Part shown: one piece after another, positions 1 to 64,000 of the stretch | Layout of the letters: every line of letters starts with the position of its first letter | How positions within the stretch are numbered: the stretch's first letter is position 1 | Assembly (NCBI RefSeq): GCF_013179285.1 | Contig: NZ_WVNW01000001.1 | Coordinates: 62,001 to 126,000 of the forward strand | DNA from: Roseobacter sp. HKCCD6576-2 | GTDB taxonomy: Bacteria > Pseudomonadota > Alphaproteobacteria > Rhodobacterales > Rhodobacteraceae | Direction of reading: 5' to 3' | DNA: 64,000 nucleotides | The notes under the pieces: generated by a model | Told to the model about the DNA's origin: nothing | The model's input: only the letters and a program-made list of their open reading frames with translations | Databases searched by the model: none | Made by a program: the position numbers and the translations under genes

Positions 1-444
1 CATGAAGCATTCGGGCGCTTTAATGTCTTCTAGATTGATCCCGCCGAATGTCGGGCCCATGAGCCGCACCGCGTTCACGAACTCATCCACGTCTTCGGTG
101 TCGAGCTCGATATCGATGGAATTCACGTCGGCGAAGCGTTTGAAGAGAACCGATTTCCCCTCCATCACCGGCTTCGACGCCAAAGCGCCCAGATTGCCCA
201 AGCCCAACACGGCCGTCCCGTTCGATATCACGGCAACCATATTGCCCTTGGTCGTATAGTCGTAGGCCAGTTCCGGGTTCTCGGCGATCACCTCGCAAGG
301 CACCGCGACACCGGGGGAATAGGCCAAGCTCAGATCGCGTTGCGTTGCCATCGGTGTCGAGGCGTTGATGTCGATTTTCCCCGGGCGCGGCTCCAGATGA
401 TAGGCCAATGCCTCTTCGCGGGTGATCTTGCTTTTGTTCGGCAT
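1..444 (-). CDS. maeB: NADP-dependent malic enzyme, N-terminal part (cut by window edge)
   Basis: Oxidative decarboxylation of malate to pyruvate, giving NADPH, in the cytoplasm. The 148 visible codons start at ATG 444 and stay open to base 1. They carry the malic enzyme N-terminal domain: the [11 protein letters not shown] segment, then [19 protein letters not shown], then [13 protein letters not shown], the usual substrate-binding region. The start [16 protein letters not shown] is typical of MaeB, which in this group is about 750 residues with a phosphotransacetylase-like C-terminal half. That part would lie outside the window and cannot be checked. The gene is divergent from mutS across 131 bp. 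Confidence 0.93.
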
Positions 445-575
445 TGTGGGCGGCCCTTTCTTGCGACGAGTCCCGTCTTAGCCGCGTTGCCCAAACCTCA
501 CAACATGATGCTTTTGCGGGTTTCGCCTCAGCGCCACGGTTTGTAGGTTGAACGCCACCGGCCAGGGGGACGCAG

Positions 576-3215
576 ATGACCGCGCAAGTCACACCGATGA
601 TGGCGCAATATATGGAGATCAAAGCGCAGCATCGCGATGCGCTGCTCTTCTATCGCATGGGCGATTTCTACGAGATGTTTTTCGACGACGCCGTGGCCGC
701 CGCCGAGGCGCTCGATATCGCGCTGACGAAACGGGGAAAGCATAATGGCGATGATATCCCGATGTGTGGCGTCCCGGCCCATTCCGCCGAGGGGTATCTG
801 CTGACGTTGATCCGCAAGGGCTTTCGCGTGGCCGTTTGCGAGCAGATGGAAAACCCTGCCGAGGCGAAGAAACGCGGCTCGAAATCGGTTGTGAAACGCG
901 ATGTGGTGCGTTTGGTCACACCCGGAACGCTGACGGAAGACAGCTTGCTTGAGGCGCGGCGACACAATTTCCTCGCTGCTTATGCAGACGTTCGTGGCGA
1001 GGGGGCATTGGCCTGGGCCGACATTTCGACCGGCTCATTTCAAGTGATGGCCTGCCCGCTGGTGCAACTGGCACCGGAACTGGCGCGCCTTGCCCCGCGC
1101 GAAGTATTGGTCTCCGACGGGTTGGCGACGGAACAGCAAGATCTGATCGCTGAGAGCGGGGCCTCTGTCACGCCTTTGTCACCAGCGAGCTTTGACAGCA
1201 GCTCTGCGTCGGCTCGGATTCAGTCTCTATTTCAGGTGAAAACGCTCGATCCTTTCGGGTCTTTCACCCGGTCCGACCTCTCTGCCATGGGCGCGTTGAT
1301 CGACTATTTGGAGATCACGCAGAAGGGCAACCTGCCGCTCCTCCGCCCACCAGCGAAACAAAGCGCCGGGCGGATCATGCAGATCGATGCCGCAACTCGG
1401 CGCAATTTAGAGCTGACCACGAGCCTCGCCGGCGGGCGCACAGGAAGCCTAGCGGCTACAATTGACCGGACCGTCACGGCGGGCGGCGGGCGTTTGTTCG
1501 AGCGGCGCCTCTCCAGCCCATCCACCGATTTAGAGACGATCATCAATCGCCATGATGCGGTGAGCTTTGCTTTAGACCACGGCGCAAAATCGAGCGATAT
1601 CCGCACGGCGCTCCGCCAGGTGCCGGATTTGGACCGCGCGCTGTCCCGGCTTGCATTGGATCGGGGTGGACCCCGTGATTTGGCGGCGATCCGGAATGGG
1701 TTGGCCGCCGCCATGCAACTTGCCGAGCTGTTCGCAGGCATGGATCTGCCCGACATTCTCTCTTCTGCGGCGGCGGATCTGCGCGGCCATGAGGCTTTGG
1801 TCGAACATCTTGAGGCGGCTCTGGTGGCGGACCCCCCGCTTTTGGCGCGCGATGGCGGGTTTATCGCCACCGGCTACGATGATGACCTCGATGAGGCGCG
1901 CACTTTGCGCGATGAAGGCCGCGGTGTGATCGCCTCCATGCAAGCGGATTATGCCGAGGTGAGTGGCATTCCGTCTTTGAAGGTCAAGCATAACAACGTC
2001 CTCGGCTATTTCATCGAAACCACGGCAACACATGCCGAAAAAATGCTCTCGCCGCCGCTTTCCGAACAGTTCATCCATCGTCAAACCACCGCGAATGCAG
2101 TGCGCTTCACCACGGTCGACCTTTCCGCGCTTGAGACGAAAGTCCTCAACGCCGGCGGGCGGGCGCTCGGCATCGAAAAGACCCTATTCCAGGCGTTGCA
2201 AACCGAAATCCTGGATCATCACGCGCAAATTGGTCATACAGCGCGTGCTTTGGCCGAGCTTGATGTGGCGACGGCCCTCGCCGACCTGGCCCGTGAGAAA
2301 GACTGGTGCCGTCCAACCGTGGATCAGTCCCGCTGTTTTGTGATCACAAGCGGTCGACATCCGGTGGTTGAAGCCGCGTTGGCGAGTGAAGGTCAACCTT
2401 TCATCGCCAATGGCTGTACTTTAACAGCCGCTGAAAATCAGGCCGCGATTACGCTTCTGACCGGCCCTAATATGGCGGGTAAATCCACCTTCCTTCGCCA
2501 AAATGCATTGATCACGATCTTGGCGCAAATGGGGAGCTTCGTGCCCGCGACCAAAGCCCATATCGGCATCGTCAGCCAGGTGTTCAGCCGGGTTGGCGCG
2601 TCGGATGACCTGGCCCGTGGACGGTCAACCTTCATGGTCGAGATGGTTGAAACCGCCACGATCCTGAACCAGGCCGATGATCGGGCGCTGGTGATCCTTG
2701 ATGAGATCGGGCGCGGGACGGCAACCTATGATGGGCTTTCCATCGCCTGGGCGACATTGGAACATCTTCACGCCGCCAACAAATGCCGCGCGCTTTTCGC
2801 GACGCACTACCATGAGATGACCAGCCTCGCGGGACGGCTCGATGGGGTGGAAAACGCAACGGTTGCCGTCAAAGAATGGGAGGGCGAGGTGATTTTCCTC
2901 CACGAGGTGCGCGAGGGTGCTGCAGATCGGTCTTACGGCGTGCAAGTCGCCAAGCTGGCCGGGCTGCCTGCTTCTGTCGTCGCGCGAGCGCAAACCGTGC
3001 TGGAGGAACTGGAGCGGGGAGACCGGGAAGGCAGCAGCGGCAAAGATCGCCTCATCGACGATTTGCCGCTATTCGCCGCGACGCCACCGCCGCCATCGGC
3101 ACCTGCAAAGCAGTCCGCCGTCGAAGAGCGCCTGAAAGACGTTCATCCAGACGAGATGACCGCCCGGGAGGCGCTCAACTTGCTCTATGATTTGAAGGCC
3201 GCGTTGAAAGACTAG
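576..3215 (+). CDS. mutS: DNA mismatch repair protein MutS
   Basis: Recognises mismatches and small loops in DNA and recruits MutL. The 879 residues match the family length. The mismatch-reading motif F31-Y-E33 lies in the N-terminal GDFYEMF segment; the Walker A GPNMAGKST is at residues 630-638, followed by the MutS signature (ILDEIGRGTATYDG) and the ATHYHEM switch. A purine-rich RBS (AGGGGGA) precedes ATG 576. Its TAG stop interlocks with the stop of convergent grpE in the sequence CTAG at 3212-3215. No internal defects are visible. Confidence 0.98.
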   Translation: MTAQVTPMMAQYMEIKAQHRDALLFYRMGDFYEMFFDDAVAAAEALDIALTKRGKHNGDDIPMCGVPAHSAEGYLLTLIRKGFRVAVCEQMENPAEAKKRGSKSVVKRDVVRLVTPGTLTEDSLLEARRHNFLAAYADVRGEGALAWADISTGSFQVMACPLVQLAPELARLAPREVLVSDGLATEQQDLIAESGASVTPLSPASFDSSSASARIQSLFQVKTLDPFGSFTRSDLSAMGALIDYLEITQKGNLPLLRPPAKQSAGRIMQIDAATRRNLELTTSLAGGRTGSLAATIDRTVTAGGGRLFERRLSSPSTDLETIINRHDAVSFALDHGAKSSDIRTALRQVPDLDRALSRLALDRGGPRDLAAIRNGLAAAMQLAELFAGMDLPDILSSAAADLRGHEALVEHLEAALVADPPLLARDGGFIATGYDDDLDEARTLRDEGRGVIASMQADYAEVSGIPSLKVKHNNVLGYFIETTATHAEKMLSPPLSEQFIHRQTTANAVRFTTVDLSALETKVLNAGGRALGIEKTLFQALQTEILDHHAQIGHTARALAELDVATALADLAREKDWCRPTVDQSRCFVITSGRHPVVEAALASEGQPFIANGCTLTAAENQAAITLLTGPNMAGKSTFLRQNALITILAQMGSFVPATKAHIGIVSQVFSRVGASDDLARGRSTFMVEMVETATILNQADDRALVILDEIGRGTATYDGLSIAWATLEHLHAANKCRALFATHYHEMTSLAGRLDGVENATVAVKEWEGEVIFLHEVREGAADRSYGVQVAKLAGLPASVVARAQTVLEELERGDREGSSGKDRLIDDLPLFAATPPPPSAPAKQSAVEERLKDVHPDEMTAREALNLLYDLKAALKD

Positions 3216-3781
3216 CCAGCAGGTGTGGAAGACACGCCAACCTGCGCCGGGCGCAGCAACCGATCATGCAGCATGAAGCCCTCGGCCATCACTTGGATGA
3301 TCTGACCGGCCGTCGTTCCCGGCACCGGTGCTTCAAACATCGCCTGATGCTGCTGCGGATCGAACTGATCCCCCTCTTCCGGCGCAATCGGCGTCATCCC
3401 GTGCTTTGAGAACACATTCAGAAGCTCGCGAAGCGTCAGTTCGACACCATCGATAACGCCGCCCGCAACCGCACGCTGATCATCATTCACGGCATCCAGA
3501 GCGCGGCGAAGATTGTCATAGACCGGCAGAAGATCGCGCGCCAAACGGGAGCCGCCATAGTGCTCGGCTTCACGCCGGTCGCGCTCTCCACGTTTCCGCA
3601 TGTTTTCCGAGTCGGCAAGCACCCGCAAAAGACGGTCTTTCAACTCGTCACGTTCCGCTTTCAGCGCGTCAACCTCGGTCACCTCAGGGTCAAACGCCCC
3701 TTCAGCTTCCAGCATCGCGTCGAGATCTGCCTCAATCTCATCCACATCATCCAGGAATGGATCTTCCTTCGGATCTGCCAT
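3212..3781 (-). CDS. grpE: Nucleotide exchange factor GrpE
   Basis: Nucleotide exchange factor for DnaK in the cytoplasmic Hsp70 cycle. The protein has 189 residues: an acidic N-terminus, a long helix of charged heptads (about 40-90: LKAERDELKDRLLRVLADSE, then NMRKRGERDRREAE), and the C-terminal beta domain ending in MLHDRLLRPAQVGVS, a good match to the GrpE signature. It lies 11 bp downstream of hrcA on the same strand, the classical heat-shock pair, so it probably shares the promoter upstream of hrcA. Confidence 0.97.
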   Translation of the reverse strand: MADPKEDPFLDDVDEIEADLDAMLEAEGAFDPEVTEVDALKAERDELKDRLLRVLADSENMRKRGERDRREAEHYGGSRLARDLLPVYDNLRRALDAVNDDQRAVAGGVIDGVELTLRELLNVFSKHGMTPIAPEEGDQFDPQQHQAMFEAPVPGTTAGQIIQVMAEGFMLHDRLLRPAQVGVSSTPAG

Positions 3782-3792
3782 GTCTTACCCTT

Positions 3793-4857
3793 TTAACCCC
3801 GGTCGGAGATCAGCTTCCCGACCAGCTGTGCCGTATAATCCACGATCGGAACAATCCGACCGTAATTCAGGCGAGTCGGGCCAATGACCCCAACCGCACC
3901 CACAATCTTTCGGTCGGCATTCATATAGGGAGACACCACCAGAGAGGAACCCGAAAGTGAAAATAACTTGTTCTCTGAGCCAATAAAAATGCGCACGCCA
4001 TCGCCGCCCTCGGTCAGCTCAAGAAACTCGGCGATGTCCCTCTTGCGTTCAAGGTCGTCAAACAGGGTTCGGATGCGATCCAGGTCGTCCGTCTCGGGTG
4101 CATCGTCCAGCAAGTTCGCTCGGCCCCGGACAATCAATCGTTCGGTCCCGTCGCCCTCATTTTCCCAGATCGCCAGGCCGCTTTCGATCAGACTGCGCGC
4201 CAAACTGTCGATCTCCTGTCTGCGGGCCACGATCTCCGTTTCCATCACCTTGCGAAGGGCTTGAACGGTCTTCCCCTCAGCCAGTGCATTCAGGAAATTC
4301 GCCGCCTCGCGCATCGAACTTGGCGTTTGCCCAGGTGGTGGTCGGAACAGACGGTTTTCCACGTGGCCATCACCAAAGACCAACACGACAAGCGCTTGGT
4401 CGGGAGAAAGAGACACAAAATCAATATGTTTGATCGGGGCCTCATGCTTAGGCGCCAGCACCAAGCTCGCCCCATGCGTGACACCGGAGAGCGCGGAGCC
4501 GATTCGATCCAACATCGTTGTGACGTCGTCAGAATTGCCGCCTAAAGTCGCGTCGATCTTGCCCTGATCCTCCGCGGTCAGGTCGCCAACCTCCAGCAAC
4601 CCGTCGACAAACATCCGCAAGCCCAGTTGCGTCGGAACCCGGCCCGCAGATACATGCGGGCTGTCGAGCAAACCCAGATACTCCAGATCCTGCATCACAT
4701 TGCGGATCGTCGCCGCGGACACTTGCTCCGACAAGCTGCGCGTCAATGTACGCGACCCAACCGGCGCGCCTGAGTCGAGATACCCCTCGACCACCCGGCG
4801 AAACACCTCGCGGGAGCGATCATTCATCTCGGCAAGAATGTTTGACTGATCCGTCAT
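3793..4857 (-). CDS. hrcA: Heat-inducible transcription repressor HrcA
   Basis: Repressor of class I heat-shock genes; binds CIRCE operators with GroEL as co-modulator. The 354 residues show the N-terminal winged helix ([20 protein letters not shown], about 47-66, followed by [11 protein letters not shown]) and the GAF-like C-terminal region ending in [20 protein letters not shown], which is diagnostic. The order hrcA-grpE is common in alphaproteobacteria. I found no CIRCE inverted repeat (TTAGCACTC-N9-GAGTGCTAA) upstream of hrcA, so its targets, probably groESL, lie elsewhere. Confidence 0.97.
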
Positions 4858-4885
4858 TGGTCACCGTCATTCGCAGAGCCGGGCC

Positions 4886-4914
4886 ATTAAGCGGTGCCCC
4901 GTCGCCAAGGTCAA
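4886..4914 (-). promoter_or_regulatory. Predicted promoter of hrcA-grpE
   Basis: On the minus strand TTGACC (4909-4914) and CTTAAT (4886-4891) are separated by 17 bp, a reasonable housekeeping promoter about 30 bp upstream of the hrcA start. Position and spacing are seen directly; the function is inferred. Confidence 0.5.
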
Positions 4915-4979
4915 TCGGGGTTGCGCATCGCCGTCCCCCCGGACTATCCCACGGGCACATTATCTCCACGGAGTCAGAT

Positions 4980-5693
4980 ATGCGTCCTTCCGGCCGAAAC
5001 CTAGACGAGCTGCGCCCCATTTCCATTGAAACTGGCGTGACCGCGCATGCCGAGGGCTCTTGCCTGATCAAATGCGGCAACACGCATGTGCTTTGCACTG
5101 CGTCACTTGAAGAACGCGTGCCGCCGTTTCTGAAAAATACCGGGCTGGGCTGGGTGACAGCCGAGTACGGCATGCTGCCGCGCGCGACCCACACGCGGAT
5201 GCGCCGCGAGGCAACAGCGGGCAAGCAATCGGGCCGAACGCAGGAAATTCAGAGGCTCATTGGCCGGTCGCTGCGGGCTGGCATTGACCGGGTTGCGCTC
5301 GGGGAGCGTCAGATTACGGTCGATTGCGATGTGATCCAGGCTGATGGCGGAACCCGTTGCGCCTCGATCACCGGGGGTTGGGTTGCCCTGCGGCTGGCGG
5401 TGAACAAGCTCATGGCGGCGGGCGATGTCCTCTCTGATCCGATGACAGATCATGTCGCCGCTGTTTCATGTGGCGTTTATGCCGGGCAGCCGGTGTTGGA
5501 TTTGGACTATCCCGAGGATAGCGAAGCCGGAACGGACGCGAATTTCGTGATGACCGGGAATGGCCAGATGATTGAGTTGCAGGCCAGCGCCGAAGGCTCG
5601 ACCTTCTCCCGCGATCAGTTTGCGGAGCTTTTGGCCCTCGCGGACAAAGGCGTGGCCGAACTTGTGGCCGCTCAAGCCAAGGCAACTGCTTAA
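4980..5693 (+). CDS. rph: Ribonuclease PH
   Basis: Phosphorolytic 3'-5' exoribonuclease that trims tRNA 3' ends. The chosen start ATG 4980 gives 237 residues ([19 protein letters not shown]), the family length; an upstream in-frame extension would run over the hrcA promoter and has no homologous look. Conserved segments include [17 protein letters not shown], the [14 protein letters not shown] helix, [19 protein letters not shown] and the acidic [11 protein letters not shown]. It abuts rdgB: the stop TAA is followed directly by ATG 5694. Confidence 0.97.
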
Positions 5694-6305
5694 ATGCGCC
5701 GCTTCACAGGCAAAACGCTCCTCATCGCGACCCATAATCAGGGCAAGTTCGAGGAGATGCAGCATCTTCTGGAGCCCTTTGGCGTGACCGTCACGTCGGC
5801 CAAAGACCACAATCTACCCGAACCGGACGAAACCGGCACCACCTTCGTCGACAACGCCCGGCTTAAAGCGCATGCGGCGGCGCAAGCAACGGGCCTCCCG
5901 GCACTGGCGGATGACAGCGGGATCGAGATTGATGCGCTGGACAAAGCGCCGGGCGTTTACACCGCAGATTGGGCGGAAACGGCCAATGGACGCGATTTCG
6001 TCATGGCGATGACCAAGACCCATGACATGCTGGAAGAACGACAGGCGGCGCATCCGCGGACCGCACGGTTCTGCTGCACGCTGGTTCTGGCTTGGCCAGA
6101 TGGGCATGACGAGGTGTTCCCCGGCGTGATGGAAGGTCAAGTGGTCTGGCCGATGCGCGGCGATCAAGGCCATGGCTATGATCCGATTTTCCAACCGGAC
6201 GGTTACGACCAAACCTTTGGTGAGATGGATCGGTGGGAAAAGAACAAGATCAGCCACCGCGCCGATGCAACCCGCAAGCTGGTGAGCATATTTGAGCGCG
6301 CCTGA
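5694..6305 (+). CDS. rdgB: dITP/XTP pyrophosphatase (RdgB/HAM1)
   Basis: Hydrolyses non-canonical purine nucleoside triphosphates (ITP, dITP, XTP), cleaning the nucleotide pool. It has 203 residues with the substrate-binding ATHNQGKFEEM near residue 13, the acidic ALADDSGIEIDAL, and the C-terminal GYDPIFQPDGYDQTFGEM and SHRADA. It is translated directly after rph with no gap and overlaps the start of hemW, so the three genes form one operon. The rph-rdgB-hemW order is standard in this group. Confidence 0.96.
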   Translation: MRRFTGKTLLIATHNQGKFEEMQHLLEPFGVTVTSAKDHNLPEPDETGTTFVDNARLKAHAAAQATGLPALADDSGIEIDALDKAPGVYTADWAETANGRDFVMAMTKTHDMLEERQAAHPRTARFCCTLVLAWPDGHDEVFPGVMEGQVVWPMRGDQGHGYDPIFQPDGYDQTFGEMDRWEKNKISHRADATRKLVSIFERA

Positions 6306-7455
6306 TTGGCAGAATGGTGGCTTCGGCCTCTATCTTCATTGGCCGTTCTGCCAAGCCAAATGCCCCTATTGCGACTTTAACTCCCATGTTTCTGCGGAGA
6401 TTGATCAAGCGCAATGGCAACAGGCTTATCTCTCCGAAATCTCGCGCGCGGGGCAAGAAACCGGCCAAAGAACCTTAAATAGTGTCTTTTTTGGAGGCGG
6501 AACGCCGTCTCTGATGTCACCTGACGTGGTTGCCGCGATCATCGAGAAGATCCGCGAAGCTTGGCCTGTCGCCAATGACTTGGAAATCACGCTTGAGGCC
6601 AATCCCACGTCTGTCGAAGCAGGCCGGTTTGATGGATTTCGGGACGCCGGGGTGACACGGATCTCGATGGGGATTCAGGCGCTAAATGAGAGTGATCTCA
6701 AGGCGTTGGGGCGGTTGCATTCGGTTAAAGACGCGCTTGAAGCCTTTGATATCGCTCGGTCCGCGTTTGAGCGGGTGAGTTTCGATCTGATCTATGCGCG
6801 ACAACATCAGAGCCTAGACGATTGGCGGAAGGAACTGAAACAGGCTCTGTCATTGGCCGTTGACCACCTATCTCTCTACCAGCTGACGATTGAGGACGGC
6901 ACCGCCTTTGGCGATCGTCACCGGATCGGGCGCCTTCCCGGGCTTCCAACGGACGATCTGGGCGCCGATATGTATGATCTCACGCAGGAGCTTTGCGACA
7001 AAGCCGGATTTCCAGCTTATGAAGTGTCTAATCATGCCGCCGATCTCGCTCAGTCACGCCACAACCTGATTTACTGGAGATGTGGAGACTACCTTGGAAT
7101 CGGCCCAGGCGCTCATGGCCGTCTCACATTTGACGGCCACCGTTTCGCGACCGAAACTGCGCGCCACCCAACCGCGTGGCTTGACCGCGTGGCGCAAAAT
7201 CAGAACGGTGAGTTAGACCGCGTCGAGATCACGGCAGAGGATCAAGCGCAGGAATATCTGATGATGAGCCTCCGCTTGACCGAGGGCACAAATCTGGAGC
7301 GCTTCGCGCGGTTGAATGCCTCGCCAATCGATCCCGAAACGCTCAATCGACTATGCGATGATGATTTCTTGGAGGTGTCCGGCCATCAACTGAAAACGAC
7401 CTCGAAAGGCCGCCCAGTCCTAAACGCGATCTTGCGGGAGCTCTTGATCACCTAA
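6292..7455 (+). CDS. hemW: Heme chaperone / radical SAM protein HemW
   Basis: Radical SAM family protein related to coproporphyrinogen dehydrogenase HemN, now regarded as a heme chaperone. The cluster motif is C20-x3-C24-x2-C27 (CQAKCPYCDFN), followed by a GGGTPSL loop and the SAM-binding LEANPTS segment. The C-terminal HemN domain is present, for a total of 387 residues. The only start near the motif is TTG at 6292, which lies inside rdgB and suggests translational coupling. The stop TAA interlocks with the parB stop at 7452-7455. Confidence 0.95.
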   Translation: MSAPDWQNGGFGLYLHWPFCQAKCPYCDFNSHVSAEIDQAQWQQAYLSEISRAGQETGQRTLNSVFFGGGTPSLMSPDVVAAIIEKIREAWPVANDLEITLEANPTSVEAGRFDGFRDAGVTRISMGIQALNESDLKALGRLHSVKDALEAFDIARSAFERVSFDLIYARQHQSLDDWRKELKQALSLAVDHLSLYQLTIEDGTAFGDRHRIGRLPGLPTDDLGADMYDLTQELCDKAGFPAYEVSNHAADLAQSRHNLIYWRCGDYLGIGPGAHGRLTFDGHRFATETARHPTAWLDRVAQNQNGELDRVEITAEDQAQEYLMMSLRLTEGTNLERFARLNASPIDPETLNRLCDDDFLEVSGHQLKTTSKGRPVLNAILRELLIT

Positions 7456-8351
7456 CCGCGATTCAGTATCCGGACGATATCATCAAGCTCTGCCAAGTCT
7501 TTGTATTTAATTGATAATTTTCCAGACCCTGCCTCGCCTTCATGATCGATGCTGACCTTCATTCCGATCGCGGCAGACAGATCTCCTTCAAGGGCCTTCG
7601 TGTCCGCATCTTTGCTCGGACTGTGACCACGCTTGGGCTGGCTGCCAAATGCCTGAGACTTTGCCAGCCGCTCAACATCCCGCACCGACAGGGCTTTGGA
7701 GATCACCTTGCGCGCCAGTGACAAAGGGTCTTCTGCGGTGATCATTGCACGGGCATGGCCCGCCGAGAGCTGACCGTCGCGCACGAAACCTTGGACCTCC
7801 TCCGGCAGCGTCAAAAGCCGCATAAGATTGGCGACATGGCTGCGACTCTTCCCCATCGCTTCCGCAAGTTTTTCCTGCGTATGGCCAAAACGGTCCATCA
7901 ACTGACGATATCCCGCCGCCTCTTCCATCGCGTTTAAATCCGAACGCTGAATATTCTCGATAATCGCAACTTCCAAAACCTCCGTATCATCGAAGTCTCT
8001 GACAATAGCCGGCACTTCATGTAGCTGCGCGCGCTGCGCGGCGCGCCACCGGCGTTCGCCAGCAACAATCTGATACTTCTCGCTGGCGTTCGGATCAGGC
8101 CGCAAGATCAAGGGTTGGATCACACCTTTCTCTCGGATCGAGGCCGCGAGCTCCTCGAGCGCTTCTTCGGTGAAGACCCGCCGAGGTTGGTCCGGGTTCG
8201 GTTGGATATGTTCGATCGGAATCTGGAGTTCAGAGCGGCGCGGCGCCTCCTCAGCTCGAGCCTCCGCAGCGCGTTCGGTCGCTGGCTCAATGTCGGCCAT
8301 CAAAGCTGACAAGCCGCGTCCCAGACCGCGTTTCTCCTTCTTCGAGCTCAT
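7452..8351 (-). CDS. parB: Chromosome-partitioning protein ParB
   Basis: CTP-dependent DNA clamp that loads at parS and spreads, acting with ParA in origin segregation. The 299 residues begin with the GLGRGLSALMAD motif, followed by the ParB/Srx domain with GERRWRAAQ (CTP binding) and ENIQRSDLNAMEEA, then a helix-turn-helix (KLAEAMGKSRSHVANLMRLL) and a C-terminal dimerisation domain. ATG 8351 is preceded by AGGAGGCGAT, a strong RBS. It lies 8 bp after parA. Two perfect parS sites lie within 3.5 kb upstream. Confidence 0.97.
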   Translation of the reverse strand: MSSKKEKRGLGRGLSALMADIEPATERAAEARAEEAPRRSELQIPIEHIQPNPDQPRRVFTEEALEELAASIREKGVIQPLILRPDPNASEKYQIVAGERRWRAAQRAQLHEVPAIVRDFDDTEVLEVAIIENIQRSDLNAMEEAAGYRQLMDRFGHTQEKLAEAMGKSRSHVANLMRLLTLPEEVQGFVRDGQLSAGHARAMITAEDPLSLARKVISKALSVRDVERLAKSQAFGSQPKRGHSPSKDADTKALEGDLSAAIGMKVSIDHEGEAGSGKLSIKYKDLAELDDIVRILNRG

Positions 8352-8359
8352 ATCGCCTC

Positions 8360-9151
8360 CTATGCCGATTGTAGTTCTCGGCTCAGCATTTCTTGCGCCA
8401 GGTCGCGATATGCCAGGCTTCCGCGCGACATCGGATCATATTGCAAAACCGGCATCGCGTAAGATGGTGCTTCACTCAACCGGACATTTCGCGGAATGCG
8501 GGTTTCGTAGACCAAATCGCCAAGCGTTTCGCGGGCATCTTCTTCGACCTGGTGCGAGAGATTATTGCGCTGATCATACATGGTCAGCACAATCCCCTCG
8601 ATCCGCAGGCCCGGGTTCGCCGTCTGCCGAACTTCGCGGATCGTCAGCATCAGTTGCGAAAGCCCCTCCAGCGCAAAGAACTCCGATTGTAGCGGGACCA
8701 GAACGGCATCTGCCGCAACCATCGCGTTGACCGTCAAAAGGTTGAGCGACGGCGGACAATCGATCAGAACAATATCAAATCCTTTGGTGGCTTGATTGCT
8801 CAAGCTGTCTTTCAACATAAAAACGCGGTTTTCGTTGGAAACAAGCTCGATATCGGCAGAACTCAGATCTGTCGTGGCGGGCGCGATCCAGAGGTTTTCT
8901 TGCCCAGTTTCGCTCACAATATCTGAGAGAGGAGTCTCCTCCAGGATCAGATCGTAGGTTGTGAGATCCCTATTTCGGCTATCAATCCCAAGCCCGGTTG
9001 ACGCGTTTCCCTGAGGATCAAGATCAAGAATCAAGGTGCGTTGACCTTCGAGGGCCAAAGCGGCCCCCAAATTGATCGCGGTCGTTGTTTTACCGACACC
9101 GCCCTTTTGGTTGGCGACGGCGATGATCCGGGCACGGTGGTGATCAGGCAC
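8360..9151 (-). CDS. parA: Chromosome-partitioning ATPase ParA
   Basis: Walker-type ATPase that moves ParB-parS complexes on the nucleoid. The deviant Walker A motif K16-GGVGK21-TT follows RIIAVANQ; Walker A' DLDPQGNAS and Walker B VLIDCPPSL follow. The predicted start is GTG 9151, with GGAGAG seven bases upstream inside the end of rsmG, so rsmG and parA overlap by 8 bp and are probably translationally coupled. At 263 residues it is a chromosomal-type ParA/Soj without the extra N-terminal HTH of plasmid forms. Confidence 0.97.
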   Translation of the reverse strand: MPDHHRARIIAVANQKGGVGKTTTAINLGAALALEGQRTLILDLDPQGNASTGLGIDSRNRDLTTYDLILEETPLSDIVSETGQENLWIAPATTDLSSADIELVSNENRVFMLKDSLSNQATKGFDIVLIDCPPSLNLLTVNAMVAADAVLVPLQSEFFALEGLSQLMLTIREVRQTANPGLRIEGIVLTMYDQRNNLSHQVEEDARETLGDLVYETRIPRNVRLSEAPSYAMPVLQYDPMSRGSLAYRDLAQEMLSRELQSA

Positions 9152-9770
9152 GGGAAAGCTCTCCTATCCGATAGATCACGGCATTGGGGGCAGTTTGGCT
9201 GGCAAATGTCGTCACGTCCATGTGCCATTCTGCGCGGGCTGCGTCTAGCTCCGCCGCATGCGATTCACCCTTTTGAAACAGGCAAACCCCGCCGGGCGCC
9301 AAATGTCGGTGCGATAAGTCGCAGAGCCGAGACAGCGGCGCCAGGGCGCGCGCAGAGATGACATTTGCGGATTGGAGTGGCGCATCCTCGATCCGTCGTG
9401 TCAAAACCGCGATCTTCAGGCCGGTTTGCCGAGCAACCTCCCTCAAGAAGCTCCCCTTCCTAAGGTCGCTTTCAATGAAGCCAAACCGAAGTTCTGGCGC
9501 TTTCTCCGCGGCCAAAATGGCACAAACCAGGCCCGGAAAACCGCCGCCGCTCCCTAGATCAAGCCAGAGACCGGTATCGACTAGGCGATGGGGGAAAACC
9601 TGCGCACTATCAAGGAAGTGCCTTTGCCAAAGATGATCCACCGTCGCGGGAGCAATCAGGTTGATCGCCTTTTGCCACTTCACCAACGCGGCGGCATAGG
9701 CCTCTAGCCGTTCGAATGTTTCACGTGAAACATCGCGAGCAATGAGGGCGCGCGCGTCGTCTTCCGTCAT
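9144..9770 (-). CDS. rsmG: 16S rRNA (guanine(527)-N7)-methyltransferase RsmG
   Basis: SAM-dependent methylation of G527 in 16S rRNA. The 208 residues contain the SAM-binding [15 protein letters not shown] motif and the N-terminal [24 protein letters not shown] that is typical of alphaproteobacterial RsmG. The codons for VSRETF form a perfect parS palindrome. The ATG start overlaps the mnmG stop (ATGA). It is part of the rho-mnmE-mnmG-rsmG-parA-parB run. Confidence 0.96.
9717..9732. promoter_or_regulatory. parS centromere site 1 (inside rsmG)
   Basis: The 16-bp sequence TGTTTCACGTGAAACA is a perfect palindrome and an exact match to the bacterial consensus parS. It lies in the 5' part of rsmG, about 5.1 kb from the predicted oriC and about 1.4 kb upstream of the start of parB, where chromosomal parS sites are expected. 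Confidence 0.93.
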
Positions 9771-11632
9771 GCGGATTTGCGCTCGGACTGGCGGATTTTC
9801 GTGAGTAAAAGCGTCAAAGCGGCTGGAGTCATCCCATCAATTCGACCGGCCTGCCCTAAGGTTCGGGGCCGAACTGTCACCAGTTTGCCTTTGAGCTCGT
9901 TCGACAGCCCGTCAATTCCCTCAAACGAAAACCCATCCGGTATCAACAAGGCTTCGTCTCGTTTTAGCGCCGCGACATCCTTTGCCTGGCGCTCTATGTA
10001 TTTGGCATAGAGAGCCTCGCGGCCAATCTGACTCCGGATTTCTTGATCAAGCTCCGTCAACTCCGGCCAAATCTGATCAAGCGTTTCCATCTGAATGTCT
10101 GGAAACGCCAGAAGATCAACGGCCTTCCGTCGAACGCCGTCTTGGTTGATCCGCAACCCGTGAGAGCGCCCTTCGGTCGGCGACAACGACAGAGCATCCA
10201 TTTGGGCATATCCCGCCGCCAAACGGTCCATCTTCTCGGAAAACTTCTGCTTTCGCGCGTTGGTGATGATCCCCAAATCATCTGCGAGAGGGGTGAGCCG
10301 CTGATCTGCATTATCTGCACGAAGCGTCAATCGAAACTCAGCCCTTGATGTGAACATCCGATAGGGTTCCGTAACGCCACGCGTTACGAGATCGTCAATC
10401 ATCACACCGATGTAAGCTTGGTCCCGGCCCAAGATTACCTCGTCTTGGCCCAATGTCGTCCGCGCTGCGTTCAAGCCGGCAACCAACCCTTGCGCAGCGG
10501 CTTCTTCATATCCCGTCGTGCCATTGATCTGCCCCGCAAGATACAACCCGGGCACCTCTTTCACCTGAAGCGTCGGTGATAGGGCGCGCGGGTCGACATA
10601 GTCATATTCTATAGCATAGCCAGGCTGCGTGATCTCTGCGTTTTCCAGGCCTCTGATCGAGTGCACATAATCATCCTGCACTTCGACCGGAAGTGACGTC
10701 GAGATACCATTTGGATAGACCACATCGCTCTCAAGCCCCTCTGGCTCAAGGAAAATCTGGTGAGACTCTTTATCCGCGAAGCGCACGATCTTGTCTTCGA
10801 TCGACGGGCAATACCGCGGCCCAACACCATCAATATGGCCGCCATACATCGCCGAACGATCAAGATTGGCGCGAATAATCTCATGGGTTCGCACATTCGT
10901 ATGAGTGATTCCGCAGCTGATCTGCCGCACAAAAGGGCCATCAGACAGGAAGGAAAACATCGCCGGTTCTGCATCCGCCGGCTGATGGTCCAGGATATCC
11001 CAATTGATACTCTGGCGCTTCAGCCGGGGCGGCGTTCCCGTCTTCAGGCGCCCAAGCGGCAAACCAAAACTGTCGATCCGTTCTGCCATTGGAATAGAAG
11101 GCTTGTCACCGATCCGCCCGCCTGGGTGTTGCTTATCACCAATGTGAATCACACCCCGTAGAAATGTTCCTGTCGTCAGAACGACCGCACCGGCACGAAT
11201 TTCCGACCCATCAGCAAGAGATAAGCCGCAGACGCGACCGTCTCTCATCAGAAAGTCGACCGCTTCGCCTTCGATAATCGACAGACGCGCTGTATTCCCC
11301 ATGACGTCTTGCATCGCCTGACGATAAAGCGCCCGATCGGATTGCGTCCGCGGCCCCTGCACCGCCGGGCCCTTGCTGCGGTTGAGAAGACGGAACTGGA
11401 TGCCTGATCGATCCGCCACCTGCCCCATAGCACCGCCAAGAGCATCGATCTCCCGGACGAGGTGCCCCTTACCCAATCCGCCAATTGCCGGGTTGCAAGA
11501 CATGGTCCCAATTGCGTCTCGCCGCAAAGTCACCAACGCGGTCTCGGCGCCAGCGCGGGCCGACGCGAAGGCCGCATCGCTTCCGGCATGACCGCCACCT
11601 ACGACGACAACATCAAAGTCCCAGTGTTTCAC
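9767..11632 (-). CDS. mnmG: tRNA uridine-5-carboxymethylaminomethyl modification enzyme MnmG (GidA)
   Basis: FAD-dependent partner of MnmE in wobble U34 modification of tRNA. The FAD-binding [17 protein letters not shown] lies at the N-terminus; [24 protein letters not shown] and the C-terminal helical domain complete the family pattern. I prefer GTG 11632 (621 residues) because AGGAG lies eight bases upstream; ATG 11659 (630 residues) is also open and would overlap mnmE by 16 bp. With the GTG start, a parS site sits across the spacer and start codon. The stop overlaps the start of rsmG. Confidence 0.93.
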
Positions 11633-11640
11633 GTGAAACA
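11625..11640. promoter_or_regulatory. parS centromere site 2 (at the mnmG start)
   Basis: A second perfect copy of TGTTTCACGTGAAACA, 1.9 kb from the first. It lies between the likely RBS and first codons of mnmG, about 3.2 kb from the predicted oriC. ParB loading here could affect mnmG translation or transcription through the block; that is inference. Confidence 0.93.
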
Positions 11641-11643
11641 CTC

Positions 11644-12933
11644 CTATTTCCCGATGCAAAAACTGGCGAATATCTCGCCAAGAACCGCTTCAACATCAAT
11701 CCGGCCAACCAGACCATCCAGCCGCCGCACCGCCTCGCGAATATGCTCTGCGGCAAACTCCGCTCGATCCATACCCGATTCGACCTCCGACCGGCTAGCC
11801 ACCAAAGCAGACAGCGCAGCAACCATCGCATCCCTGTGCCGCGCATGTGTCGCGGTCTCAGCCCGCGCCGCGCGGTTCAAAAGCTGATCTGTGATCTCAT
11901 TAACCAGATCCGACACACCCGCTCCGGAAAGCCCGGACACACCACCAGATAAACTGGGGAAAAGATCCGCCTTCCCAATACGAACGATATCCCCTTTCTC
12001 CAGCTCAATCGGCACGACCTCGTTAGGCGTCGTTTTCAGATAAACGCGCAGGTCAGCTGCCGCCGCTCGATCACGAGCGCGAGCAATCCCGATCTGCTCA
12101 ATCTGATCTTGGGCCTCTCGCAACCCGGCCGTATCAAGCAAGGTCACCGCAAGCCCACCAAGGTCCATGCGGACCTCGATCACATCCCGCGTTGTTCCAG
12201 CGATCTCCGATGTGATCGCCGCTTCTCGACCGGCAAGCGCATTCAGCAAAGTCGATTTGCCGGCATTCGGTGCCCCTAATATGGACACCTCGAACCCATC
12301 TCGAATTCGCTCCGCCACATGACTGCCTGCGATCTCCTTGTCCAGGCTATCGGAAACGGCGCTAATCAGCCCCACTACCTCATCCGTCACATCGACCGGC
12401 ACCTCTTCGTCAGCGAAATCGATTGTGGCCTCCAGAAGCGCCGCGGCTCGCAACAAAGCCTTACGCCACTCCTCAACGACATCGCCCAAACGCCCACTGA
12501 AGACTTTCATCGCCAGTCGTTGCTGCGCTTCAGTCTCGGCTTCGATCAACGCTCCGAGTCCTTCAACTTGCGCCAGATCGAGCCGGTCATTCATCAGGGC
12601 GCGGCGCGTGAACTCCCCGGCTTCCGCCGCACGGGCCAACCCCGTTTCCGCGAGGGTCGACAACAAGCTTTTTACGACTGAGACACTGCCATGTACCTGA
12701 AATTCAACAATATCTTCGCCTGTGAAGCTGTTTGGCCCAGAGAAAACAAGAACCAAGGCCTGATCAAGAACGTCTCCCGTCAACGACCGCAATGTACGAA
12801 GCCCGGACCGACCGACACTCGGCAAATCACCCGCAATTAAGCGACCAACCTCGTGGGCGTTCAGTCCAGACACCCGCACAACCGAGACACCCGCACGGCC
12901 TGGCGCGGATGCCAGGGCAAAGATCGTATCCAT
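11644..12933 (-). CDS. mnmE: tRNA modification GTPase MnmE
   Basis: GTPase that works with MnmG on wobble uridines. The N-terminal tetrahydrofolate-binding domain begins [20 protein letters not shown]; the G domain has GAPNAGKST near residues 220-228 and [10 protein letters not shown] (switch II); the C-terminus ends in FCIGK, the conserved CxGK motif. Length 429. It follows rho by 27 bp on the same strand and precedes mnmG, an operon order conserved next to alphaproteobacterial origins. Confidence 0.97.
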
Positions 12934-12960
12934 GAGATCAGACCCCTAGGTCGGATAACG

Positions 12961-14232
12961 TCAGGTGTTCATTGAATCGAAGAATTCCGAATTAGTCTTT
13001 GTCTGCTTGAGTTTCGAGATCAAGAACTCAATGGCATCCGTTGTCCCCATCGGGTTCAGAATCCGCCGCAGCACATAAGTCTTCTGCAGATCGCCCTTGT
13101 CGACCAAGAGGTCCTCTTTGCGGGTCCCGGATTTGAGAATGTCCATCGCGGGGAAGACGCGTTTGTCGGCAACTTTCCGATCCAGAACGATCTCGGAGTT
13201 ACCCGTACCTTTGAACTCTTCGAAGATCACCTCATCCATCCGGCTGCCCGTATCGATCAAGGCGGTCGCGATGATGGTGAGCGAGCCACCCTCTTCGATG
13301 TTCCGCGCCGCGCCGAAGAACCGTTTGGGACGCTGTAGCGCGTTGGCGTCGACACCACCGGTCAAAACCTTGCCCGACGACGGCACAACGGTGTTGAACG
13401 CGCGACCAAGCCGCGTGATGGAGTCCAGCAGGATGACCACATCGCGTTTGTGTTCAACCAAACGCTTGGCCTTCTCGATCACCATCTCCGATACCGCAAC
13501 GTGGCGCGTGGCGGGCTCGTCAAAGGTTGAGGATACAACCTCGCCCTTTACGCTCCGCTGCATATCTGTGACTTCTTCCGGTCGCTCATCGATCAGCAAG
13601 ACGATGAGATAGCATTCCGGGTGGTTCTGCTCGATCGAATGGGCGATGTTTTGCAGAATGACGGTCTTACCCGTCCGCGGCGGCGCCACAATCAAGGACC
13701 GCTGGCCTTTGCCGATCGGCGCAACCAAATCGATGATCCGGGCAGAGCGATCTTTGATCGTCGGATCCTCGATCTCCATCTTCAGACGCTCATCGGGGTA
13801 GAGCGGCGTCAGGTTGTCGAAGGCAATCTTGTGTTTCGCCTTGATCGGATCTTCGAAGTTGATCTTCGTGACCTTCACCAACCCGAAATAGCGTTCGTTT
13901 TCCCGGGGTGCGGCGATCACGCCTTCAAGCGTATCCCCGGTTCGCAAGCTGTGCTGTCGGATCATATCTGGCGAGACATAGATATCATCTGGGCCCGGCA
14001 AGTAATTGGCCTCGGGCGAGCGCAAAAACCCAAACCCATCCTGCACAACCTCAAGAACACCATCGCCGGAAATTTCCCAGCCATCCTCGGCGCGCTCTTT
14101 CAAGATCGAGAACATCATGTCGCCCTTACGCATCGTCGATGCGTTCTCGATCTCGAGCTCTTCTGCCATCGCAAGAAGGTCTTTGGGCGATTTGGCCTTG
14201 AGATCGGCCAGGTTCAATGTGGTCTCTGTCAT
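12961..14232 (-). CDS. rho: Transcription termination factor Rho
   Basis: Hexameric RNA helicase for factor-dependent termination. The 423 residues show the N-terminal helical domain ([20 protein letters not shown]), the cold-shock-like RNA-binding fold ([22 protein letters not shown]), the P-loop APPRTGKT near residues 180-187, and the Q- and R-loops ([11 protein letters not shown]). It is first in the leftward run to parB; a good promoter lies about 95 bp upstream. Confidence 0.98.
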
Positions 14233-14327
14233 GTCTGGAAAACACCATCAGGGCCCGCGATATCTCAAGCAGGCCGGATCATATAAGAATTGGAAGCGAC
14301 AGGGCCGGACGGCCCATTGCGCTGCTC

Positions 14328-14356
14328 ACATAGGAACTACGGCCTGCGAAGTCAAC
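14328..14356 (-). promoter_or_regulatory. Predicted promoter of rho-mnmE-mnmG-rsmG-parAB
   Basis: On the minus strand GTTGAC (14351-14356) and CTATGT (14328-14333) are 17 bp apart, each one base away from the alphaproteobacterial housekeeping consensus CTTGAC-N17-CTATAT. Transcription would begin near 14320, leaving a leader of roughly 90 nt before the rho start. Confidence 0.65.
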
Positions 14357-14363
14357 AAATCCT

Positions 14364-14819
14364 TCACATAGGCCGTGCAATGACGGAAACCACGATCACA
14401 ACCATCAAAAGTGTCGGCACTTCATTCATCAACCGATAGGTCCGACCAGTGCGGGTGTCTGTGCCTGCCAGAAGTTCTTTTCGTCGCAATCCGAGCCAGT
14501 GATGAAACCAGGTCATACCCAAGACAGCCGCGGCTTTGGTCCAAGGCCAAATCTCCGCCCAACTGATCACCCCCGGCGTGAAAACCAGCGCTAACCCAAA
14601 TATCCAGGTGGAAATCATCGCCGGATTCATGATGAGCCGTAGCAGCTTGTGTTCCATGGTCTGGAACAACTCTGCGGTGTCGCCCGCCATACCGACACGC
14701 TCCACGTGGTAGACAAACAGTCTCGGCAAGTAAAACAGCCCGGCCATCCATGCGATTACAGAGATCACATGCAGGCTTTTGGTCCAGGGATAGGCGACAC
14801 TTAGAAAGTCCAAGATCAT
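14364..14819 (-). CDS. hemJ: Protoporphyrinogen oxidase HemJ
   Basis: Membrane enzyme of heme synthesis that converts protoporphyrinogen IX to protoporphyrin IX. Starting at ATG 14819 (AAGGAG eight bases upstream) the protein is 151 residues, the usual HemJ length; a longer reading frame runs into the origin region and is not supported. It has four hydrophobic segments, the N-terminal LDFLSVAYPWTKSLHVISVIAWMAG with the conserved histidine, and FLPRLFVYH-like GLFYLPRLFVYHVE. It is the last gene left of the predicted oriC. Confidence 0.92.
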   Translation of the reverse strand: MILDFLSVAYPWTKSLHVISVIAWMAGLFYLPRLFVYHVERVGMAGDTAELFQTMEHKLLRLIMNPAMISTWIFGLALVFTPGVISWAEIWPWTKAAAVLGMTWFHHWLGLRRKELLAGTDTRTGRTYRLMNEVPTLLMVVIVVSVIARPM

Positions 14820-15235
14820 GGCACGCTCCTTTGCCTCCCAATAAAAAAATAAAGAATAGAAGAAAAGATGATGTTGTGTTTGTGCCGGGGATAACTGGGA
14901 TAAGTCTGCCAAGCACAGCTTACTCAAGACATCATCCACAAAGCGATATTGCTGCCGCGTGGCACCGGCCAACTATCCACACCCCATCTTTTATTACATT
15001 AAAACAAATATTTACCGAGTATTAGTTCAAGGATATCTTTGCATACTTCCCATTGTCCTTCATATCAGGTCTCTCACCCACAGCGATGTGTGGACGATCT
15101 ACACACGTGGAACAGACATCGCGAAAATACCTCGGATGACGCGAAACAGGTGGTTGCATCCGAAGGCACGATTTATACCCGATTTGACCCACGTGGTTGC
15201 CCTGCCAGATATCCCCAGAACCATCCAGTGATCTC
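14820..15235. other. Predicted chromosomal replication origin (oriC)
   Basis: A 416-bp gap with no credible gene. It has an A-rich stretch (14841-14870), an AT-rich block (14989-15024), two DnaA-box-like sequences one mismatch from TTATCCACA (TCATCCACA at 14932-14940, CTATCCACA at 14973-14981), weaker ones at 15074-15082 and, reversed, 15089-15097, and two GGGATAA motifs at 14888-14904. Genes on both sides point away from it, parS and parAB are nearby, and the flanking gene sets match those beside the Caulobacter origin. Box calls are by eye. Confidence 0.8.
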
Positions 15236-15832
15236 ATGACCGAAGTCATTCTCGCATCCAGCTCCGCCGCGCGTCAGGCGATGTTGCGTCAAGTTGGTAT
15301 CCCATTTGAAGCCGTGCCTGCCCGGGTCGACGAAGTCGCGATCAGGCAGTCTCTGGCTGCAGAAGGCGCAAGCCCGCGCGATGTTGCGGACACGCTGGCG
15401 GAGTACAAAGCCCGGCGGGTAGCGGAAAGGTTCCCTGATGCCTTGGTCATCGGGTGTGATCAGGTTTTGGAGTTTAAAGGCCAGGTTCTCAGCAAACCGG
15501 AAAGCCTCGACGAGGCGAGAGCGCAGCTCCGCTTGTTAAGCGGTGGCAGGCATCAATTACTTTCCGCCGTGGTAGTTTACCAAGATCTCAAACCTGTCTG
15601 GCGAACAGTGGGTCAAGTGCGGCTTATAATGCGCCCTGTGGGTGAGACCTATCTTGATGCTTATCTCGCCCGAAACTGGCCCGGTGTTGCGGATAGCGTC
15701 GGCGCTTACAAGTTGGAGGAAGAAGGCGCACGGCTTTTCTTGCGAGTCGAGGGTGATTACTTCACTGTTCTAGGGCTGCCACTTCTAGATCTGTGCGGGT
15801 TTCTAGTGAATCGGGGGATTATCGAAGGATGA
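15236..15832 (+). CDS. maf: Maf-family nucleotide pyrophosphatase
   Basis: Maf/YhdE-type house-cleaning pyrophosphatase acting on modified or canonical dTTP/UTP-like nucleotides; the exact substrate is not visible. The start ATG 15236 gives 198 residues beginning [21 protein letters not shown], the diagnostic Maf motif, with [10 protein letters not shown] and [13 protein letters not shown] following. It is the first gene right of oriC and overlaps aroE by ATGA at 15829-15832. An upstream in-frame extension into the origin gap is rejected. Confidence 0.94.
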
Positions 15833-16662
15833 GCAATGACTTGCTTCTGGCCGGCGTTATTGGAGATCCGATCGCCCATAGCAAATCGCCGGTCCTCCAT
15901 GGGCACTGGCTGAAACGCTATGGTATCGATGGGCATTATGTTCCGCTGAAAGTGGGGCATAAGGATCTGAAGAAATGTCTCCGCTTGCTGCCACGGATGG
16001 GATTTCGCGGTATCAATGTGACGATCCCCCATAAAGAGCAGGTTCTGGCTTTGGCCGATTCCGTCACGGACCGGGCCGCGCTTATTGGAGCCGCCAACAC
16101 CATCACGTTCTTGAGCAACGGGACTATCCAAGCAGACAACACCGATGGGGTCGGGTTCTTGCAGAACCTTCATCAGAACGCACCAGATTGGCGCGCCGAC
16201 ACTGGTCCAGCTTTGGTTCTAGGTGCTGGCGGCGCGGCGCGGGCCATTGTATCCGCGCTTCTCACTGACGGTGCGCCCGAAGTCATCGTGGTCAACCGGA
16301 CAAGGGCCCGGGGCGAGGCTTTGCGAGATCAACTGGGCGCCCGGGTCAATGTGATGGACTGGACCCGTATTCCGGACCTGCTGCCCGAGATCGACTGTTT
16401 GGTGAACACCACATCCTTGGGAATGGAAAACGGCCAACCGCTTAACATCGATCTATCGAAAATTCGACCGGAAGCCCTGGTCACAGATATCGTCTACACG
16501 CCCTTGCATACCCCCCTCTTGAACCTGGCCGACGCCATTGGATGCCCAACCGTCGATGGTCTTGGCATGTTGCTGCATCAGGCCGTTCCGGGGTTTGAAA
16601 GGTGGTTTGGAAAACTGCCTGAGGTCGATGAAGACCTGCGCCAGGCCGTCCTTTCCGCATGA
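15829..16662 (+). CDS. aroE: Shikimate dehydrogenase (NADP+)
   Basis: Reduces 3-dehydroshikimate to shikimate in aromatic amino acid synthesis. The start ATG 15829 overlaps the maf stop and gives 277 residues. The substrate-binding [17 protein letters not shown], the catalytic NVTIPHKE lysine, NTDGVGF, and the NADP-binding [11 protein letters not shown] are all present; [10 protein letters not shown] lies near the end. It overlaps coaE by 4 bp, so maf-aroE-coaE-dnaQ is one translationally coupled operon. Confidence 0.97.
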
Positions 16663-17252
16663 GTTACCGTCTCGGTCTCACTGGCTCCATCGGGATGGGC
16701 AAATCCACCACCGCTGAGTTTTTCCGCGAAGCTAGCGTACCGGTTTGGGATGCCGATGACGCAGTACATCGCCTTTACGCTGCCGGTGGTGCGGCTGTCG
16801 GTCCAATCTCCAGTCTCTGCCCTGACGCGATCCAAGACGGTGCCGTTGATCGCGCCGCACTCAAAGCCTGGATAGCGGCGGATGACAGCGCGTTACAGAA
16901 GATCGAATCTGTGGTTCACCCGCTGGTCGCCGCTGATCGGGCGCAATTTCTATCGGATCATGCCGACGCGCCAATTCTGTTGCTCGACATACCGCTCCTC
17001 TTCGAGACAAACGCCGAGACCTGGCTCAATGGCGTTCTGGTTGTCACCACGTCTCCCGAAGAGCAACGCCGCCGTGTGATGACGCGGCCAGGTATGGATG
17101 AAGAGACGTTTCACACCATCCTTGCCCGTCAAACCCCTGACGCCGAAAAGCGTGCCCGCGCGGATTTCGTCATTGAAACGATAAGTCTTGAACAAACCCG
17201 CGCGGCGGTTGAGACTCTGATTGCCCAAATCATGGAGCGCCTTGATGCGTGA
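16659..17252 (+). CDS. coaE: Dephospho-CoA kinase
   Basis: Last step of coenzyme A synthesis, phosphorylating dephospho-CoA. The 197 residues begin with the P-loop [16 protein letters not shown] and have [20 protein letters not shown] and [11 protein letters not shown], the CoaE pattern. It overlaps aroE by ATGA and runs 8 bp past the start of dnaQ. Confidence 0.96.
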
Positions 17253-17934
17253 AATCGTTCTCGACACCGAAACCACGGGATTTGAACCGTCCGAGGGGCA
17301 TCGCATTGTCGAGATCGGCGCCGTGGAACTGTGGCAGCATGTGCCGACCGGTCGGACCTATCACCAATACATCAACCCAGAACGCGAAATGCCGACCGAG
17401 GCGTTTGAAGTGCATGGGTTGGGGGATGATTTTCTACGTGACAAACCGCTCTTTGCGGCAATCGCTCAGGATTTTCTGGATTTCGTCGCAGACGGCGTTT
17501 TGGTGATCCACAACGCATCCTTTGACATGAAATTTCTCAATGCCGAACTGGGCTGGGCCAGGAAACCCTTGATTCCCGATACGCAGGCGTTGGATACGCT
17601 CGCGATTGCACGACGGAAGTTCCCCGGCTCGCCGGCCTCCCTAGATGCGCTTTGCCGCCGGTTTGGGGTCGATAACAGTGCCCGGGAGAAACACGGCGCG
17701 CTTCTCGACAGTGAAATCCTGGCCGAGGTTTATTTGGAGTTGATCGGTGGTCGACAGCCAGATTTCGGACTGACCGCGTCGCCAGTGCAAACCGCGCAAG
17801 CGAGTGGCAGTGGCTGGCGGGCTTATGCGCGTCCCGCGCCGTTGGCCAGCCGCCTCTCAGATCAAGAGGCGGCGGACCATGCGAGATTTGTCGAAGAGCT
17901 GGGTGAAGACGCTGCTTGGGCGCGCTTCACCTGA
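17245..17934 (+). CDS. dnaQ: DNA polymerase III epsilon subunit (3'-5' proofreading exonuclease)
   Basis: Proofreading exonuclease of the replicative polymerase. The start ATG 17245 gives 229 residues beginning [13 protein letters not shown] (Exo I with D and E), then [13 protein letters not shown] (Exo II) and [17 protein letters not shown] (Exo III), a complete DEDDh set. The C-terminal tail after about residue 185 would carry the polymerase-contact region. It abuts secB tail to tail with no spacer. Confidence 0.96.
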
Positions 17935-18441
17935 TCACGCGTCAGCTTTTTTCTGGGCTTCCGCGCGGCGCGCGAGTTCATTGCGATAGATCGCCAGGAA
18001 ATCCATGTTTTCCAAGTTCAGCGGCGGGAAGCCGCCATCGCGGGTGATGTCTGAGACAATCCGACGCAAGAATGGGAACAACATCCGCGGGCATTCGATC
18101 ATCAAAAAGGGATGCAACTGCTCTTGCGGCACGTTGTCGACCTGGAAGATCCCAACATAATCCATCTCGATCAGGAAAATCGGCTGAGGCGTCTCATCTT
18201 TGGTCTTCGAGTCGATCTTCAGCTTCACAATCACGTCATATTGGTTCTCAGCATCACGCTTGCGCGCGTCGAGCGCCACCTGGACCTGAATGTCGGGCTG
18301 TGTCTGCGTCTGGATCGCCTTTTGCGCGGCGATGTTTTCGAAGGACAGATCGCGGATGAACTGCCCGAGAATCTGCATCCGTGGGGGCACCGGTTGTTGC
18401 GCCTGTGCTTCGGGGGCGGCGGCGCCGTTTTCTTCGGCCAT
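17935..18441 (-). CDS. secB: Protein-export chaperone SecB
   Basis: Tetrameric chaperone that holds preproteins unfolded for SecA. The 168 residues include QILGQFIRDLSFENIAAQK, VQVALDARKRDAENQYDVIVKLKI and the C-terminal CPRMLFPFLRRIVSDITRDGGFPPLNLENMDF, all diagnostic. The last part is alanine- and charge-rich. It is convergent with dnaQ, and the fxsA gene lies 53 bp behind its start on the same strand. Confidence 0.97.
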   Translation of the reverse strand: MAEENGAAAPEAQAQQPVPPRMQILGQFIRDLSFENIAAQKAIQTQTQPDIQVQVALDARKRDAENQYDVIVKLKIDSKTKDETPQPIFLIEMDYVGIFQVDNVPQEQLHPFLMIECPRMLFPFLRRIVSDITRDGGFPPLNLENMDFLAIYRNELARRAEAQKKADA

Positions 18442-18494
18442 GAGGAACTCCGATTAATAAGGTTGCGATCCTGTAGCAGCCTGGGTCGGAACCC

Positions 18495-18974
18495 TCAATG
18501 GCGTCTCCAGCCCGATGGGCCCTGTCGTGGGGTTTCGTCGACTTCGAACTCGCCCTCGATGATGTCGGACTGCGCCGAACGGCGGTCATCGGAGGTCCAT
18601 TGCGCCTGCCCTGCAACGACGGACGACACAATGATCCGTTTTTGCAACTCCCGAAAAACCAGGCTGCGGAACCCTGGCACAAGCAGCGCGAAGCCCACCG
18701 CATCGGTGAAAAAACCCGGCGTCAGAAGAAGCGCGCCCGAGAAAAGAATCATCGCCCCATGAGCTAAGGGCTCTGTCGGATCATTCAAAGCGCCGAAGCT
18801 CTGTCGCAGCTTCTCAATCGCCTGCCGCCCCTGAGATCGAACAAGCCATGTCCCCAGGATCGCGGTCAGAACCACAACGCCCAGCGTCGGCCACAGGCCG
18901 ATCAGCCCGCCAATCTGGATGAATAAAGCGATTTCGATCAGCGGAACCATTAGAAACAGCACAAAGAGCCACAT
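18495..18974 (-). CDS. fxsA: FxsA family membrane protein
   Basis: Small cytoplasmic-membrane protein; E. coli FxsA modulates phage F exclusion, but the native role is unclear. Starting at ATG 18974 gives 159 residues: MWLFVLFLMVPLIEIALFIQIG (first helix, with the FxsA signature), GVVVLTAILGTWLVRSQGR, then a third hydrophobic stretch ending in LLVPGFRSLVFRELQ. The rest is a polar tail. Longer upstream frames lack hydrophobic or homologous features. It is divergent from the Tim44-like gene, as is usual in this group. Confidence 0.88.
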   Translation of the reverse strand: MWLFVLFLMVPLIEIALFIQIGGLIGLWPTLGVVVLTAILGTWLVRSQGRQAIEKLRQSFGALNDPTEPLAHGAMILFSGALLLTPGFFTDAVGFALLVPGFRSLVFRELQKRIIVSSVVAGQAQWTSDDRRSAQSDIIEGEFEVDETPRQGPSGWRRH

Positions 18975-19104
18975 GTTCTTTCCTATTCGTCGCCTCTTGG
19001 GCCGATTGCGGCGCTTGCGCCAATGGACTTGACCGGCCCCCTCACCTACATATGTGCCACGAACAAGCCGATAAAGCCCCCGTGCGCTCAACCGAGGATA
19101 CCTT

Positions 19105-19764
19105 ATGAATTCGCCCTTTATCTCGCTTCTGGTTCTGGCCGGGATTGCGGTTTTCTTGATCCTGAGATTGCGGAGCGTTCTGGGCACGCGGGAAGGCTTC
19201 GAAAAGCCACCGACGCCGCGCGTCGATCCAGCGGCCAATGCACGGCGCGATTTCGAGGTGATCGATGGCGGTCCGGATCGGGACATCACCGATCATGTGG
19301 AAGATGGCAGTGATGCCGCCAAGGCGCTGGCGGCAATGAAATTGGCCGAGCCAGGGTTTTCCGTCAGCGAGTTTCTGGGCGGCGCGCGCGGTGCCTATGA
19401 AATGATCTTGATGGCATTTGAGAACGGTGACGTAGACGGTCTGCGCCCGTTCTTGGCCGACGATGTGATGGAGACATTTGAAACGGTCATCCAGCAGCGC
19501 GAAGAGCAAGGTCTATCGATTGACGCCAGCTTCGTTGGTATCCGGGAATTGGCGCTTCATGACGCGAGCTTTGATCGGGGCACCAGCACCGGCGAGGTCA
19601 GCGTACGCTTTGTGGGTGAGCTGACATCCGTGGTCCGCAACGCAAGCGGCGAGGTGGTCGAAGGCGACCCGACAGAGATCAAACGCCAGCGCGACATCTG
19701 GACCTTTTCGCGGCAAATGGGCAGTTCCGATCCGAATTGGATCCTGGTGGCCACCGGCGGATGA
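19105..19764 (+). CDS. Tim44/TimA family protein
   Basis: Tim44-like domain protein (219 residues) with one N-terminal membrane anchor (FISLLVLAGIAVFLILRL), a short proline- and charge-rich linker, then the NTF2-like Tim44 domain from about residue 90 (GAYEMILMAFENGDVDGLRPFL, later VSVRFVGELTSVVRN and DIWTFSRQMGSSDPNWILVATG). The mitochondrial relative anchors Hsp70 at the import channel; the bacterial role is not settled. It is followed by mltA after 3 bp, so the two are probably co-transcribed. Confidence 0.88.
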   Translation: MNSPFISLLVLAGIAVFLILRLRSVLGTREGFEKPPTPRVDPAANARRDFEVIDGGPDRDITDHVEDGSDAAKALAAMKLAEPGFSVSEFLGGARGAYEMILMAFENGDVDGLRPFLADDVMETFETVIQQREEQGLSIDASFVGIRELALHDASFDRGTSTGEVSVRFVGELTSVVRNASGEVVEGDPTEIKRQRDIWTFSRQMGSSDPNWILVATGG

Positions 19765-19767
19765 TCC

Positions 19768-20793
19768 ATGCGCGGCCGCATGACAGCCCTCATGCTGGCA
19801 GCGTCGATGAGTGTGGCAATGCCCGGCAGTGCTGAGCCGACCGCACAGGTTTTGGAGTTTTCCGACCTGCAAGGTTGGGCTGACGATGACCACAACGCCG
19901 CGCTGGATGTCTTCCTCAACACCTGCATGGATATGCGCGACAGCGAGTGGCAATCGCTTTGTGCGTTGGCGCAATCTCAAACCAATGCGCGCGGGTTTTT
20001 TGAGCTGTTTTTCAGGCCGGTCCTGATCGGCGGCGAGAACACGGCGCTATTCACCGGGTATTTCGAACCAGAACTTGATGGCTCCCGCCGCCAAACGGCG
20101 CGGTTCCGCTATCCGCTTTATCGTTTGCCGCCGGAAGTAGACGGGCTTTGGCGCACACGCGCCGAGATTGAAGAGTTCGGATTGCTGGAAGGACGTGGGT
20201 TGGAAATCGCCTGGGTCGATGATCCGGTCGAAGTGTTCTTCCTTCAGATTCAAGGCTCTGGCCGGGTGCGATTAGCCGAAGGTGGCTATCTTAGGGTGGG
20301 ATATGGCGGGCGAAACGGGCATCAATACCGCTCGATCGGGCAAGAAATGGTCCGTCGCGGGATCTATGAGCCGCATCAGGTCTCGGCGCAGGTGATTCAG
20401 TCCTGGGTGAGGCGAAATCCGATCGAGGGGCAGGAACTGCTCCGCCACAACCCGTCTTATGTGTTCTTTCGCGAGGTCCAGATTTCTGATCCAAACGATG
20501 GGCCGCTTGGGGCGATGAATCGCTCGATCACACCGCATCGAACCATCGCAGTCGACCCGGATTACACGCCGCTGGGCGCGCCGGTCTGGATCGAAAAGGG
20601 GGGCGAGACGCCGATCCGTCGCTTGATGATCGCGCAAGATACTGGCAGCGCGATCCAAGGCGCGCAACGCGCGGATATCTTCTATGGCCCAGGGGATCAG
20701 GCCGGTCGAGAAGCGGGCCGTATCCGCGACCCGGGCCGAATGATCGTATTGCTGCCGATAGAGATCGCCCATCGCATGGTGCCGGACGCCTAA
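19768..20793 (+). CDS. mltA: Membrane-bound lytic murein transglycosylase A-like
   Basis: Cleaves the beta-1,4 bond of peptidoglycan with 1,6-anhydro product formation. The 341 residues start with a signal peptide ending near GSAEP; the MltA domain follows (LFTGYFEPELDGSRRQTARF, VFFLQIQGSGRVRLAEGGYLRVGYGGRNGH), then the 3D domain whose catalytic aspartate lies in AQDTGSAIQGAQRADIFYG. No lipobox cysteine is visible at the expected site, so it may be periplasmic rather than a lipoprotein. It precedes the Smr gene by 1 bp. Confidence 0.93.
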   Translation: MRGRMTALMLAASMSVAMPGSAEPTAQVLEFSDLQGWADDDHNAALDVFLNTCMDMRDSEWQSLCALAQSQTNARGFFELFFRPVLIGGENTALFTGYFEPELDGSRRQTARFRYPLYRLPPEVDGLWRTRAEIEEFGLLEGRGLEIAWVDDPVEVFFLQIQGSGRVRLAEGGYLRVGYGGRNGHQYRSIGQEMVRRGIYEPHQVSAQVIQSWVRRNPIEGQELLRHNPSYVFFREVQISDPNDGPLGAMNRSITPHRTIAVDPDYTPLGAPVWIEKGGETPIRRLMIAQDTGSAIQGAQRADIFYGPGDQAGREAGRIRDPGRMIVLLPIEIAHRMVPDA

Positions 20794-20794
20794 G

Positions 20795-21394
20795 ATGGGA
20801 GGGCGGAAACGGAAAGCTCTAAGCGCGGAGGACAAAGATCTTTGGGACCGTGTCGCGCGCAGCACAAAACCGATGCGGAAACCGAAAATCGCGGACGGAA
20901 CGTTTCAGGATCACCCTGCCGACGCCGGCGTGAAACCCTCTCCAAAAGTCCGGGTGAAAGATTTCCGCATTGGCGAACGCGCCAGCACATCTCTTCCAAA
21001 CCCACAGATTAGCCCCGCCTTGACGGAGCGCTTAGCCCACGCACCGGTTAAGATGGATCATGGACTGCATCGGCAGATGATCCGTGGCAGACTCAAGCCC
21101 GAGGCGCGGATTGATCTGCATGGGCTGACCCTTGCGGATGCCCATCCACGGCTCATTTACTTCATCCAGAGCGCGGCGGCGGAGCAGAAGCGGCTCGTCT
21201 TGGTGATCACCGGCAAAGGCAAGGATCGCGACGATCCCGGGCCGATCCCGGTTCGCCGGGGCGTGCTGCGTCATCAAGTTCCGGCCTGGCTCAACGCCCC
21301 GCCGCTCGGCGCGCTGGTATTGGATATCCGGCAAGCACATATTCGCCATGGGGGCGACGGCGCTTACTACGTTTACCTCCGACGCATGCGCTAA
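20795..21394 (+). CDS. Smr/MutS2 domain protein
   Basis: Protein of 199 residues with a basic N-terminal half and a C-terminal Smr domain (about 100-199): RIDLHGLTLADAHPRLIYFI, LVLVITGKGKD, GVLRHQVPAWLN. Smr domains have nuclease or nucleic-acid-binding activity in MutS2 and relatives; the substrate here is unknown. It ends an operon of Tim44-like, mltA and smr, and its stop interlocks with that of the next gene in CTAA at 21391-21394. Confidence 0.9.
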   Translation: MGGRKRKALSAEDKDLWDRVARSTKPMRKPKIADGTFQDHPADAGVKPSPKVRVKDFRIGERASTSLPNPQISPALTERLAHAPVKMDHGLHRQMIRGRLKPEARIDLHGLTLADAHPRLIYFIQSAAAEQKRLVLVITGKGKDRDDPGPIPVRRGVLRHQVPAWLNAPPLGALVLDIRQAHIRHGGDGAYYVYLRRMR

Positions 21395-22494
21395 AGATTC
21401 GGCGTCAATATCACCTGTGTCGCGTTTTGTAGGCTGAGCACTGTTCCGGGCAAAAGGCCGATCGGGCTGTTATCTTGCCCCTCAAATGCCGAGTTTACAG
21501 CTTCGGCGCGGCTCAAGAGCCGGATCATCGCGGGAGACGTCACGACCGTGTTGTGGTTGAGCGCATCGCCGCCCCGAAACTCCGACACATCGATTAAGGT
21601 TACATTAAATTCTGCCACGTCCTCGATTGTGCCGATATTGCCCAGGCGCGCAGGCTCGCCACTTACCAGTGCAGAGAGCCGTAAGGCCCGATCTCGTTGA
21701 GACGTGAAAATGAAAAACGGTTCGGGTAGCGGGCTAAGCCGCGCCGCCTGGCTTCTAAAGACCTGCACGTCGATATCGGGTGACATCAGGACCACGCCGC
21801 TGATCCGGTCGAGGATATCATGCGCCCCCGCGATACGGAGTTGACGCAAGCTTTCCATCAGCAGTTCCGAACCGACCGAATGGGCAACCAGCACCATGTT
21901 GTGAGAGCCGGTGCGCGCAATTTCCCGCAAGAATTGTTCCAGCCCGTCTCGCGCAAAGAGGGCGCTGTCGCGATCATATGCATACCCAAAGGGCGAGCTG
22001 AGACTGGGCCAGGAGTAATGCACGGCCACGCCGGGGATCTCGAAATCATGGCGAATCTGCGCGGTCCGGTAGAGCCCGTCGGCAAACGTGTTGTTGAACC
22101 CATGGACAAACACCATGACTTCGCGGGCATCAGCGGGTTGGGCGGCGACAGCGGCGCGGAGACCAGCACGGAAAGCATTCGCATCTCGAAACCGATCCGC
22201 TTGAGTGACAACGAAGTCTTCTTCGATTTCCACCTCGCCCTGAGGCCAGCTCACCTCACCGATTTCACGATTGGGCGGTATGGCGACATCGAACCGCGTA
22301 AAGCCAAGCCCCTCGAGCCGCTCGCTGGTGAAGCTGGCGCCGTCATAAACGCGGCTGCTGGCGACAAAAACCCGCTCGATCTGGCTGACATCGGTCGCGC
22401 TGGGCGCGATGACCAGCGCTGCGCGGGGTGCGCAGGACGCGAGCGTCAGAAGTGCCAAAACTGCGAGATACCGTGTCACAAAATCGCTGCTCAA
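21391..22494 (-). CDS. Alpha/beta hydrolase lipoprotein (DUF900 type)
   Basis: Predicted exported esterase-like protein of 367 residues. The N-terminus is a lipoprotein signal (LAVLALLTLASC). The hydrolase core shows VMVFVHGFNNTFADGLYRTAQI, HYSWPS, VLVAHSVGSELLMESLRQL with the serine nucleophile in HSVG, and MSPDIDVQVF, the pattern of the DUF900 family. Substrate unknown. The open start is TTG 22494; GTG 22479 would give a more normal signal peptide (MTRYLAVLALLTLASC) and may be the true start. It lies 19 bp downstream of hslU. Confidence 0.88.
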   Translation of the reverse strand: MSSDFVTRYLAVLALLTLASCAPRAALVIAPSATDVSQIERVFVASSRVYDGASFTSERLEGLGFTRFDVAIPPNREIGEVSWPQGEVEIEEDFVVTQADRFRDANAFRAGLRAAVAAQPADAREVMVFVHGFNNTFADGLYRTAQIRHDFEIPGVAVHYSWPSLSSPFGYAYDRDSALFARDGLEQFLREIARTGSHNMVLVAHSVGSELLMESLRQLRIAGAHDILDRISGVVLMSPDIDVQVFRSQAARLSPLPEPFFIFTSQRDRALRLSALVSGEPARLGNIGTIEDVAEFNVTLIDVSEFRGGDALNHNTVVTSPAMIRLLSRAEAVNSAFEGQDNSPIGLLPGTVLSLQNATQVILTPNL

Positions 22495-22513
22495 AATCTC
22501 TGTCTTGGGCGTT

Positions 22514-23830
22514 CTACAACACGTAGCGGCTCAAATCAGCGGATTTCATCAAAGCGCCGAGGTTTTTCTCGACAAAGCTGCCATCGACGACAATCGCCTC
22601 GCCGGATCGATCAGGTGCAGTGAAGCTCAACTCCTCAAACACCCGTTCCATCACGGTATAAAGCCGCCGTGCACCGATGTTCTCGACGTCTTGATTCACC
22701 TCGGCGGCAATCCGCGCAAGGGCTGCGATCCCATCTTCGGTGAAGCTGACTTCGACCTCTTCCGTCGCCATCAGAGCGGTATATTGCAGGGTCAGCGCGT
22801 TGTCCGTCTCGGTCAGGATGCGTACAAAATCCTCTTCGGTCAGCGCGCGCAATTCCACACGGATCGGCAAACGGCCCTGAAGTTCGGGCAGCAAGTCCGA
22901 AGGTTTTGCGATATGGAACGCGCCGGATGCGATGAAAAGGATATGATCGGTTTTGACCGGCCCGTGTTTCGTGCTGACGGTTGTACCTTCGATCAGGGGC
23001 AGCAAATCCCGCTGCACACCCTCGCGGGACACATCCGCGCCGCGCGCATCCGAGCGGGCGGACACTTTGTCGATCTCGTCGATAAACACGATCCCGTTTT
23101 GCTCGACCGCGCGGAGCGCTTCGCGGGTCACCGTTTCCTGATCCAGAAGCTTGTCGGCCTCTTCGTCGATCAAGAGATCATAGCTGGCGGCAACGCTCAT
23201 CTTTTTGCGCACCGTGCGCCCGCCAAAGGCTTTGCCAAACAGATCGCCAAGATTCATTCCACCAGGCATGCCGCCCATCCCGCCAGGTTGACCCGGGATC
23301 TCGAACATCGGCATCGGATTGGAGGTATCGGCGACCTCCAGTTCAATCACCGTATCGTCCAATTCCCCTGCGCGGAGCTTTTTGCGGAACATCTCGCGGG
23401 TCTGGTCGCGGGCATCTGTTCCAGCGAGGGCTTCGATGACCCGATCCTCCGCCGCATCATGGGCCTTGGCCTTGACCTCGTCGCGCATCTGTTCGCGGAT
23501 CATGATTTGCGCTGAGTCCACCAGATCGCGGATGATTTGCTCCACGTCGCGGCCGACATAGCCAACCTCGGTGAATTTCGTCGCCTCAACCTTGATAAAC
23601 GGGGCGCGCGCCAGCTTGGCCAGGCGCCGCGAGATTTCGGTCTTCCCAACCCCGGTGGGCCCGATCATCAAGATGTTCTTCGGGTAGACTTCGTCGCGCA
23701 GATCGTCGGCCAATTGCTTCCGCCGCCAGCGGTTCCGCAGCGCAACAGCGACGGCGCGCTTGGCGTCTTTCTGGCCGATGATGAACCGATCAAGTTCTGA
23801 GACAATCTCGCGCGGGGTCAGGTCAGTCAC
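22514..23830 (-). CDS. hslU: ATP-dependent protease ATPase subunit HslU
   Basis: AAA+ unfoldase of the HslUV protease. The 438 residues hold the Walker A GPTGVGKT at 57-64, the pore motif [17 protein letters not shown], the intermediate I domain (about 110-240), Walker [12 protein letters not shown] and the C-terminal LSRYVL tail that docks into HslV. The start is GTG 23830 and overlaps the stop of the membrane-protein gene by GTGA, so translation is probably coupled. Confidence 0.97.
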
Positions 23831-24909
23831 GTAGCAGGCTCCTCAGAGGTCATTAGGGTCCAGGGCGGCAGGCGATCCTTGCCCGGGAAATGTGGCAGGG
23901 CGTCCATCAGATTGCGGCGCAAGACTTCCCATTTTGCACCGAGAAGGACCAGGCCAACGCCCAAAAGCAGGATCGCGAGGAAGGCGTTGCCCTCCATCAC
24001 TGTGATCGACAGCGCAACGATGTAGCCGACACCGGACACGAGGAAGGAGCGCCGGTCGATCACCACCGCGAAGACCGCCATCAAGGCGACGAACCCGACC
24101 AGCAGCAGTTGCGCGGTCACGGTCCCAACATCGAACAGCGACAGCGCTACAGTGTTCACGATGGCAGGCGCTGCGATCACATGCAGCCAGAACCCGCTGG
24201 CCGCACGACGGGTGATCCGATGTGGATCGCTCATATCAAAGCGCAGGGCGACAATCAGGCCGACGATGCCGAGGACCATGGTCAGAATCGCAAATGGCCC
24301 TTCGCCGGTCAGCAGGAACAGATCGCTTGGATCGGTCGGGACCGTCCCGCCAAGGGTCACAAAGCCAAAAGCCGTCGCGAATGTGCCGAGCGCGATCAGC
24401 GCCATGGTGAACGGCACGCGGAACACGGCGTAATAGCCAATCAGCAGCAGTGTAGAGATGCCGGCGGAAAGCGTCAGCGCGAGTGGGAACTCCGCATCCA
24501 CCATCCAACCCAGCCCGAGGCCGAATTGCCCCGCGCCAAGCGCAAAGAAGATTGCCAGAGCAATTGAGGGGGCGACCATACGCCGGACCAGCGTGAAATA
24601 CCGAGCCAAAAGCGCCACGGCGCCCATCGACATCAGCGAATAGACAATCGCCAGAACATAACCGACTTCAGCGCTCACGAAGCTCAGGCCAGTCAGCCCC
24701 ACCCAGCCGGAATACAGAATCACGAGGCCGACAACGATGAAGATCTCATTGAAGCCGCGGAACAGCTCGAACGGCTCATCAAGCCCCGACATATGCTCCC
24801 GCGCGCCGCGCCGCGCATCACCAAGCGCGATCAGCGAGGCGGCTTGCGCTTCGGAAATCATCCCCGAACCGACGGCGGCGCGGATGTCATCGCGGTTGAT
24901 GTCGCTCAT
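23827..24909 (-). CDS. Multi-spanning membrane protein (DUF2157-like), between hslV and hslU
   Basis: I do not recognise a defined function. The 360 residues begin with a cytoplasmic segment (about 1-45, including [14 protein letters not shown], reminiscent of DUF2157 proteins), then roughly ten hydrophobic helices and a short polar tail. It overlaps hslV by ATGA and hslU by GTGA, 4 bp each, so the three genes form one tightly coupled operon. A link to membrane proteolysis or heat stress is only inferred from this position. Confidence 0.8.
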
Positions 24910-25463
24910 TTCGAGATCTGCTCAACGGTCAGATTGCCGTTGGTATAGACACAGATATCTGCCGCGATTTGCATGGCGCCCCGAGCAATCTCTTCGGCGG
25001 ATTTGTCGCCGTTGATCATCGCCCGCGCGGCGGCGAGCGCATAGTTCCCGCCTGAGCCAATGGCCGCGATGCCATGTTCAGGCTCCAACACATCTCCCGC
25101 GCCGGTGATTACATAAAGCGCGGCCCCGTCGGTGACGATCAACATCGCTTCGAGCTTTTGCAGGTATTTGTCCGTCCGCCAATCTTTGGCCAACTCGACG
25201 CTCGCGCGCTGCAACTGACCGGGCGTGGCTTCAAGCTTGGTTTCCAGCCGCTCCAGCAGCGTGAACGCATCCGCCGTCGAGCCAGCGAAGCCGCAAACCA
25301 CATCAAACCCTCCGGGCGAAAGCCGCCGCACTTTACTCGCGCTGCCTTTGATCACTGTCTGACCCAGGCTCACCTGCCCGTCGCCCGCGACCACAACTTC
25401 ATTGCCCTTGCGCACCCCGATAATGGTGGTGCCGTGCCAGCCGGGGAAATCCGAATTGTTCAT
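24906..25463 (-). CDS. hslV: ATP-dependent protease peptidase subunit HslV
   Basis: Threonine peptidase of the HslUV protease. The 185 residues carry [10 protein letters not shown] with the likely catalytic threonine at residue 12, after an 11-residue stretch [11 protein letters not shown] that must be removed before activity; such an extension is known in Rhodobacterales. [34 protein letters not shown] and [10 protein letters not shown] complete the pattern. The promoter lies 23-51 bp upstream. Confidence 0.96.
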
Positions 25464-25485
25464 GCCGTCTCCTTCACTTGGCTCT

Positions 25486-25514
25486 ATATGGACGGGGGAT
25501 CGACGCGGAACAAG
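25486..25514 (-). promoter_or_regulatory. Predicted promoter of hslV operon (heat-shock or housekeeping type)
   Basis: On the minus strand CTTGTT (25509-25514) and CCATAT (25486-25491) are 17 bp apart. Read as GTCCATAT with 15 bp spacing it also resembles the RpoH consensus CTTGAA / CCCCATNT, which would fit an HslVU operon. The choice between the two sigma factors cannot be made by eye. Confidence 0.55.
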
Positions 25515-25541
25515 TTCTGGGCGCGCGGTTCACGGACAGAG

Positions 25542-26096
25542 TCAGACTGCGCGATCGCCAAAAATGCTAACGGCATGGTCGCGCAAGTAGATTTGCAGCC
25601 AAGGCGTGAAACTGCCGGGGTTTTCCATCACTTGCGCGCCAAGCTGATCAAGCGGCTGCCAAATCGTATCCATGACCTCGCTGGGGTTTGGCGCGGGTTG
25701 GACATTTTGGGCCAGAGTGCCCACAAAGATATCCACAACCTCATGCTCAATCATCCCACCACCGACATCGGCGCGATACTCAACCTGGCCACGGTATTCG
25801 AGCGACAGGGGCGGCAATCCAAGCTCTTCATCCAGACGCCGGGTCGCACAATCCAAAGCGCTTTCGCCCCAATGAGGGTGCGTGCAGCAGGTATTCGCCC
25901 AAAGCCCCGGTGTATGGTATTTTTCTAATGCGCGCCTCTGCAATAAAGTCTGCCCATCTCGCATCACAAAAACCGATACAGCCCGGTGCCTCAGGCCCTC
26001 GCGATGGGCCGTTAACTTTTCCACAGGGGTCAATTCGCCATCAATCCAAGCAGGGATCAGGATGGGCGTCGCAGTCTTATCTGTCTGATCAGTCAT
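25542..26096 (-). CDS. idi: Isopentenyl-diphosphate delta-isomerase, type I
   Basis: Interconverts IPP and DMAPP in isoprenoid synthesis. Starting at ATG 26096 (AGGTCATT upstream) the 184 residues show the Nudix-like isomerase fold: HRAVSVFVMRDGQTLLQRRALEKYH, the catalytic cysteine region WANTCCTHPHWGE, and CATRRLDEELGL with the metal-binding glutamates, followed by the EHEVVDIFVG segment. A longer frame to 26297 lacks support. It lies 78 bp downstream of hslV on the same strand but beyond the heat-shock promoter. Confidence 0.95.
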   Translation of the reverse strand: MTDQTDKTATPILIPAWIDGELTPVEKLTAHREGLRHRAVSVFVMRDGQTLLQRRALEKYHTPGLWANTCCTHPHWGESALDCATRRLDEELGLPPLSLEYRGQVEYRADVGGGMIEHEVVDIFVGTLAQNVQPAPNPSEVMDTIWQPLDQLGAQVMENPGSFTPWLQIYLRDHAVSIFGDRAV

Positions 26097-26508
26097 AAAT
26101 AATGACCTCGGGATTTGAGCAGGTATGGTCGGCGCATTTGAGTTCCAGCGCTGTATGCAAAATCTTGGACCGATTAACCATCTTTCGCTTGATCGCCTCA
26201 GCGTCAGACCTTCCTCCGAACGTGACGACACTACAGGCCTGAAGCGCCGTCTCATGCTCCGGCATCTGCCAAAGAAGGGCGTGATGACCACCCTCAAAAC
26301 CGCCTATAGTATAAATATGGTTCAAAACCGCCTTGACGTCCAACTTCGACGAACTGCGAACTCATGAGCCACGCACCACCTATGCTAGGTTTGGATCGTA
26401 GCCGGATATGTGATTGGCGCTATGTCGCAGAGGGCAAAAAAGCAGTGTGGCCCAGGCAGGTTTGGACTAGGTATACGTAGGAACGTGTTTCGGAAATGGA
26501 GACTACCT
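26097..26508. other. Intergenic region between idi and cytochrome c
   Basis: A 412-bp divergent gap. The only open frame of note is an 84-codon minus-strand frame from TTG 26343 to 26089 with no RBS and no recognisable motifs. On the minus strand GTTGGA and CCATAT (about 26314-26343) are 18 bp apart and may be an idi promoter with a long leader; the evidence is weak. Nothing else stands out. Confidence 0.4.
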
Positions 26509-26967
26509 ATGAACCGTACGATGATCCTTGCTGCGGCTGCTTCTGTTCTGATGGCGCCCACGGCCTTTGCCGAGAGCCATGAAGGAATGGCGCCGTCCGG
26601 TGACGCCGCTGCCGGTGAAGCGGCGTTTCGTCAGTGCATCGCCTGCCATGTGGTGGCGAATGCCGATGGCGAGGTGTTGGCTGGCCGCAACGCACGGACA
26701 GGCCCGAACCTTTATGAAATCTCGGGCAGCACCGCCGGGACAGTGGAAGGGTTCCGCTATTCTGGGTCGATGGTCGAAGCGGGCGAAGGTGGTCTTGTTT
26801 GGGATGAGGAAAGCTTTGTCGCCTATGTGATGGACCCGACCGGGTTCCTGCGTGAAACGCTTGACGACAATGGTGCACGCGGCTCGATGAGCTTCCGTGT
26901 GCGGTCTGAGGAAGATGCCGCCAATCTCTATGCCTATATCGCGTCGCTTTCGACAGCGATGGAATAG
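26509..26967 (+). CDS. Periplasmic c-type cytochrome (class I)
   Basis: Mono-heme electron carrier of 152 residues. ATG 26509 (TGGAGA upstream) begins a signal peptide ending in PTAFA-ES, followed by GEAAFRQCIACHVV with the CxxCH heme site and GSMSFRVRSEEDAANLYAYIASL, whose methionine is the likely second axial ligand. The fold resembles cytochrome c550/c552 of Paracoccus-type respiratory chains; the exact partner is unknown. A longer in-frame start at 26410 would bury the signal peptide and is rejected. Confidence 0.92.
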   Translation: MNRTMILAAAASVLMAPTAFAESHEGMAPSGDAAAGEAAFRQCIACHVVANADGEVLAGRNARTGPNLYEISGSTAGTVEGFRYSGSMVEAGEGGLVWDEESFVAYVMDPTGFLRETLDDNGARGSMSFRVRSEEDAANLYAYIASLSTAME

Positions 26968-26990
26968 GAACGCACTGTCATACGCTACAA

Positions 26991-27018
26991 AAAAGGGCGC
27001 CGATACTGGCGCCCTTTT
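26991..27018. terminator. Bidirectional intrinsic terminator between cytochrome c and infB
   Basis: Perfect 11-bp stem AAAAGGGCGCC / GGCGCCCTTTT with loop GATACT. A T-run follows on both strands, so it can stop both the cytochrome transcript and the rimP-infB transcript. Confidence 0.9.
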
Positions 27019-27037
27019 CTTTGATTTATCGCGCGTC

Positions 27038-29518
27038 TTAAGCGAGCGTCCGCTCCACCTCTTCGCGTTCGAAAATCTCGATCACATCGCCCGCGCGAAT
27101 ATCATCGTAGTTTTCAAAGGCCATCCCGCATTCCTGGCCAGAGGTGACTTCTTTCACCTCGTCCTTGAAGCGTTTCAGCGTCTTCAATGTGCCCTCATGG
27201 ATCACGACATTGTCCCGCAGCAGGCGCACACCGGCCGACCGGCGGGCAACACCTTCGGTGACCAAGCAACCCGCGACATTGCCAACGCCGGAGACACGGA
27301 AGACCTCTTTGATCTCGGCATAGCCGATGAAGTTCTCCCGCACTTCTGCCGAAAGCAGACCCGAGGCGGCCGATTTCACATCGTCGACCAGATCGTAGAT
27401 CACCGAGTAATAGCGGATCTCAACGCCCTTCTGGTTGGCGCTGTTCCGAGCGGGTGCATTTGCCCGAACATTGAAACCGATCACCGGGGCGCCCGAGGCT
27501 TCGGCCAGGCCGATATCGGATTCGGTGATGGCGCCGACGCCTGAATGCAGCACGCGGACGCGGACCTCCTCGTTGCCGATCTTCTCCATTGCCTGGATGA
27601 TCGCCTCGGCGGAGCCTTGCACATCGGCCTTCACCACGATGGGCAGCTCGGCGACATTCTCGTCCTCTTTGGCCTTAGCCAAAAGCTGATCAAGTGTTGT
27701 GGCCGCACCAGCGGCAGCGCGTTTCTCTTTGGCGGCGTTCTCGCGATATTCCGCGATTTCGCGGGCCTGCGCCTCGGTGTCGACCACGTTCAGAACGTCG
27801 CCAGCTTCCGGCGTACCGTTCAGGCCCAGCACCTCAACCGGAACCGACGGCCCGGCCTCTTTCACGCGCTCGCCTTTGTCATTGACCAGCGCGCGGACCT
27901 TGCCCCACTGCTCGCCCACGACGAAGATATCACCCTGTTTCAGGGTGCCATTCTGCACCAGAACGGTTGCGACGGGGCCGCGACCCACATCCAACTGCGC
28001 CTCGATGACCGCACCAGAGGCCGCGCGTGCCGGGTTGGCTTTCAGTTCAAGAATCTCGGACTGCAACGCGATGGCTTCCAGAAGCTCATCCAATCCCTGA
28101 CCAGAGATCGCCGAGACCTCAACATCCTGGACCTCGCCAGACATCTTTTCGACGATCACCTCATGCTGAAGCAGATCGGTCCTGACTTTGTCTGGGTTTG
28201 CCTCAGGCTTGTCGATCTTGTTGATGGCCACGATCATCGGCACTTCTGCCGCTTTCGCGTGGTTGATCGCCTCGATCGTCTGCGGCATCACCGCGTCATC
28301 GGCAGCAACCACAAGTACAACAATATCCGTCACTTGGGCACCACGGGCGCGCATGGACGTGAATGCTGCGTGGCCCGGTGTGTCGAGGAAGCTAAGCAAC
28401 TGCCCGCTATCGGTTTTGACCTGATAGGCCCCGATATGCTGGGTGATGCCGCCTGCTTCGCCAGCCACAACCTTGGCGTTGCGGATCGCGTCCAACAACG
28501 ACGTTTTACCGTGATCCACGTGGCCCATGATGGTGATAACCGGCGCGCGGGGCTCAAGGTCTTCGTCCTTGTCCTCAACCTGGTCGATCACATCTTCGAC
28601 GTCAGCGTCGGACACACGCACAACTTTGTGGCCGAACTCTTCGATGATCAGTTCGGCGGTATCGGCGTCAATCGCTTGGTTTTGCGTGACCATCAAACCG
28701 TTTTGCATCAACGCTTTGACCACATCGGCCACGCGCTCTGCCATCCGGTTGGCCAGTTCCGAGACGATGATCGTCTCAGGCACCTGAACATCACGCACGA
28801 TCTTTTCACGCTCAACCTGACCGCCCATCGCCTTCTGACGTGCGCGTTCCTGTTTCCGCTTCATCGCGGCCATGGAGCGTTGCCGGCCACCTTCGCCGCC
28901 CGTGAGGGCTTGGTTCACCGTGAGCTTGCCCGAGCGGCGGCCATCGCCGCCACGGTCGCCCTTGCCCGACCGGTCGCGTTTGTCGTCGCGGTCATTGTCG
29001 CGGCGCCCTGGTGTCGCGGCGGGCCGACCGCCACCACGCGGTGCCGATGGTTCGGCGACAGCGGCGGCTGCTGGCGCTTCGGCGGGTGGTGGTGCGTTGC
29101 GGCGCGCCTCTTCTTCCTTGCGGCGGCGCTCTTCTTCCTCGGCCCTCGCTTTCAGCGCTTCCTCGCGCTCGCGCTCTTCGCGCTCTTTGGCCTCGATCTC
29201 CGCCCGGCGGCGGGCGCGCTCTTCTTCGCGGCTTTTCTCTTCTTGCTCACGGCGCTGCGCGTCTTCGGCCTCGCGGGCCTTGGCGGCCTGCAACGCTTTC
29301 AGACGGCGCTCCATCTCGCTGTCGGACACGCCACTTGCCCGCTTGCCGCCCTCAGCTTGGGCCGCCGCGGCGGTGCCGGGCTTGGGTACCATCACGCGCT
29401 TGCGCTTGGTTTCCACCACGACACTTTTGGTCCGCCCCCGTGAAAAGCTTTGATTCACGCGGCCACTGCGGGCACCGCCCGACAGGCCAAGGGGCTTCTT
29501 TCCGTCTTGATCGCTCAT
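27038..29518 (-). CDS. infB: Translation initiation factor IF-2
   Basis: GTPase that brings initiator tRNA to the 30S subunit. The 826 residues have a long charged N-terminal region (about 70-240, rich in E/R/A coiled-coil repeats and a G/R/D-rich linker), then the G domain with GHVDHGKTS near residue 331 and [21 protein letters not shown], and domains II-IV ending in [24 protein letters not shown]. It overlaps the ylxR stop by ATGA and ends before the bidirectional terminator. Confidence 0.98.
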
Positions 29519-30144
29519 GCGTCCGTCTTTTCCTTCCCGGCGGCGGTTCCGCCGATTGCCTTACGCAGGCCTTGCAGCTTTGCGGCTTCCTCTACAACAC
29601 GTGGCGTGAGTCCACCAGCGGCAAGCGCGCCATGTATCACACTTTGGCGCCCGAATGCCAAACCCAATTCCTGGGCCGTTAAACAGCCGAAAAATCGGCC
29701 ACCTTCGGGGGTCCAAAGCTTCGTTTTTCCACGCTCCGAGCCATCAGAGGCCTGGAGCAGAACTTTGGCGCGGCCTTCGGCCAGCCAGCCCTTCACCTTC
29801 TCAAACCCAGCGACCGCATATCCGCCCTTACGGCTCAGCGCGATCAGATCGGTCAAGCGCCGGGTCAGAACCGTATCGACCTGCGCCCGCAGATCATCTG
29901 GCACCGTCACCTGCATTTTCGCGCCGCGCGAAAACAGCTTCTTCTTAGTCGCCAGCTCCAGCGCCTCCGCGTCGGCACTGACCCAAATGCCCCGCCCAGG
30001 CAAGCGTTCCAGAATGTCTGGCACCACCTGCCCCTCGGGGCCGACGACAAACCGGATCAGACCCGCCTTGGGCTGGGTCTCTCCGGTAGCGATGCAGCGC
30101 CTCTCGGCCTCATCGCGGGTTTTGGTCCGGCCGCCGCGGGTCAT
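29515..30144 (-). CDS. RNA-binding protein YlxR (DUF448) with L7Ae-like C-terminal part
   Basis: Protein of 209 residues. The YlxR/DUF448 domain (about 10-90) has [20 protein letters not shown] and [15 protein letters not shown]. The C-terminal half ([36 protein letters not shown]) resembles an L7Ae/ribosomal L30-like fold, a fusion common in alphaproteobacteria. YlxR proteins bind RNA and have been linked to RNase P or nucleoid functions in other bacteria; its role here is open. It lies between nusA and infB and overlaps the latter. Confidence 0.92.
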
Positions 30145-30168
30145 TCCGCGTCTCTCCGAGGCCTGCGA

Positions 30169-31797
30169 TCAGGCCCCGGCCTCCTCGGCTTCGCCTTCGG
30201 CAGCAGCTTCCGCATCCGCGGCCGCTTTCGCTTCAAGCTCCTCAATGGTCACCCAGCCCAATTGCAGGCGTGCGGTCATCACCATGTTCTGGGCTTCCTC
30301 CAGGCTGACATCGAAGCTTTCCAACACGCCATCGTCTTTGACGCGTTCGCCATCCACCGTGGTCCAGCCGCCAGCGAGCTCCCAATCGGCGCAGGTTGCA
30401 AAATCATCCAATGACTTCACACCGTCTTCGCCCAGGGCCACCAGCATTTGGGGTGTCAGCCCCTCAAAATCAATGAGGCTCTGCTCCACGCCCAACTCTT
30501 TTGCCTTTTCCAGCGCGAGTTTGTTCTGCTCTTCCAGATAATCGCGGGCGCGGGCCTGCAATTCATCCGCCGTGGCTTCGTCGACACCGTCAATGACCAG
30601 AAGCTCTTCCTGCTCGACATAAGCCACCTCTTCCAGCGAGGTGAAGCCTTCCGAGACCAGAAGTTGGGCAAAGAACTCATCCAGATCCAGCGTGTCCATG
30701 AAGACCTTGGTCCGCTCGGCAAACTCGGCCTGACGGCGCGCGCTTTCTTCTTCCTCGGTCAGGATGTCGATATCGAGACCGGTCAACTGGCTGGCCAGAC
30801 GCACGTTTTGACCGCGACGGCCAATGGCCAGCGACAGCTGCTCATCGGGCACAACCACTTCGATCCGCTCGGCGTCTTCGTCCAGAACAACCTTGGTCAC
30901 TTCAGCAGGCTGAAGCGCGTTCACCAGGAAGGTCGGCGCGTCCTCGTTCCACGGGATGATGTCGATCTTCTCGCCCTGTAGCTCGTTCACAACGGCCTGC
31001 ACGCGGCTGCCGCGCATACCAACGCAGGCACCAACAGGATCGATCGAGTTGTCATAGGAGATCACCGCGATCTTTGCACGGCTGCCCGGATCGCGGGCGA
31101 CGGCCTTGATCTCGATGATGCCGTCATAGATCTCCGGAACCTCCATCTTGAACAGCTCGGCCATGAACTCCGGCGCGGTGCGCGAAAGGAAAATCTGCGG
31201 CCCGCGCGTCTCGCGGCGCACATCCTTGATGTAGCAGCGGATCCGATCGTTCGGGCGATAGCTCTCGCGGCCAATCTTTTCGTTCCGGCGTAACACGCCC
31301 TCGCCCCGGCCAATATCGACGATGACATTGCCGTATTCCTCGCGCTTGACGACCCCGTTGATGATGGTGCCGGCGCGATCTTGGAACTCCTCGAACTGAC
31401 GATCACGTTCGGCCTCGCGGACCTTCTGCAAGATCACCTGCTTGGCCGATTGTGCCGCGATCCGGCCCATCTCAACCGGCGGCACTTCGTCGATCAGCAT
31501 GTCGCCCACTTCGGCATCGGCTTTATAGGGCTTGGCTTGCTCGACGGTCAGTTCGGCCTTCTCATTCTCAACCGCGTCATCTTCGACCACGGTGCGCACG
31601 CGCGTGAAGGTCGCCTTACCGGTCTTGCGGTCAATCGACACGCGAATGTCCAACTCCGAGCCATAGCGGCTCTTCGCCGCGCGGGCGAGGCTCTCTTCCA
31701 TCGCTTCGACCACCAGTTCCGGGTCGATCATCTTCTCGCGGGCCACAGCCTCGGCCGTTTGCAAAAGCTCCAGCTGGTTTGCTGATGTAATTGCCAT
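30169..31797 (-). CDS. nusA: Transcription termination/antitermination protein NusA
   Basis: RNA polymerase-associated factor controlling pausing, termination and antitermination. The 542 residues include the N-terminal polymerase-binding domain, the S1 domain (about 135-200, TIINGVVKREEYGNVIVDIG), KH1 and KH2 (VGACVGMRGSRVQAVVNEL, LAIGRRGQNVRLASQLTG), and C-terminal helix-hairpin-helix-like repeats (ELLVIDGVDEATADEL). The tail is alanine- and glutamate-rich. It lies 4 bp from rimP. Confidence 0.97.
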   Translation of the reverse strand: MAITSANQLELLQTAEAVAREKMIDPELVVEAMEESLARAAKSRYGSELDIRVSIDRKTGKATFTRVRTVVEDDAVENEKAELTVEQAKPYKADAEVGDMLIDEVPPVEMGRIAAQSAKQVILQKVREAERDRQFEEFQDRAGTIINGVVKREEYGNVIVDIGRGEGVLRRNEKIGRESYRPNDRIRCYIKDVRRETRGPQIFLSRTAPEFMAELFKMEVPEIYDGIIEIKAVARDPGSRAKIAVISYDNSIDPVGACVGMRGSRVQAVVNELQGEKIDIIPWNEDAPTFLVNALQPAEVTKVVLDEDAERIEVVVPDEQLSLAIGRRGQNVRLASQLTGLDIDILTEEEESARRQAEFAERTKVFMDTLDLDEFFAQLLVSEGFTSLEEVAYVEQEELLVIDGVDEATADELQARARDYLEEQNKLALEKAKELGVEQSLIDFEGLTPQMLVALGEDGVKSLDDFATCADWELAGGWTTVDGERVKDDGVLESFDVSLEEAQNMVMTARLQLGWVTIEELEAKAAADAEAAAEGEAEEAGA

Positions 31798-31801
31798 GGG
31801 A

Positions 31802-32377
31802 TCAGTCCTCCGCCTTATCGGCTTCTTCGGTTTCTATCTCGTCAAATTGGGTCTCGTCGACGATGCCCGCCGCCTTGCGCTGGCGCAGCATCTCGGTGAT
31901 TAGCTCGTCGGTCAGAACCAGCTTCGCATCGCTGAGCCAGTCGAAATGCAGCCCAATCGTGCCCTCGGTCACGTTGATCAACACTTCGTCGCCTTCGACG
32001 CCCGCCAACACGCCTTTGAAGCGGCGGCGCCCGTCGATCATCTCGGTGGTTTCGAGTTTAACCTCATAGCCTTCAAAGGTCTCGAAATCCTTGAGCCGGG
32101 TCAAAGGCCGGTCAATCCCGGGGCTGGACACTTCCAAAGTGTACGCATCCTCCAGCGGGTCTTCCACATCCAGCGTCGCACTGACGGCGGTCGAAATCTG
32201 CGCGCACTCATCCACCTCGATCCCGCCTTCGGGACGCTCGGCCATGATCTGCAACGTATTGGTTTTGCCGCCCATCAGGCGAATCCGCACCACTTCAAAC
32301 CCCATGTCTTCGATGACAGGGGTCAGGATCTCCGCCATCCGGCGGTCAATCGATGTTTTGGCGACGAGGTCAGACAT
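31802..32377 (-). CDS. rimP: Ribosome maturation factor RimP
   Basis: Needed for maturation of the 30S subunit. I chose ATG 32377 (191 residues, [30 protein letters not shown]); GTG 32392 is also open but runs into the hairpin. Conserved segments are [38 protein letters not shown] and the C-terminal SH3-like domain. The acidic tail ends in [13 protein letters not shown]. The T-run of an intrinsic-terminator-like hairpin ends 16 bp before its start. Confidence 0.95.
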
Positions 32378-32392
32378 CTTTGGTCCAAGCAC

Positions 32393-32416
32393 AAAAAAAC
32401 GGGCGCGCGGCCCGTT
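32393..32416 (-). terminator. Intrinsic terminator / possible attenuator before rimP
   Basis: On the minus strand AACGGGC / GCCCGTT forms a 7-bp stem (32410-32416 with 32398-32404), loop CGCGC, followed by seven T. It could end the I78 lipoprotein transcript. No room for a promoter remains between it and rimP, so transcription of rimP-nusA-ylxR-infB must pass through it. Confidence 0.85.
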
Positions 32417-32471
32417 GAAACTCTCCGGTGGAGCGTCGGGGGTGGAGGCCGACGCGCCGCTGTTAAGCCGG

Positions 32472-32500
32472 ATATAGGGGGAATCACCCGCAGGTGCAAG
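32472..32500 (-). promoter_or_regulatory. Predicted promoter of rimP-nusA-ylxR-infB
   Basis: On the minus strand CTTGCA (32495-32500) and CTATAT (32472-32477) are 17 bp apart; the -10 is a perfect match to the alphaproteobacterial consensus. It starts immediately after the stop codon of the I78 lipoprotein gene and would give a structured leader of about 85 nt that contains the terminator hairpin. Confidence 0.6.
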
Positions 32501-32779
32501 TCACCCGCATTCCACCCGCGAAATGATATCATCTTCGCCATAGATCACGTTCAGTCGGTTCGGCAGATAATCCATCGTCACCGCATCATTCGGGCCAATC
32601 ACGCGCATGGGTGCCGGGAAGGTCATCGCGGCCAAGACATCGCGGCTCTCGCCCACGAGGCTTTGCCAGCCGGACGCGCCGCAGGCATCTGTTCCGCCAA
32701 TGACAGTGGGATCGTTATCATCAACGTCTTGGCAGGCGGCGAGCGCCAGAAAAGGGATCGTCAAAAAGGCAAATCGCAT
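32501..32779 (-). CDS. I78-family peptidase inhibitor-like lipoprotein
   Basis: Small exported protein of 92 residues from ATG 32779. It has a lipoprotein signal [12 protein letters not shown], then a domain with [34 protein letters not shown] and [18 protein letters not shown]. This two-cysteine pattern and the RLNV...CG ending match inhibitor family I78 (potato-inhibitor-like). A target protease is not evident. It ends one base before the predicted rimP promoter. Confidence 0.78.
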
Positions 32780-32854
32780 CTGCTTAACTCCATTGCATCG
32801 GGTCCAGGATTGGAACAGGCTCATGCCGACACAAGACCCGAGAGAGGATTTATC

Positions 32855-33963
<1,109 letters not shown>

Positions 33964-33967
<4 letters not shown>

Positions 33968-34464
33968 CGGTCACGATCCGGCGGCTCATCGAGGACGACA
34001 AACAGGCTCTATGGCGCATCTTAGAGCCTGTCTTTCGGGCGGGCGACAGCTATACAATTGATCCTGAGATCAGTCGCGACGACGCATTGGCCTATTGGTG
34101 CGGTCCGAGCCACACAGTATTTGTCGCTTCGGATGAGACCGGGCTCCTGGGCACCTACTACATCCGCCCGAACCAGGGCGGAGGTGGTGCGCATGTGTGC
34201 AATTGTGGCTATATCACGTCTCCCGCAGCACGCGGCAAAGGCGTTGCCCGCGCGATGTTGGCCCATTCGCTAGAAGAAGCCCCGCGTCAGGGTTATCGGG
34301 CGATGCAGTATAATTTCGTCGTTGCGACAAACACCCGTGCGATCGCGATTTGGGAGGCGGCCGGGTTCGACACGGTGGGCCGCCTGCCCGGCGCATTTCG
34401 CCACCCGGTGCATGGGTATGTTGATGCGCTGGTGATGTACAAACCTCTGATGCCGGATCTGTAA
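33964..34464 (+). CDS. GNAT family N-acetyltransferase
   Basis: Predicted acetyl-CoA-dependent acetyltransferase of 166 residues. The GNAT core shows [20 protein letters not shown] at the start, [11 protein letters not shown] in the middle beta strands, the acetyl-CoA loop [14 protein letters not shown], and [26 protein letters not shown]. Substrate unknown. The start is TTG 33964, overlapping the frmA stop (TTGA), so it is probably translated with frmA. Confidence 0.9.
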
Positions 34465-34465
34465 A

Positions 34466-34882
34466 ATGACCATCCGCGCAGCTCTCTTTACCCTTCTGTG
34501 GTCCACAACAGCGCTGGCAAATGAGGCCGCGACGGTTCTGTTTGTCTCTGGCCCCAGCCGGCAGCTGAATTTCGCGCAAGGGGATGTTCTTGAACTCCAC
34601 CTCTCCGAAAGCGGCGGCCAGGCGGAGGTATTTGTCCGCCTGGGCGAACCGGCACGCGATGCTCTGGCCGATTTGACTCGCCTGTCGGTCGGTCAGGTGA
34701 TCGATATCGGCTTTTGTGATCACATCTTCACGTCGCCGGTTGTGCACGCATCAATCGACTCCGGAACATTCGTCATCACAGGCACGACTGTTCAACGCGC
34801 CGAGGCCTTGCGCGCGCTCTGGCATGGTCGCACGGGTTGCGACGAACTCGCACCAGAAATCTTTGAGCTGGAGGCTAGATAG
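34466..34882 (+). CDS. Secreted hypothetical protein with SecD P1-head-like segment
   Basis: Protein of 138 residues with a signal peptide ending in ALA-NEA. I do not recognise the family with certainty. The C-terminal part SGTFVITGTTVQRAEALRALWHGRTGC resembles the P1 head of SecD (ItGxFT..eA..La..Lr.G), and two cysteines (in GFCDH and GRTGCDE) could form a disulphide. It starts 1 bp after the GNAT gene and overlaps tetR by 8 bp at its 3' end. Confidence 0.7.
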   Translation: MTIRAALFTLLWSTTALANEAATVLFVSGPSRQLNFAQGDVLELHLSESGGQAEVFVRLGEPARDALADLTRLSVGQVIDIGFCDHIFTSPVVHASIDSGTFVITGTTVQRAEALRALWHGRTGCDELAPEIFELEAR

Positions 34883-35501
34883 TCGCCAAGCGGCGATACC
34901 GGGCAAGGAAGTTCTGTACTGCGTCTGTTGCGGCCTGATGTATTTCGGCTTCGTCGGGCACCTGGGCAACCCCCATAAGCCGCCGCAGCATCAGGTCACC
35001 GCGCAGAAGCTGCATGAATAGATCGGCAGCCTTCCGCGTGTCGTCGATATCCAGTTCGGCCTGCGCTTTTGGGCTTTCAAGATAGCTTGCAAGCTGCGCC
35101 ATCGCCGTTTTCGGTCCAGTTTCGTAAAATGCGCAGCCCAGTTCGGGGAACCGCTGCGCTTCGGCAACGCAGACCCGGAAGATCGCCAGCCCAGCATCGG
35201 ACAGCAGAAACGCCAGCATATGCGAGGCGATATGATACAACCCGTCCGCAACGGATTTCTGTTCGAACTCGATATCCATCGAAGCGCGTTCCTGGATGTC
35301 GCATTCCATCCGCAAGACGGCGAGGAAAAGATGCTGTTTGTCCGGGAAATAGCTGTAGAGCGTCGCCTTCGAGACGCCGGAATCGCGCGCGATCACATCA
35401 ACACTTGCCCCTTCAAAGCCCTCACGCATGAAGACCTCGCGGGCACCTGCTATGACCTGATCATATTTGCGACCCTTCTTAATCTGGGGTTCTGCGTTCA
35501 T
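34875..35501 (-). CDS. TetR family transcriptional regulator
   Basis: DNA-binding repressor of 208 residues from ATG 35501. The N-terminal HTH is DQVIAGAREVFMREGFEGAS with VDVIARDSGVSKATLYSYFP, a strong TetR signature; the C-terminal ligand domain (AGLAIFRVCVAEAQRFPELG) resembles the TetR_C_33/AefR group. The inducer is unknown. Its own promoter (35525-35554) contains a 15-bp operator-like palindrome, and a similar one lies 249 bp upstream, so it is probably autoregulated and controls a second unit. Confidence 0.92.
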   Translation of the reverse strand: MNAEPQIKKGRKYDQVIAGAREVFMREGFEGASVDVIARDSGVSKATLYSYFPDKQHLFLAVLRMECDIQERASMDIEFEQKSVADGLYHIASHMLAFLLSDAGLAIFRVCVAEAQRFPELGCAFYETGPKTAMAQLASYLESPKAQAELDIDDTRKAADLFMQLLRGDLMLRRLMGVAQVPDEAEIHQAATDAVQNFLARYRRLATI

Positions 35502-35524
35502 GATAGCTCCGTCCACCAAGTGAA

Positions 35525-35554
35525 AGTGTAGACTGTTCTGTTTAGTTCAATCAA
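35525..35554 (-). promoter_or_regulatory. tetR promoter with TetR-like operator
   Basis: On the minus strand TTGATT (35549-35554) and TACACT (35525-35530) are 18 bp apart. The spacer holds ACTAAACAGAACAGT (35532-35546 read on the minus strand), which matches the box near 35781 at 11 of 15 positions when both are read as ACTAAAC..CAGT, and has outer arms ACT/AGT. It lies 24-53 bp before the tetR start, a typical autoregulation site. Confidence 0.6.
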
Positions 35555-35576
35555 GAGCGCCGTTGTCGCGGAGCCC

Positions 35577-35618
35577 AGAAAACAAAGGCGGAGGCACCGA
35601 AATACGGCACCCCCGCCT
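35577..35618 (-). terminator. Intrinsic terminator of the leader transcript upstream of tetR
   Basis: On the minus strand a 14-bp stem (35605-35618 with 35586-35599, three G-U pairs) with loop TATTT is followed by TTTGTTTT. It is a strong terminator placed before the tetR promoter, so the upstream transcript would end here. Confidence 0.88.
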
Positions 35619-35638
35619 CGGACCGACAGGGAGAGGTG

Positions 35639-35689
35639 TCAGTCGCCTTCGCCCGGCGGGTACAGTCCGGGCGGCGGTATCGCTCTCAT
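35639..35689 (-). CDS. Possible 16-residue proline-rich leader peptide
   Basis: The frame ATG 35689 to TGA 35639 encodes MRAIPPPGLYPPGEGD. PPP followed by PP would be expected to slow ribosomes and depend on EF-P. It has no strong RBS (only AAGA about 10 bases upstream) and ends 20 nt before the terminator stem. It may be a leader peptide, or chance; the surrounding structure is what makes it worth recording. Confidence 0.3.
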   Translation of the reverse strand: MRAIPPPGLYPPGEGD

Positions 35690-35778
35690 GGGAGTCTTGA
35701 ACGATACCGGCTCTGTATCGCGGTTTAGAGCCGAACATAGCGTCTGGGGGAACGAGGCTCTCCCAGCGATACATGCTA

Positions 35779-35807
35779 AAACTAAACTGTTCAGTCCGAA
35801 TTTCAAG
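35779..35807 (-). promoter_or_regulatory. Promoter of the leader transcript with TetR-like operator
   Basis: On the minus strand CTTGAA (35802-35807) and TAGTTT (35779-35784) are 17 bp apart. The palindrome ACTRAACNGTTYAGT (35781-35795) covers the spacer and overlaps the -10. It also lies 93 bp before the AEC gene on the other strand, so binding might affect that gene too. Confidence 0.55.
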
Positions 35808-35887
35808 AGACAGCCGCGGCGGGCCTTCCTTTCCGTTGCGACAGCGGTTCGCTGGACAGTTTGCCTGCAATCGACTAGCCCGCTGAT

Positions 35888-36835
35888 ATGGTCGAGATTT
35901 TCCTCAAGACTCTGCCGTTTTTCGCGCTAATCGGATTGGGGTTCCAGGCCGGGCGTACCGGGTTTTTCACGGCCGAAGCGACCGCTTATCTCACCAAATT
36001 CGTCTTCTACTTCGCGCTGTCGGCGATGCTGTTCCGGTTTTCGGCGAATCTGTCCCTCGCCGAGATCTTCGACTGGTGGTTTGTGGCCGCCTATCTCTGG
36101 GGTTGTTTCACCGTCTATCTGATCGCCACCGCCGTCGCGCTCTTCCGAAGGCGCGGCATCGAGGAGGCGGCGGTCGAGGCGCAATGCGCGGTGATCGGCA
36201 ATACCGGCTTTCTCGGCGTGCCGATGTTGATTGTTCTCTTGGGCGAGGCCGCGGCGGGGCCTGTCTTGATGGTGCTGGCGCTCGATCTAGTCGTTTTCTC
36301 AAGCCTTATCGTGATCCTGATCACCGGCAGCCGCGATGGCCGTATGTCGCTTGGTATCTTGAAGACCGTCGGCATGGGCTTGCTCAAGAATCCGATGATC
36401 GTCTCGATGACCCTCGGCTTGCTCTGGTCGGCCTTCGCCTTGCCGATCCCCGAGGTGGCCAATGAGTTCCTAGCCATTCTCGGCGCCGCCGCCACGCCTG
36501 GTGCCCTCTTTGCCATTGGGGCCTCGCTGGCAGGCAAATCCGCCGAACGGCTCACTGTCGCGGGCTGGCTCACCTTCTGCAAGCTGGTCTTACACCCGGC
36601 GGCCGTGGCCCTCGCGGCATTGGTCCTGTTCCCGGTGCCGATCTTTGATGCTGCGGTTATGATCGCCGCCGCGTCGCTGCCCGTCGCGGGCAATGTCTAC
36701 ATCTTGGCGCAGCATTACGGCGTCGCGCCGCATCGTGTCTCGGCCTCAATCCTGATCTCAACCGCGCTCAGTATCGTGACAGTGTCGGTTGTCATTGCTT
36801 GGGTGAGCGGCCTTGCAGGGATCACGCCAGGCTAA
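35888..36835 (+). CDS. AEC family transporter (auxin efflux carrier-like)
   Basis: Inner-membrane carrier of 315 residues with about ten hydrophobic helices (FALIGLGFQAGRTGF, LTKFVFYFALSAMLFRFSA, VIGNTGFLGVPMLIVLLGEAAAGPVL). The NTGFLG(V/I)P motif in helix 4 and the C-terminal repeat LPVAGNVYILAQHYGVAPHRVSASILISTALS are typical of AEC permeases, which export organic acids such as malonate or malate; the substrate here is unknown. It is divergent from tetR and may be under its control. Confidence 0.9.
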   Translation: MVEIFLKTLPFFALIGLGFQAGRTGFFTAEATAYLTKFVFYFALSAMLFRFSANLSLAEIFDWWFVAAYLWGCFTVYLIATAVALFRRRGIEEAAVEAQCAVIGNTGFLGVPMLIVLLGEAAAGPVLMVLALDLVVFSSLIVILITGSRDGRMSLGILKTVGMGLLKNPMIVSMTLGLLWSAFALPIPEVANEFLAILGAAATPGALFAIGASLAGKSAERLTVAGWLTFCKLVLHPAAVALAALVLFPVPIFDAAVMIAAASLPVAGNVYILAQHYGVAPHRVSASILISTALSIVTVSVVIAWVSGLAGITPG

Positions 36836-36901
36836 GCGCTGGACGCCCTGCGCCTGCCGCGCTACCCCTAGGTTCGGGCCAGATCAAGGGGGAGCATCGC
36901 C

Positions 36902-37741
36902 ATGGACACCGTCTCGGAAAACCGCTGTTTCGGGGGGACACAAGGTGTCTATACCCATGCGTCGAAAGCCACCGGAACCGAGATGACCTTTGGGCTGTTT
37001 CAGCCCGCCGAGGCTGAAGATGGCCCGGTGCCGGTGCTCTGGTATCTCTCGGGCCTGACCTGCACCCATGAGAACGCGATGGTGAAGGCGGGGGCGCAAG
37101 CTTGGGCCGCGGATCAGGGTATCGCGCTCGTGTTCCCTGATACCTCGCCGCGCGGTACCGGTGTGGCTGATGATGACGCCTATGATCTGGGCCAGGGCGC
37201 TGGCTTCTACGTGAATGCAACCCAAGATCCTTGGGCCGAGCATTTCCAGATGTGGGACTACATCACCGACGAGCTGCCCCGCGCGCTCTTCAAACGCTTC
37301 GCACTCGATGAAGCCCGCCAAGGCATCACGGGCCATTCCATGGGGGGGCATGGTGCGCTGACCATCGCGATGAGCTTCCCCGATCGTTTTGCCTCCGTGT
37401 CTGCCTTTGCGCCGATCTGTAACCCGATGAGCAGCGATTGGGGACAGAAGCAATTTCGAGCCTATCTCGGGGAAAACACCGCCCTTTGGGAGCCGCATGA
37501 CGCCAGCTTCCTGATGCGAGAGCAGGGGTTCGCCGGTCCGGTTTTGATCGACACCGGCACGGCGGATCAATTTGGCGGCTTGCTGAAAACCGAAGCCCTG
37601 GCTAGCGCCATCGCCGAACGCCGCCAACCCGCAACCCAGCGGATGCAGCCTGGCTACGATCACAGCTATTTCTTCGTCTCCAGCTTCATGGAGGATCACG
37701 TCGCCTTCCACGCCGAAGCGATGTACGGGGTGAGCGCATGA
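36902..37741 (+). CDS. fghA: S-formylglutathione hydrolase
   Basis: Hydrolyses S-formylglutathione to formate and glutathione, the second step after FrmA. The 279 residues follow the esterase D pattern: WYLSGLTCTHENAMVKAGAQ, FPDTSPRG, GAGFYVNATQDPW, the serine nucleophile in GHSMGGHGALTIA, and the histidine near YDHSYFFVSSFMEDH. GGGGGAGC lies upstream of ATG 36902. Its last codons overlap the HAD gene by ATGA, leading a run of four coupled genes. Confidence 0.96.
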   Translation: MDTVSENRCFGGTQGVYTHASKATGTEMTFGLFQPAEAEDGPVPVLWYLSGLTCTHENAMVKAGAQAWAADQGIALVFPDTSPRGTGVADDDAYDLGQGAGFYVNATQDPWAEHFQMWDYITDELPRALFKRFALDEARQGITGHSMGGHGALTIAMSFPDRFASVSAFAPICNPMSSDWGQKQFRAYLGENTALWEPHDASFLMREQGFAGPVLIDTGTADQFGGLLKTEALASAIAERRQPATQRMQPGYDHSYFFVSSFMEDHVAFHAEAMYGVSA

Positions 37742-38361
37742 CCATCGAGGCCGTCATATTTGACATCGGCAACGTGCTGATCGAATGGCAGCCGGAACGG
37801 TTCTACGACGCTGAGATTGGCGAGACCCGCCGCCGGGCGCTGTTCGATGCGGTTGATCTCCACGGGATGAATGAACGCCTCGATCTGGGCGAAGGATTCC
37901 GCGATGTGATCTACGAAACCGCCGAGGCCTATCCCGAATACGGCGCCGAGATTCGTATGTGGCATGACCGCTGGATCGAGCTTGCAAACCCGGTGATCCC
38001 GCATTCCGTCAAATTGCTTCGGGCGTTGCGGGCCAAAGGTATGCCGGTTTTTGCTCTGACTAATTTCGGCGTTGAGAGCTACGCCTACGCGCAAACGGAA
38101 TTCGATTTTCTGAACGAGTTTGACCAGGAATTTGTGTCGGGTCGAATGCGGGTTACCAAGCCCAATCCGGCGATTTATCAGATGGTTGAAGAGCAGTCCG
38201 GCATCGCGCCGGAGCGCCTGCTTTTTGCTGATGACAGGCCGGACAATGTTGAGGTCGCGCGGTCGCGCGGCTGGAACGTGCATCAGTTTGAAAGCCCCGA
38301 GGGTTGGGCGCGGGTCCTGGTTGACCACAATCTCCTGACCGAAGTGGAGGCGGCTGCATGA
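37738..38361 (+). CDS. HAD family hydrolase (HAD-IA)
   Basis: Phosphatase/dehalogenase-superfamily protein of 207 residues. Motif I is VIFDIGNVLIEW with the nucleophile aspartate, motif II the threonine in FALTNFG, motif III the lysine in RVTKPNPAIYQM, and motif IV LFADDRPDNVEVARSRGW. The WQPERFY segment resembles the YihX/epoxide-hydrolase-like group. Substrate unknown. It overlaps fghA and the next gene by 4 bp each. Confidence 0.9.
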   Translation: MTIEAVIFDIGNVLIEWQPERFYDAEIGETRRRALFDAVDLHGMNERLDLGEGFRDVIYETAEAYPEYGAEIRMWHDRWIELANPVIPHSVKLLRALRAKGMPVFALTNFGVESYAYAQTEFDFLNEFDQEFVSGRMRVTKPNPAIYQMVEEQSGIAPERLLFADDRPDNVEVARSRGWNVHQFESPEGWARVLVDHNLLTEVEAAA

Positions 38362-39278
38362 GCCCGCGGATCATCGGAGATGATCTGGAAGCCAAGCTGG
38401 ATTGGCGTGCCTTGGGGGAGGCTTTCGCCGCTGGCCACCTCCTGCCCCGGGCCGAGATCACCGACAGTTTCTTGTATCGCGGTGATGACACCTTGCTGTC
38501 GCGCGCGGCTTGGATTGATGGGCTGGGTGTTCTGGTCAAATCCGCGACCATCTTTCCGGGCAACACGGCGCAGGGCAAACCGGCGATTGGTGGTGCGGTG
38601 TCGCTCTTCAACGATGGCGATGGTACGCTGGACGCGATCCTTGATTTCCACCTGGTCACCAAATGGAAGACCGCAGGAGATAGCGCCTTTGCCGCCAGCC
38701 GTTTGGCGCGCCCCGAAAGCCGCAACATCCTAATCGTTGGGGCCGGCACAGTGGGGCGCAACCTCCACGCCGCTTACAACGCCTATTTCCCGGATGCAGA
38801 GTTCACCGTCTGGAACCGCAGCCCGACCGGCGCTGCCCGCTTTGCCGAAGACTGCCCCGGCACACGCGTGGCACCCGACCTTGCCGAGGCCGTGGGTCAG
38901 GCTGACATAATTACCTCTGCCACGATGACAACCGAACCGCTGATCCAAGGCGATTGGCTCCGTCCCGGGCAACATCTTGACCTGATTGGGGCCTACCGCC
39001 CGGATATGCGTGAAGCCGATGACACGGCGCTGGTTCGCGCGCGGATTTTTGTGGATAGCCGCGAGACGACCATCGGGCATATCGGTGAGTTGAAAGACCC
39101 CATCGCGCGTGGCGTGATCTCTGAGGCCGATGTCGTCGCCGATTACTATGACCTGTCGGAGGGTCGGTTTGCGCGTCAGAGCGCTGATGAGATCACGCTG
39201 TTCAAGAACGGCGGCGGCGCGCATCTGGACCTAATGACCAGCGCTTACATCCTGTCCCAAGCCAGCGGGTCGCCATGA
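38358..39278 (+). CDS. Ornithine cyclodeaminase/mu-crystallin family protein
   Basis: NAD(P)-dependent enzyme of 306 residues. The family shows FLYRGDDTLLSRAAWIDGLGVLVKSATIFPGN, the substrate part, VGAGTVGRNLHAAYNAYFP, the Rossmann dinucleotide motif, and IITSATMTTEPLIQGDWLRPGQHLDLIGAYRPDM. Members include ornithine cyclodeaminase, alanine and ketimine dehydrogenases; the substrate cannot be read from the sequence. It is coupled by ATGA to the HAD gene before it and the hydrolase after it. Confidence 0.88.
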   Translation: MSPRIIGDDLEAKLDWRALGEAFAAGHLLPRAEITDSFLYRGDDTLLSRAAWIDGLGVLVKSATIFPGNTAQGKPAIGGAVSLFNDGDGTLDAILDFHLVTKWKTAGDSAFAASRLARPESRNILIVGAGTVGRNLHAAYNAYFPDAEFTVWNRSPTGAARFAEDCPGTRVAPDLAEAVGQADIITSATMTTEPLIQGDWLRPGQHLDLIGAYRPDMREADDTALVRARIFVDSRETTIGHIGELKDPIARGVISEADVVADYYDLSEGRFARQSADEITLFKNGGGAHLDLMTSAYILSQASGSP

Positions 39279-40186
39279 TCTGGCTGCTCCTGCTTCTTGC
39301 GATGGGCCTTCTGGGTGGCTGGCTTCTGGCGCAATCGACCCAAACATCGCTCGCAGACGCACGCGAAACCGCGACGGGCCAGTTTGTGCAACTCTCCGAT
39401 GGGCAGACGCATTTTGCCTGGCACGGGCCCGAAGATGGGCGCGTGATGGTCTGTATCCACGGGCTCTCTTCGCCATCTTATGTTTGGGACGCGATGATCC
39501 CGCATCTGACGGTGCAAGGCTTCCGCGTGCTGACCTATGATCTCTATGGGCGTGGCTTGTCCGACCGGGTTCCCGGCCCGCAAACCCGGGAATTCTTCAT
39601 GCGGCAGTTGCGCGATCTGCTGGCCTCGCAAGGCATTGATCGCCCCGTGACGCTTTGCGGCTATTCCATGGGTGGCCGGATCGCAGCGGCGCGGGCGGTC
39701 GAGGCGCCTGACCAGGTGAGCCAGTTGATCCTGATCGCCAGCGCGGGGTTTCAGGCTGAGCTTGGCAGTTTGGCCTCGATCACCATTCGCTATCCAGTTT
39801 TGGGGGATTGGCTTCACGCGGTGCTTGGGCCGATCCTGATGAACTGGGATATGGCCCGCGCCAAACCCGCCGGCGCCGCAGCCGATGCGGTTGCGCGGCG
39901 TGTGCAAGCTGACTTGCGAATTGATGGGAGCATGGCTGCCATTCTGTCCAGCATGCGCAACCTGCTCTCGGAAGAGGCCGCCGAAGATCACGCCTTGATC
40001 GCCAAATCGGGCCTTCCGGTTCTTGCGATTTGGGCGGCGGAGGATCAGGTGATCCCGATCACGTCCATGGGCCTTCTGGCGCGGAACAACCGCGCGGCGC
40101 AGCAGGTCCAGATCGAAGGCGCTGATCACCGCCTGCCCTATAGCCACCCTGAGGCTCTGGCAGAGGCCATCGAAAACAGTCTCTAA
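39275..40186 (+). CDS. Alpha/beta hydrolase with N-terminal membrane anchor
   Basis: Predicted serine hydrolase of 303 residues. A hydrophobic N-terminus (LLLLLAMGLLGGWLLAQS) could be a signal or anchor; the core has VMVCIHGLSSPSYVWDAMIPHL, the oxyanion loop YDLYGRGLSDR, and GYSMGGRIAAARAVEAP with the nucleophile serine. The aspartate and histidine are probably in WAAEDQVI and ADHRLPYSHPE. It ends the fghA-HAD-cyclodeaminase run; its TAA interlocks with the MFS stop at 40183-40186. Confidence 0.9.
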   Translation: MIWLLLLLAMGLLGGWLLAQSTQTSLADARETATGQFVQLSDGQTHFAWHGPEDGRVMVCIHGLSSPSYVWDAMIPHLTVQGFRVLTYDLYGRGLSDRVPGPQTREFFMRQLRDLLASQGIDRPVTLCGYSMGGRIAAARAVEAPDQVSQLILIASAGFQAELGSLASITIRYPVLGDWLHAVLGPILMNWDMARAKPAGAAADAVARRVQADLRIDGSMAAILSSMRNLLSEEAAEDHALIAKSGLPVLAIWAAEDQVIPITSMGLLARNNRAAQQVQIEGADHRLPYSHPEALAEAIENSL

Positions 40187-41436
40187 GCGGCCAAACCGAC
40201 AGCGCCCCGATCTTTCAACGGCACCTCTTTCACGGGCAGATGCACGATGGCTGACAACGCGCCGACCGCAACGCCAACCCACCAGACCGCGGTGTAATCG
40301 CCATAGATGTCATAGAGCCATCCACCCAACCAGACGCCGAGAAAGCTGCCCAATTGGTGGCTGAAGAACACGATGCCATAAAGCGTGCCCATATGGCGGA
40401 GACCATAGATATAGCCCACTAATCCCGAGGTGAGCGGCACCGTCGCCAGCCAAAGCGACCCCATGACCAGCGAAAACACGATGACGCTCAGCGGGGCAAT
40501 TGGCAGCAGAATGAAAATCCCAGCCGCCAAAGTGCGGCCAACATAAATCCAGGCCAGCAAGTACTTTTTCGGGAACCTCTGCCCCAACCAACCGGCCAGG
40601 ATGGTGCCCGCGATATTGGCAAACCCGATCAGCGCAATCGCCACCGCGCCCAATGCTGAGGTGCTGGTGATCCCGACGGAATAAAGCATCGAGCCGGGCG
40701 CGATCGGGCCGCACATCTCGGTCACGAAGGCCGGGAAATGCGCGGTGACGAAGCCCAGCTGATAGCCGCAGGAGAAGAAACCCACGAAGATCAATGTGAA
40801 GGACGGGTCGCGAAACGCCTTGCCAAGAACCTGGCCAAGATTGTCTTCCAAAACGACCTTCTCTGCGAGTTTTGGGGCGCGCAGCATCGGCAGCGCAAAG
40901 AGTGCCGCCAAGATCATCCCGGCGAAGACCAGGAAGACAGATTGCCAGGGAATGAAGGCCATCAACCCCTCGGCGAGCGGTGGGCCAATGATCTGTCCGG
41001 CGGACCCGGCCGCGGTGACAATCCCGAGCGCCATGGACCGGTTTTCATCGGATGCGGCCCGCCCAACAAGCGCCAAGATAACCCCGAACCCGGTGCCCGC
41101 GATGCCGAACCCAACAAGGATTTCAAGCAGTTGATGCTGCCCCGGCGTAATCGCATAGGCCGAGAACACCAAACCCGCAGCGTAGAGGATCGCGCCCAAC
41201 ACAATCGCTTTCCGGTCGCCAAACCGTTCCGCGATCGCGCCAAAGATCGGTTGTCCGACGCCCCAGGCGAGGTTCTGGATTGCGATGGCGAGGGAAAACT
41301 CGGCGCGGAGCCAGCCGAACTCGTCTGCAATCGGAATCTGGAAGACGCCGAAACTCGCCCGGATCGCGAAGCAGATCATGATAATGATACAGCTGCCGAT
41401 CAGAATAGGGGTGAACAGGGGGGCACGGCTGTCCAT
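40183..41436 (-). CDS. Major facilitator superfamily transporter
   Basis: Twelve-helix carrier of 417 residues. It begins FTPILIGSCIIIMICFAIRASFGVFQIPI and has the MFS A-like loop GAIAERFGDRKAIVLGAIL between helices 2 and 3 and LGQRFPKKYLLAWIYV between 8 and 9. The pattern, in particular FGIAGTGFGVILALVGRA, resembles OFA/monocarboxylate-type carriers. Substrate unknown. It is convergent with the hydrolase gene and divergent from zapE. Confidence 0.9.
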   Translation of the reverse strand: MDSRAPLFTPILIGSCIIIMICFAIRASFGVFQIPIADEFGWLRAEFSLAIAIQNLAWGVGQPIFGAIAERFGDRKAIVLGAILYAAGLVFSAYAITPGQHQLLEILVGFGIAGTGFGVILALVGRAASDENRSMALGIVTAAGSAGQIIGPPLAEGLMAFIPWQSVFLVFAGMILAALFALPMLRAPKLAEKVVLEDNLGQVLGKAFRDPSFTLIFVGFFSCGYQLGFVTAHFPAFVTEMCGPIAPGSMLYSVGITSTSALGAVAIALIGFANIAGTILAGWLGQRFPKKYLLAWIYVGRTLAAGIFILLPIAPLSVIVFSLVMGSLWLATVPLTSGLVGYIYGLRHMGTLYGIVFFSHQLGSFLGVWLGGWLYDIYGDYTAVWWVGVAVGALSAIVHLPVKEVPLKDRGAVGLAA

Positions 41437-41592
41437 GAGTAAGCGCTCCGAGTGATTTCAGCGCAGAGTTACGGATTGGCGAAATTAGGTCAAATCAGTT
41501 GTCCTTATGCGATCCGTCAGAATTTTTGACGTGTCCCGCATCACCTTGTTTTTGCTGGCACTCCTGCCCCGGTTCAGGCTAGGACTTGGCGC

Positions 41593-42678
41593 ATGGGGCA
41601 GCATTTGACGGCCATTTATGACACCCGCGTTGGCGAGGGCTTGCTGCGCCCGGACCCCGAACAACGCGCTGTGCTTAGCCGGATGGAGGCGCTGCGCGAG
41701 CGGCTGGAGGCGCCGCGAAAAGCCAGCTTGTTTTCGCGGTTCCGCAAACCGGCGGAGAATGGGCCGATGGGTCTCTATCTCTGGGGCGGTGTCGGGCGGG
41801 GGAAGTCCATGTTGATGGACCTCTTTTACGCCCATGTCGCGATTTCGGAGAAACGCCGGGTGCACTTTCACGCCTTCATGCAAGAGATCCAAGCGGCACT
41901 TCACGAGGCGCGGAAAACTGGCGTGGATGACGCCATCAAGCCAGTGGCCGAAGCGATTTCGCGGGATCTGCGATTGCTCTGTTTTGATGAGATGCAGATC
42001 ACCGATATCGCCGATGCAATGATCGTTGGGCGCCTTTTCGAGAAGCTGTTTGAGGCAGGTGTGATTGTCGTGACGACCTCGAACCGGCATCCCACCGATC
42101 TCTATAAGGACGGGCTTAACCGTCAGCTATTCCTCCCATTTATCGCGCTCTTGGAAGAAAGGCTCGAGGTCGACCAACTCGATGCGATGACCGACTATCG
42201 GCAGGATCGACTGGCTGGTGAGCAAACCTATTTCGCACCCGTGAATGCAGAGGCGCGGCGGGCCATCGATATGATCTGGCGCGATCTCACCCAAGGAAAA
42301 CACGAGGAACTGCTCCTCGAAGTGAAGGGCCGGGAGGTGCATCTGCCGCAGTATTGGGCCGGCATGGCGCGGGCCGGGTTTTGGGATCTCTGTGGCAAAC
42401 CGCTGGGTCCGGCGGACTATTTGGCCTTGGTGGGGGCAGTTAAGCTCTTGGTTCTGGAGGATGTTCCTTGCCTCGATAGCTCGAAATTCAACGAGGCCAA
42501 ACGGTTCGTCACCTTGATCGACGCGCTCTATGAGGGGCATGTGCAGCTGATCATCTCGGCGGAGGCGGAACCCGAGAAACTCTATTTGGAGGGAGCGGGC
42601 AGCTTTGAGTTTGAGCGGACCGCCAGCCGTCTGCGCGAGATGCAAGGCGCGGATTGGGGCGAGGCGCGGGCAGAATAG
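41593..42678 (+). CDS. zapE: AFG1-like ATPase / cell division protein ZapE
   Basis: P-loop ATPase of 361 residues. In E. coli ZapE associates with the Z-ring under stress; AFG1 relatives act in mitochondrial quality control. Walker A is GLYLWGGVGRGKSMLMDLFY (near residue 58-77), Walker B DLRLLCFDEMQITDIADAM; RRVHFHAFMQEIQ and VVTTSNRHPTDLYKDGLNRQLFLPFIALL follow. Its TAG stop lies inside the left arm of a 15-bp inverted repeat. Confidence 0.95.
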   Translation: MGQHLTAIYDTRVGEGLLRPDPEQRAVLSRMEALRERLEAPRKASLFSRFRKPAENGPMGLYLWGGVGRGKSMLMDLFYAHVAISEKRRVHFHAFMQEIQAALHEARKTGVDDAIKPVAEAISRDLRLLCFDEMQITDIADAMIVGRLFEKLFEAGVIVVTTSNRHPTDLYKDGLNRQLFLPFIALLEERLEVDQLDAMTDYRQDRLAGEQTYFAPVNAEARRAIDMIWRDLTQGKHEELLLEVKGREVHLPQYWAGMARAGFWDLCGKPLGPADYLALVGAVKLLVLEDVPCLDSSKFNEAKRFVTLIDALYEGHVQLIISAEAEPEKLYLEGAGSFEFERTASRLREMQGADWGEARAE

Positions 42679-42718
42679 GTTACAAAAATCCCGGAGTCCT
42701 CGAATTTTTGTAACCTAT
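42675..42718. repeat. 15-bp perfect inverted repeat with 14-nt loop at the zapE 3' end
   Basis: The arms ATAGGTTACAAAAAT (42675-42689) and ATTTTTGTAACCTAT (42704-42718) are perfectly complementary. It lies over the zapE stop codon, between convergent zapE and folC. It could be a bidirectional terminator, although the stem is A/T-rich and no T-run follows it, or an intergenic palindrome. No second copy is seen in the window. Confidence 0.85.
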
Positions 42719-42816
42719 CCGACGTCTTGTTCCCCCCGTTCCGTACCGATAGGCGGCGCTTGGCTTCCGCCGATTGCCATTCGCGCTGCGGCGGAGATCA
42801 CCAGGCGACGTATCGC

Positions 42817-44091
42817 CTATCCGTTCTCCTGCAGAACGACCCCGGCCAGATAGAGCGAGCCGCAGATCAAGACCCGGGCATGCGGCTCTTGCGCGAGAAT
42901 GGTCTTGAGCGCTTGATCGACACTTTCGGCAGCATCGGCTTCGAGGCCGACAGAGGACGCAGCGGCAACAGTTTCGGCCGCGGAAAGCGTGGCTGTTTGG
43001 CCGGCTATGGTGACGCCTTGAAGGCTCTCCGCATGCTCCGCGAGGAGGGACATGAACCCTGCCACATCTTTCGTGTTCATCATCCCGCAGATCAGATGGG
43101 TCGGTCGCTTCGGAAGTTGCGTAAGCGTTGCGGCGATGGCGCGGGCGGCATGCGGGTTATGCCCGCCATCGAGCCAAATCTCTGCCTCGGGCGCCATATC
43201 GATCAGCGGGCCATGGCGAAGGCGCTGCATCCGCGCGGGCCAGTCGGCCTTGCCAACAGCGGCTTCGGCGGCGGTCTCCCCAAGACCCAGATGGCGCAGG
43301 ACGGTAAGAGCGGCGCCAGCGTTTTGTATCTGATGCGCGCCGGCCAGATTCGGGAGCGGCAGATCAAGCAGACCGGTTTCATCTTGGTAGACCAATCGCC
43401 CGCGTTCTTCCCAGACATGCCAATGTTGACCATAGGCCAAAAGTGGCGCGCCGAGCTTCGCGGCCTGGGCTTCGATCACCTCAAGCGCTTCGTCCTTCTG
43501 TGGCCCGACGACGCAAGGCACACCGCGCTTGATGATCCCGGCCTTCTCGGCAGCGATCTTGCCAAGCGTGTCACCAAGGAATTGCTGATGGTCCAGGTCG
43601 ACGGGTGTGATCACGGTTATTGCGGGTGTTTCGATCACATTCGTGGCGTCCAGACGCCCGCCCAGCCCAACCTCAAGCAGGGTGTAGTTGGCCGAGTTTT
43701 CCGCAAAGGCGAGAAGCGCGGCCGCGGTAGTGATCTCGAAATAGGTGATCGGATCGGGACCGTTTGCCTCCAGGCATGTGTCTAAAATGCGGGATAGGGT
43801 CTGTTCATCAATCAGATCGCCAGCCACGCGGATACGTTCGTGGAAGCGGACCAGATGCGGCGACGTATAGGCATGAGTGGTCAGGCCAGCGCCTTCCAGC
43901 CCGGCGCGGATCATCGCTTGGGTCGAGCCTTTGCCATTGGTGCCCGCGATGTGGATCACCGGCGGCAGGCGCCGCTCAGGGTGATTGAGTGCGGCCAGAA
44001 CGCGCCACATCCGATCGAGCGTCAGATCGATGATCTTCGGGTGAAGGGACATCATCCGTTCAAGGAGGATGTCGGACTGTGCCTCGGTCAC
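42817..44091 (-). CDS. folC: Bifunctional folylpolyglutamate synthase/dihydrofolate synthase
   Basis: Adds glutamate to dihydropteroate or folates, using ATP. The 424 residues start [32 protein letters not shown]; the P-loop is [51 protein letters not shown] and [28 protein letters not shown] are family hallmarks. It overlaps accD by 4 bp (accD stop TGA within ATGA), the conserved accD-folC pair, and converges on zapE. Confidence 0.96.
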
Positions 44092-45044
44092 GGCGCCTTC
44101 GGAGCCTCTGCTTCCGGCGCTTCTTCTGCCGTGGCGACCTCAGCGGTCTCCGCGCTTTCGGATTCCGGGGCGGGGAGGTCGCCGCGCACGGCCGGGGGCT
44201 GGCCCGTCAACATGCGGATGATGGTGATCAGCTCTTCGCGCATCTCTTTGCGATGGGTCACGCGGTCGAGCATGCCGTGATCAAGCAGATACTCGGAGCG
44301 TTGGAAGCCTTCGGGCAGGGTTTCCCGGATGGTTTGCTCAATCACCCGAGGGCCAGCAAAGCAGATCAGCGCGTTGGGCTCGGCAATCTGAATGTCGCCC
44401 AGCATGGCATAAGACGCGGTGACCCCGCCGGTCGTCGGATGGGTCAGCACGACAATATATGGCAATCCGGCCTCGCGCAGCATCTCGACCGCGACCGTGG
44501 TGCGGGGCATCTGCATCAGGCTCAGGATACCCTCCTGCATGCGCGCGCCCCCTGCGGCGGAGAACAGCACCAGCGGCAGTTTGCGTTTCACCGCGCGCTC
44601 TGCGGCGGCGACAATTGCGTTGCCGACATACATGCCCATGGAGCCGCCCATGAAGGAAAAATCCTGCGCGGCGGCGACAATTGGAGTGCGCCCGATCTCG
44701 CCTTCGGCGACCAGCATCGCCTCGGCCTCGCCCGTATTCTTCTGGGCGGTTTTCATCCGATCCGGATAACGTTTTTGATCGCGAAACTGCAGCGGATCGT
44801 TGAGCGGCTGCGGGACTTTGACTTCGGTGAAAATGCCGTTGTCAAAAAGGGCGGTGAACCGATCGCGCGGTGTGATCGCCATATGGTGATCGCAATTGGT
44901 GCAGACGTTCAGGTTCTCGGCCAGCTCCCGATGGAACAGCATGGTTCCGCATTCGTCGCATTTGGTCCACAGGTTCTCGGGCATCTCGCGACGCGAGAAG
45001 ATCGAGTTGATCCGGGGACGGACGTAATTGGTGATCCAGTTCAT
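44088..45044 (-). CDS. accD: Acetyl-CoA carboxylase carboxyltransferase subunit beta
   Basis: Transfers the carboxyl group from biotin to acetyl-CoA, the first committed step of fatty acid synthesis. The 318 residues have the zinc ribbon [23 protein letters not shown] (about 29-51) and the crotonase-type core ([23 protein letters not shown]-like, [18 protein letters not shown]). The C-terminal tail from about 290 is alanine/glutamate-rich and probably disordered. AccA would be encoded elsewhere. Confidence 0.97.
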
Positions 45045-45111
45045 GGGCGGTCCGGTACTCTATTCTGTCTTGGCCCAGATAGGCTGGACCGGCGGGAAAT
45101 GCAATCGGCGC

Positions 45112-45993
45112 TCACCGGCTCAGCGCAAGACGAATGACCAGCCAGACAAGCGCCGTAATGCCCATATCGCGCAGAATGAGCGGCCGCAAAACCTCCGCTG
45201 CATCAGGGCCAAAATCGGTGGTGTAGAGTGCGAGGCCCGAGAGCGGACCGTCGAGCGAGACCAGGAGGAGTGCAAAGGTGTTGTTGGCGAAATGAAAGCC
45301 CCAAGCCGCGCCAATGCTGCCGGTTTTTGCGGTGAGATCGGCGGCGAAAAGGGCGAAAAGCCCTGTTGCAGCCACGATGAGCCAGGCGTTTTCCCCCATC
45401 GTAACAGGATCATAATGGGCGATGGCAAAAAGCGCCGAGGGAAGGACCATCCAGATAACTGGAGAGGCAAATCGGGCGGCAAGCTGCTGTTGCAGATAGC
45501 CGCGGAAGAGCACCTCTTCGGCACCGGTCTGGACCAAAACGCCGACCAGCGCCAACGGCAGGTAAGACAGCCAGAGGGTCGGCACGAGGTTCGGTTGTAC
45601 CGCGACATTTGTCGGGATCAGCGCTGAGAGGCCAAAGATCGCGGCGGAGATCAGTCCAGCGATGAGAAATTGGCGCAGCGTCTTCTGGCGCGGGCCAAAC
45701 AGGCTGATCACCGGCCGCTTGTGAAGCCAGCGCGCCGCAGCAAACGGGCCAAGCGCCATCCCCAAGAATGTGGCCAGCAAAAGCAGCGTGCCGGTTGGGC
45801 CGGTCGCCTGGCCCATGCGGACCAACCAAGCTTGCGCGCCATCAAGCCCGCTGGTCAGTGTCAGGAGGGCCAGGATCACCAAAAAGCAGGCGACATAGAC
45901 CAAAGCCACAACCAAAAGGCCGAGGATCAGCCGCCAAAGCTGCGGAAAGGCGCGCGCGGGCGCCACGAAGGACTCGTGTGCCGAATACTGCAT
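45112..45993 (-). CDS. CPBP family intramembrane metalloprotease
   Basis: Membrane protease-like protein of 293 residues, related to CAAX prenyl protease 2 (Rce1). It has about eight hydrophobic helices. Active-site-like motifs are [16 protein letters not shown] (EExxxR), FAIAHYDPV (FxxxH) and the C-terminal HFANNTFAL (HxxxN). Start ATG 45993 is preferred over the TTG just before it. Physiological substrate unknown; bacterial members act in bacteriocin maturation or in self-immunity, or have unknown tasks. It is divergent from ilvD. Confidence 0.88.
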
Positions 45994-46130
45994 CAAAAAG
46001 AATCTGCCTGCTTTTATATTTTATTGCACCATACCCCGATGGAGGGGGAGGCGGCAATCACGCTTGTGCGCCTTTCTGCGCCCGTCTATTCCAGTGGGCA
46101 AGCCACGCATCGAGTAAGGGAGCCCGAGTT

Positions 46131-47864
46131 ATGCTGAAAGGCAAGATGGATAAATCGAAACTGCCAAGCCGTTATGTGACCGAGGGGCCCGCGCGCGCAC
46201 CACATCGGTCGTATTTTTACGCGATGGGGTTAAGCGATGAGGAAATTCATCAGCCTTTTGTAGGGGTTGCGACCTGCTGGAACGAAGCCGCGCCGTGCAA
46301 CATCTCGCTGAACCGACAGGCGCAGGCGGTGAAGCTGGGCGTGAAACATGGCGACGGGACCCCGCGCGAGTTCACCACGATCACGGTGACGGATGGGATC
46401 GCCATGGGCCATGAGGGCATGCGCTCGTCGCTGGCTAGCCGCGATGCGATTGCAGATACGGTGGAGTTGACCATGCGCGGGCATTGCTATGACGCGATTG
46501 TGGGGCTGGCCGGGTGCGACAAATCTCTGCCGGGGATGATGATGGCGATGGTGCGGCTGAACGTGCCGTCGGTCTTCATCTATGGCGGCTCGATCCTGCC
46601 GGGTCGGCTCGATGGTAAGGATGTGACGGTTCAGGACGTGTTTGAGGCCGTGGGTCAGCATCAGGCGGGCAATTTGAGCGACGAAGCTTTGCGAACCTTG
46701 GAACGGGTGGCTTGCCCCTCCGCCGGGGCCTGTGGCGGGCAGTTTACTGCGAACACGATGGCCTGCGTGAGCGAAGCGATCGGTCTGGCGCTGCCAAATA
46801 GCTCCGGCGCGCCCGCCCCGTATGAAAGCCGGGACCAATATGGCGTGGCCTCCGGTCAGGCGGTGATGCAGCTTTTGGAGAAGAACATTCGCGCCCGCGA
46901 TGTGGTGACGTTGAAATCGCTGCAAAACGCCGCGCGTGTGGTGGCGTGCACGGGCGGCTCCACCAATGCCGGGCTGCATTTGCCCGCCATCGCCCATGAG
47001 GCGGGCATTGATTTCAATCTCGAAGATGTCTGCGACATTTTCCGTGACACACCTTATTTCGTCGATCTGAAACCGGGCGGTCAGTATGTCGCGAAAGACC
47101 TCTATGAGGTGGGCGGCGTGCCCGTAGTGATGAAGGAGCTGCGCAAGGCGGGGCTGATCCATGAGGATTGCATCACGGCCACAGGACGCAGCATGGGTGA
47201 AGAGCTGGACCTGATCGAGCGCGAGGCGGACGGAAAGGTGATCTATCCGATCGAAACGCCGCTGACCCCAACCGGCGGGGTTGTTGGTCTGAAGGGCAAT
47301 CTGGCGCCGGAAGGCGCGATTGTGAAGGTCGCCGGGATGGCCGAAGAGCAGCAGGTCTTCACTGGCCCAGCCCGCGTGTTTGAATGCGAAGAAGACGCGT
47401 TTGAGGCGGTGCAGAAGCGCGGCTATGAAGCCGGCGACGTGATCGTCATCCGCAACGAGGGTCCTGCAGGCGGCCCAGGTATGCGCGAGATGTTGGCCAC
47501 CACGGCGGCGCTTTCCGGCCAGGGTATGGGCAAGAAAGTAGCGCTGATCACCGATGGTCGGTTCTCGGGTGCAACACGCGGCTTCTGCGTTGGCCATGTG
47601 GGGCCGGAGGCGGCGCATGGCGGCCCGATTGGGATGCTTAAAGATGGCGATATGATCACCATTGATGCCATCAAGGGCGAGATCAGCGTGGCGCTCTCCG
47701 ATGACGAGTTGGAGGCGCGGAAAGCTGATTGGAAAGGCCCGCGCGAGACCATCTACGCCACCGGCGCGCTTTGGAAATATGCGCAACTGGTCGGCTCGGC
47801 GCAGTTTGGTGCCGTCACGCATCCCGGTGCCAAAGAGGAGAAGCATGTCTATATGGACATCTAA
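46131..47864 (+). CDS. ilvD: Dihydroxy-acid dehydratase
   Basis: Dehydrates 2,3-dihydroxy acids in isoleucine/valine synthesis with an iron-sulfur cluster. Starting at ATG 46131 (AAGGGA upstream) the protein is 577 residues. Cluster cysteines lie in [28 protein letters not shown] and [17 protein letters not shown]; the C-terminal [19 protein letters not shown] is diagnostic. The much longer open frame to 45768 is an unused extension. The next gene starts within its last codons. Confidence 0.97.
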
Positions 47865-48591
47865 ACCGCTTCTTTTGGCGGGGGCGCTGGCGCTTTCGGC
47901 CTGCGGCGGAATAGGGCCCTTCACTGGGGACAATACAATGCCCGCGCCGAGCCAGGTTGCGGTGACCAGCGACCAGATCGTTGTTGCCGGGCCCGCAGGC
48001 TATTGCGTGGATCCGACCGCCACACGGGATCGGGGCGAGACGGCGTTTGTTCTGATGGGCAATTGCGCGGCGATCTCAAACTCGCGCCGTGCGGTGCAGC
48101 CTGAGGTTCCGGCTGTCTTGACCGCGTCGATTTCGGAAGCGTCCGGTGACGGCAGTCTGCGGGAGTCGATACCGGGCTTGGATGCGTTCTTTCGCTCCGA
48201 GGATGGGCGAAGCCTTCTCAGCCGCAGTCAGGATTCGGCTTCCGTCACTGTGTTGGACAGTTTCCACCAAGGCGACGTCTATTTCTTGCACGCCCGTGAC
48301 AGCAGCGAGGGGATCGTCGACGGCGTCGGGCCCGATTATTGGCGGGCCTATATGGATGTGGGGCCACGGATCGCAACGCTGAGCGTCTTGGGCTTGGAAG
48401 GCCAGGAGATGAGCGACGAGACCAGCCTGACGACTTTGCGGGCCTTTGTGACGTCGGTCACCGGCGCCAATAGCGGTGATGCCGTGGACCCGGTTGCGCC
48501 GCCAGTCGCGCCACCACCACCGGCCGCTCGGCCCGCGGCGCCCTCTGGCCCGCTCTGGAATGTTGGGTTGTTTCGGCGGATACTCGGCTAA
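47845..48591 (+). CDS. Hypothetical lipoprotein of Rhodobacterales type
   Basis: Protein of 248 residues; I do not recognise a functional family. ATG 47845 lies inside ilvD and is preceded there by AGAGGAG, which decides the start. The lipobox is LALSACGG (residues about 14-21), then a low-complexity linker, a central domain with [26 protein letters not shown] (two cysteines, likely disulphide) and a proline/alanine-rich tail ([20 protein letters not shown]). It probably lies in the outer membrane or periplasm. It overlaps ilvD by 20 bp. Confidence 0.8.
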
Positions 48592-48639
48592 CCTGCATCA
48601 TGTAAACGCACGAGGCAGGCTCTAAGGGGAGGGGCAAAC

Positions 48640-49413
48640 ATGGCGGTACAGGGGTTCAGTTTTTGGGAGCGGCGCAGTTTGACGCGGGCCCTGAAACGCT
48701 GGGCTGAGATCGCCGAGGGTGCTGAGCGGATCCCACCGGCTGAGTTGCGCGCCTTGCAAGGACGCTTGGCGGGGATGCGCCACAAATTGGACAATGCCCG
48801 CATCGCCGCTGACACCGCCTTGCTTGCCGCGGCCCCGGGCAATGACGAGATAGAGCGACCCGAGCAATGCGATTGGGCCTTTCGCCCGGCGCTGTGGCGC
48901 GCGCCGATTGCGCCGTTCGGTGCGGTTGCCGTGCCGTCCCCGACCGATCTGGGTGGTGGTGTGAAGCTGTTCCACGACGCCAAACAATCCGAGTTGTCCT
49001 ATCGCCAGGTTCGAAATACCCGGCGTGATATCCCCTCACCCTATGGTTTGATGTTGGACGTCTATCGCTTTGACGGCTCATTCTTATCGCTGGCGCAAGA
49101 TATGCCGAACGACGCCGTGGTCGGCTTGACGCGCGGCCATTATCTGACCGTCAGCTTGCGCACGGCCTTGGAAAGCCCTTTGGAGATCTATGCCCGGTTG
49201 AATGTGCAGCACGGACCCAACTGCGAACAGATCGTGCGCCAGTTTGATTTTGATGGAGACAAGGCCGTGGCTGAGTTTGATCTGGCCTATAGCAAGATCA
49301 ACGAAAAACGGCTGGAGAAAATGTGGTTGGATCTGATTTTCGAGGGGCCGCAGATGAATCAAGTGACGCTGTGGGATATGACCCTCGTTCGGGCACCACG
49401 AGCCGATTTGTAA
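48640..49413 (+). CDS. Uncharacterised protein (DUF6478-like)
   Basis: Protein of 257 residues with no recognised catalytic motif. The N-terminus is a basic helical region (SFWERRSLTRALKRWAEIAEG, then about 40 residues of amphipathic helix); the central and C-terminal parts look like a beta-rich domain (LGGGVKLFHDAKQSELSYRQVRNTRR, GHYLTVSLRTALESPLEIYARLNVQHGPN). I recall DUF6478 as a matching family, from memory and unverified. An AGGGGAGG RBS precedes the ATG. It is followed 13 bp later by another small unknown gene. Confidence 0.78.
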   Translation: MAVQGFSFWERRSLTRALKRWAEIAEGAERIPPAELRALQGRLAGMRHKLDNARIAADTALLAAAPGNDEIERPEQCDWAFRPALWRAPIAPFGAVAVPSPTDLGGGVKLFHDAKQSELSYRQVRNTRRDIPSPYGLMLDVYRFDGSFLSLAQDMPNDAVVGLTRGHYLTVSLRTALESPLEIYARLNVQHGPNCEQIVRQFDFDGDKAVAEFDLAYSKINEKRLEKMWLDLIFEGPQMNQVTLWDMTLVRAPRADL

Positions 49414-49426
49414 GGGGACGACGCCG

Positions 49427-49798
49427 ATGGGGATGACACTGACACGGACCCGGCTGCAAGGCGGGCGCTATGAAGGGATTCTGACAGCAGACGATATGCC
49501 GCCGGTGATCGAAGCCGTACATATGGAACGGATCATCGGAACAGCCGATGTAAGCCCGAGCGCGGGGAAGAACCGCTTTCAAGTCGGCTTCGACCTGCCC
49601 GCCTCCGTCGTGAGCGATGGGGTGCAGGTGGTCAGCCTGCGCAGCGCCAGCGATGGCGAGGTTTTGGACCGGATCACGCTGTTGGCGGGGGCGGCCTTGG
49701 ACGAGGATTTGCGGGCCGAGATTGCGTTGATGCGCGACGAGTTGGATTTGTTGAAACAGGCGTTTCGGCGGCATTGCACCGAGACCGGCGAAGACTGA
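49427..49798 (+). CDS. Hypothetical protein, 123 residues
   Basis: I do not recognise the family. It is predicted to be mixed alpha/beta with a C-terminal amphipathic helix (EIALMRDELDLLKQAFRRHC) that may form a coiled coil. GGGGACGACGCCG lies before the ATG, with a second in-frame ATG two codons on. It follows the DUF6478-like gene by 13 bp, which suggests that the two are functionally linked. No signal peptide or membrane segment. Confidence 0.7.
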   Translation: MGMTLTRTRLQGGRYEGILTADDMPPVIEAVHMERIIGTADVSPSAGKNRFQVGFDLPASVVSDGVQVVSLRSASDGEVLDRITLLAGAALDEDLRAEIALMRDELDLLKQAFRRHCTETGED

Positions 49799-49857
49799 AG
49801 ACTCGGTTTACTCAAGCGGGCGGCGCGCAATTTCCATACAAGCGACTGTCCGACTGA

Positions 49858-52235
<2,378 letters not shown>

Positions 52236-52246
52236 CTGTATCTCCG

Positions 52247-52280
52247 AAAAATGAAAGGCCCGCCTATCGCTAGGCAGGCC
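52247..52280 (-). terminator. Intrinsic terminator downstream of argG
   Basis: On the minus strand GGCC-T-GCCTA and TAGGC-G-GGCC form a 9-bp stem with one mismatch and a GCGA tetraloop (52257-52280), followed by TTTCATTTTT. It ends the argG transcript and lies directly before the RBS of the SCP2 gene. Confidence 0.82.
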
Positions 52281-52311
52281 GGGGTATTTCGGCAACGGTG
52301 ACGTTGCGAGA

Positions 52312-53532
52312 CTAGCCTTTGAGGCGGCGATCTCGTGCGGCGATCAGCTTCAGGCGCAGCGCATTCAGTTGAATAAACCCTGCTGCATCTTTCTGATCAT
52401 AGGCGCCCGCATCATCCTCGAAAGTCACATGCGCCTCGGAATAGAGGCTGTGATCGGACCAGCGCCCAACCGTCCGGGCGAGGCCTTTGTAGAGTTTCAA
52501 CCGCACCGTGCCGGTGACATGAGCCTGGCTGTGATCGATGGCGGCTTGCAGCATCTCGCGTTCGGGCGAGAACCAGAAGCCGTTATAGATCAGTTCCGCA
52601 TAGCGCGGCATCAGCTCGTCTTTCAGATGCGCCGCGCCGCGATCGAGCGTGATCGACTCAATGCCGCGATGCGCTTCGAGCAGGATCGTGCCGCCGGGCG
52701 TTTCATAAATGCCGCGGGACTTCATCCCGACAAAGCGGCCTTCGACCAGATCAAGGCGCCCGATGCCGTGTTTGCCACCCAGCTCGTTGAGCTTTGTCAG
52801 GATCGTGGCGGGCGACAGTGCCGTACCATTGATCGACACTGCGTCGCCCTTTTCGAAGCCGATTTCGATGTATTCCGGCTCATTGGGTGCGTCTTCGGGG
52901 TGAACCGTGCGCTGGTAAACATAATCGGGCGCATCTTCGGCCGGGTCTTCCAAAACCTTGCCCTCCGACGAGGTGTGCAGCAGGTTCGCATCGACCGAGA
53001 ACGGGGCCTCGCCGCGCTTGTCCTTGGCGATCGGAATCTGGTTCTTCTCCGCGAAATCGATCAGCTTTGTCCGGCTGGACAGATCCCATTCGCGCCAGGG
53101 CGCGATGACCTTGATCTCGGGGTTTAGCGCATAAGCCGCCAGTTCAAATCGGACCTGATCGTTGCCCTTTCCCGTCGCGCCATGGGAGATGGCATCCGCG
53201 CCCTCGGCGGCGGCAATCTCGACCAAACGTTTGGAGATCAGCGGGCGGGCGATGGAAGTGCCGAGCAGGTAGAGCCCTTCGTAAAGCGCATTGGCGCGGA
53301 ACATCGGAAAGACGAAATCGCGAACGAACTCCTCGCGCAAATCCTCGATATAGATGGCGCTCGCGCCCATCATCTCGGCCTTTTTGCGTGCCGGTTCGAG
53401 TTCCTCACCTTGGCCCAGATCGGCCGTAAAGGTCACGACCTCGCAGTTATACTCGGTTTGCAGCCATTTCAGGATGATCGAGGTGTCGAGACCGCCGGAA
53501 TAGGCAAGGACGACTTTCTTAGGCGCGGACAT
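52312..53532 (-). CDS. argG: Argininosuccinate synthase
   Basis: Joins citrulline and aspartate in arginine synthesis, using ATP. Starting at ATG 53532 the protein is 406 residues: the P-loop [15 protein letters not shown] near the N-terminus, [16 protein letters not shown], the [11 protein letters not shown] segment and the C-terminal [19 protein letters not shown]. The open frame continues to 53715 but has no homologous or RBS support there. It is divergent from the membrane-protein gene across 83 bp. Confidence 0.97.
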
Positions 53533-53569
53533 CGGCGGCTCCGTCAGGTTTTTTGATTGACCGTCGCGG

Positions 53570-53598
53570 CGATAGCGGGTTTTCAAAGGCGGGGCAAG
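53570..53598 (-). promoter_or_regulatory. Predicted argG promoter
   Basis: On the minus strand CTTGCC (53593-53598) and CTATCG (53570-53575) are 17 bp apart, in the expected alphaproteobacterial pattern. The predicted transcription start is about 30 bp before the argG start. Confidence 0.5.
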
Positions 53599-53615
53599 AT
53601 GAGTGGGGGTGTGTA

Positions 53616-54410
53616 ATGGACTATGGGTATCAGTTGCTGCGCCATGTGGTGCAACAGGTGTTTGGGAACTTGGGGCAAGCGGCCCGGCTGACGGGGCTGT
53701 TGACGGTTCTGCCATATCTGTTTGGCATATTCGTGATCGGATCGCTTGTCGGTTGGGACTTTCTCACCCATGACCCGACGGCGTCCTACGACGCGCAACG
53801 AATGGATGAGATCGGCAGACGGTTTTTGGAGATCGGCCCGAGTCTATTGGTCCTGATGCCCCTGATCGTCTTGGTGGCAGTAATTTGCTATGCTTGGGCC
53901 GCAATTGGCTGGCACCGATATGTGCTGCTTGAAGAGTATGGCGCCGGTCTTCTGCCAACCTGGAATTGGGACCTGGTGAAAAGCTATCTTTGGGCCGTCA
54001 TCCGGATTTTCTTGATTGCCCTGCTGACCGGCTTCGCTCTTGGATTTGCAATCGGCGTCGCAGCCGTTGCGGTGCAATCGCCCGCGTTCTTTTTCTTTAT
54101 GGGTATCGGTTATGCGATCGCTTTGACCTGGGTGATAACGCGCGTGGGGCTGATTCTGCCATCGGCGGCGTTGGGTCAGCCGATGCGGATTGGCGAGAGT
54201 TGGACCCTGACTGAGCCGGTGTCTGGCGCCATTTTGCTGCCGATCATTGTGATCCCGATTGTCTTTTTGCTTTTGAACGGGCTTTTGCAGATTGTGCCGG
54301 TTGTCGGGCTTTTGTTGAGCTTCGTGCTTGGCTGGCTACAGGTGCTGGTCAATCTCGCTCTGATGACCACGCTCTATGGCAATTTGGTTGAGGGGCGCGC
54401 CCTGAACTGA
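53616..54410 (+). CDS. Multi-spanning membrane protein of unknown function
   Basis: The start ATG 53616 gives 264 residues ([20 protein letters not shown]). It has about six hydrophobic segments: [101 protein letters not shown], and a final helix. The central [17 protein letters not shown] and [11 protein letters not shown] segments lie in loops. It resembles DUF975-like glycerophosphoryl/YciC-type proteins only in general. Function unknown. Confidence 0.8.
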
Positions 54411-54449
54411 GCTCTGGACAGTCTGCAGGATTAGAGGCAGGGCAGGGAT

Positions 54450-55697
54450 ATGACCGATTTTGCCCAAAATGCGCGCGCCGCGGCCGAGGCGATGCGCGCG
54501 CTGTTTCCGCCCACACCGCTTCAGCGCAACGTTCATCTATCTGAGCGGTTTGGCGCGGAGATTTGGCTGAAGCGCGAGGATTTGAGCCCCGTCCGGTCGT
54601 ACAAAATCCGGGGCGCGTTCAATGCGATCCGAAAGGCTTTGGCCTCTGATCCGAAGCAGCGGCAGTTTGTCTGTGCCAGCGCAGGGAACCATGCCCAGGG
54701 CGTGGCCTATGTGTGCCAGCATTTCGGGTTGAGCGGCACGGTTTTCATGCCGGTCACCACGCCGAAACAGAAAATCGACAAGACCAAGGCGTTTGGCGGG
54801 AAGGCGGTCGAAATCCGTCTGGTCGGCGATTTCTTCGATGAAACCCTGGCGGCAGCGCAGGCGTTTTGTGCCCAGGAAGCTGCACATTTTCTATCCCCCT
54901 TTGATGATGCGGATGTGATTGAAGGCCAGGCCTCGGTTGCCCTGGAAGTGGTCGATGAGATGGGTGGCGCGCCAGATCATATGATCTTACCCGTCGGCGG
55001 CGGTGGACTGTCATCGGGCGTGATCCGCTATCTGGATGCGATTGAGGCGTCGGTCGAGATGACCTTGGTCGAGCCCGAAGGCGGGCCGAGCCTGACCGCT
55101 GCGTTGCGGGCGGGTGCCCCCGTTGCGACGCCGATCACCGACAATTTTGTCGATGGGGCAGCCGTGGCGCGGATTGGCGCATCGAACTTCGAAGTGTTGA
55201 GGTCGCTTGATCCAGCGCAGGTCATTTTGGCACCGGAAAACCGGATTTGCGTGACGATTGGCGAGATGCTGAATGTCGAAGGCATCGTGTTGGAGCCTGC
55301 CGGGGCGTTGGCGGTGGATGTCTTGGAGCATTTGGCCGATCAGCTTCGCGGAAAGCGCGTCGTCTGCGTGACCTCCGGCGGCAATTTCGACTTCGAACGC
55401 CTGCCCGAGGTGAAAGAGCGCGCGATGCGCTATCAAGGGTTGAAGAAATACTTCATCTTACGGTTGCCGCAGCGGCCCGGTGCGTTGAAGGAATTCCTCG
55501 GCCTCTTGGGCCCTGATGACGACATTGCGCGGTTCGAATATCTTAAGAAATCCGCGCGAAACTTTGGCTCCGTTCTGATCGGGATCGAGACCCGAGAGGC
55601 GGCGCAATTCGATGGGTTGATGTCCCGGATCGAAGCGCGTGGCTTTGCGATCCGGGACATCACAGATGACGACCTTCTGGGGCAGTTCCTGATTTGA
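54450..55697 (+). CDS. ilvA: Threonine ammonia-lyase (threonine dehydratase)
   Basis: PLP enzyme that deaminates threonine to 2-oxobutanoate for isoleucine synthesis. The 415 residues have RSYKIRGAFNAI with the PLP lysine, CASAGNHAQGVAY, the glycine loop PVGGGGLSSGVI, and a C-terminal ACT-like regulatory domain (KKYFILRLPQRPGALKEFLG, about 325-415). This short one-domain regulatory form is typical of IlvA in alphaproteobacteria. Feedback by isoleucine is likely. A GGCAGGG RBS lies before ATG 54450. Confidence 0.95.
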   Translation: MTDFAQNARAAAEAMRALFPPTPLQRNVHLSERFGAEIWLKREDLSPVRSYKIRGAFNAIRKALASDPKQRQFVCASAGNHAQGVAYVCQHFGLSGTVFMPVTTPKQKIDKTKAFGGKAVEIRLVGDFFDETLAAAQAFCAQEAAHFLSPFDDADVIEGQASVALEVVDEMGGAPDHMILPVGGGGLSSGVIRYLDAIEASVEMTLVEPEGGPSLTAALRAGAPVATPITDNFVDGAAVARIGASNFEVLRSLDPAQVILAPENRICVTIGEMLNVEGIVLEPAGALAVDVLEHLADQLRGKRVVCVTSGGNFDFERLPEVKERAMRYQGLKKYFILRLPQRPGALKEFLGLLGPDDDIARFEYLKKSARNFGSVLIGIETREAAQFDGLMSRIEARGFAIRDITDDDLLGQFLI

Positions 55698-55811
55698 TCG
55701 GGCAGAACGTGGCCGTTGAGGCGTCTTGATCAACGCATCAGTCATGTCCGGCCCCGGGCTTTGCCATCTGAGGGCTCAGGCCGTTTCCTGCGGTCGAGAT
55801 GCGCGGCCTGC

Positions 55812-56258
55812 TTAGCCGAATTGCCCCATAATCTGGGTCACGAAGTGACGGTCGCCCGAGACAGCCAGTTGGGTGGCCGCCTCGGCCCAGGGCATAAACA
55901 CCGGCCAGTGTCCTGCTTCTGTTGGTGGCGCGATGCGGCGACCGACCTTCGCGAAATAGATATGGCATTGTTTTTGCGCCCAAAGATCGTAATCGGGCAT
56001 ATAGGTGAACCGGTGGAACATGCCCAACCGGCGCGGCGCATGGATGCGATAGCCGGTCTCTTCCATCACTTCGCGGTGCAGCGCCGCCAAGACGCTTTCA
56101 CCAGGGTCGATACCGCCGCCGGGGAGTTGGAACTCAGGCCGTGGACGTTCTTGAAACGTGGCCAGAATCTCATCGCCGCTGGCGATAATTGCGTAGACGC
56201 CGGCACGCGGCGTATAGCGGCGCGCGGGGTCGGGGTTACGGCCAAATCGGCGGTTCAT
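55812..56258 (-). CDS. NUDIX hydrolase
   Basis: Pyrophosphohydrolase of 148 residues. The Nudix box GGGIDPGESVLAALHREVMEETGY (G-x5-E-x7-REUxEExGU) is complete at about residues 51-74, after YAIIASGDEILATFQERPRPEFQ. The RYTPRAGVYAII start is usual for this subgroup in Rhodobacterales. Substrate unknown. It converges with ilvA across 114 bp and is divergent from kdsD. Confidence 0.9.
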   Translation of the reverse strand: MNRRFGRNPDPARRYTPRAGVYAIIASGDEILATFQERPRPEFQLPGGGIDPGESVLAALHREVMEETGYRIHAPRRLGMFHRFTYMPDYDLWAQKQCHIYFAKVGRRIAPPTEAGHWPVFMPWAEAATQLAVSGDRHFVTQIMGQFG

Positions 56259-56365
56259 GATGGAGCCTGCTGTGAGGTGGCTTGGGGTCTCGCTATGCCA
56301 GCCTTCCTAAACGATGAAAACCCCGGGGCCTGTCCTTCGCCGAAACCATCGGCTAAGGAATCGCT

Positions 56366-57331
56366 ATGGATAAGACTGCCAATCAGATGATCCGCAAAAC
56401 CGCCGCCCGTGTCTTACGCCTGGAAGGCCAAGCTGTGGTGGACATGGCCGAGAACCTGCCTGCCGATTTTGAGGCGGCAGTGGCCGCCATTCTGGAGGTT
56501 GAGGGTCGCGTGATCCTCTCTGGCATCGGCAAATCGGGGCATATTGCGCGCAAGATCAGCTCGACCCTGGCGTCAACCGGAACACCATCGGCGTTTGTGC
56601 ATCCAGCGGAGGCCAGCCATGGTGACCTGGGTATGGTGATGCCCGGTGACTTGGTCATTCTGATTTCCAATTCAGGTGAAACCGCGGAGTTGGGGGATAT
56701 CGTGGCCCATGTGGCGCGGTTCTCGATCCCGATGATCGGCATTTCGCGCAACAACCAAAGCACACTGATGCAGGCCGCCGATTGGCGTTTGACACTGCCG
56801 CCCGCATCAGAGGCCTGCATCATTGGTATGGCGCCGACCACCTCGACCACGCTGACCCTGGCATTGGGTGACGCACTGGCTGTCTCGGTCATGGAACGGC
56901 GCGGGTTTTTGCCCGAGCATTTCCGCACCTTCCATCCTGGCGGCAAGCTTGGTGCGCAGTTGAGCAAGGTGGCGCAGCTGATGCATGGGGTTGAAGAGCT
57001 GCCGCTTGTGCACCCAGGCAGCGCCATGGGCGACACGCTGATCGAGATGAGCGAGAAGAGCTTCGGGATCGCGGGTGTGGTGGAGGATCATAAGCTGGTC
57101 GGCGTGATCTCCGACGGCGATTTGCGGCGCAATATGGACGGGCTGATGGAGCGCAAAGCCGGCGACGTCGCCACAAACAGCCCGCGGAGCATCGGTCCTG
57201 ACATGCTGGCCGCCGAAGCCATGGCCGTCATGTCAGAACACAAAATAACCGCGCTCTTTGTGGTTGATGACAGCGATCGCCCCGTGGGCCTACTGCATCT
57301 ACATGATTGCCTTCGCGCTGGGATCGCCTAG
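56366..57331 (+). CDS. kdsD: Arabinose-5-phosphate isomerase (KpsF/KdsD family)
   Basis: Converts ribulose 5-phosphate to arabinose 5-phosphate for Kdo synthesis. The 321 residues have a SIS domain (VILSGIGKSGHIARKISSTLASTGTPSAFVHPAEASHGDLGMV, about 48-90), followed by two CBS domains (GIAGVVEDHKLVGVISDGDLRRNM and KITALFVVDDSDRPVGLLHLHDCLRAG). TAAGGA precedes the ATG. It may serve LPS inner core or capsule; its stop interlocks with the ugd stop in CTAG at 57328-57331. Confidence 0.95.
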   Translation: MDKTANQMIRKTAARVLRLEGQAVVDMAENLPADFEAAVAAILEVEGRVILSGIGKSGHIARKISSTLASTGTPSAFVHPAEASHGDLGMVMPGDLVILISNSGETAELGDIVAHVARFSIPMIGISRNNQSTLMQAADWRLTLPPASEACIIGMAPTTSTTLTLALGDALAVSVMERRGFLPEHFRTFHPGGKLGAQLSKVAQLMHGVEELPLVHPGSAMGDTLIEMSEKSFGIAGVVEDHKLVGVISDGDLRRNMDGLMERKAGDVATNSPRSIGPDMLAAEAMAVMSEHKITALFVVDDSDRPVGLLHLHDCLRAGIA

Positions 57332-58635
57332 CCGCGCCCAACGGCTGCATAGGCTTCAAAACCGGCGCGTTTGACGTCTTTCGGAGAATAGATGTTCCGT
57401 AGATCGGCCATGCGGGGTGTGGTCATTTTCTTAGCTATTTTCTTGAGATCCAGCGCGCGGAACTCGTTCCATTCGGTCAGAATCACAACCAAATCAGCAT
57501 TGTTCGCCGCTTTGTAAGGATCATCCAGCCAGTGAACCCCGGGCAGAAGCCTCTCGCCTTCGCGTTTGCCTTGCGGGTCAACAACGCGAACCTTTGCGCC
57601 GCCGCCGACCAGCGCTGGCACGATGCTGAGCGAGGGGGCATCTCGCATGTCATCAGTGTTGGGTTTGAAGGTCACACCCAGAACCGCGATGGTTTTGCCA
57701 TTGAATGAGTCGTCGCAGAGGTCGCGGAGCTTCTCGATCATCCGGTGCTTCACCTCGTCATTCACCCGGATCACGGTTTCGACGATGTGCTGGGGCACGG
57801 CGTGCTCCTGCCCAATCCGGGCCAGCGCCGAGGTGTCTTTCGGGAAGCAAGAGCCGCCATAGCCCGGCCCGGCATGGAGGAATTTGTTGCCGATCCGCCC
57901 GTCGAGACCCATGCCTTTGGAGACCTCTTTCACATCCGCGCCGACGCGCTCACAGAGTGCCGCGATCTCGTTGATGAAGGTGATCTTGGTCGCCAGAAAC
58001 GCATTGGCGGCGTATTTGATCATCTCGGCGCTTTCTAGATCGGTGGTGAGGATCGGGAACTCGCGCAGGAAGAGGGGCCGGTAAATCTCGGCCATCACGT
58101 CGCCCGCCCGTTCGGTCTGGACGCCGACCACGACCCGGTCTGGCCGCATAAAGTCGTCAATCGCGGCCCCTTCGCGGAGGAATTCCGGGTTCGAGGCGAC
58201 ATCGAATTCAGCCGCCGGGTTGGCCTTGGCCACGGTTTGCTTGACCCGGCGATTGGTGCCGACAGGCACGGTGGATTTGGTGACGATCACGGCATAGCCG
58301 GTCAGTGCTTGGGCCACTTCTTCGGCCGCGGCCATCACATAGGTCAGATCCGCATGGCCATCGCCGCGACGTGTCGGCGTGCCGACCGCAATAAACACGG
58401 CTTCTGCGCCATCTACTGCCGCCGCCAGATCGGTCTTGAAAGACAATCTCCCGGCCTCGACGTTTTTGGCCATCAACGTATCAAGCCCGGGCTCATAGAT
58501 CGGGACCTCACCGGCCTCCAACATCTCAATCTTTCGCGGGTCTTTGTCGACGCAGATCACGTCATGTCCGAAATCGGAAAAACACACACCGGAGACGAGG
58601 CCGACATAGCCGGTACCGATCATCGCAATACGCAT
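57328..58635 (-). CDS. ugd: UDP-glucose 6-dehydrogenase
   Basis: Oxidises UDP-glucose to UDP-glucuronate with NAD+. The 435 residues have the Rossmann start IGTGYVGLVSGVCFSDFGHDVICVD, the catalytic cysteine in HAGPGYGGSCFPKDTSALARI, and the C-terminal UDP-binding domain (LVVILTEWNEFRALDLKKI). UDP-glucuronate is the substrate of the epimerase encoded just upstream on the same strand. The stop overlaps kdsD. Confidence 0.97.
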   Translation of the reverse strand: MRIAMIGTGYVGLVSGVCFSDFGHDVICVDKDPRKIEMLEAGEVPIYEPGLDTLMAKNVEAGRLSFKTDLAAAVDGAEAVFIAVGTPTRRGDGHADLTYVMAAAEEVAQALTGYAVIVTKSTVPVGTNRRVKQTVAKANPAAEFDVASNPEFLREGAAIDDFMRPDRVVVGVQTERAGDVMAEIYRPLFLREFPILTTDLESAEMIKYAANAFLATKITFINEIAALCERVGADVKEVSKGMGLDGRIGNKFLHAGPGYGGSCFPKDTSALARIGQEHAVPQHIVETVIRVNDEVKHRMIEKLRDLCDDSFNGKTIAVLGVTFKPNTDDMRDAPSLSIVPALVGGGAKVRVVDPQGKREGERLLPGVHWLDDPYKAANNADLVVILTEWNEFRALDLKKIAKKMTTPRMADLRNIYSPKDVKRAGFEAYAAVGRG

Positions 58636-58716
58636 CTGCTCACTGCCCTTTCGTCATGCCCTTTGCGGGCCGTGGTTTTAGAAACTCTATCATCTGCGAT
58701 TTCTTAAGGCGAGGCG

Positions 58717-59745
58717 TCAGACCTGGTAGAAATCCCGATACCAAGCGACGAATTCTGCAACGCCGTCTGCAACCTTGGTTTTCGGTGTGTAGCCGGTCAA
58801 CCGCTGCAGCAGATATGCATCCGCCCAGGTCGCCGGCACATCGCCGGGCTGCATCTCCATCATGTTGCGGATCGCGGGTTTGCCGATCGCGGTTTCGATG
58901 GCCGCGATGAAATCGAGCAGCTGGACCGGCTCGGAGTTACCGATATTGACGATACGCCAGGGCGCGACGGGCGAGAGGCTATCGCCTTCTGGGATATCGT
59001 CGGCGGTTTCGGGTCGGACGGGCACGGTGTCGATCAACCGGGTGATGCCATCGACCAGATCGTCCACATAGGTGAAGTCGCGTGCCATATCGCCATGGTT
59101 GTAGATATCGATCGGTGTGTTTTCGAGGATCGCCTTGGTGAATTTGAACAGCGCCATATCTGGGCGACCCCAGGGGCCATAAACCGTGAAGAAACGGAAC
59201 ATGGTTGTCGGTAGATCGTAAAGATGGGCATAGGAATGCGCCATCGATTCATTGGCCTTCTTCGTCGCCGCGTAGAACGACATTTGCGTGTCGGCCTTTG
59301 CCGTTTCGGCATAAGGCATGACCGTGTTGGCCCCATAGACCGAGGAGGTGGAGGCCAGCAGCATATGGGCAGGCGGATAGGCGCGGGCAGCTTCCAGCAA
59401 TCGGAACGTCCCGATCAGATTGGCCTGCACATAGCTTTCAGGATTGTCGATGGAATAGCGTACCCCGGCCTGCGCGGCCAGGTGGATGACCGCATCCGGA
59501 CGATGCTCTTCAAAAAGGGTCTGGAGCAGATCTTCGGCCTCGATCCGCTCGGTGACGGCTTGAAACCTCTGATTTTGGAGAAGCATCGCATGGCGGCGGG
59601 TCTTCAAAGCGACATCGTAGTAGTCGGTCAAAGCGTCGATGCCGACAACCCGCCAGCCATCTGCGAGGAGTCGCTTGCACACATGAAACCCGATAAAACC
59701 AGCGGAACCAGTCACGAGCGCTGTTCGGGGCAGGGTTTGGGCCAT
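58717..59745 (-). CDS. NAD-dependent epimerase, UDP-glucuronate 4-epimerase type
   Basis: Short-chain dehydrogenase-fold sugar nucleotide epimerase of 342 residues. The NAD motif is VTGSAGFIGFHVCKRL, followed by GIDALTDYYDVALKTRRHAMLLQ, which is characteristic of UDP-glucuronate 4-epimerases (WbnF/LspL group); the catalytic YxxxK lies in SFYAATKKANE; VYGPWGRPDMALFKFTKAI is also typical. It probably makes UDP-galacturonate from the product of Ugd, which lies 81 bp downstream on the same strand. Confidence 0.92.
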   Translation of the reverse strand: MAQTLPRTALVTGSAGFIGFHVCKRLLADGWRVVGIDALTDYYDVALKTRRHAMLLQNQRFQAVTERIEAEDLLQTLFEEHRPDAVIHLAAQAGVRYSIDNPESYVQANLIGTFRLLEAARAYPPAHMLLASTSSVYGANTVMPYAETAKADTQMSFYAATKKANESMAHSYAHLYDLPTTMFRFFTVYGPWGRPDMALFKFTKAILENTPIDIYNHGDMARDFTYVDDLVDGITRLIDTVPVRPETADDIPEGDSLSPVAPWRIVNIGNSEPVQLLDFIAAIETAIGKPAIRNMMEMQPGDVPATWADAYLLQRLTGYTPKTKVADGVAEFVAWYRDFYQV

Positions 59746-59888
59746 AGCGTTTCCTTATGGGGCGGATCATCGCAGCCATAACAATCGCTTCGACTGTGGC
59801 CAAGCCTACAACCGACATGGAGCGTCAATGGTGGTGTATCGCGATGGATGTGGCGCTTGTCGGCGCGACCTTTTTTTGCGGTATCGGG

Positions 59889-60908
59889 CTAGGGCCGTGT
59901 CAGATGCGCCTGTGACGCGACCCAGTGCCAACTGCTTTCACACATATCGGCCAAGCTCTTCTCTGTCTCAAACCCAAGAACGGATTTCGCGAGATCGGTT
60001 TGTGCGCAATAGATTGGGACATCGCCGGGCCGCCGCGCTTCGAAAACAAAGGGCAAGTCTTGCCCGCAGGCCGCGCTATAGGCGTTGATGACGTCTAAGA
60101 CAGACTGCCCCTTACCGGTTCCAAGATTGACTACATGCCCCTGCCCGGTCGACAGAAGCGACTGCAACGACAAGAGATGACCGCGCGCCAAATCTTCCAC
60201 ATGGATGTAGTCCCGAACCCCGGTGCCATCGGGCGTGGGATAGTCATTTCCAAAAACTTTGATTTGCGCGATTTCGCCGATTGCAACTTTGGCGACGAAA
60301 GGCATCAAATTGTTGGGCACATCCTTCGGATCTTCTCCAATCAGGCCAGAGGGATGTGCGCCTGCCGGGTTAAAGTACCGCAGGATGCCGAATGCCCAGC
60401 CAGCATCGGCGGCCGCGAGCTCTTCGAGGACTTCCTCGCACATTATTTTGCTTCTGCCATAGGGGTTCATCGCGCGACGCTCGGCCGTTTCGGGTGTCGG
60501 CGTCTCGTCGGGGATGCCGTAAACTGTCGCCGAGGAAGAGAAGACGAGGTTGCGACAAACGGCCCGGTCCATCGCGGTGAGCAACGTCACCAAACCACCG
60601 AGATTGTTATCTAAATACCCAAGCGGGTCTTTGACGCTGTCGGCGACTGACTTTAACGCCGCAAAATGAACCACCGCCGCAATATCGTGTTCGGCAAAGA
60701 GCCGATCCAGCGCGGCGGAATCGCGAACATCCCCGGTGACACATGTGACCGGCGCGCCGCTGATCTCTGCCAATCGCTCCGTCACACTCGGGTGCGAATT
60801 GACGAAGTTGTCAAAGATAATCACCTCAAACCCCGCCGCTACCAGTGCGAGATAGGTGTGAGAGCCGATATATCCTGCGCCGCCTGCGAGGAGGATTTTG
60901 CCCGCCAT
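59889..60908 (-). CDS. galE: UDP-glucose 4-epimerase
   Basis: Interconverts UDP-glucose and UDP-galactose. Starting at ATG 60908 the protein is 339 residues: the NAD motif LLAGGAGYIGSHTYLALV, VVHFAALKSVADSV, the catalytic region MNPYGRSKIMCEEVLEEL and YLNPAGAHPSGLIGEDP-like RYFNPAGAHPSGLIGEDP, and the C-terminal LGFETEKSLADMCESSWHW. The frame is open for 43 more codons upstream without family similarity; the start at 60908 is where GalE proteins begin. Confidence 0.95.
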   Translation of the reverse strand: MAGKILLAGGAGYIGSHTYLALVAAGFEVIIFDNFVNSHPSVTERLAEISGAPVTCVTGDVRDSAALDRLFAEHDIAAVVHFAALKSVADSVKDPLGYLDNNLGGLVTLLTAMDRAVCRNLVFSSSATVYGIPDETPTPETAERRAMNPYGRSKIMCEEVLEELAAADAGWAFGILRYFNPAGAHPSGLIGEDPKDVPNNLMPFVAKVAIGEIAQIKVFGNDYPTPDGTGVRDYIHVEDLARGHLLSLQSLLSTGQGHVVNLGTGKGQSVLDVINAYSAACGQDLPFVFEARRPGDVPIYCAQTDLAKSVLGFETEKSLADMCESSWHWVASQAHLTRP

Positions 60909-61215
60909 TTTAAGAGCCTCACGTCTTGTTGGCCGAGTGCTCTCACGAATCCCGATAGAGGTCAAACGACACATGGTGTCCGAGTAAAGTCGTGCCAAAA
61001 CACGTCGTTTACCTGCCCAGAGTCCAAATCCGGTCATCGCAGATCTCTCCGGAACCCTGGTAAATCAGATCCAGCCGCGTAGCCCGCTGACCGTGATTTG
61101 GGCTGCGCCTAAACTGTTGCCTAGCGGGCGCCGGACGGCGTCAAACATCCGCGAAAGAACAAAGACACACCTGCGGGAGATTGGCATTAGGCGGCGGCAT
61201 AGGGGACAGAGCCGT
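60909..61215. other. Intergenic region between the glycosyltransferase gene and galE
   Basis: A 307-bp gap. It is expected to hold the galE promoter, but I see no convincing -35/-10 pair. No convincing ORF, repeat, terminator or RNA gene was found here. Confidence 0.4.
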
Positions 61216-62466
61216 TCAGACCGGCATCGGAATCTGGGCGGCTTTGGGAACAAGGCTGTTCATTTTCTCAAGATGAATCGGCAGCGTGTGGCTCAGGAAA
61301 TCGTAGTTTTCCAATACATGGCGTCGTGCAGCCGGGCCCAACCCCGCGTAGTCCGCCGGGTTGGCCAACACTTCGGCAACTTGATTGGCCAATGCCTTGG
61401 GATCGAAAAAATCGGCGAGAAGCCCCGTCTCGCCATGTGTCACAACTTCGCGGACCGGCGCGGTGTCTGAGGCGACAATGGTTGCTTCCATGGCCATGCT
61501 TTCCAGAAGGGACCAAGACAGGACAAACGGCACCGTCAGATAGATATGGCAACGGCTGATCTGGATGATCTTCTGGAAATCCGCATAAGGCACGCGGCCT
61601 AGAAAGTGGACACGATCCCAGTCGAGCCGATCTCCCACCTCCCGTTCCATTTCGGCGCGATACCCTCCGTCGGCATCGCTTTTCTTGCCATAGGATGTCT
61701 CGCTGCCGCCGATGATCAGCGCCCGAGATTTGGGCCGCGCGGCCAAGATGTCGGGCAGCGCCCGCATGAACACATGAAAGCCGCGCGTGGGTTCCATGTT
61801 TCGGGCCATATAGGTGAAAATCTCATCCTCCCGGGTCACATCGCGGCCCAGTCGGCCCAGAGGGACTTTCGCCGCGTGGTTGGGTTTCAGCAGATCGGCC
61901 CGAATGCCGTCATGGCAGCAATAAATCTTTGAGTGGAAGCTCTCCGGGAAGGTGTTGAGTTGCCATTGGGTCGGCGCATGGCCCAGATCGACGGTTTCTA
62001 TATTCGCGAAGTTGACGGCATTGCGGGCATGCATAATGAATGGCGTGTGTTCGGAAGCCGGGAACTCAGGATCGAACCCGACAGAGCCGCCCTGTGCGAG
62101 ATAGAAATACTCGAAAAAACCCAGAACCGGAACGCTCGGCCAAATCTGTTTCATGAAGGTCAGTTCACCCCATCCCACATGACCGAGGACGAGATCGGGC
62201 ACAAACCCTTGCTCTTCAAGCCTTTTGCACGCGCGTACGACCCCAAAGCCTGAGCCACAGCACTCCTCCCAATACTTGGACAGTGCGTAGGCATCGTCTT
62301 TCGGGCGATGATGCGGGCGATACCCAAATATCTTGATGCCACGGATGTTTGGCGGCGTTTTGCTTTGGGTTAACGCGACCATCTCATGGCCACCTTGGGC
62401 AATCAGCCAATCAATCAATTGTCGATATTGGCCAGGGAAATTCTGGTGCACAAAAAGGATCTTCAT
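61216..62466 (-). CDS. Glycosyltransferase (GT4-like)
   Basis: Cytoplasmic sugar transferase of 416 residues from ATG 62466. It starts MKILFVHQNFPGQYRQLIDWLIAQGGHEM and shows a GT-B layout: N-terminal acceptor domain with LVLGHVGWGELTFMKQIWP, and a C-terminal donor domain with FTYMARNMEPTRGFHVFMRALPDIL, ALIIGGSETSYG, and the late SRCHIYLTVPFVLSWSLLESMAMEATIVAS containing the conserved glutamate. The donor sugar is unknown. It lies 63 bp downstream of rfbA and may act on the dTDP-rhamnose made by that pathway. Confidence 0.9.
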   Translation of the reverse strand: MKILFVHQNFPGQYRQLIDWLIAQGGHEMVALTQSKTPPNIRGIKIFGYRPHHRPKDDAYALSKYWEECCGSGFGVVRACKRLEEQGFVPDLVLGHVGWGELTFMKQIWPSVPVLGFFEYFYLAQGGSVGFDPEFPASEHTPFIMHARNAVNFANIETVDLGHAPTQWQLNTFPESFHSKIYCCHDGIRADLLKPNHAAKVPLGRLGRDVTREDEIFTYMARNMEPTRGFHVFMRALPDILAARPKSRALIIGGSETSYGKKSDADGGYRAEMEREVGDRLDWDRVHFLGRVPYADFQKIIQISRCHIYLTVPFVLSWSLLESMAMEATIVASDTAPVREVVTHGETGLLADFFDPKALANQVAEVLANPADYAGLGPAARRHVLENYDFLSHTLPIHLEKMNSLVPKAAQIPMPV

Positions 62467-62529
62467 AGCCGCGCCGCACTTTCTAAAGCTCTGACCAGCT
62501 TTCATATAATTGGAGCGGCAGGCAAGCAG

Positions 62530-63405
62530 CTAGCGATTGCCTTTGAGAAGGTCCGACAGATACGCGCCATATCCATTCTTGCCGAACAAGGCGGCCCGTG
62601 CCGCGAGCTCATCGGCGCTGATCCAACCTGCCGCGAACGCAACTTCTTCCGGACAGCCGACCTGCAGCCCTTGTCGGGTTTCCAACGTGCGTACGAAATT
62701 TCCGGCCTCAAGCAGGCTGTCATGGGTCCCGGTGTCGAGCCAAGCATAGCCTCGCCCCATCAACTGCACATTCAACGCTTCTTCGGTTAGGTAGCTTTGC
62801 AACAGGTCGGCAATTTCTAGTTCGCCGCGTGCCGACGGGGTCACGGATTGCGCCCTGGTGGAGGCTGATCCATCGAGGAAATAGAGCCCTGTGACCGCGT
62901 AATTGGATGCGGGTTTGGTTGGTTTCTCCACAATGGCTTCGACCCGCCCGGCGGTATCGAAACTGACAACGCCATACCGTTCTGGGTCAGCTACGTGATA
63001 CCCAAACACGGTACCGCCGGTTTCGGGCGCAGCAGCCAGCAAACCAGGCAGGCCGTGCCCGAAGAACAGGTTGTCTCCCAAGATCATCGCGGACGGAGAA
63101 CCCTTGAGAAAGGTCTCAGCCAGGACATAGGCTTGCGCCAGACCCTCGGGCGCGGGTTGTGTGATGTAAGTGAGCGCGACGCCCCATTGCGTTCCATCCC
63201 CCAAGACAGCTTGAAACTGGGCCTGGTCTTGCGGCGTCGTGATAACGGCAATCTCGCGAATCCCGGCCAGCATCAAGACACTAAGCGGATAATAGATCAT
63301 TGGTTTGTCATAGACCGGCACCAATTGCTTCGAGAGGCCCATCGTAACAGGGTAAAGCCGGGTGCCGGAGCCACCAGCCAGGATGATGCCTTTGCGCGTC
63401 GTCAT
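62530..63405 (-). CDS. rfbA: Glucose-1-phosphate thymidylyltransferase
   Basis: Makes dTDP-glucose from dTTP and glucose 1-phosphate, the first step to dTDP-rhamnose. Starting at ATG 63405 the protein is 291 residues: GIILAGGSGTRLYPVTMGLS, QLVPVYDKPMIYYPLSVL, and the C-terminal DTGTHDSLLEAGNFVRTLETRQGLQVGCPEEVAF. The start codon is separated from the rfbD stop by 1 bp. The rfbB and rfbC genes are not in the window. Confidence 0.96.
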   Translation of the reverse strand: MTTRKGIILAGGSGTRLYPVTMGLSKQLVPVYDKPMIYYPLSVLMLAGIREIAVITTPQDQAQFQAVLGDGTQWGVALTYITQPAPEGLAQAYVLAETFLKGSPSAMILGDNLFFGHGLPGLLAAAPETGGTVFGYHVADPERYGVVSFDTAGRVEAIVEKPTKPASNYAVTGLYFLDGSASTRAQSVTPSARGELEIADLLQSYLTEEALNVQLMGRGYAWLDTGTHDSLLEAGNFVRTLETRQGLQVGCPEEVAFAAGWISADELAARAALFGKNGYGAYLSDLLKGNR

Positions 63406-63406
63406 G

Positions 63407-64000
63407 TCAGGGGCCTTCATATTTGGACAGATATGCCGCCAAGTTTGCCCGCCAATCGGGCCGTTGCAAGCCAAACACGGTTTCAAAGCTTTGACAGTCT
63501 AGCCGTGAGTTCAGGGGGCGCGCGGCCGGTGTTGGATAGTTGGATGTTGGAATGTCTTCAACTCGGCACGACAGACCCGAAACCTCAAAGATCGCCCGTG
63601 CGAAATCGGCCCAACTGACATCTGGCTGGCCCGCATAGTGATACACGCCTGTTGCACCCGGGTCTGCCATCAGATGTCGACCGGTCGCTAAAAAAGCCCT
63701 GGCCAACGCGTCCGCGGGGGTCGGGCCGCCGATCTGATCCGCTACAATGGTCAAGTGGTCGCGACTCGCGCCGAGGCGGAGCATTGTGGTCAAGAAATTC
63801 TGCCCCTGGTCATCAAACACCCAGGATGTTCGCAAGATCGCATGAGGGCCGCCAGCGGCGCGAACACCGGCCTCGCCGGCCAGTTTGCTCCGCCCATAAG
63901 CATTCAGCGGCGCCGTCGGTGCATCCGGTCTGCGAGCACTCGTGCCGCTACCGTCAAAAACGTAATCGGTGGAGATATGAACCAGGGGAACATCAAGATC
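63407..64000 (-). CDS. rfbD: dTDP-4-dehydrorhamnose reductase, C-terminal part (cut by window edge)
   Basis: Last step of dTDP-rhamnose synthesis, NADPH-dependent. The 198 visible codons carry ISTDYVFDG, the catalytic region NAYGRSKLAGEAGV (YxxxK), RTSWVFDDQGQNFLTTML, and the C-terminal SRLDCQSFETVFGLQRPDWRANL. About 90-95 N-terminal residues with the NADPH motif lie beyond base 64000. It is upstream of and nearly touching rfbA, so the two are one unit. Confidence 0.94.
   Translation of the reverse strand, partial: DLDVPLVHISTDYVFDGSGTSARRPDAPTAPLNAYGRSKLAGEAGVRAAGGPHAILRTSWVFDDQGQNFLTTMLRLGASRDHLTIVADQIGGPTPADALARAFLATGRHLMADPGATGVYHYAGQPDVSWADFARAIFEVSGLSCRVEDIPTSNYPTPAARPLNSRLDCQSFETVFGLQRPDWRANLAAYLSKYEGP

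Follow-up and report, generated by a model that had tools for sequence, protein, structure and literature searches.

The minus strand of the window (the whole stretch of DNA analysed, 64,000 nucleotides in length) holds, at positions 35807-35578, a compact unit that consists of a promoter, a TetR operator, an RNA of about 195 nt with four hairpins, and an intrinsic terminator. This unit is real and conserved and is probably an RNA gene repressed by TetR, and its product is most likely a base-pairing regulator. More specifically, we regard it, at a probability of roughly 0.6, as a gene for a trans-acting small RNA (sRNA) that would be repressed by the adjacent AefR-like TetR protein and would belong to the regulon of that repressor. 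The conserved unit, its operator, its structure and its loop motif, each backed by sequence comparison, support the small regulatory RNA that was one of the options raised by the first-pass annotation of this DNA; from them we infer transcription, binding and repression by TetR, base-pairing and targets.

Promoter and layout of the RNA unit

Every sequence element that the first-pass annotation had placed on the minus strand between 35807 and 35578 was found again at its position. The -35 element CTTGAA (35802-35807) is present in all six aligned loci. It is followed, after a spacer of 17 nt in the window, by a -10-like element (35779-35784), which reads TAGTTT in four of five genus genomes and TAGTTC in the fifth. 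A scan for the sigma-70 consensus yielded zero promoters at this locus, and the promoter claim therefore rests on the conserved CTTGAA-N17-18-TAGTTT/C arrangement and on the operator inside it. This operator, ACTGAACAGTTTAGTTTT (35778-35796, minus strand), overlaps the -10 element and the spacer, and the divergent AEC transporter gene starts about 92 bp away from it. Evidence from the single sequence supports the RNA fold, not the promoter.

The structured RNA itself spans 35577-35778 on the minus strand, where it is matched by covariance model R1 at 212 bits; this is the score of a training sequence, as the model was built from the window RNA and four others. The features predicted for an sRNA unit were all found, namely an own promoter (by conservation only), an operator, a structured body, an intrinsic terminator and conservation in relatives.

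Secondary structure

Folding of 248 nt, promoter included, gives a z-score of -4.59, which none of 200 dinucleotide shuffles equalled. The trimmed transcript of 202 nt reaches -5.84, and the other five aligned loci range from -3.65 to -6.78. Four segments, GTATCG, CGATAC, GGTATCG and CGATACC, start at 35772, 35720, 35708 and 35682, as had been claimed, and form the first two hairpins in the predicted fold and in the alignment. Hairpin 1 (35714-35773) pairs segments 1 and 2 and exposes a loop with UUCCCCCAGAC; hairpin 2 (35676-35708) pairs segments 3 and 4, and its loop contains GACUCCCAUG. Hairpin 3 (CCCGG ... CCGGG; 35645-35675) and hairpin 4 (35621-35644, with CUCUCCC in its loop) are taken from the predicted fold. 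The CCCAGAC stretch of the hairpin 1 loop is present in all six loci, including that of G174 (see below).

The unit ends in an intrinsic terminator with a T tract (35579-35619, minus strand like the hairpins). The strong terminator described previously is borne out by a stem between 35619 and 35585, in which 15 pairs are counted, with a 5-nt loop and the T tract behind it. Fourteen pairs are held in the alignment of five genomes, where 100% of the cells are paired and two pairs have changed on both sides. Taken alone, a terminator scan is not significant (1 site against 0.9 expected in shuffles).

Conservation and distribution

The RNA unit is present in five of the seven genomes of its genus (G000, G061, G001, G004 and G003), and it tracks tetR, in that all five genus genomes with this tetR carry the RNA. 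In G005 and in G002, a genome that is only 89% complete, the unit was not found: the model search gave no match, and no tetR was detected at E<=1e-20. BLAST recovers the unit at 71% in G004 and G001. A DNA search of 61 genomes returned three long matches (own genome, G004 and G001) and five short ones of 20-43 bases; the copies in G003 and G061 were recognised by reading upstream of tetR, and the G061 copy is absent from the model-search result.

The covariance model search of 195 genomes found four strong places, all of them sequences from which the model had been built. Outside the genus nothing scored above 27 bits, compared with 147-212 bits inside it, and no convincing full-length copy was seen there. 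Weak matches outside the genus fall in G119, G106, G048 and G350; the first two (26 and 21 bits) were rejected as copies of the RNA, their loci having no operator above 12 bits and a likeness that by eye is confined to the terminator. Among 47 sequence sources searched, only the window matched, together with a weak match to the terminator of locus L049, and a plasmid search gave no match. Locus L049 belongs to Rhodobacterales bacterium HKCCE3408 (G174) and holds a shorter unit at the corresponding position, which has CCCAGAC in one loop and lacks TCCC; its operator is poor by eye, and this short unit is perhaps related to the sRNA. The homologous gap had been proposed for comparison across Rhodobacterales. 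Within the genus the stems and the terminator are indeed kept, but the wider scope did not hold, as the RNA is confined to the genus in the genomes searched.

What the comparison brings out is the pairing. In the five-genome alignment 92.2% of the pair cells are standard pairs, against 37-48% when the structure is slid along the alignment; the structure had been derived by RNAalifold from this very alignment, which tilts these slid controls somewhat in its favour. Eight pairs have changed on both sides, against 0-3 when slid, a count that 4 of 500 shuffles reach, and the covariation score of 0.286 (slid, 0.053-0.094) is matched by none of 500 shuffles, although the five sequences represent three distinct lineages and the covariation is correspondingly thin. 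One of the five covariation measures, the count of further pair types, shows no advantage over shuffled alignments (21 against 20.7; 290 of 500). Between the window and G004, identity amounts to 88% in the promoter-operator stretch, about 71% in the RNA body, and 66% and 64% in the two flanking spacers. Plain identity of the RNA body is thus little above that of its flanks and, judged from these sequences, it is the pairing that is conserved.

Neighbouring genes

Downstream of the unit lies the gene for the AefR-like TetR repressor (34875-35501, minus strand), with TetR_N and TetR_C_7 domains (the latter at 8.4e-32); homologues occur in 204 of 295 family genomes at E<=1e-30. A match to TetR on a viral contig (33% over 48 residues) was set aside as not relevant. 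On the other side, the divergent AEC transporter gene (35888-36835, plus strand), identified by its Mem_trans domain, may share the operator of the small RNA, and is followed by a gene for S-formylglutathione hydrolase (TIGR02821). The plus strand at 34466-34882 encodes a small protein that looks exported and has a SecDF P1-head-like domain (2.8e-08), and the end of its gene overlaps the 3' end of tetR. At locus L015 of G061, which is of the same species, the tetR frame is broken by a frame change, either genuine or due to a sequencing error; a genuine one would leave the RNA derepressed in that genome.

The slot before tetR is occupied differently elsewhere. Eight other Rhodobacteraceae loci (L026, L032, L034, L035, L036, L040, L041 and L043), picked by eye among 35 loci upstream of tetR homologues, have a gene for a protein of 53-62 aa before tetR. 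These proteins begin with what resembles a signal sequence and contain the stretch LP..(T/S/D/V)(F/W)P; most end in a manner resembling STQ or QGC, and their genes sit, by eye, behind one to three copies of a TetR operator-like sequence.

TetR operators and the putative regulon

The promoter of tetR, CTTGAT-N17-TCTACA (35527-35555, minus strand), carries a second TetR operator at 35529-35546 and resembles that of the RNA: both have CTTGA(A/T) and a distance of 17 nt, with the operator placed between -35 and -10. These two promoters are the only places of the twin operator ACTAAACWGWWCAGTC in the 64-kb window; at up to two mismatches, 2 matches stand against 0.04 expected, and 1 of at least 100 shuffles reaches 2. 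An operator lies at the RNA promoter in five of five RNA-carrying genomes, which strengthens the earlier suggestion that the transcript would be controlled by TetR. In G000, G061, G004 and G001 the tetR and RNA operators are recovered at up to one mismatch, and the two of G003 need two mismatches.

A looser operator pattern gives 42 matches in the five genus genomes against 36 for a reversed-pattern control, in a scan where palindromic sites can count twice. As 42 is hardly above 36, operator counts alone prove nothing, and it is the placement of sites before like genes that argues for a regulon. Operator-like sites stand before an araC-type gene in the own genome, G004, G001 and G061, and before a gene for a small secreted protein in the own genome, G004 and G003, in the last without an adjoining araC. 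Further sites precede an RND adaptor gene in the own genome, G004 and G003 (the G003 protein matches TIGR01730 at 7.5e-39, and the own-genome protein is 81% identical to it) and a MipA gene in G004 and G003 (the G003 protein is Pfam MipA); these RND adaptor and MipA placements cover the own genome, G004 and G003, and G001 carries like sites too. The best MipA homologue of the own genome (48%) has no operator above 9 bits. An operator matrix trained on these sites, run over 800 kb from the own genome, found nothing further above 17 bits.

The araC gene of locus L178:9-7044 is flanked by two operators and has exbB/exbD/exbD/tonB-like genes on one side and an ABC exporter on the other, the names of the flanking genes coming from reading of their translations. 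The operator-linked, secreted-looking protein of about 109 aa (L178:2433-2762, minus strand; L180:3026-3379; L183, at about 2618) has two QLA..GV..YTT(A/S)EL repeats and an STQ stretch; for the copy in the own genome, neither Pfam nor NCBIfam gives a match. At L054 and L068 a relative of this protein stands, by eye, directly before tetR.

Could the operator simply serve the AEC gene, and the hairpins and terminator shield tetR from read-through, so that the short transcript is an insulator with no function of its own? About 92 bp separate the operator from the start of AEC, and in many close relatives AEC and tetR, by eye, face each other directly with one operator. The -35 element and its spacing, however, face the RNA and not AEC, and compensatory changes have preserved hairpins 1 and 2, which precede the terminator; loops are conserved as well, and insulation would need none of this. 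We consider this explanation unlikely, although it survives better than those discussed below.

The short open reading frame

The 16-codon open reading frame (ORF) of the first-pass annotation, MRAIPPPGLYPPGEGD, is encoded at 35689-35639 on the minus strand, and begins, as described, inside the loop of the 3:4 hairpin. It is preceded by no Shine-Dalgarno sequence and its translation is unlikely. A small coding or dual-function RNA, in which a proline-rich ORF of 15-18 codons is translated and either the peptide or the act of translation is the function, would account for a regularity that goes beyond expectation: the frame has 16, 16, 15/18, 15/18 and 15 codons in the window, G061, G004, G001 and G003, and the same TGA column ends it in all five genomes. 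GAGGG stands 11-15 nt upstream of the outer ATG in G004 and G001, and TetR-operator-linked small secreted peptides fill this slot in other Rhodobacteraceae. Against these points, the ATGs of the window, G061 and G003 lack a Shine-Dalgarno sequence, the TGA lies at the stem of hairpin 4, which fixes it, and several proline and glycine codons fall in the stem of hairpin 3. The codon differences between the window and G004, counted by hand, are 8 non-synonymous and 2 synonymous (n=10), and within the species the last codon changes from D to G. Moreover, the peptide has by eye no signal sequence, unlike the peptides of the relatives. Place and frame persist, but a hand comparison shows no amino-acid constraint, and the peptide gene that had been raised earlier is not supported as the main product; a coding function of the RNA appears rather unlikely. 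In the window, an ATG near the 5' end of the RNA opens a longer frame that meets no stop within the RNA; G004 and G003 lack an ATG at the corresponding place.

Loop motifs and candidate targets

TCCC occurs three times in the RNAs of the window, G061, G004 and G001, and twice in that of G003. Taking a mean unpaired probability above 0.6 as accessible, 3, 2, 3, 3 and 2 of these copies are accessible in the window, G061, G004, G001 and G003, and 1, 10, 0.5, 1 and 3.5% of 200 dinucleotide shuffles each do as well; the motif is short, and 10% of the shuffles equal G061. By analogy, exposed UCCC loops are a pattern that works like that of anti-Shine-Dalgarno sRNAs.

Candidate targets were scored as duplexes between loops and gene starts in 800 kb of the 4.41-Mb own genome and in 403 kb from G004, on genes called by a home-made procedure. 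The start of the araC gene, AUGGGAGUC, is complementary over 9 nt to loop 2 (35696-35688), and only 3 of 756 starts can pair over at least 9 nt with this loop. With loop 2 only, araC ranks 3rd of 245 orthologue pairs, a combined rank that none of 250 jointly shuffled loops matched; this test was post hoc, as the araC match had been noticed by eye and one of about 20 possible loop-gene pairs was then tested. With all loops, araC ranks 74 of 756, 61 of 368 and 21 of 245, and genes outside the regulon rank higher. For the G004 araC gene the best predicted duplex has a similar energy but is interrupted; in G003, loop 2 reads UUCCCGG and no araC stands beside the operator. We therefore treat the araC start as a lead, a plausible target of loop 2 and the best among the regulon members scored, which were araC, tetR and the secreted-protein gene. 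In the own genome, tetR and the secreted-protein gene are not predicted targets (ranks 519 and 722 of 756).

Two further candidates were rejected. A tctA-like gene offers a 12-nt perfect complement of loop 2 at its Shine-Dalgarno sequence (L223:8920-8960), which is not conserved in G004 and G001. The other was CCCAGAC taken as a seed: sequence complementary to it is found close to a single start in each gene set (1 of 756 and 1 of 368), and the two are not orthologues.

The repetition of short loop motifs would also suit a sponge, whose C-rich loops would sequester a second RNA or some RNA-binding protein and not mRNA starts, and an RNA sponge has been reported from Caulobacter (PMC12559287). 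None of the results suggests a partner, however, and UCCC loops suit mRNA starts better, which makes a sponge improbable.

Alternative pairings of the four segments

The four segments had been described as able to pair as 1:2, 2:3 or 3:4, as in attenuators. All three pairings are complementary in the window, and this part of the description stands; their use as an attenuator does not, as 2:3 is weak or lost in relatives. Its energy weakens from -7.9 kcal/mol in the window to -6.8, -3.7 and -1.2 kcal/mol in G004, G001 and G003, whereas 1:2 (-17.8 to -24.8 kcal/mol) and 3:4 (-7.2 to -16.2 kcal/mol) are kept. A leader of tetR, in which a switch between 1:2/3:4 and 2:3 lets transcription into the gene, would fit these complementarities and the terminator that stands before tetR, but is rejected as very improbable, because 2:3 is not kept, hairpins 3 and 4 separate the segments from a terminator that forms alone in the minimum-energy fold, and tetR has its own promoter and operator past the terminator.

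Proposed mechanism and significance

In the favoured reading of a trans-acting, TetR-repressed sRNA, TetR on the operator between -35 and -10 would block transcription of the RNA, as at the tetR promoter. A ligand would free TetR, and the RNA of about 195 nt would then be made along with the RND adaptor, the AraC-type regulator, the small secreted protein and TetR itself. It would fold into its four hairpins and terminator, with UCCC exposed by three loops, and these loops could pair with ribosome-binding sites and starts of GGGA type and so lower translation of target mRNAs, the start of the araC mRNA being the best candidate among the regulon members examined. A more far-reaching version, in which this is a new RNA family where an efflux-type TetR drives a multi-loop anti-Shine-Dalgarno sRNA that silences araC as a built-in brake, and where the RNA takes the position used by TetR-controlled small secreted peptide genes in other Rhodobacteraceae, so that one regulatory site carries a peptide in some genomes and an RNA in others, is offered tentatively and is unlikely to apply in full.

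Provided that the RNA is made, it would link post-transcriptional control in a marine bacterium to a TetR of the drug- or metabolite-sensing type. The locus, which is small and open to testing, would help to show what the AefR-like TetR, widespread as it is (204 of 295 genomes), controls.

Comparison with known systems

The first-pass annotation had known of no RNA family of this kind and, in line with this, a search of the whole window against Rfam gave no family at its gathering score, a result that for alpha-r14 is meaningful only if Rfam models that family. The 3' part of the RNA gives a weak full-length match to the SorX model (RF02784), and membership was rejected at 18.1 bits against a gathering score of 46.6; better SorX-like matches elsewhere in the own genome (39.8 and 37.2 bits) are also below the cut-off. 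Neither this RNA nor a TetR-controlled anti-Shine-Dalgarno sRNA in Rhodobacteraceae was found among the literature matches listed, which are mostly without subscription papers.

A close likeness is to alpha-r14 / NfeR1 of Sinorhizobium meliloti, one of the 'cuckoo' RNAs, which likewise has several hairpins with sequence-variable stems and a repeated C-rich motif in the loops. According to its description (PMC10746234), NfeR1 has its own promoter with N17 spacing, like the RNA described here, and three hairpins that differ in their stems and carry an identical CCUCCUCCC in unpaired regions, which pairs at the start of ntrB and silences it. The small RNA is likened to NfeR1 in this mode of action, its own pairing at a target's start being predicted. 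The exact 9-mer of the anti-Shine-Dalgarno motif CCUCCUCCC is absent in six of six loci, and for this reason we say that the RNA would work like NfeR1 and do not call it a member. It further differs from alpha-r14 in that its loops share only UCCC, that a TetR operator lies at its promoter, and that it is restricted to the genus in the genomes searched.

C-rich loops are also found in the CcsR RNAs. CcsR1-4 (CIN1 locus) are stress sRNAs of Rhodobacter sphaeroides, a member of the same bacterial family, and according to their description they are processed from the transcript of a DUF1127 gene with an RpoHI/RpoHII promoter (PMC10253847). The small RNA differs in forming a single unit that has an operator and a terminator to itself, and DUF1127 is not among the neighbouring proteins tested, which were three (TetR, Mem_trans and the SecDF_P1_head-like protein).

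As for the regulon, operators at the own tetR gene and at an RND adaptor gene are as in efflux regulons of AefR/AcrR-type TetR proteins, to which an sRNA, an AraC-type regulator and a small secreted protein are added here. The kind of system is already known, and the pairing of a TetR repressor with a structured sRNA is the uncommon part of it.
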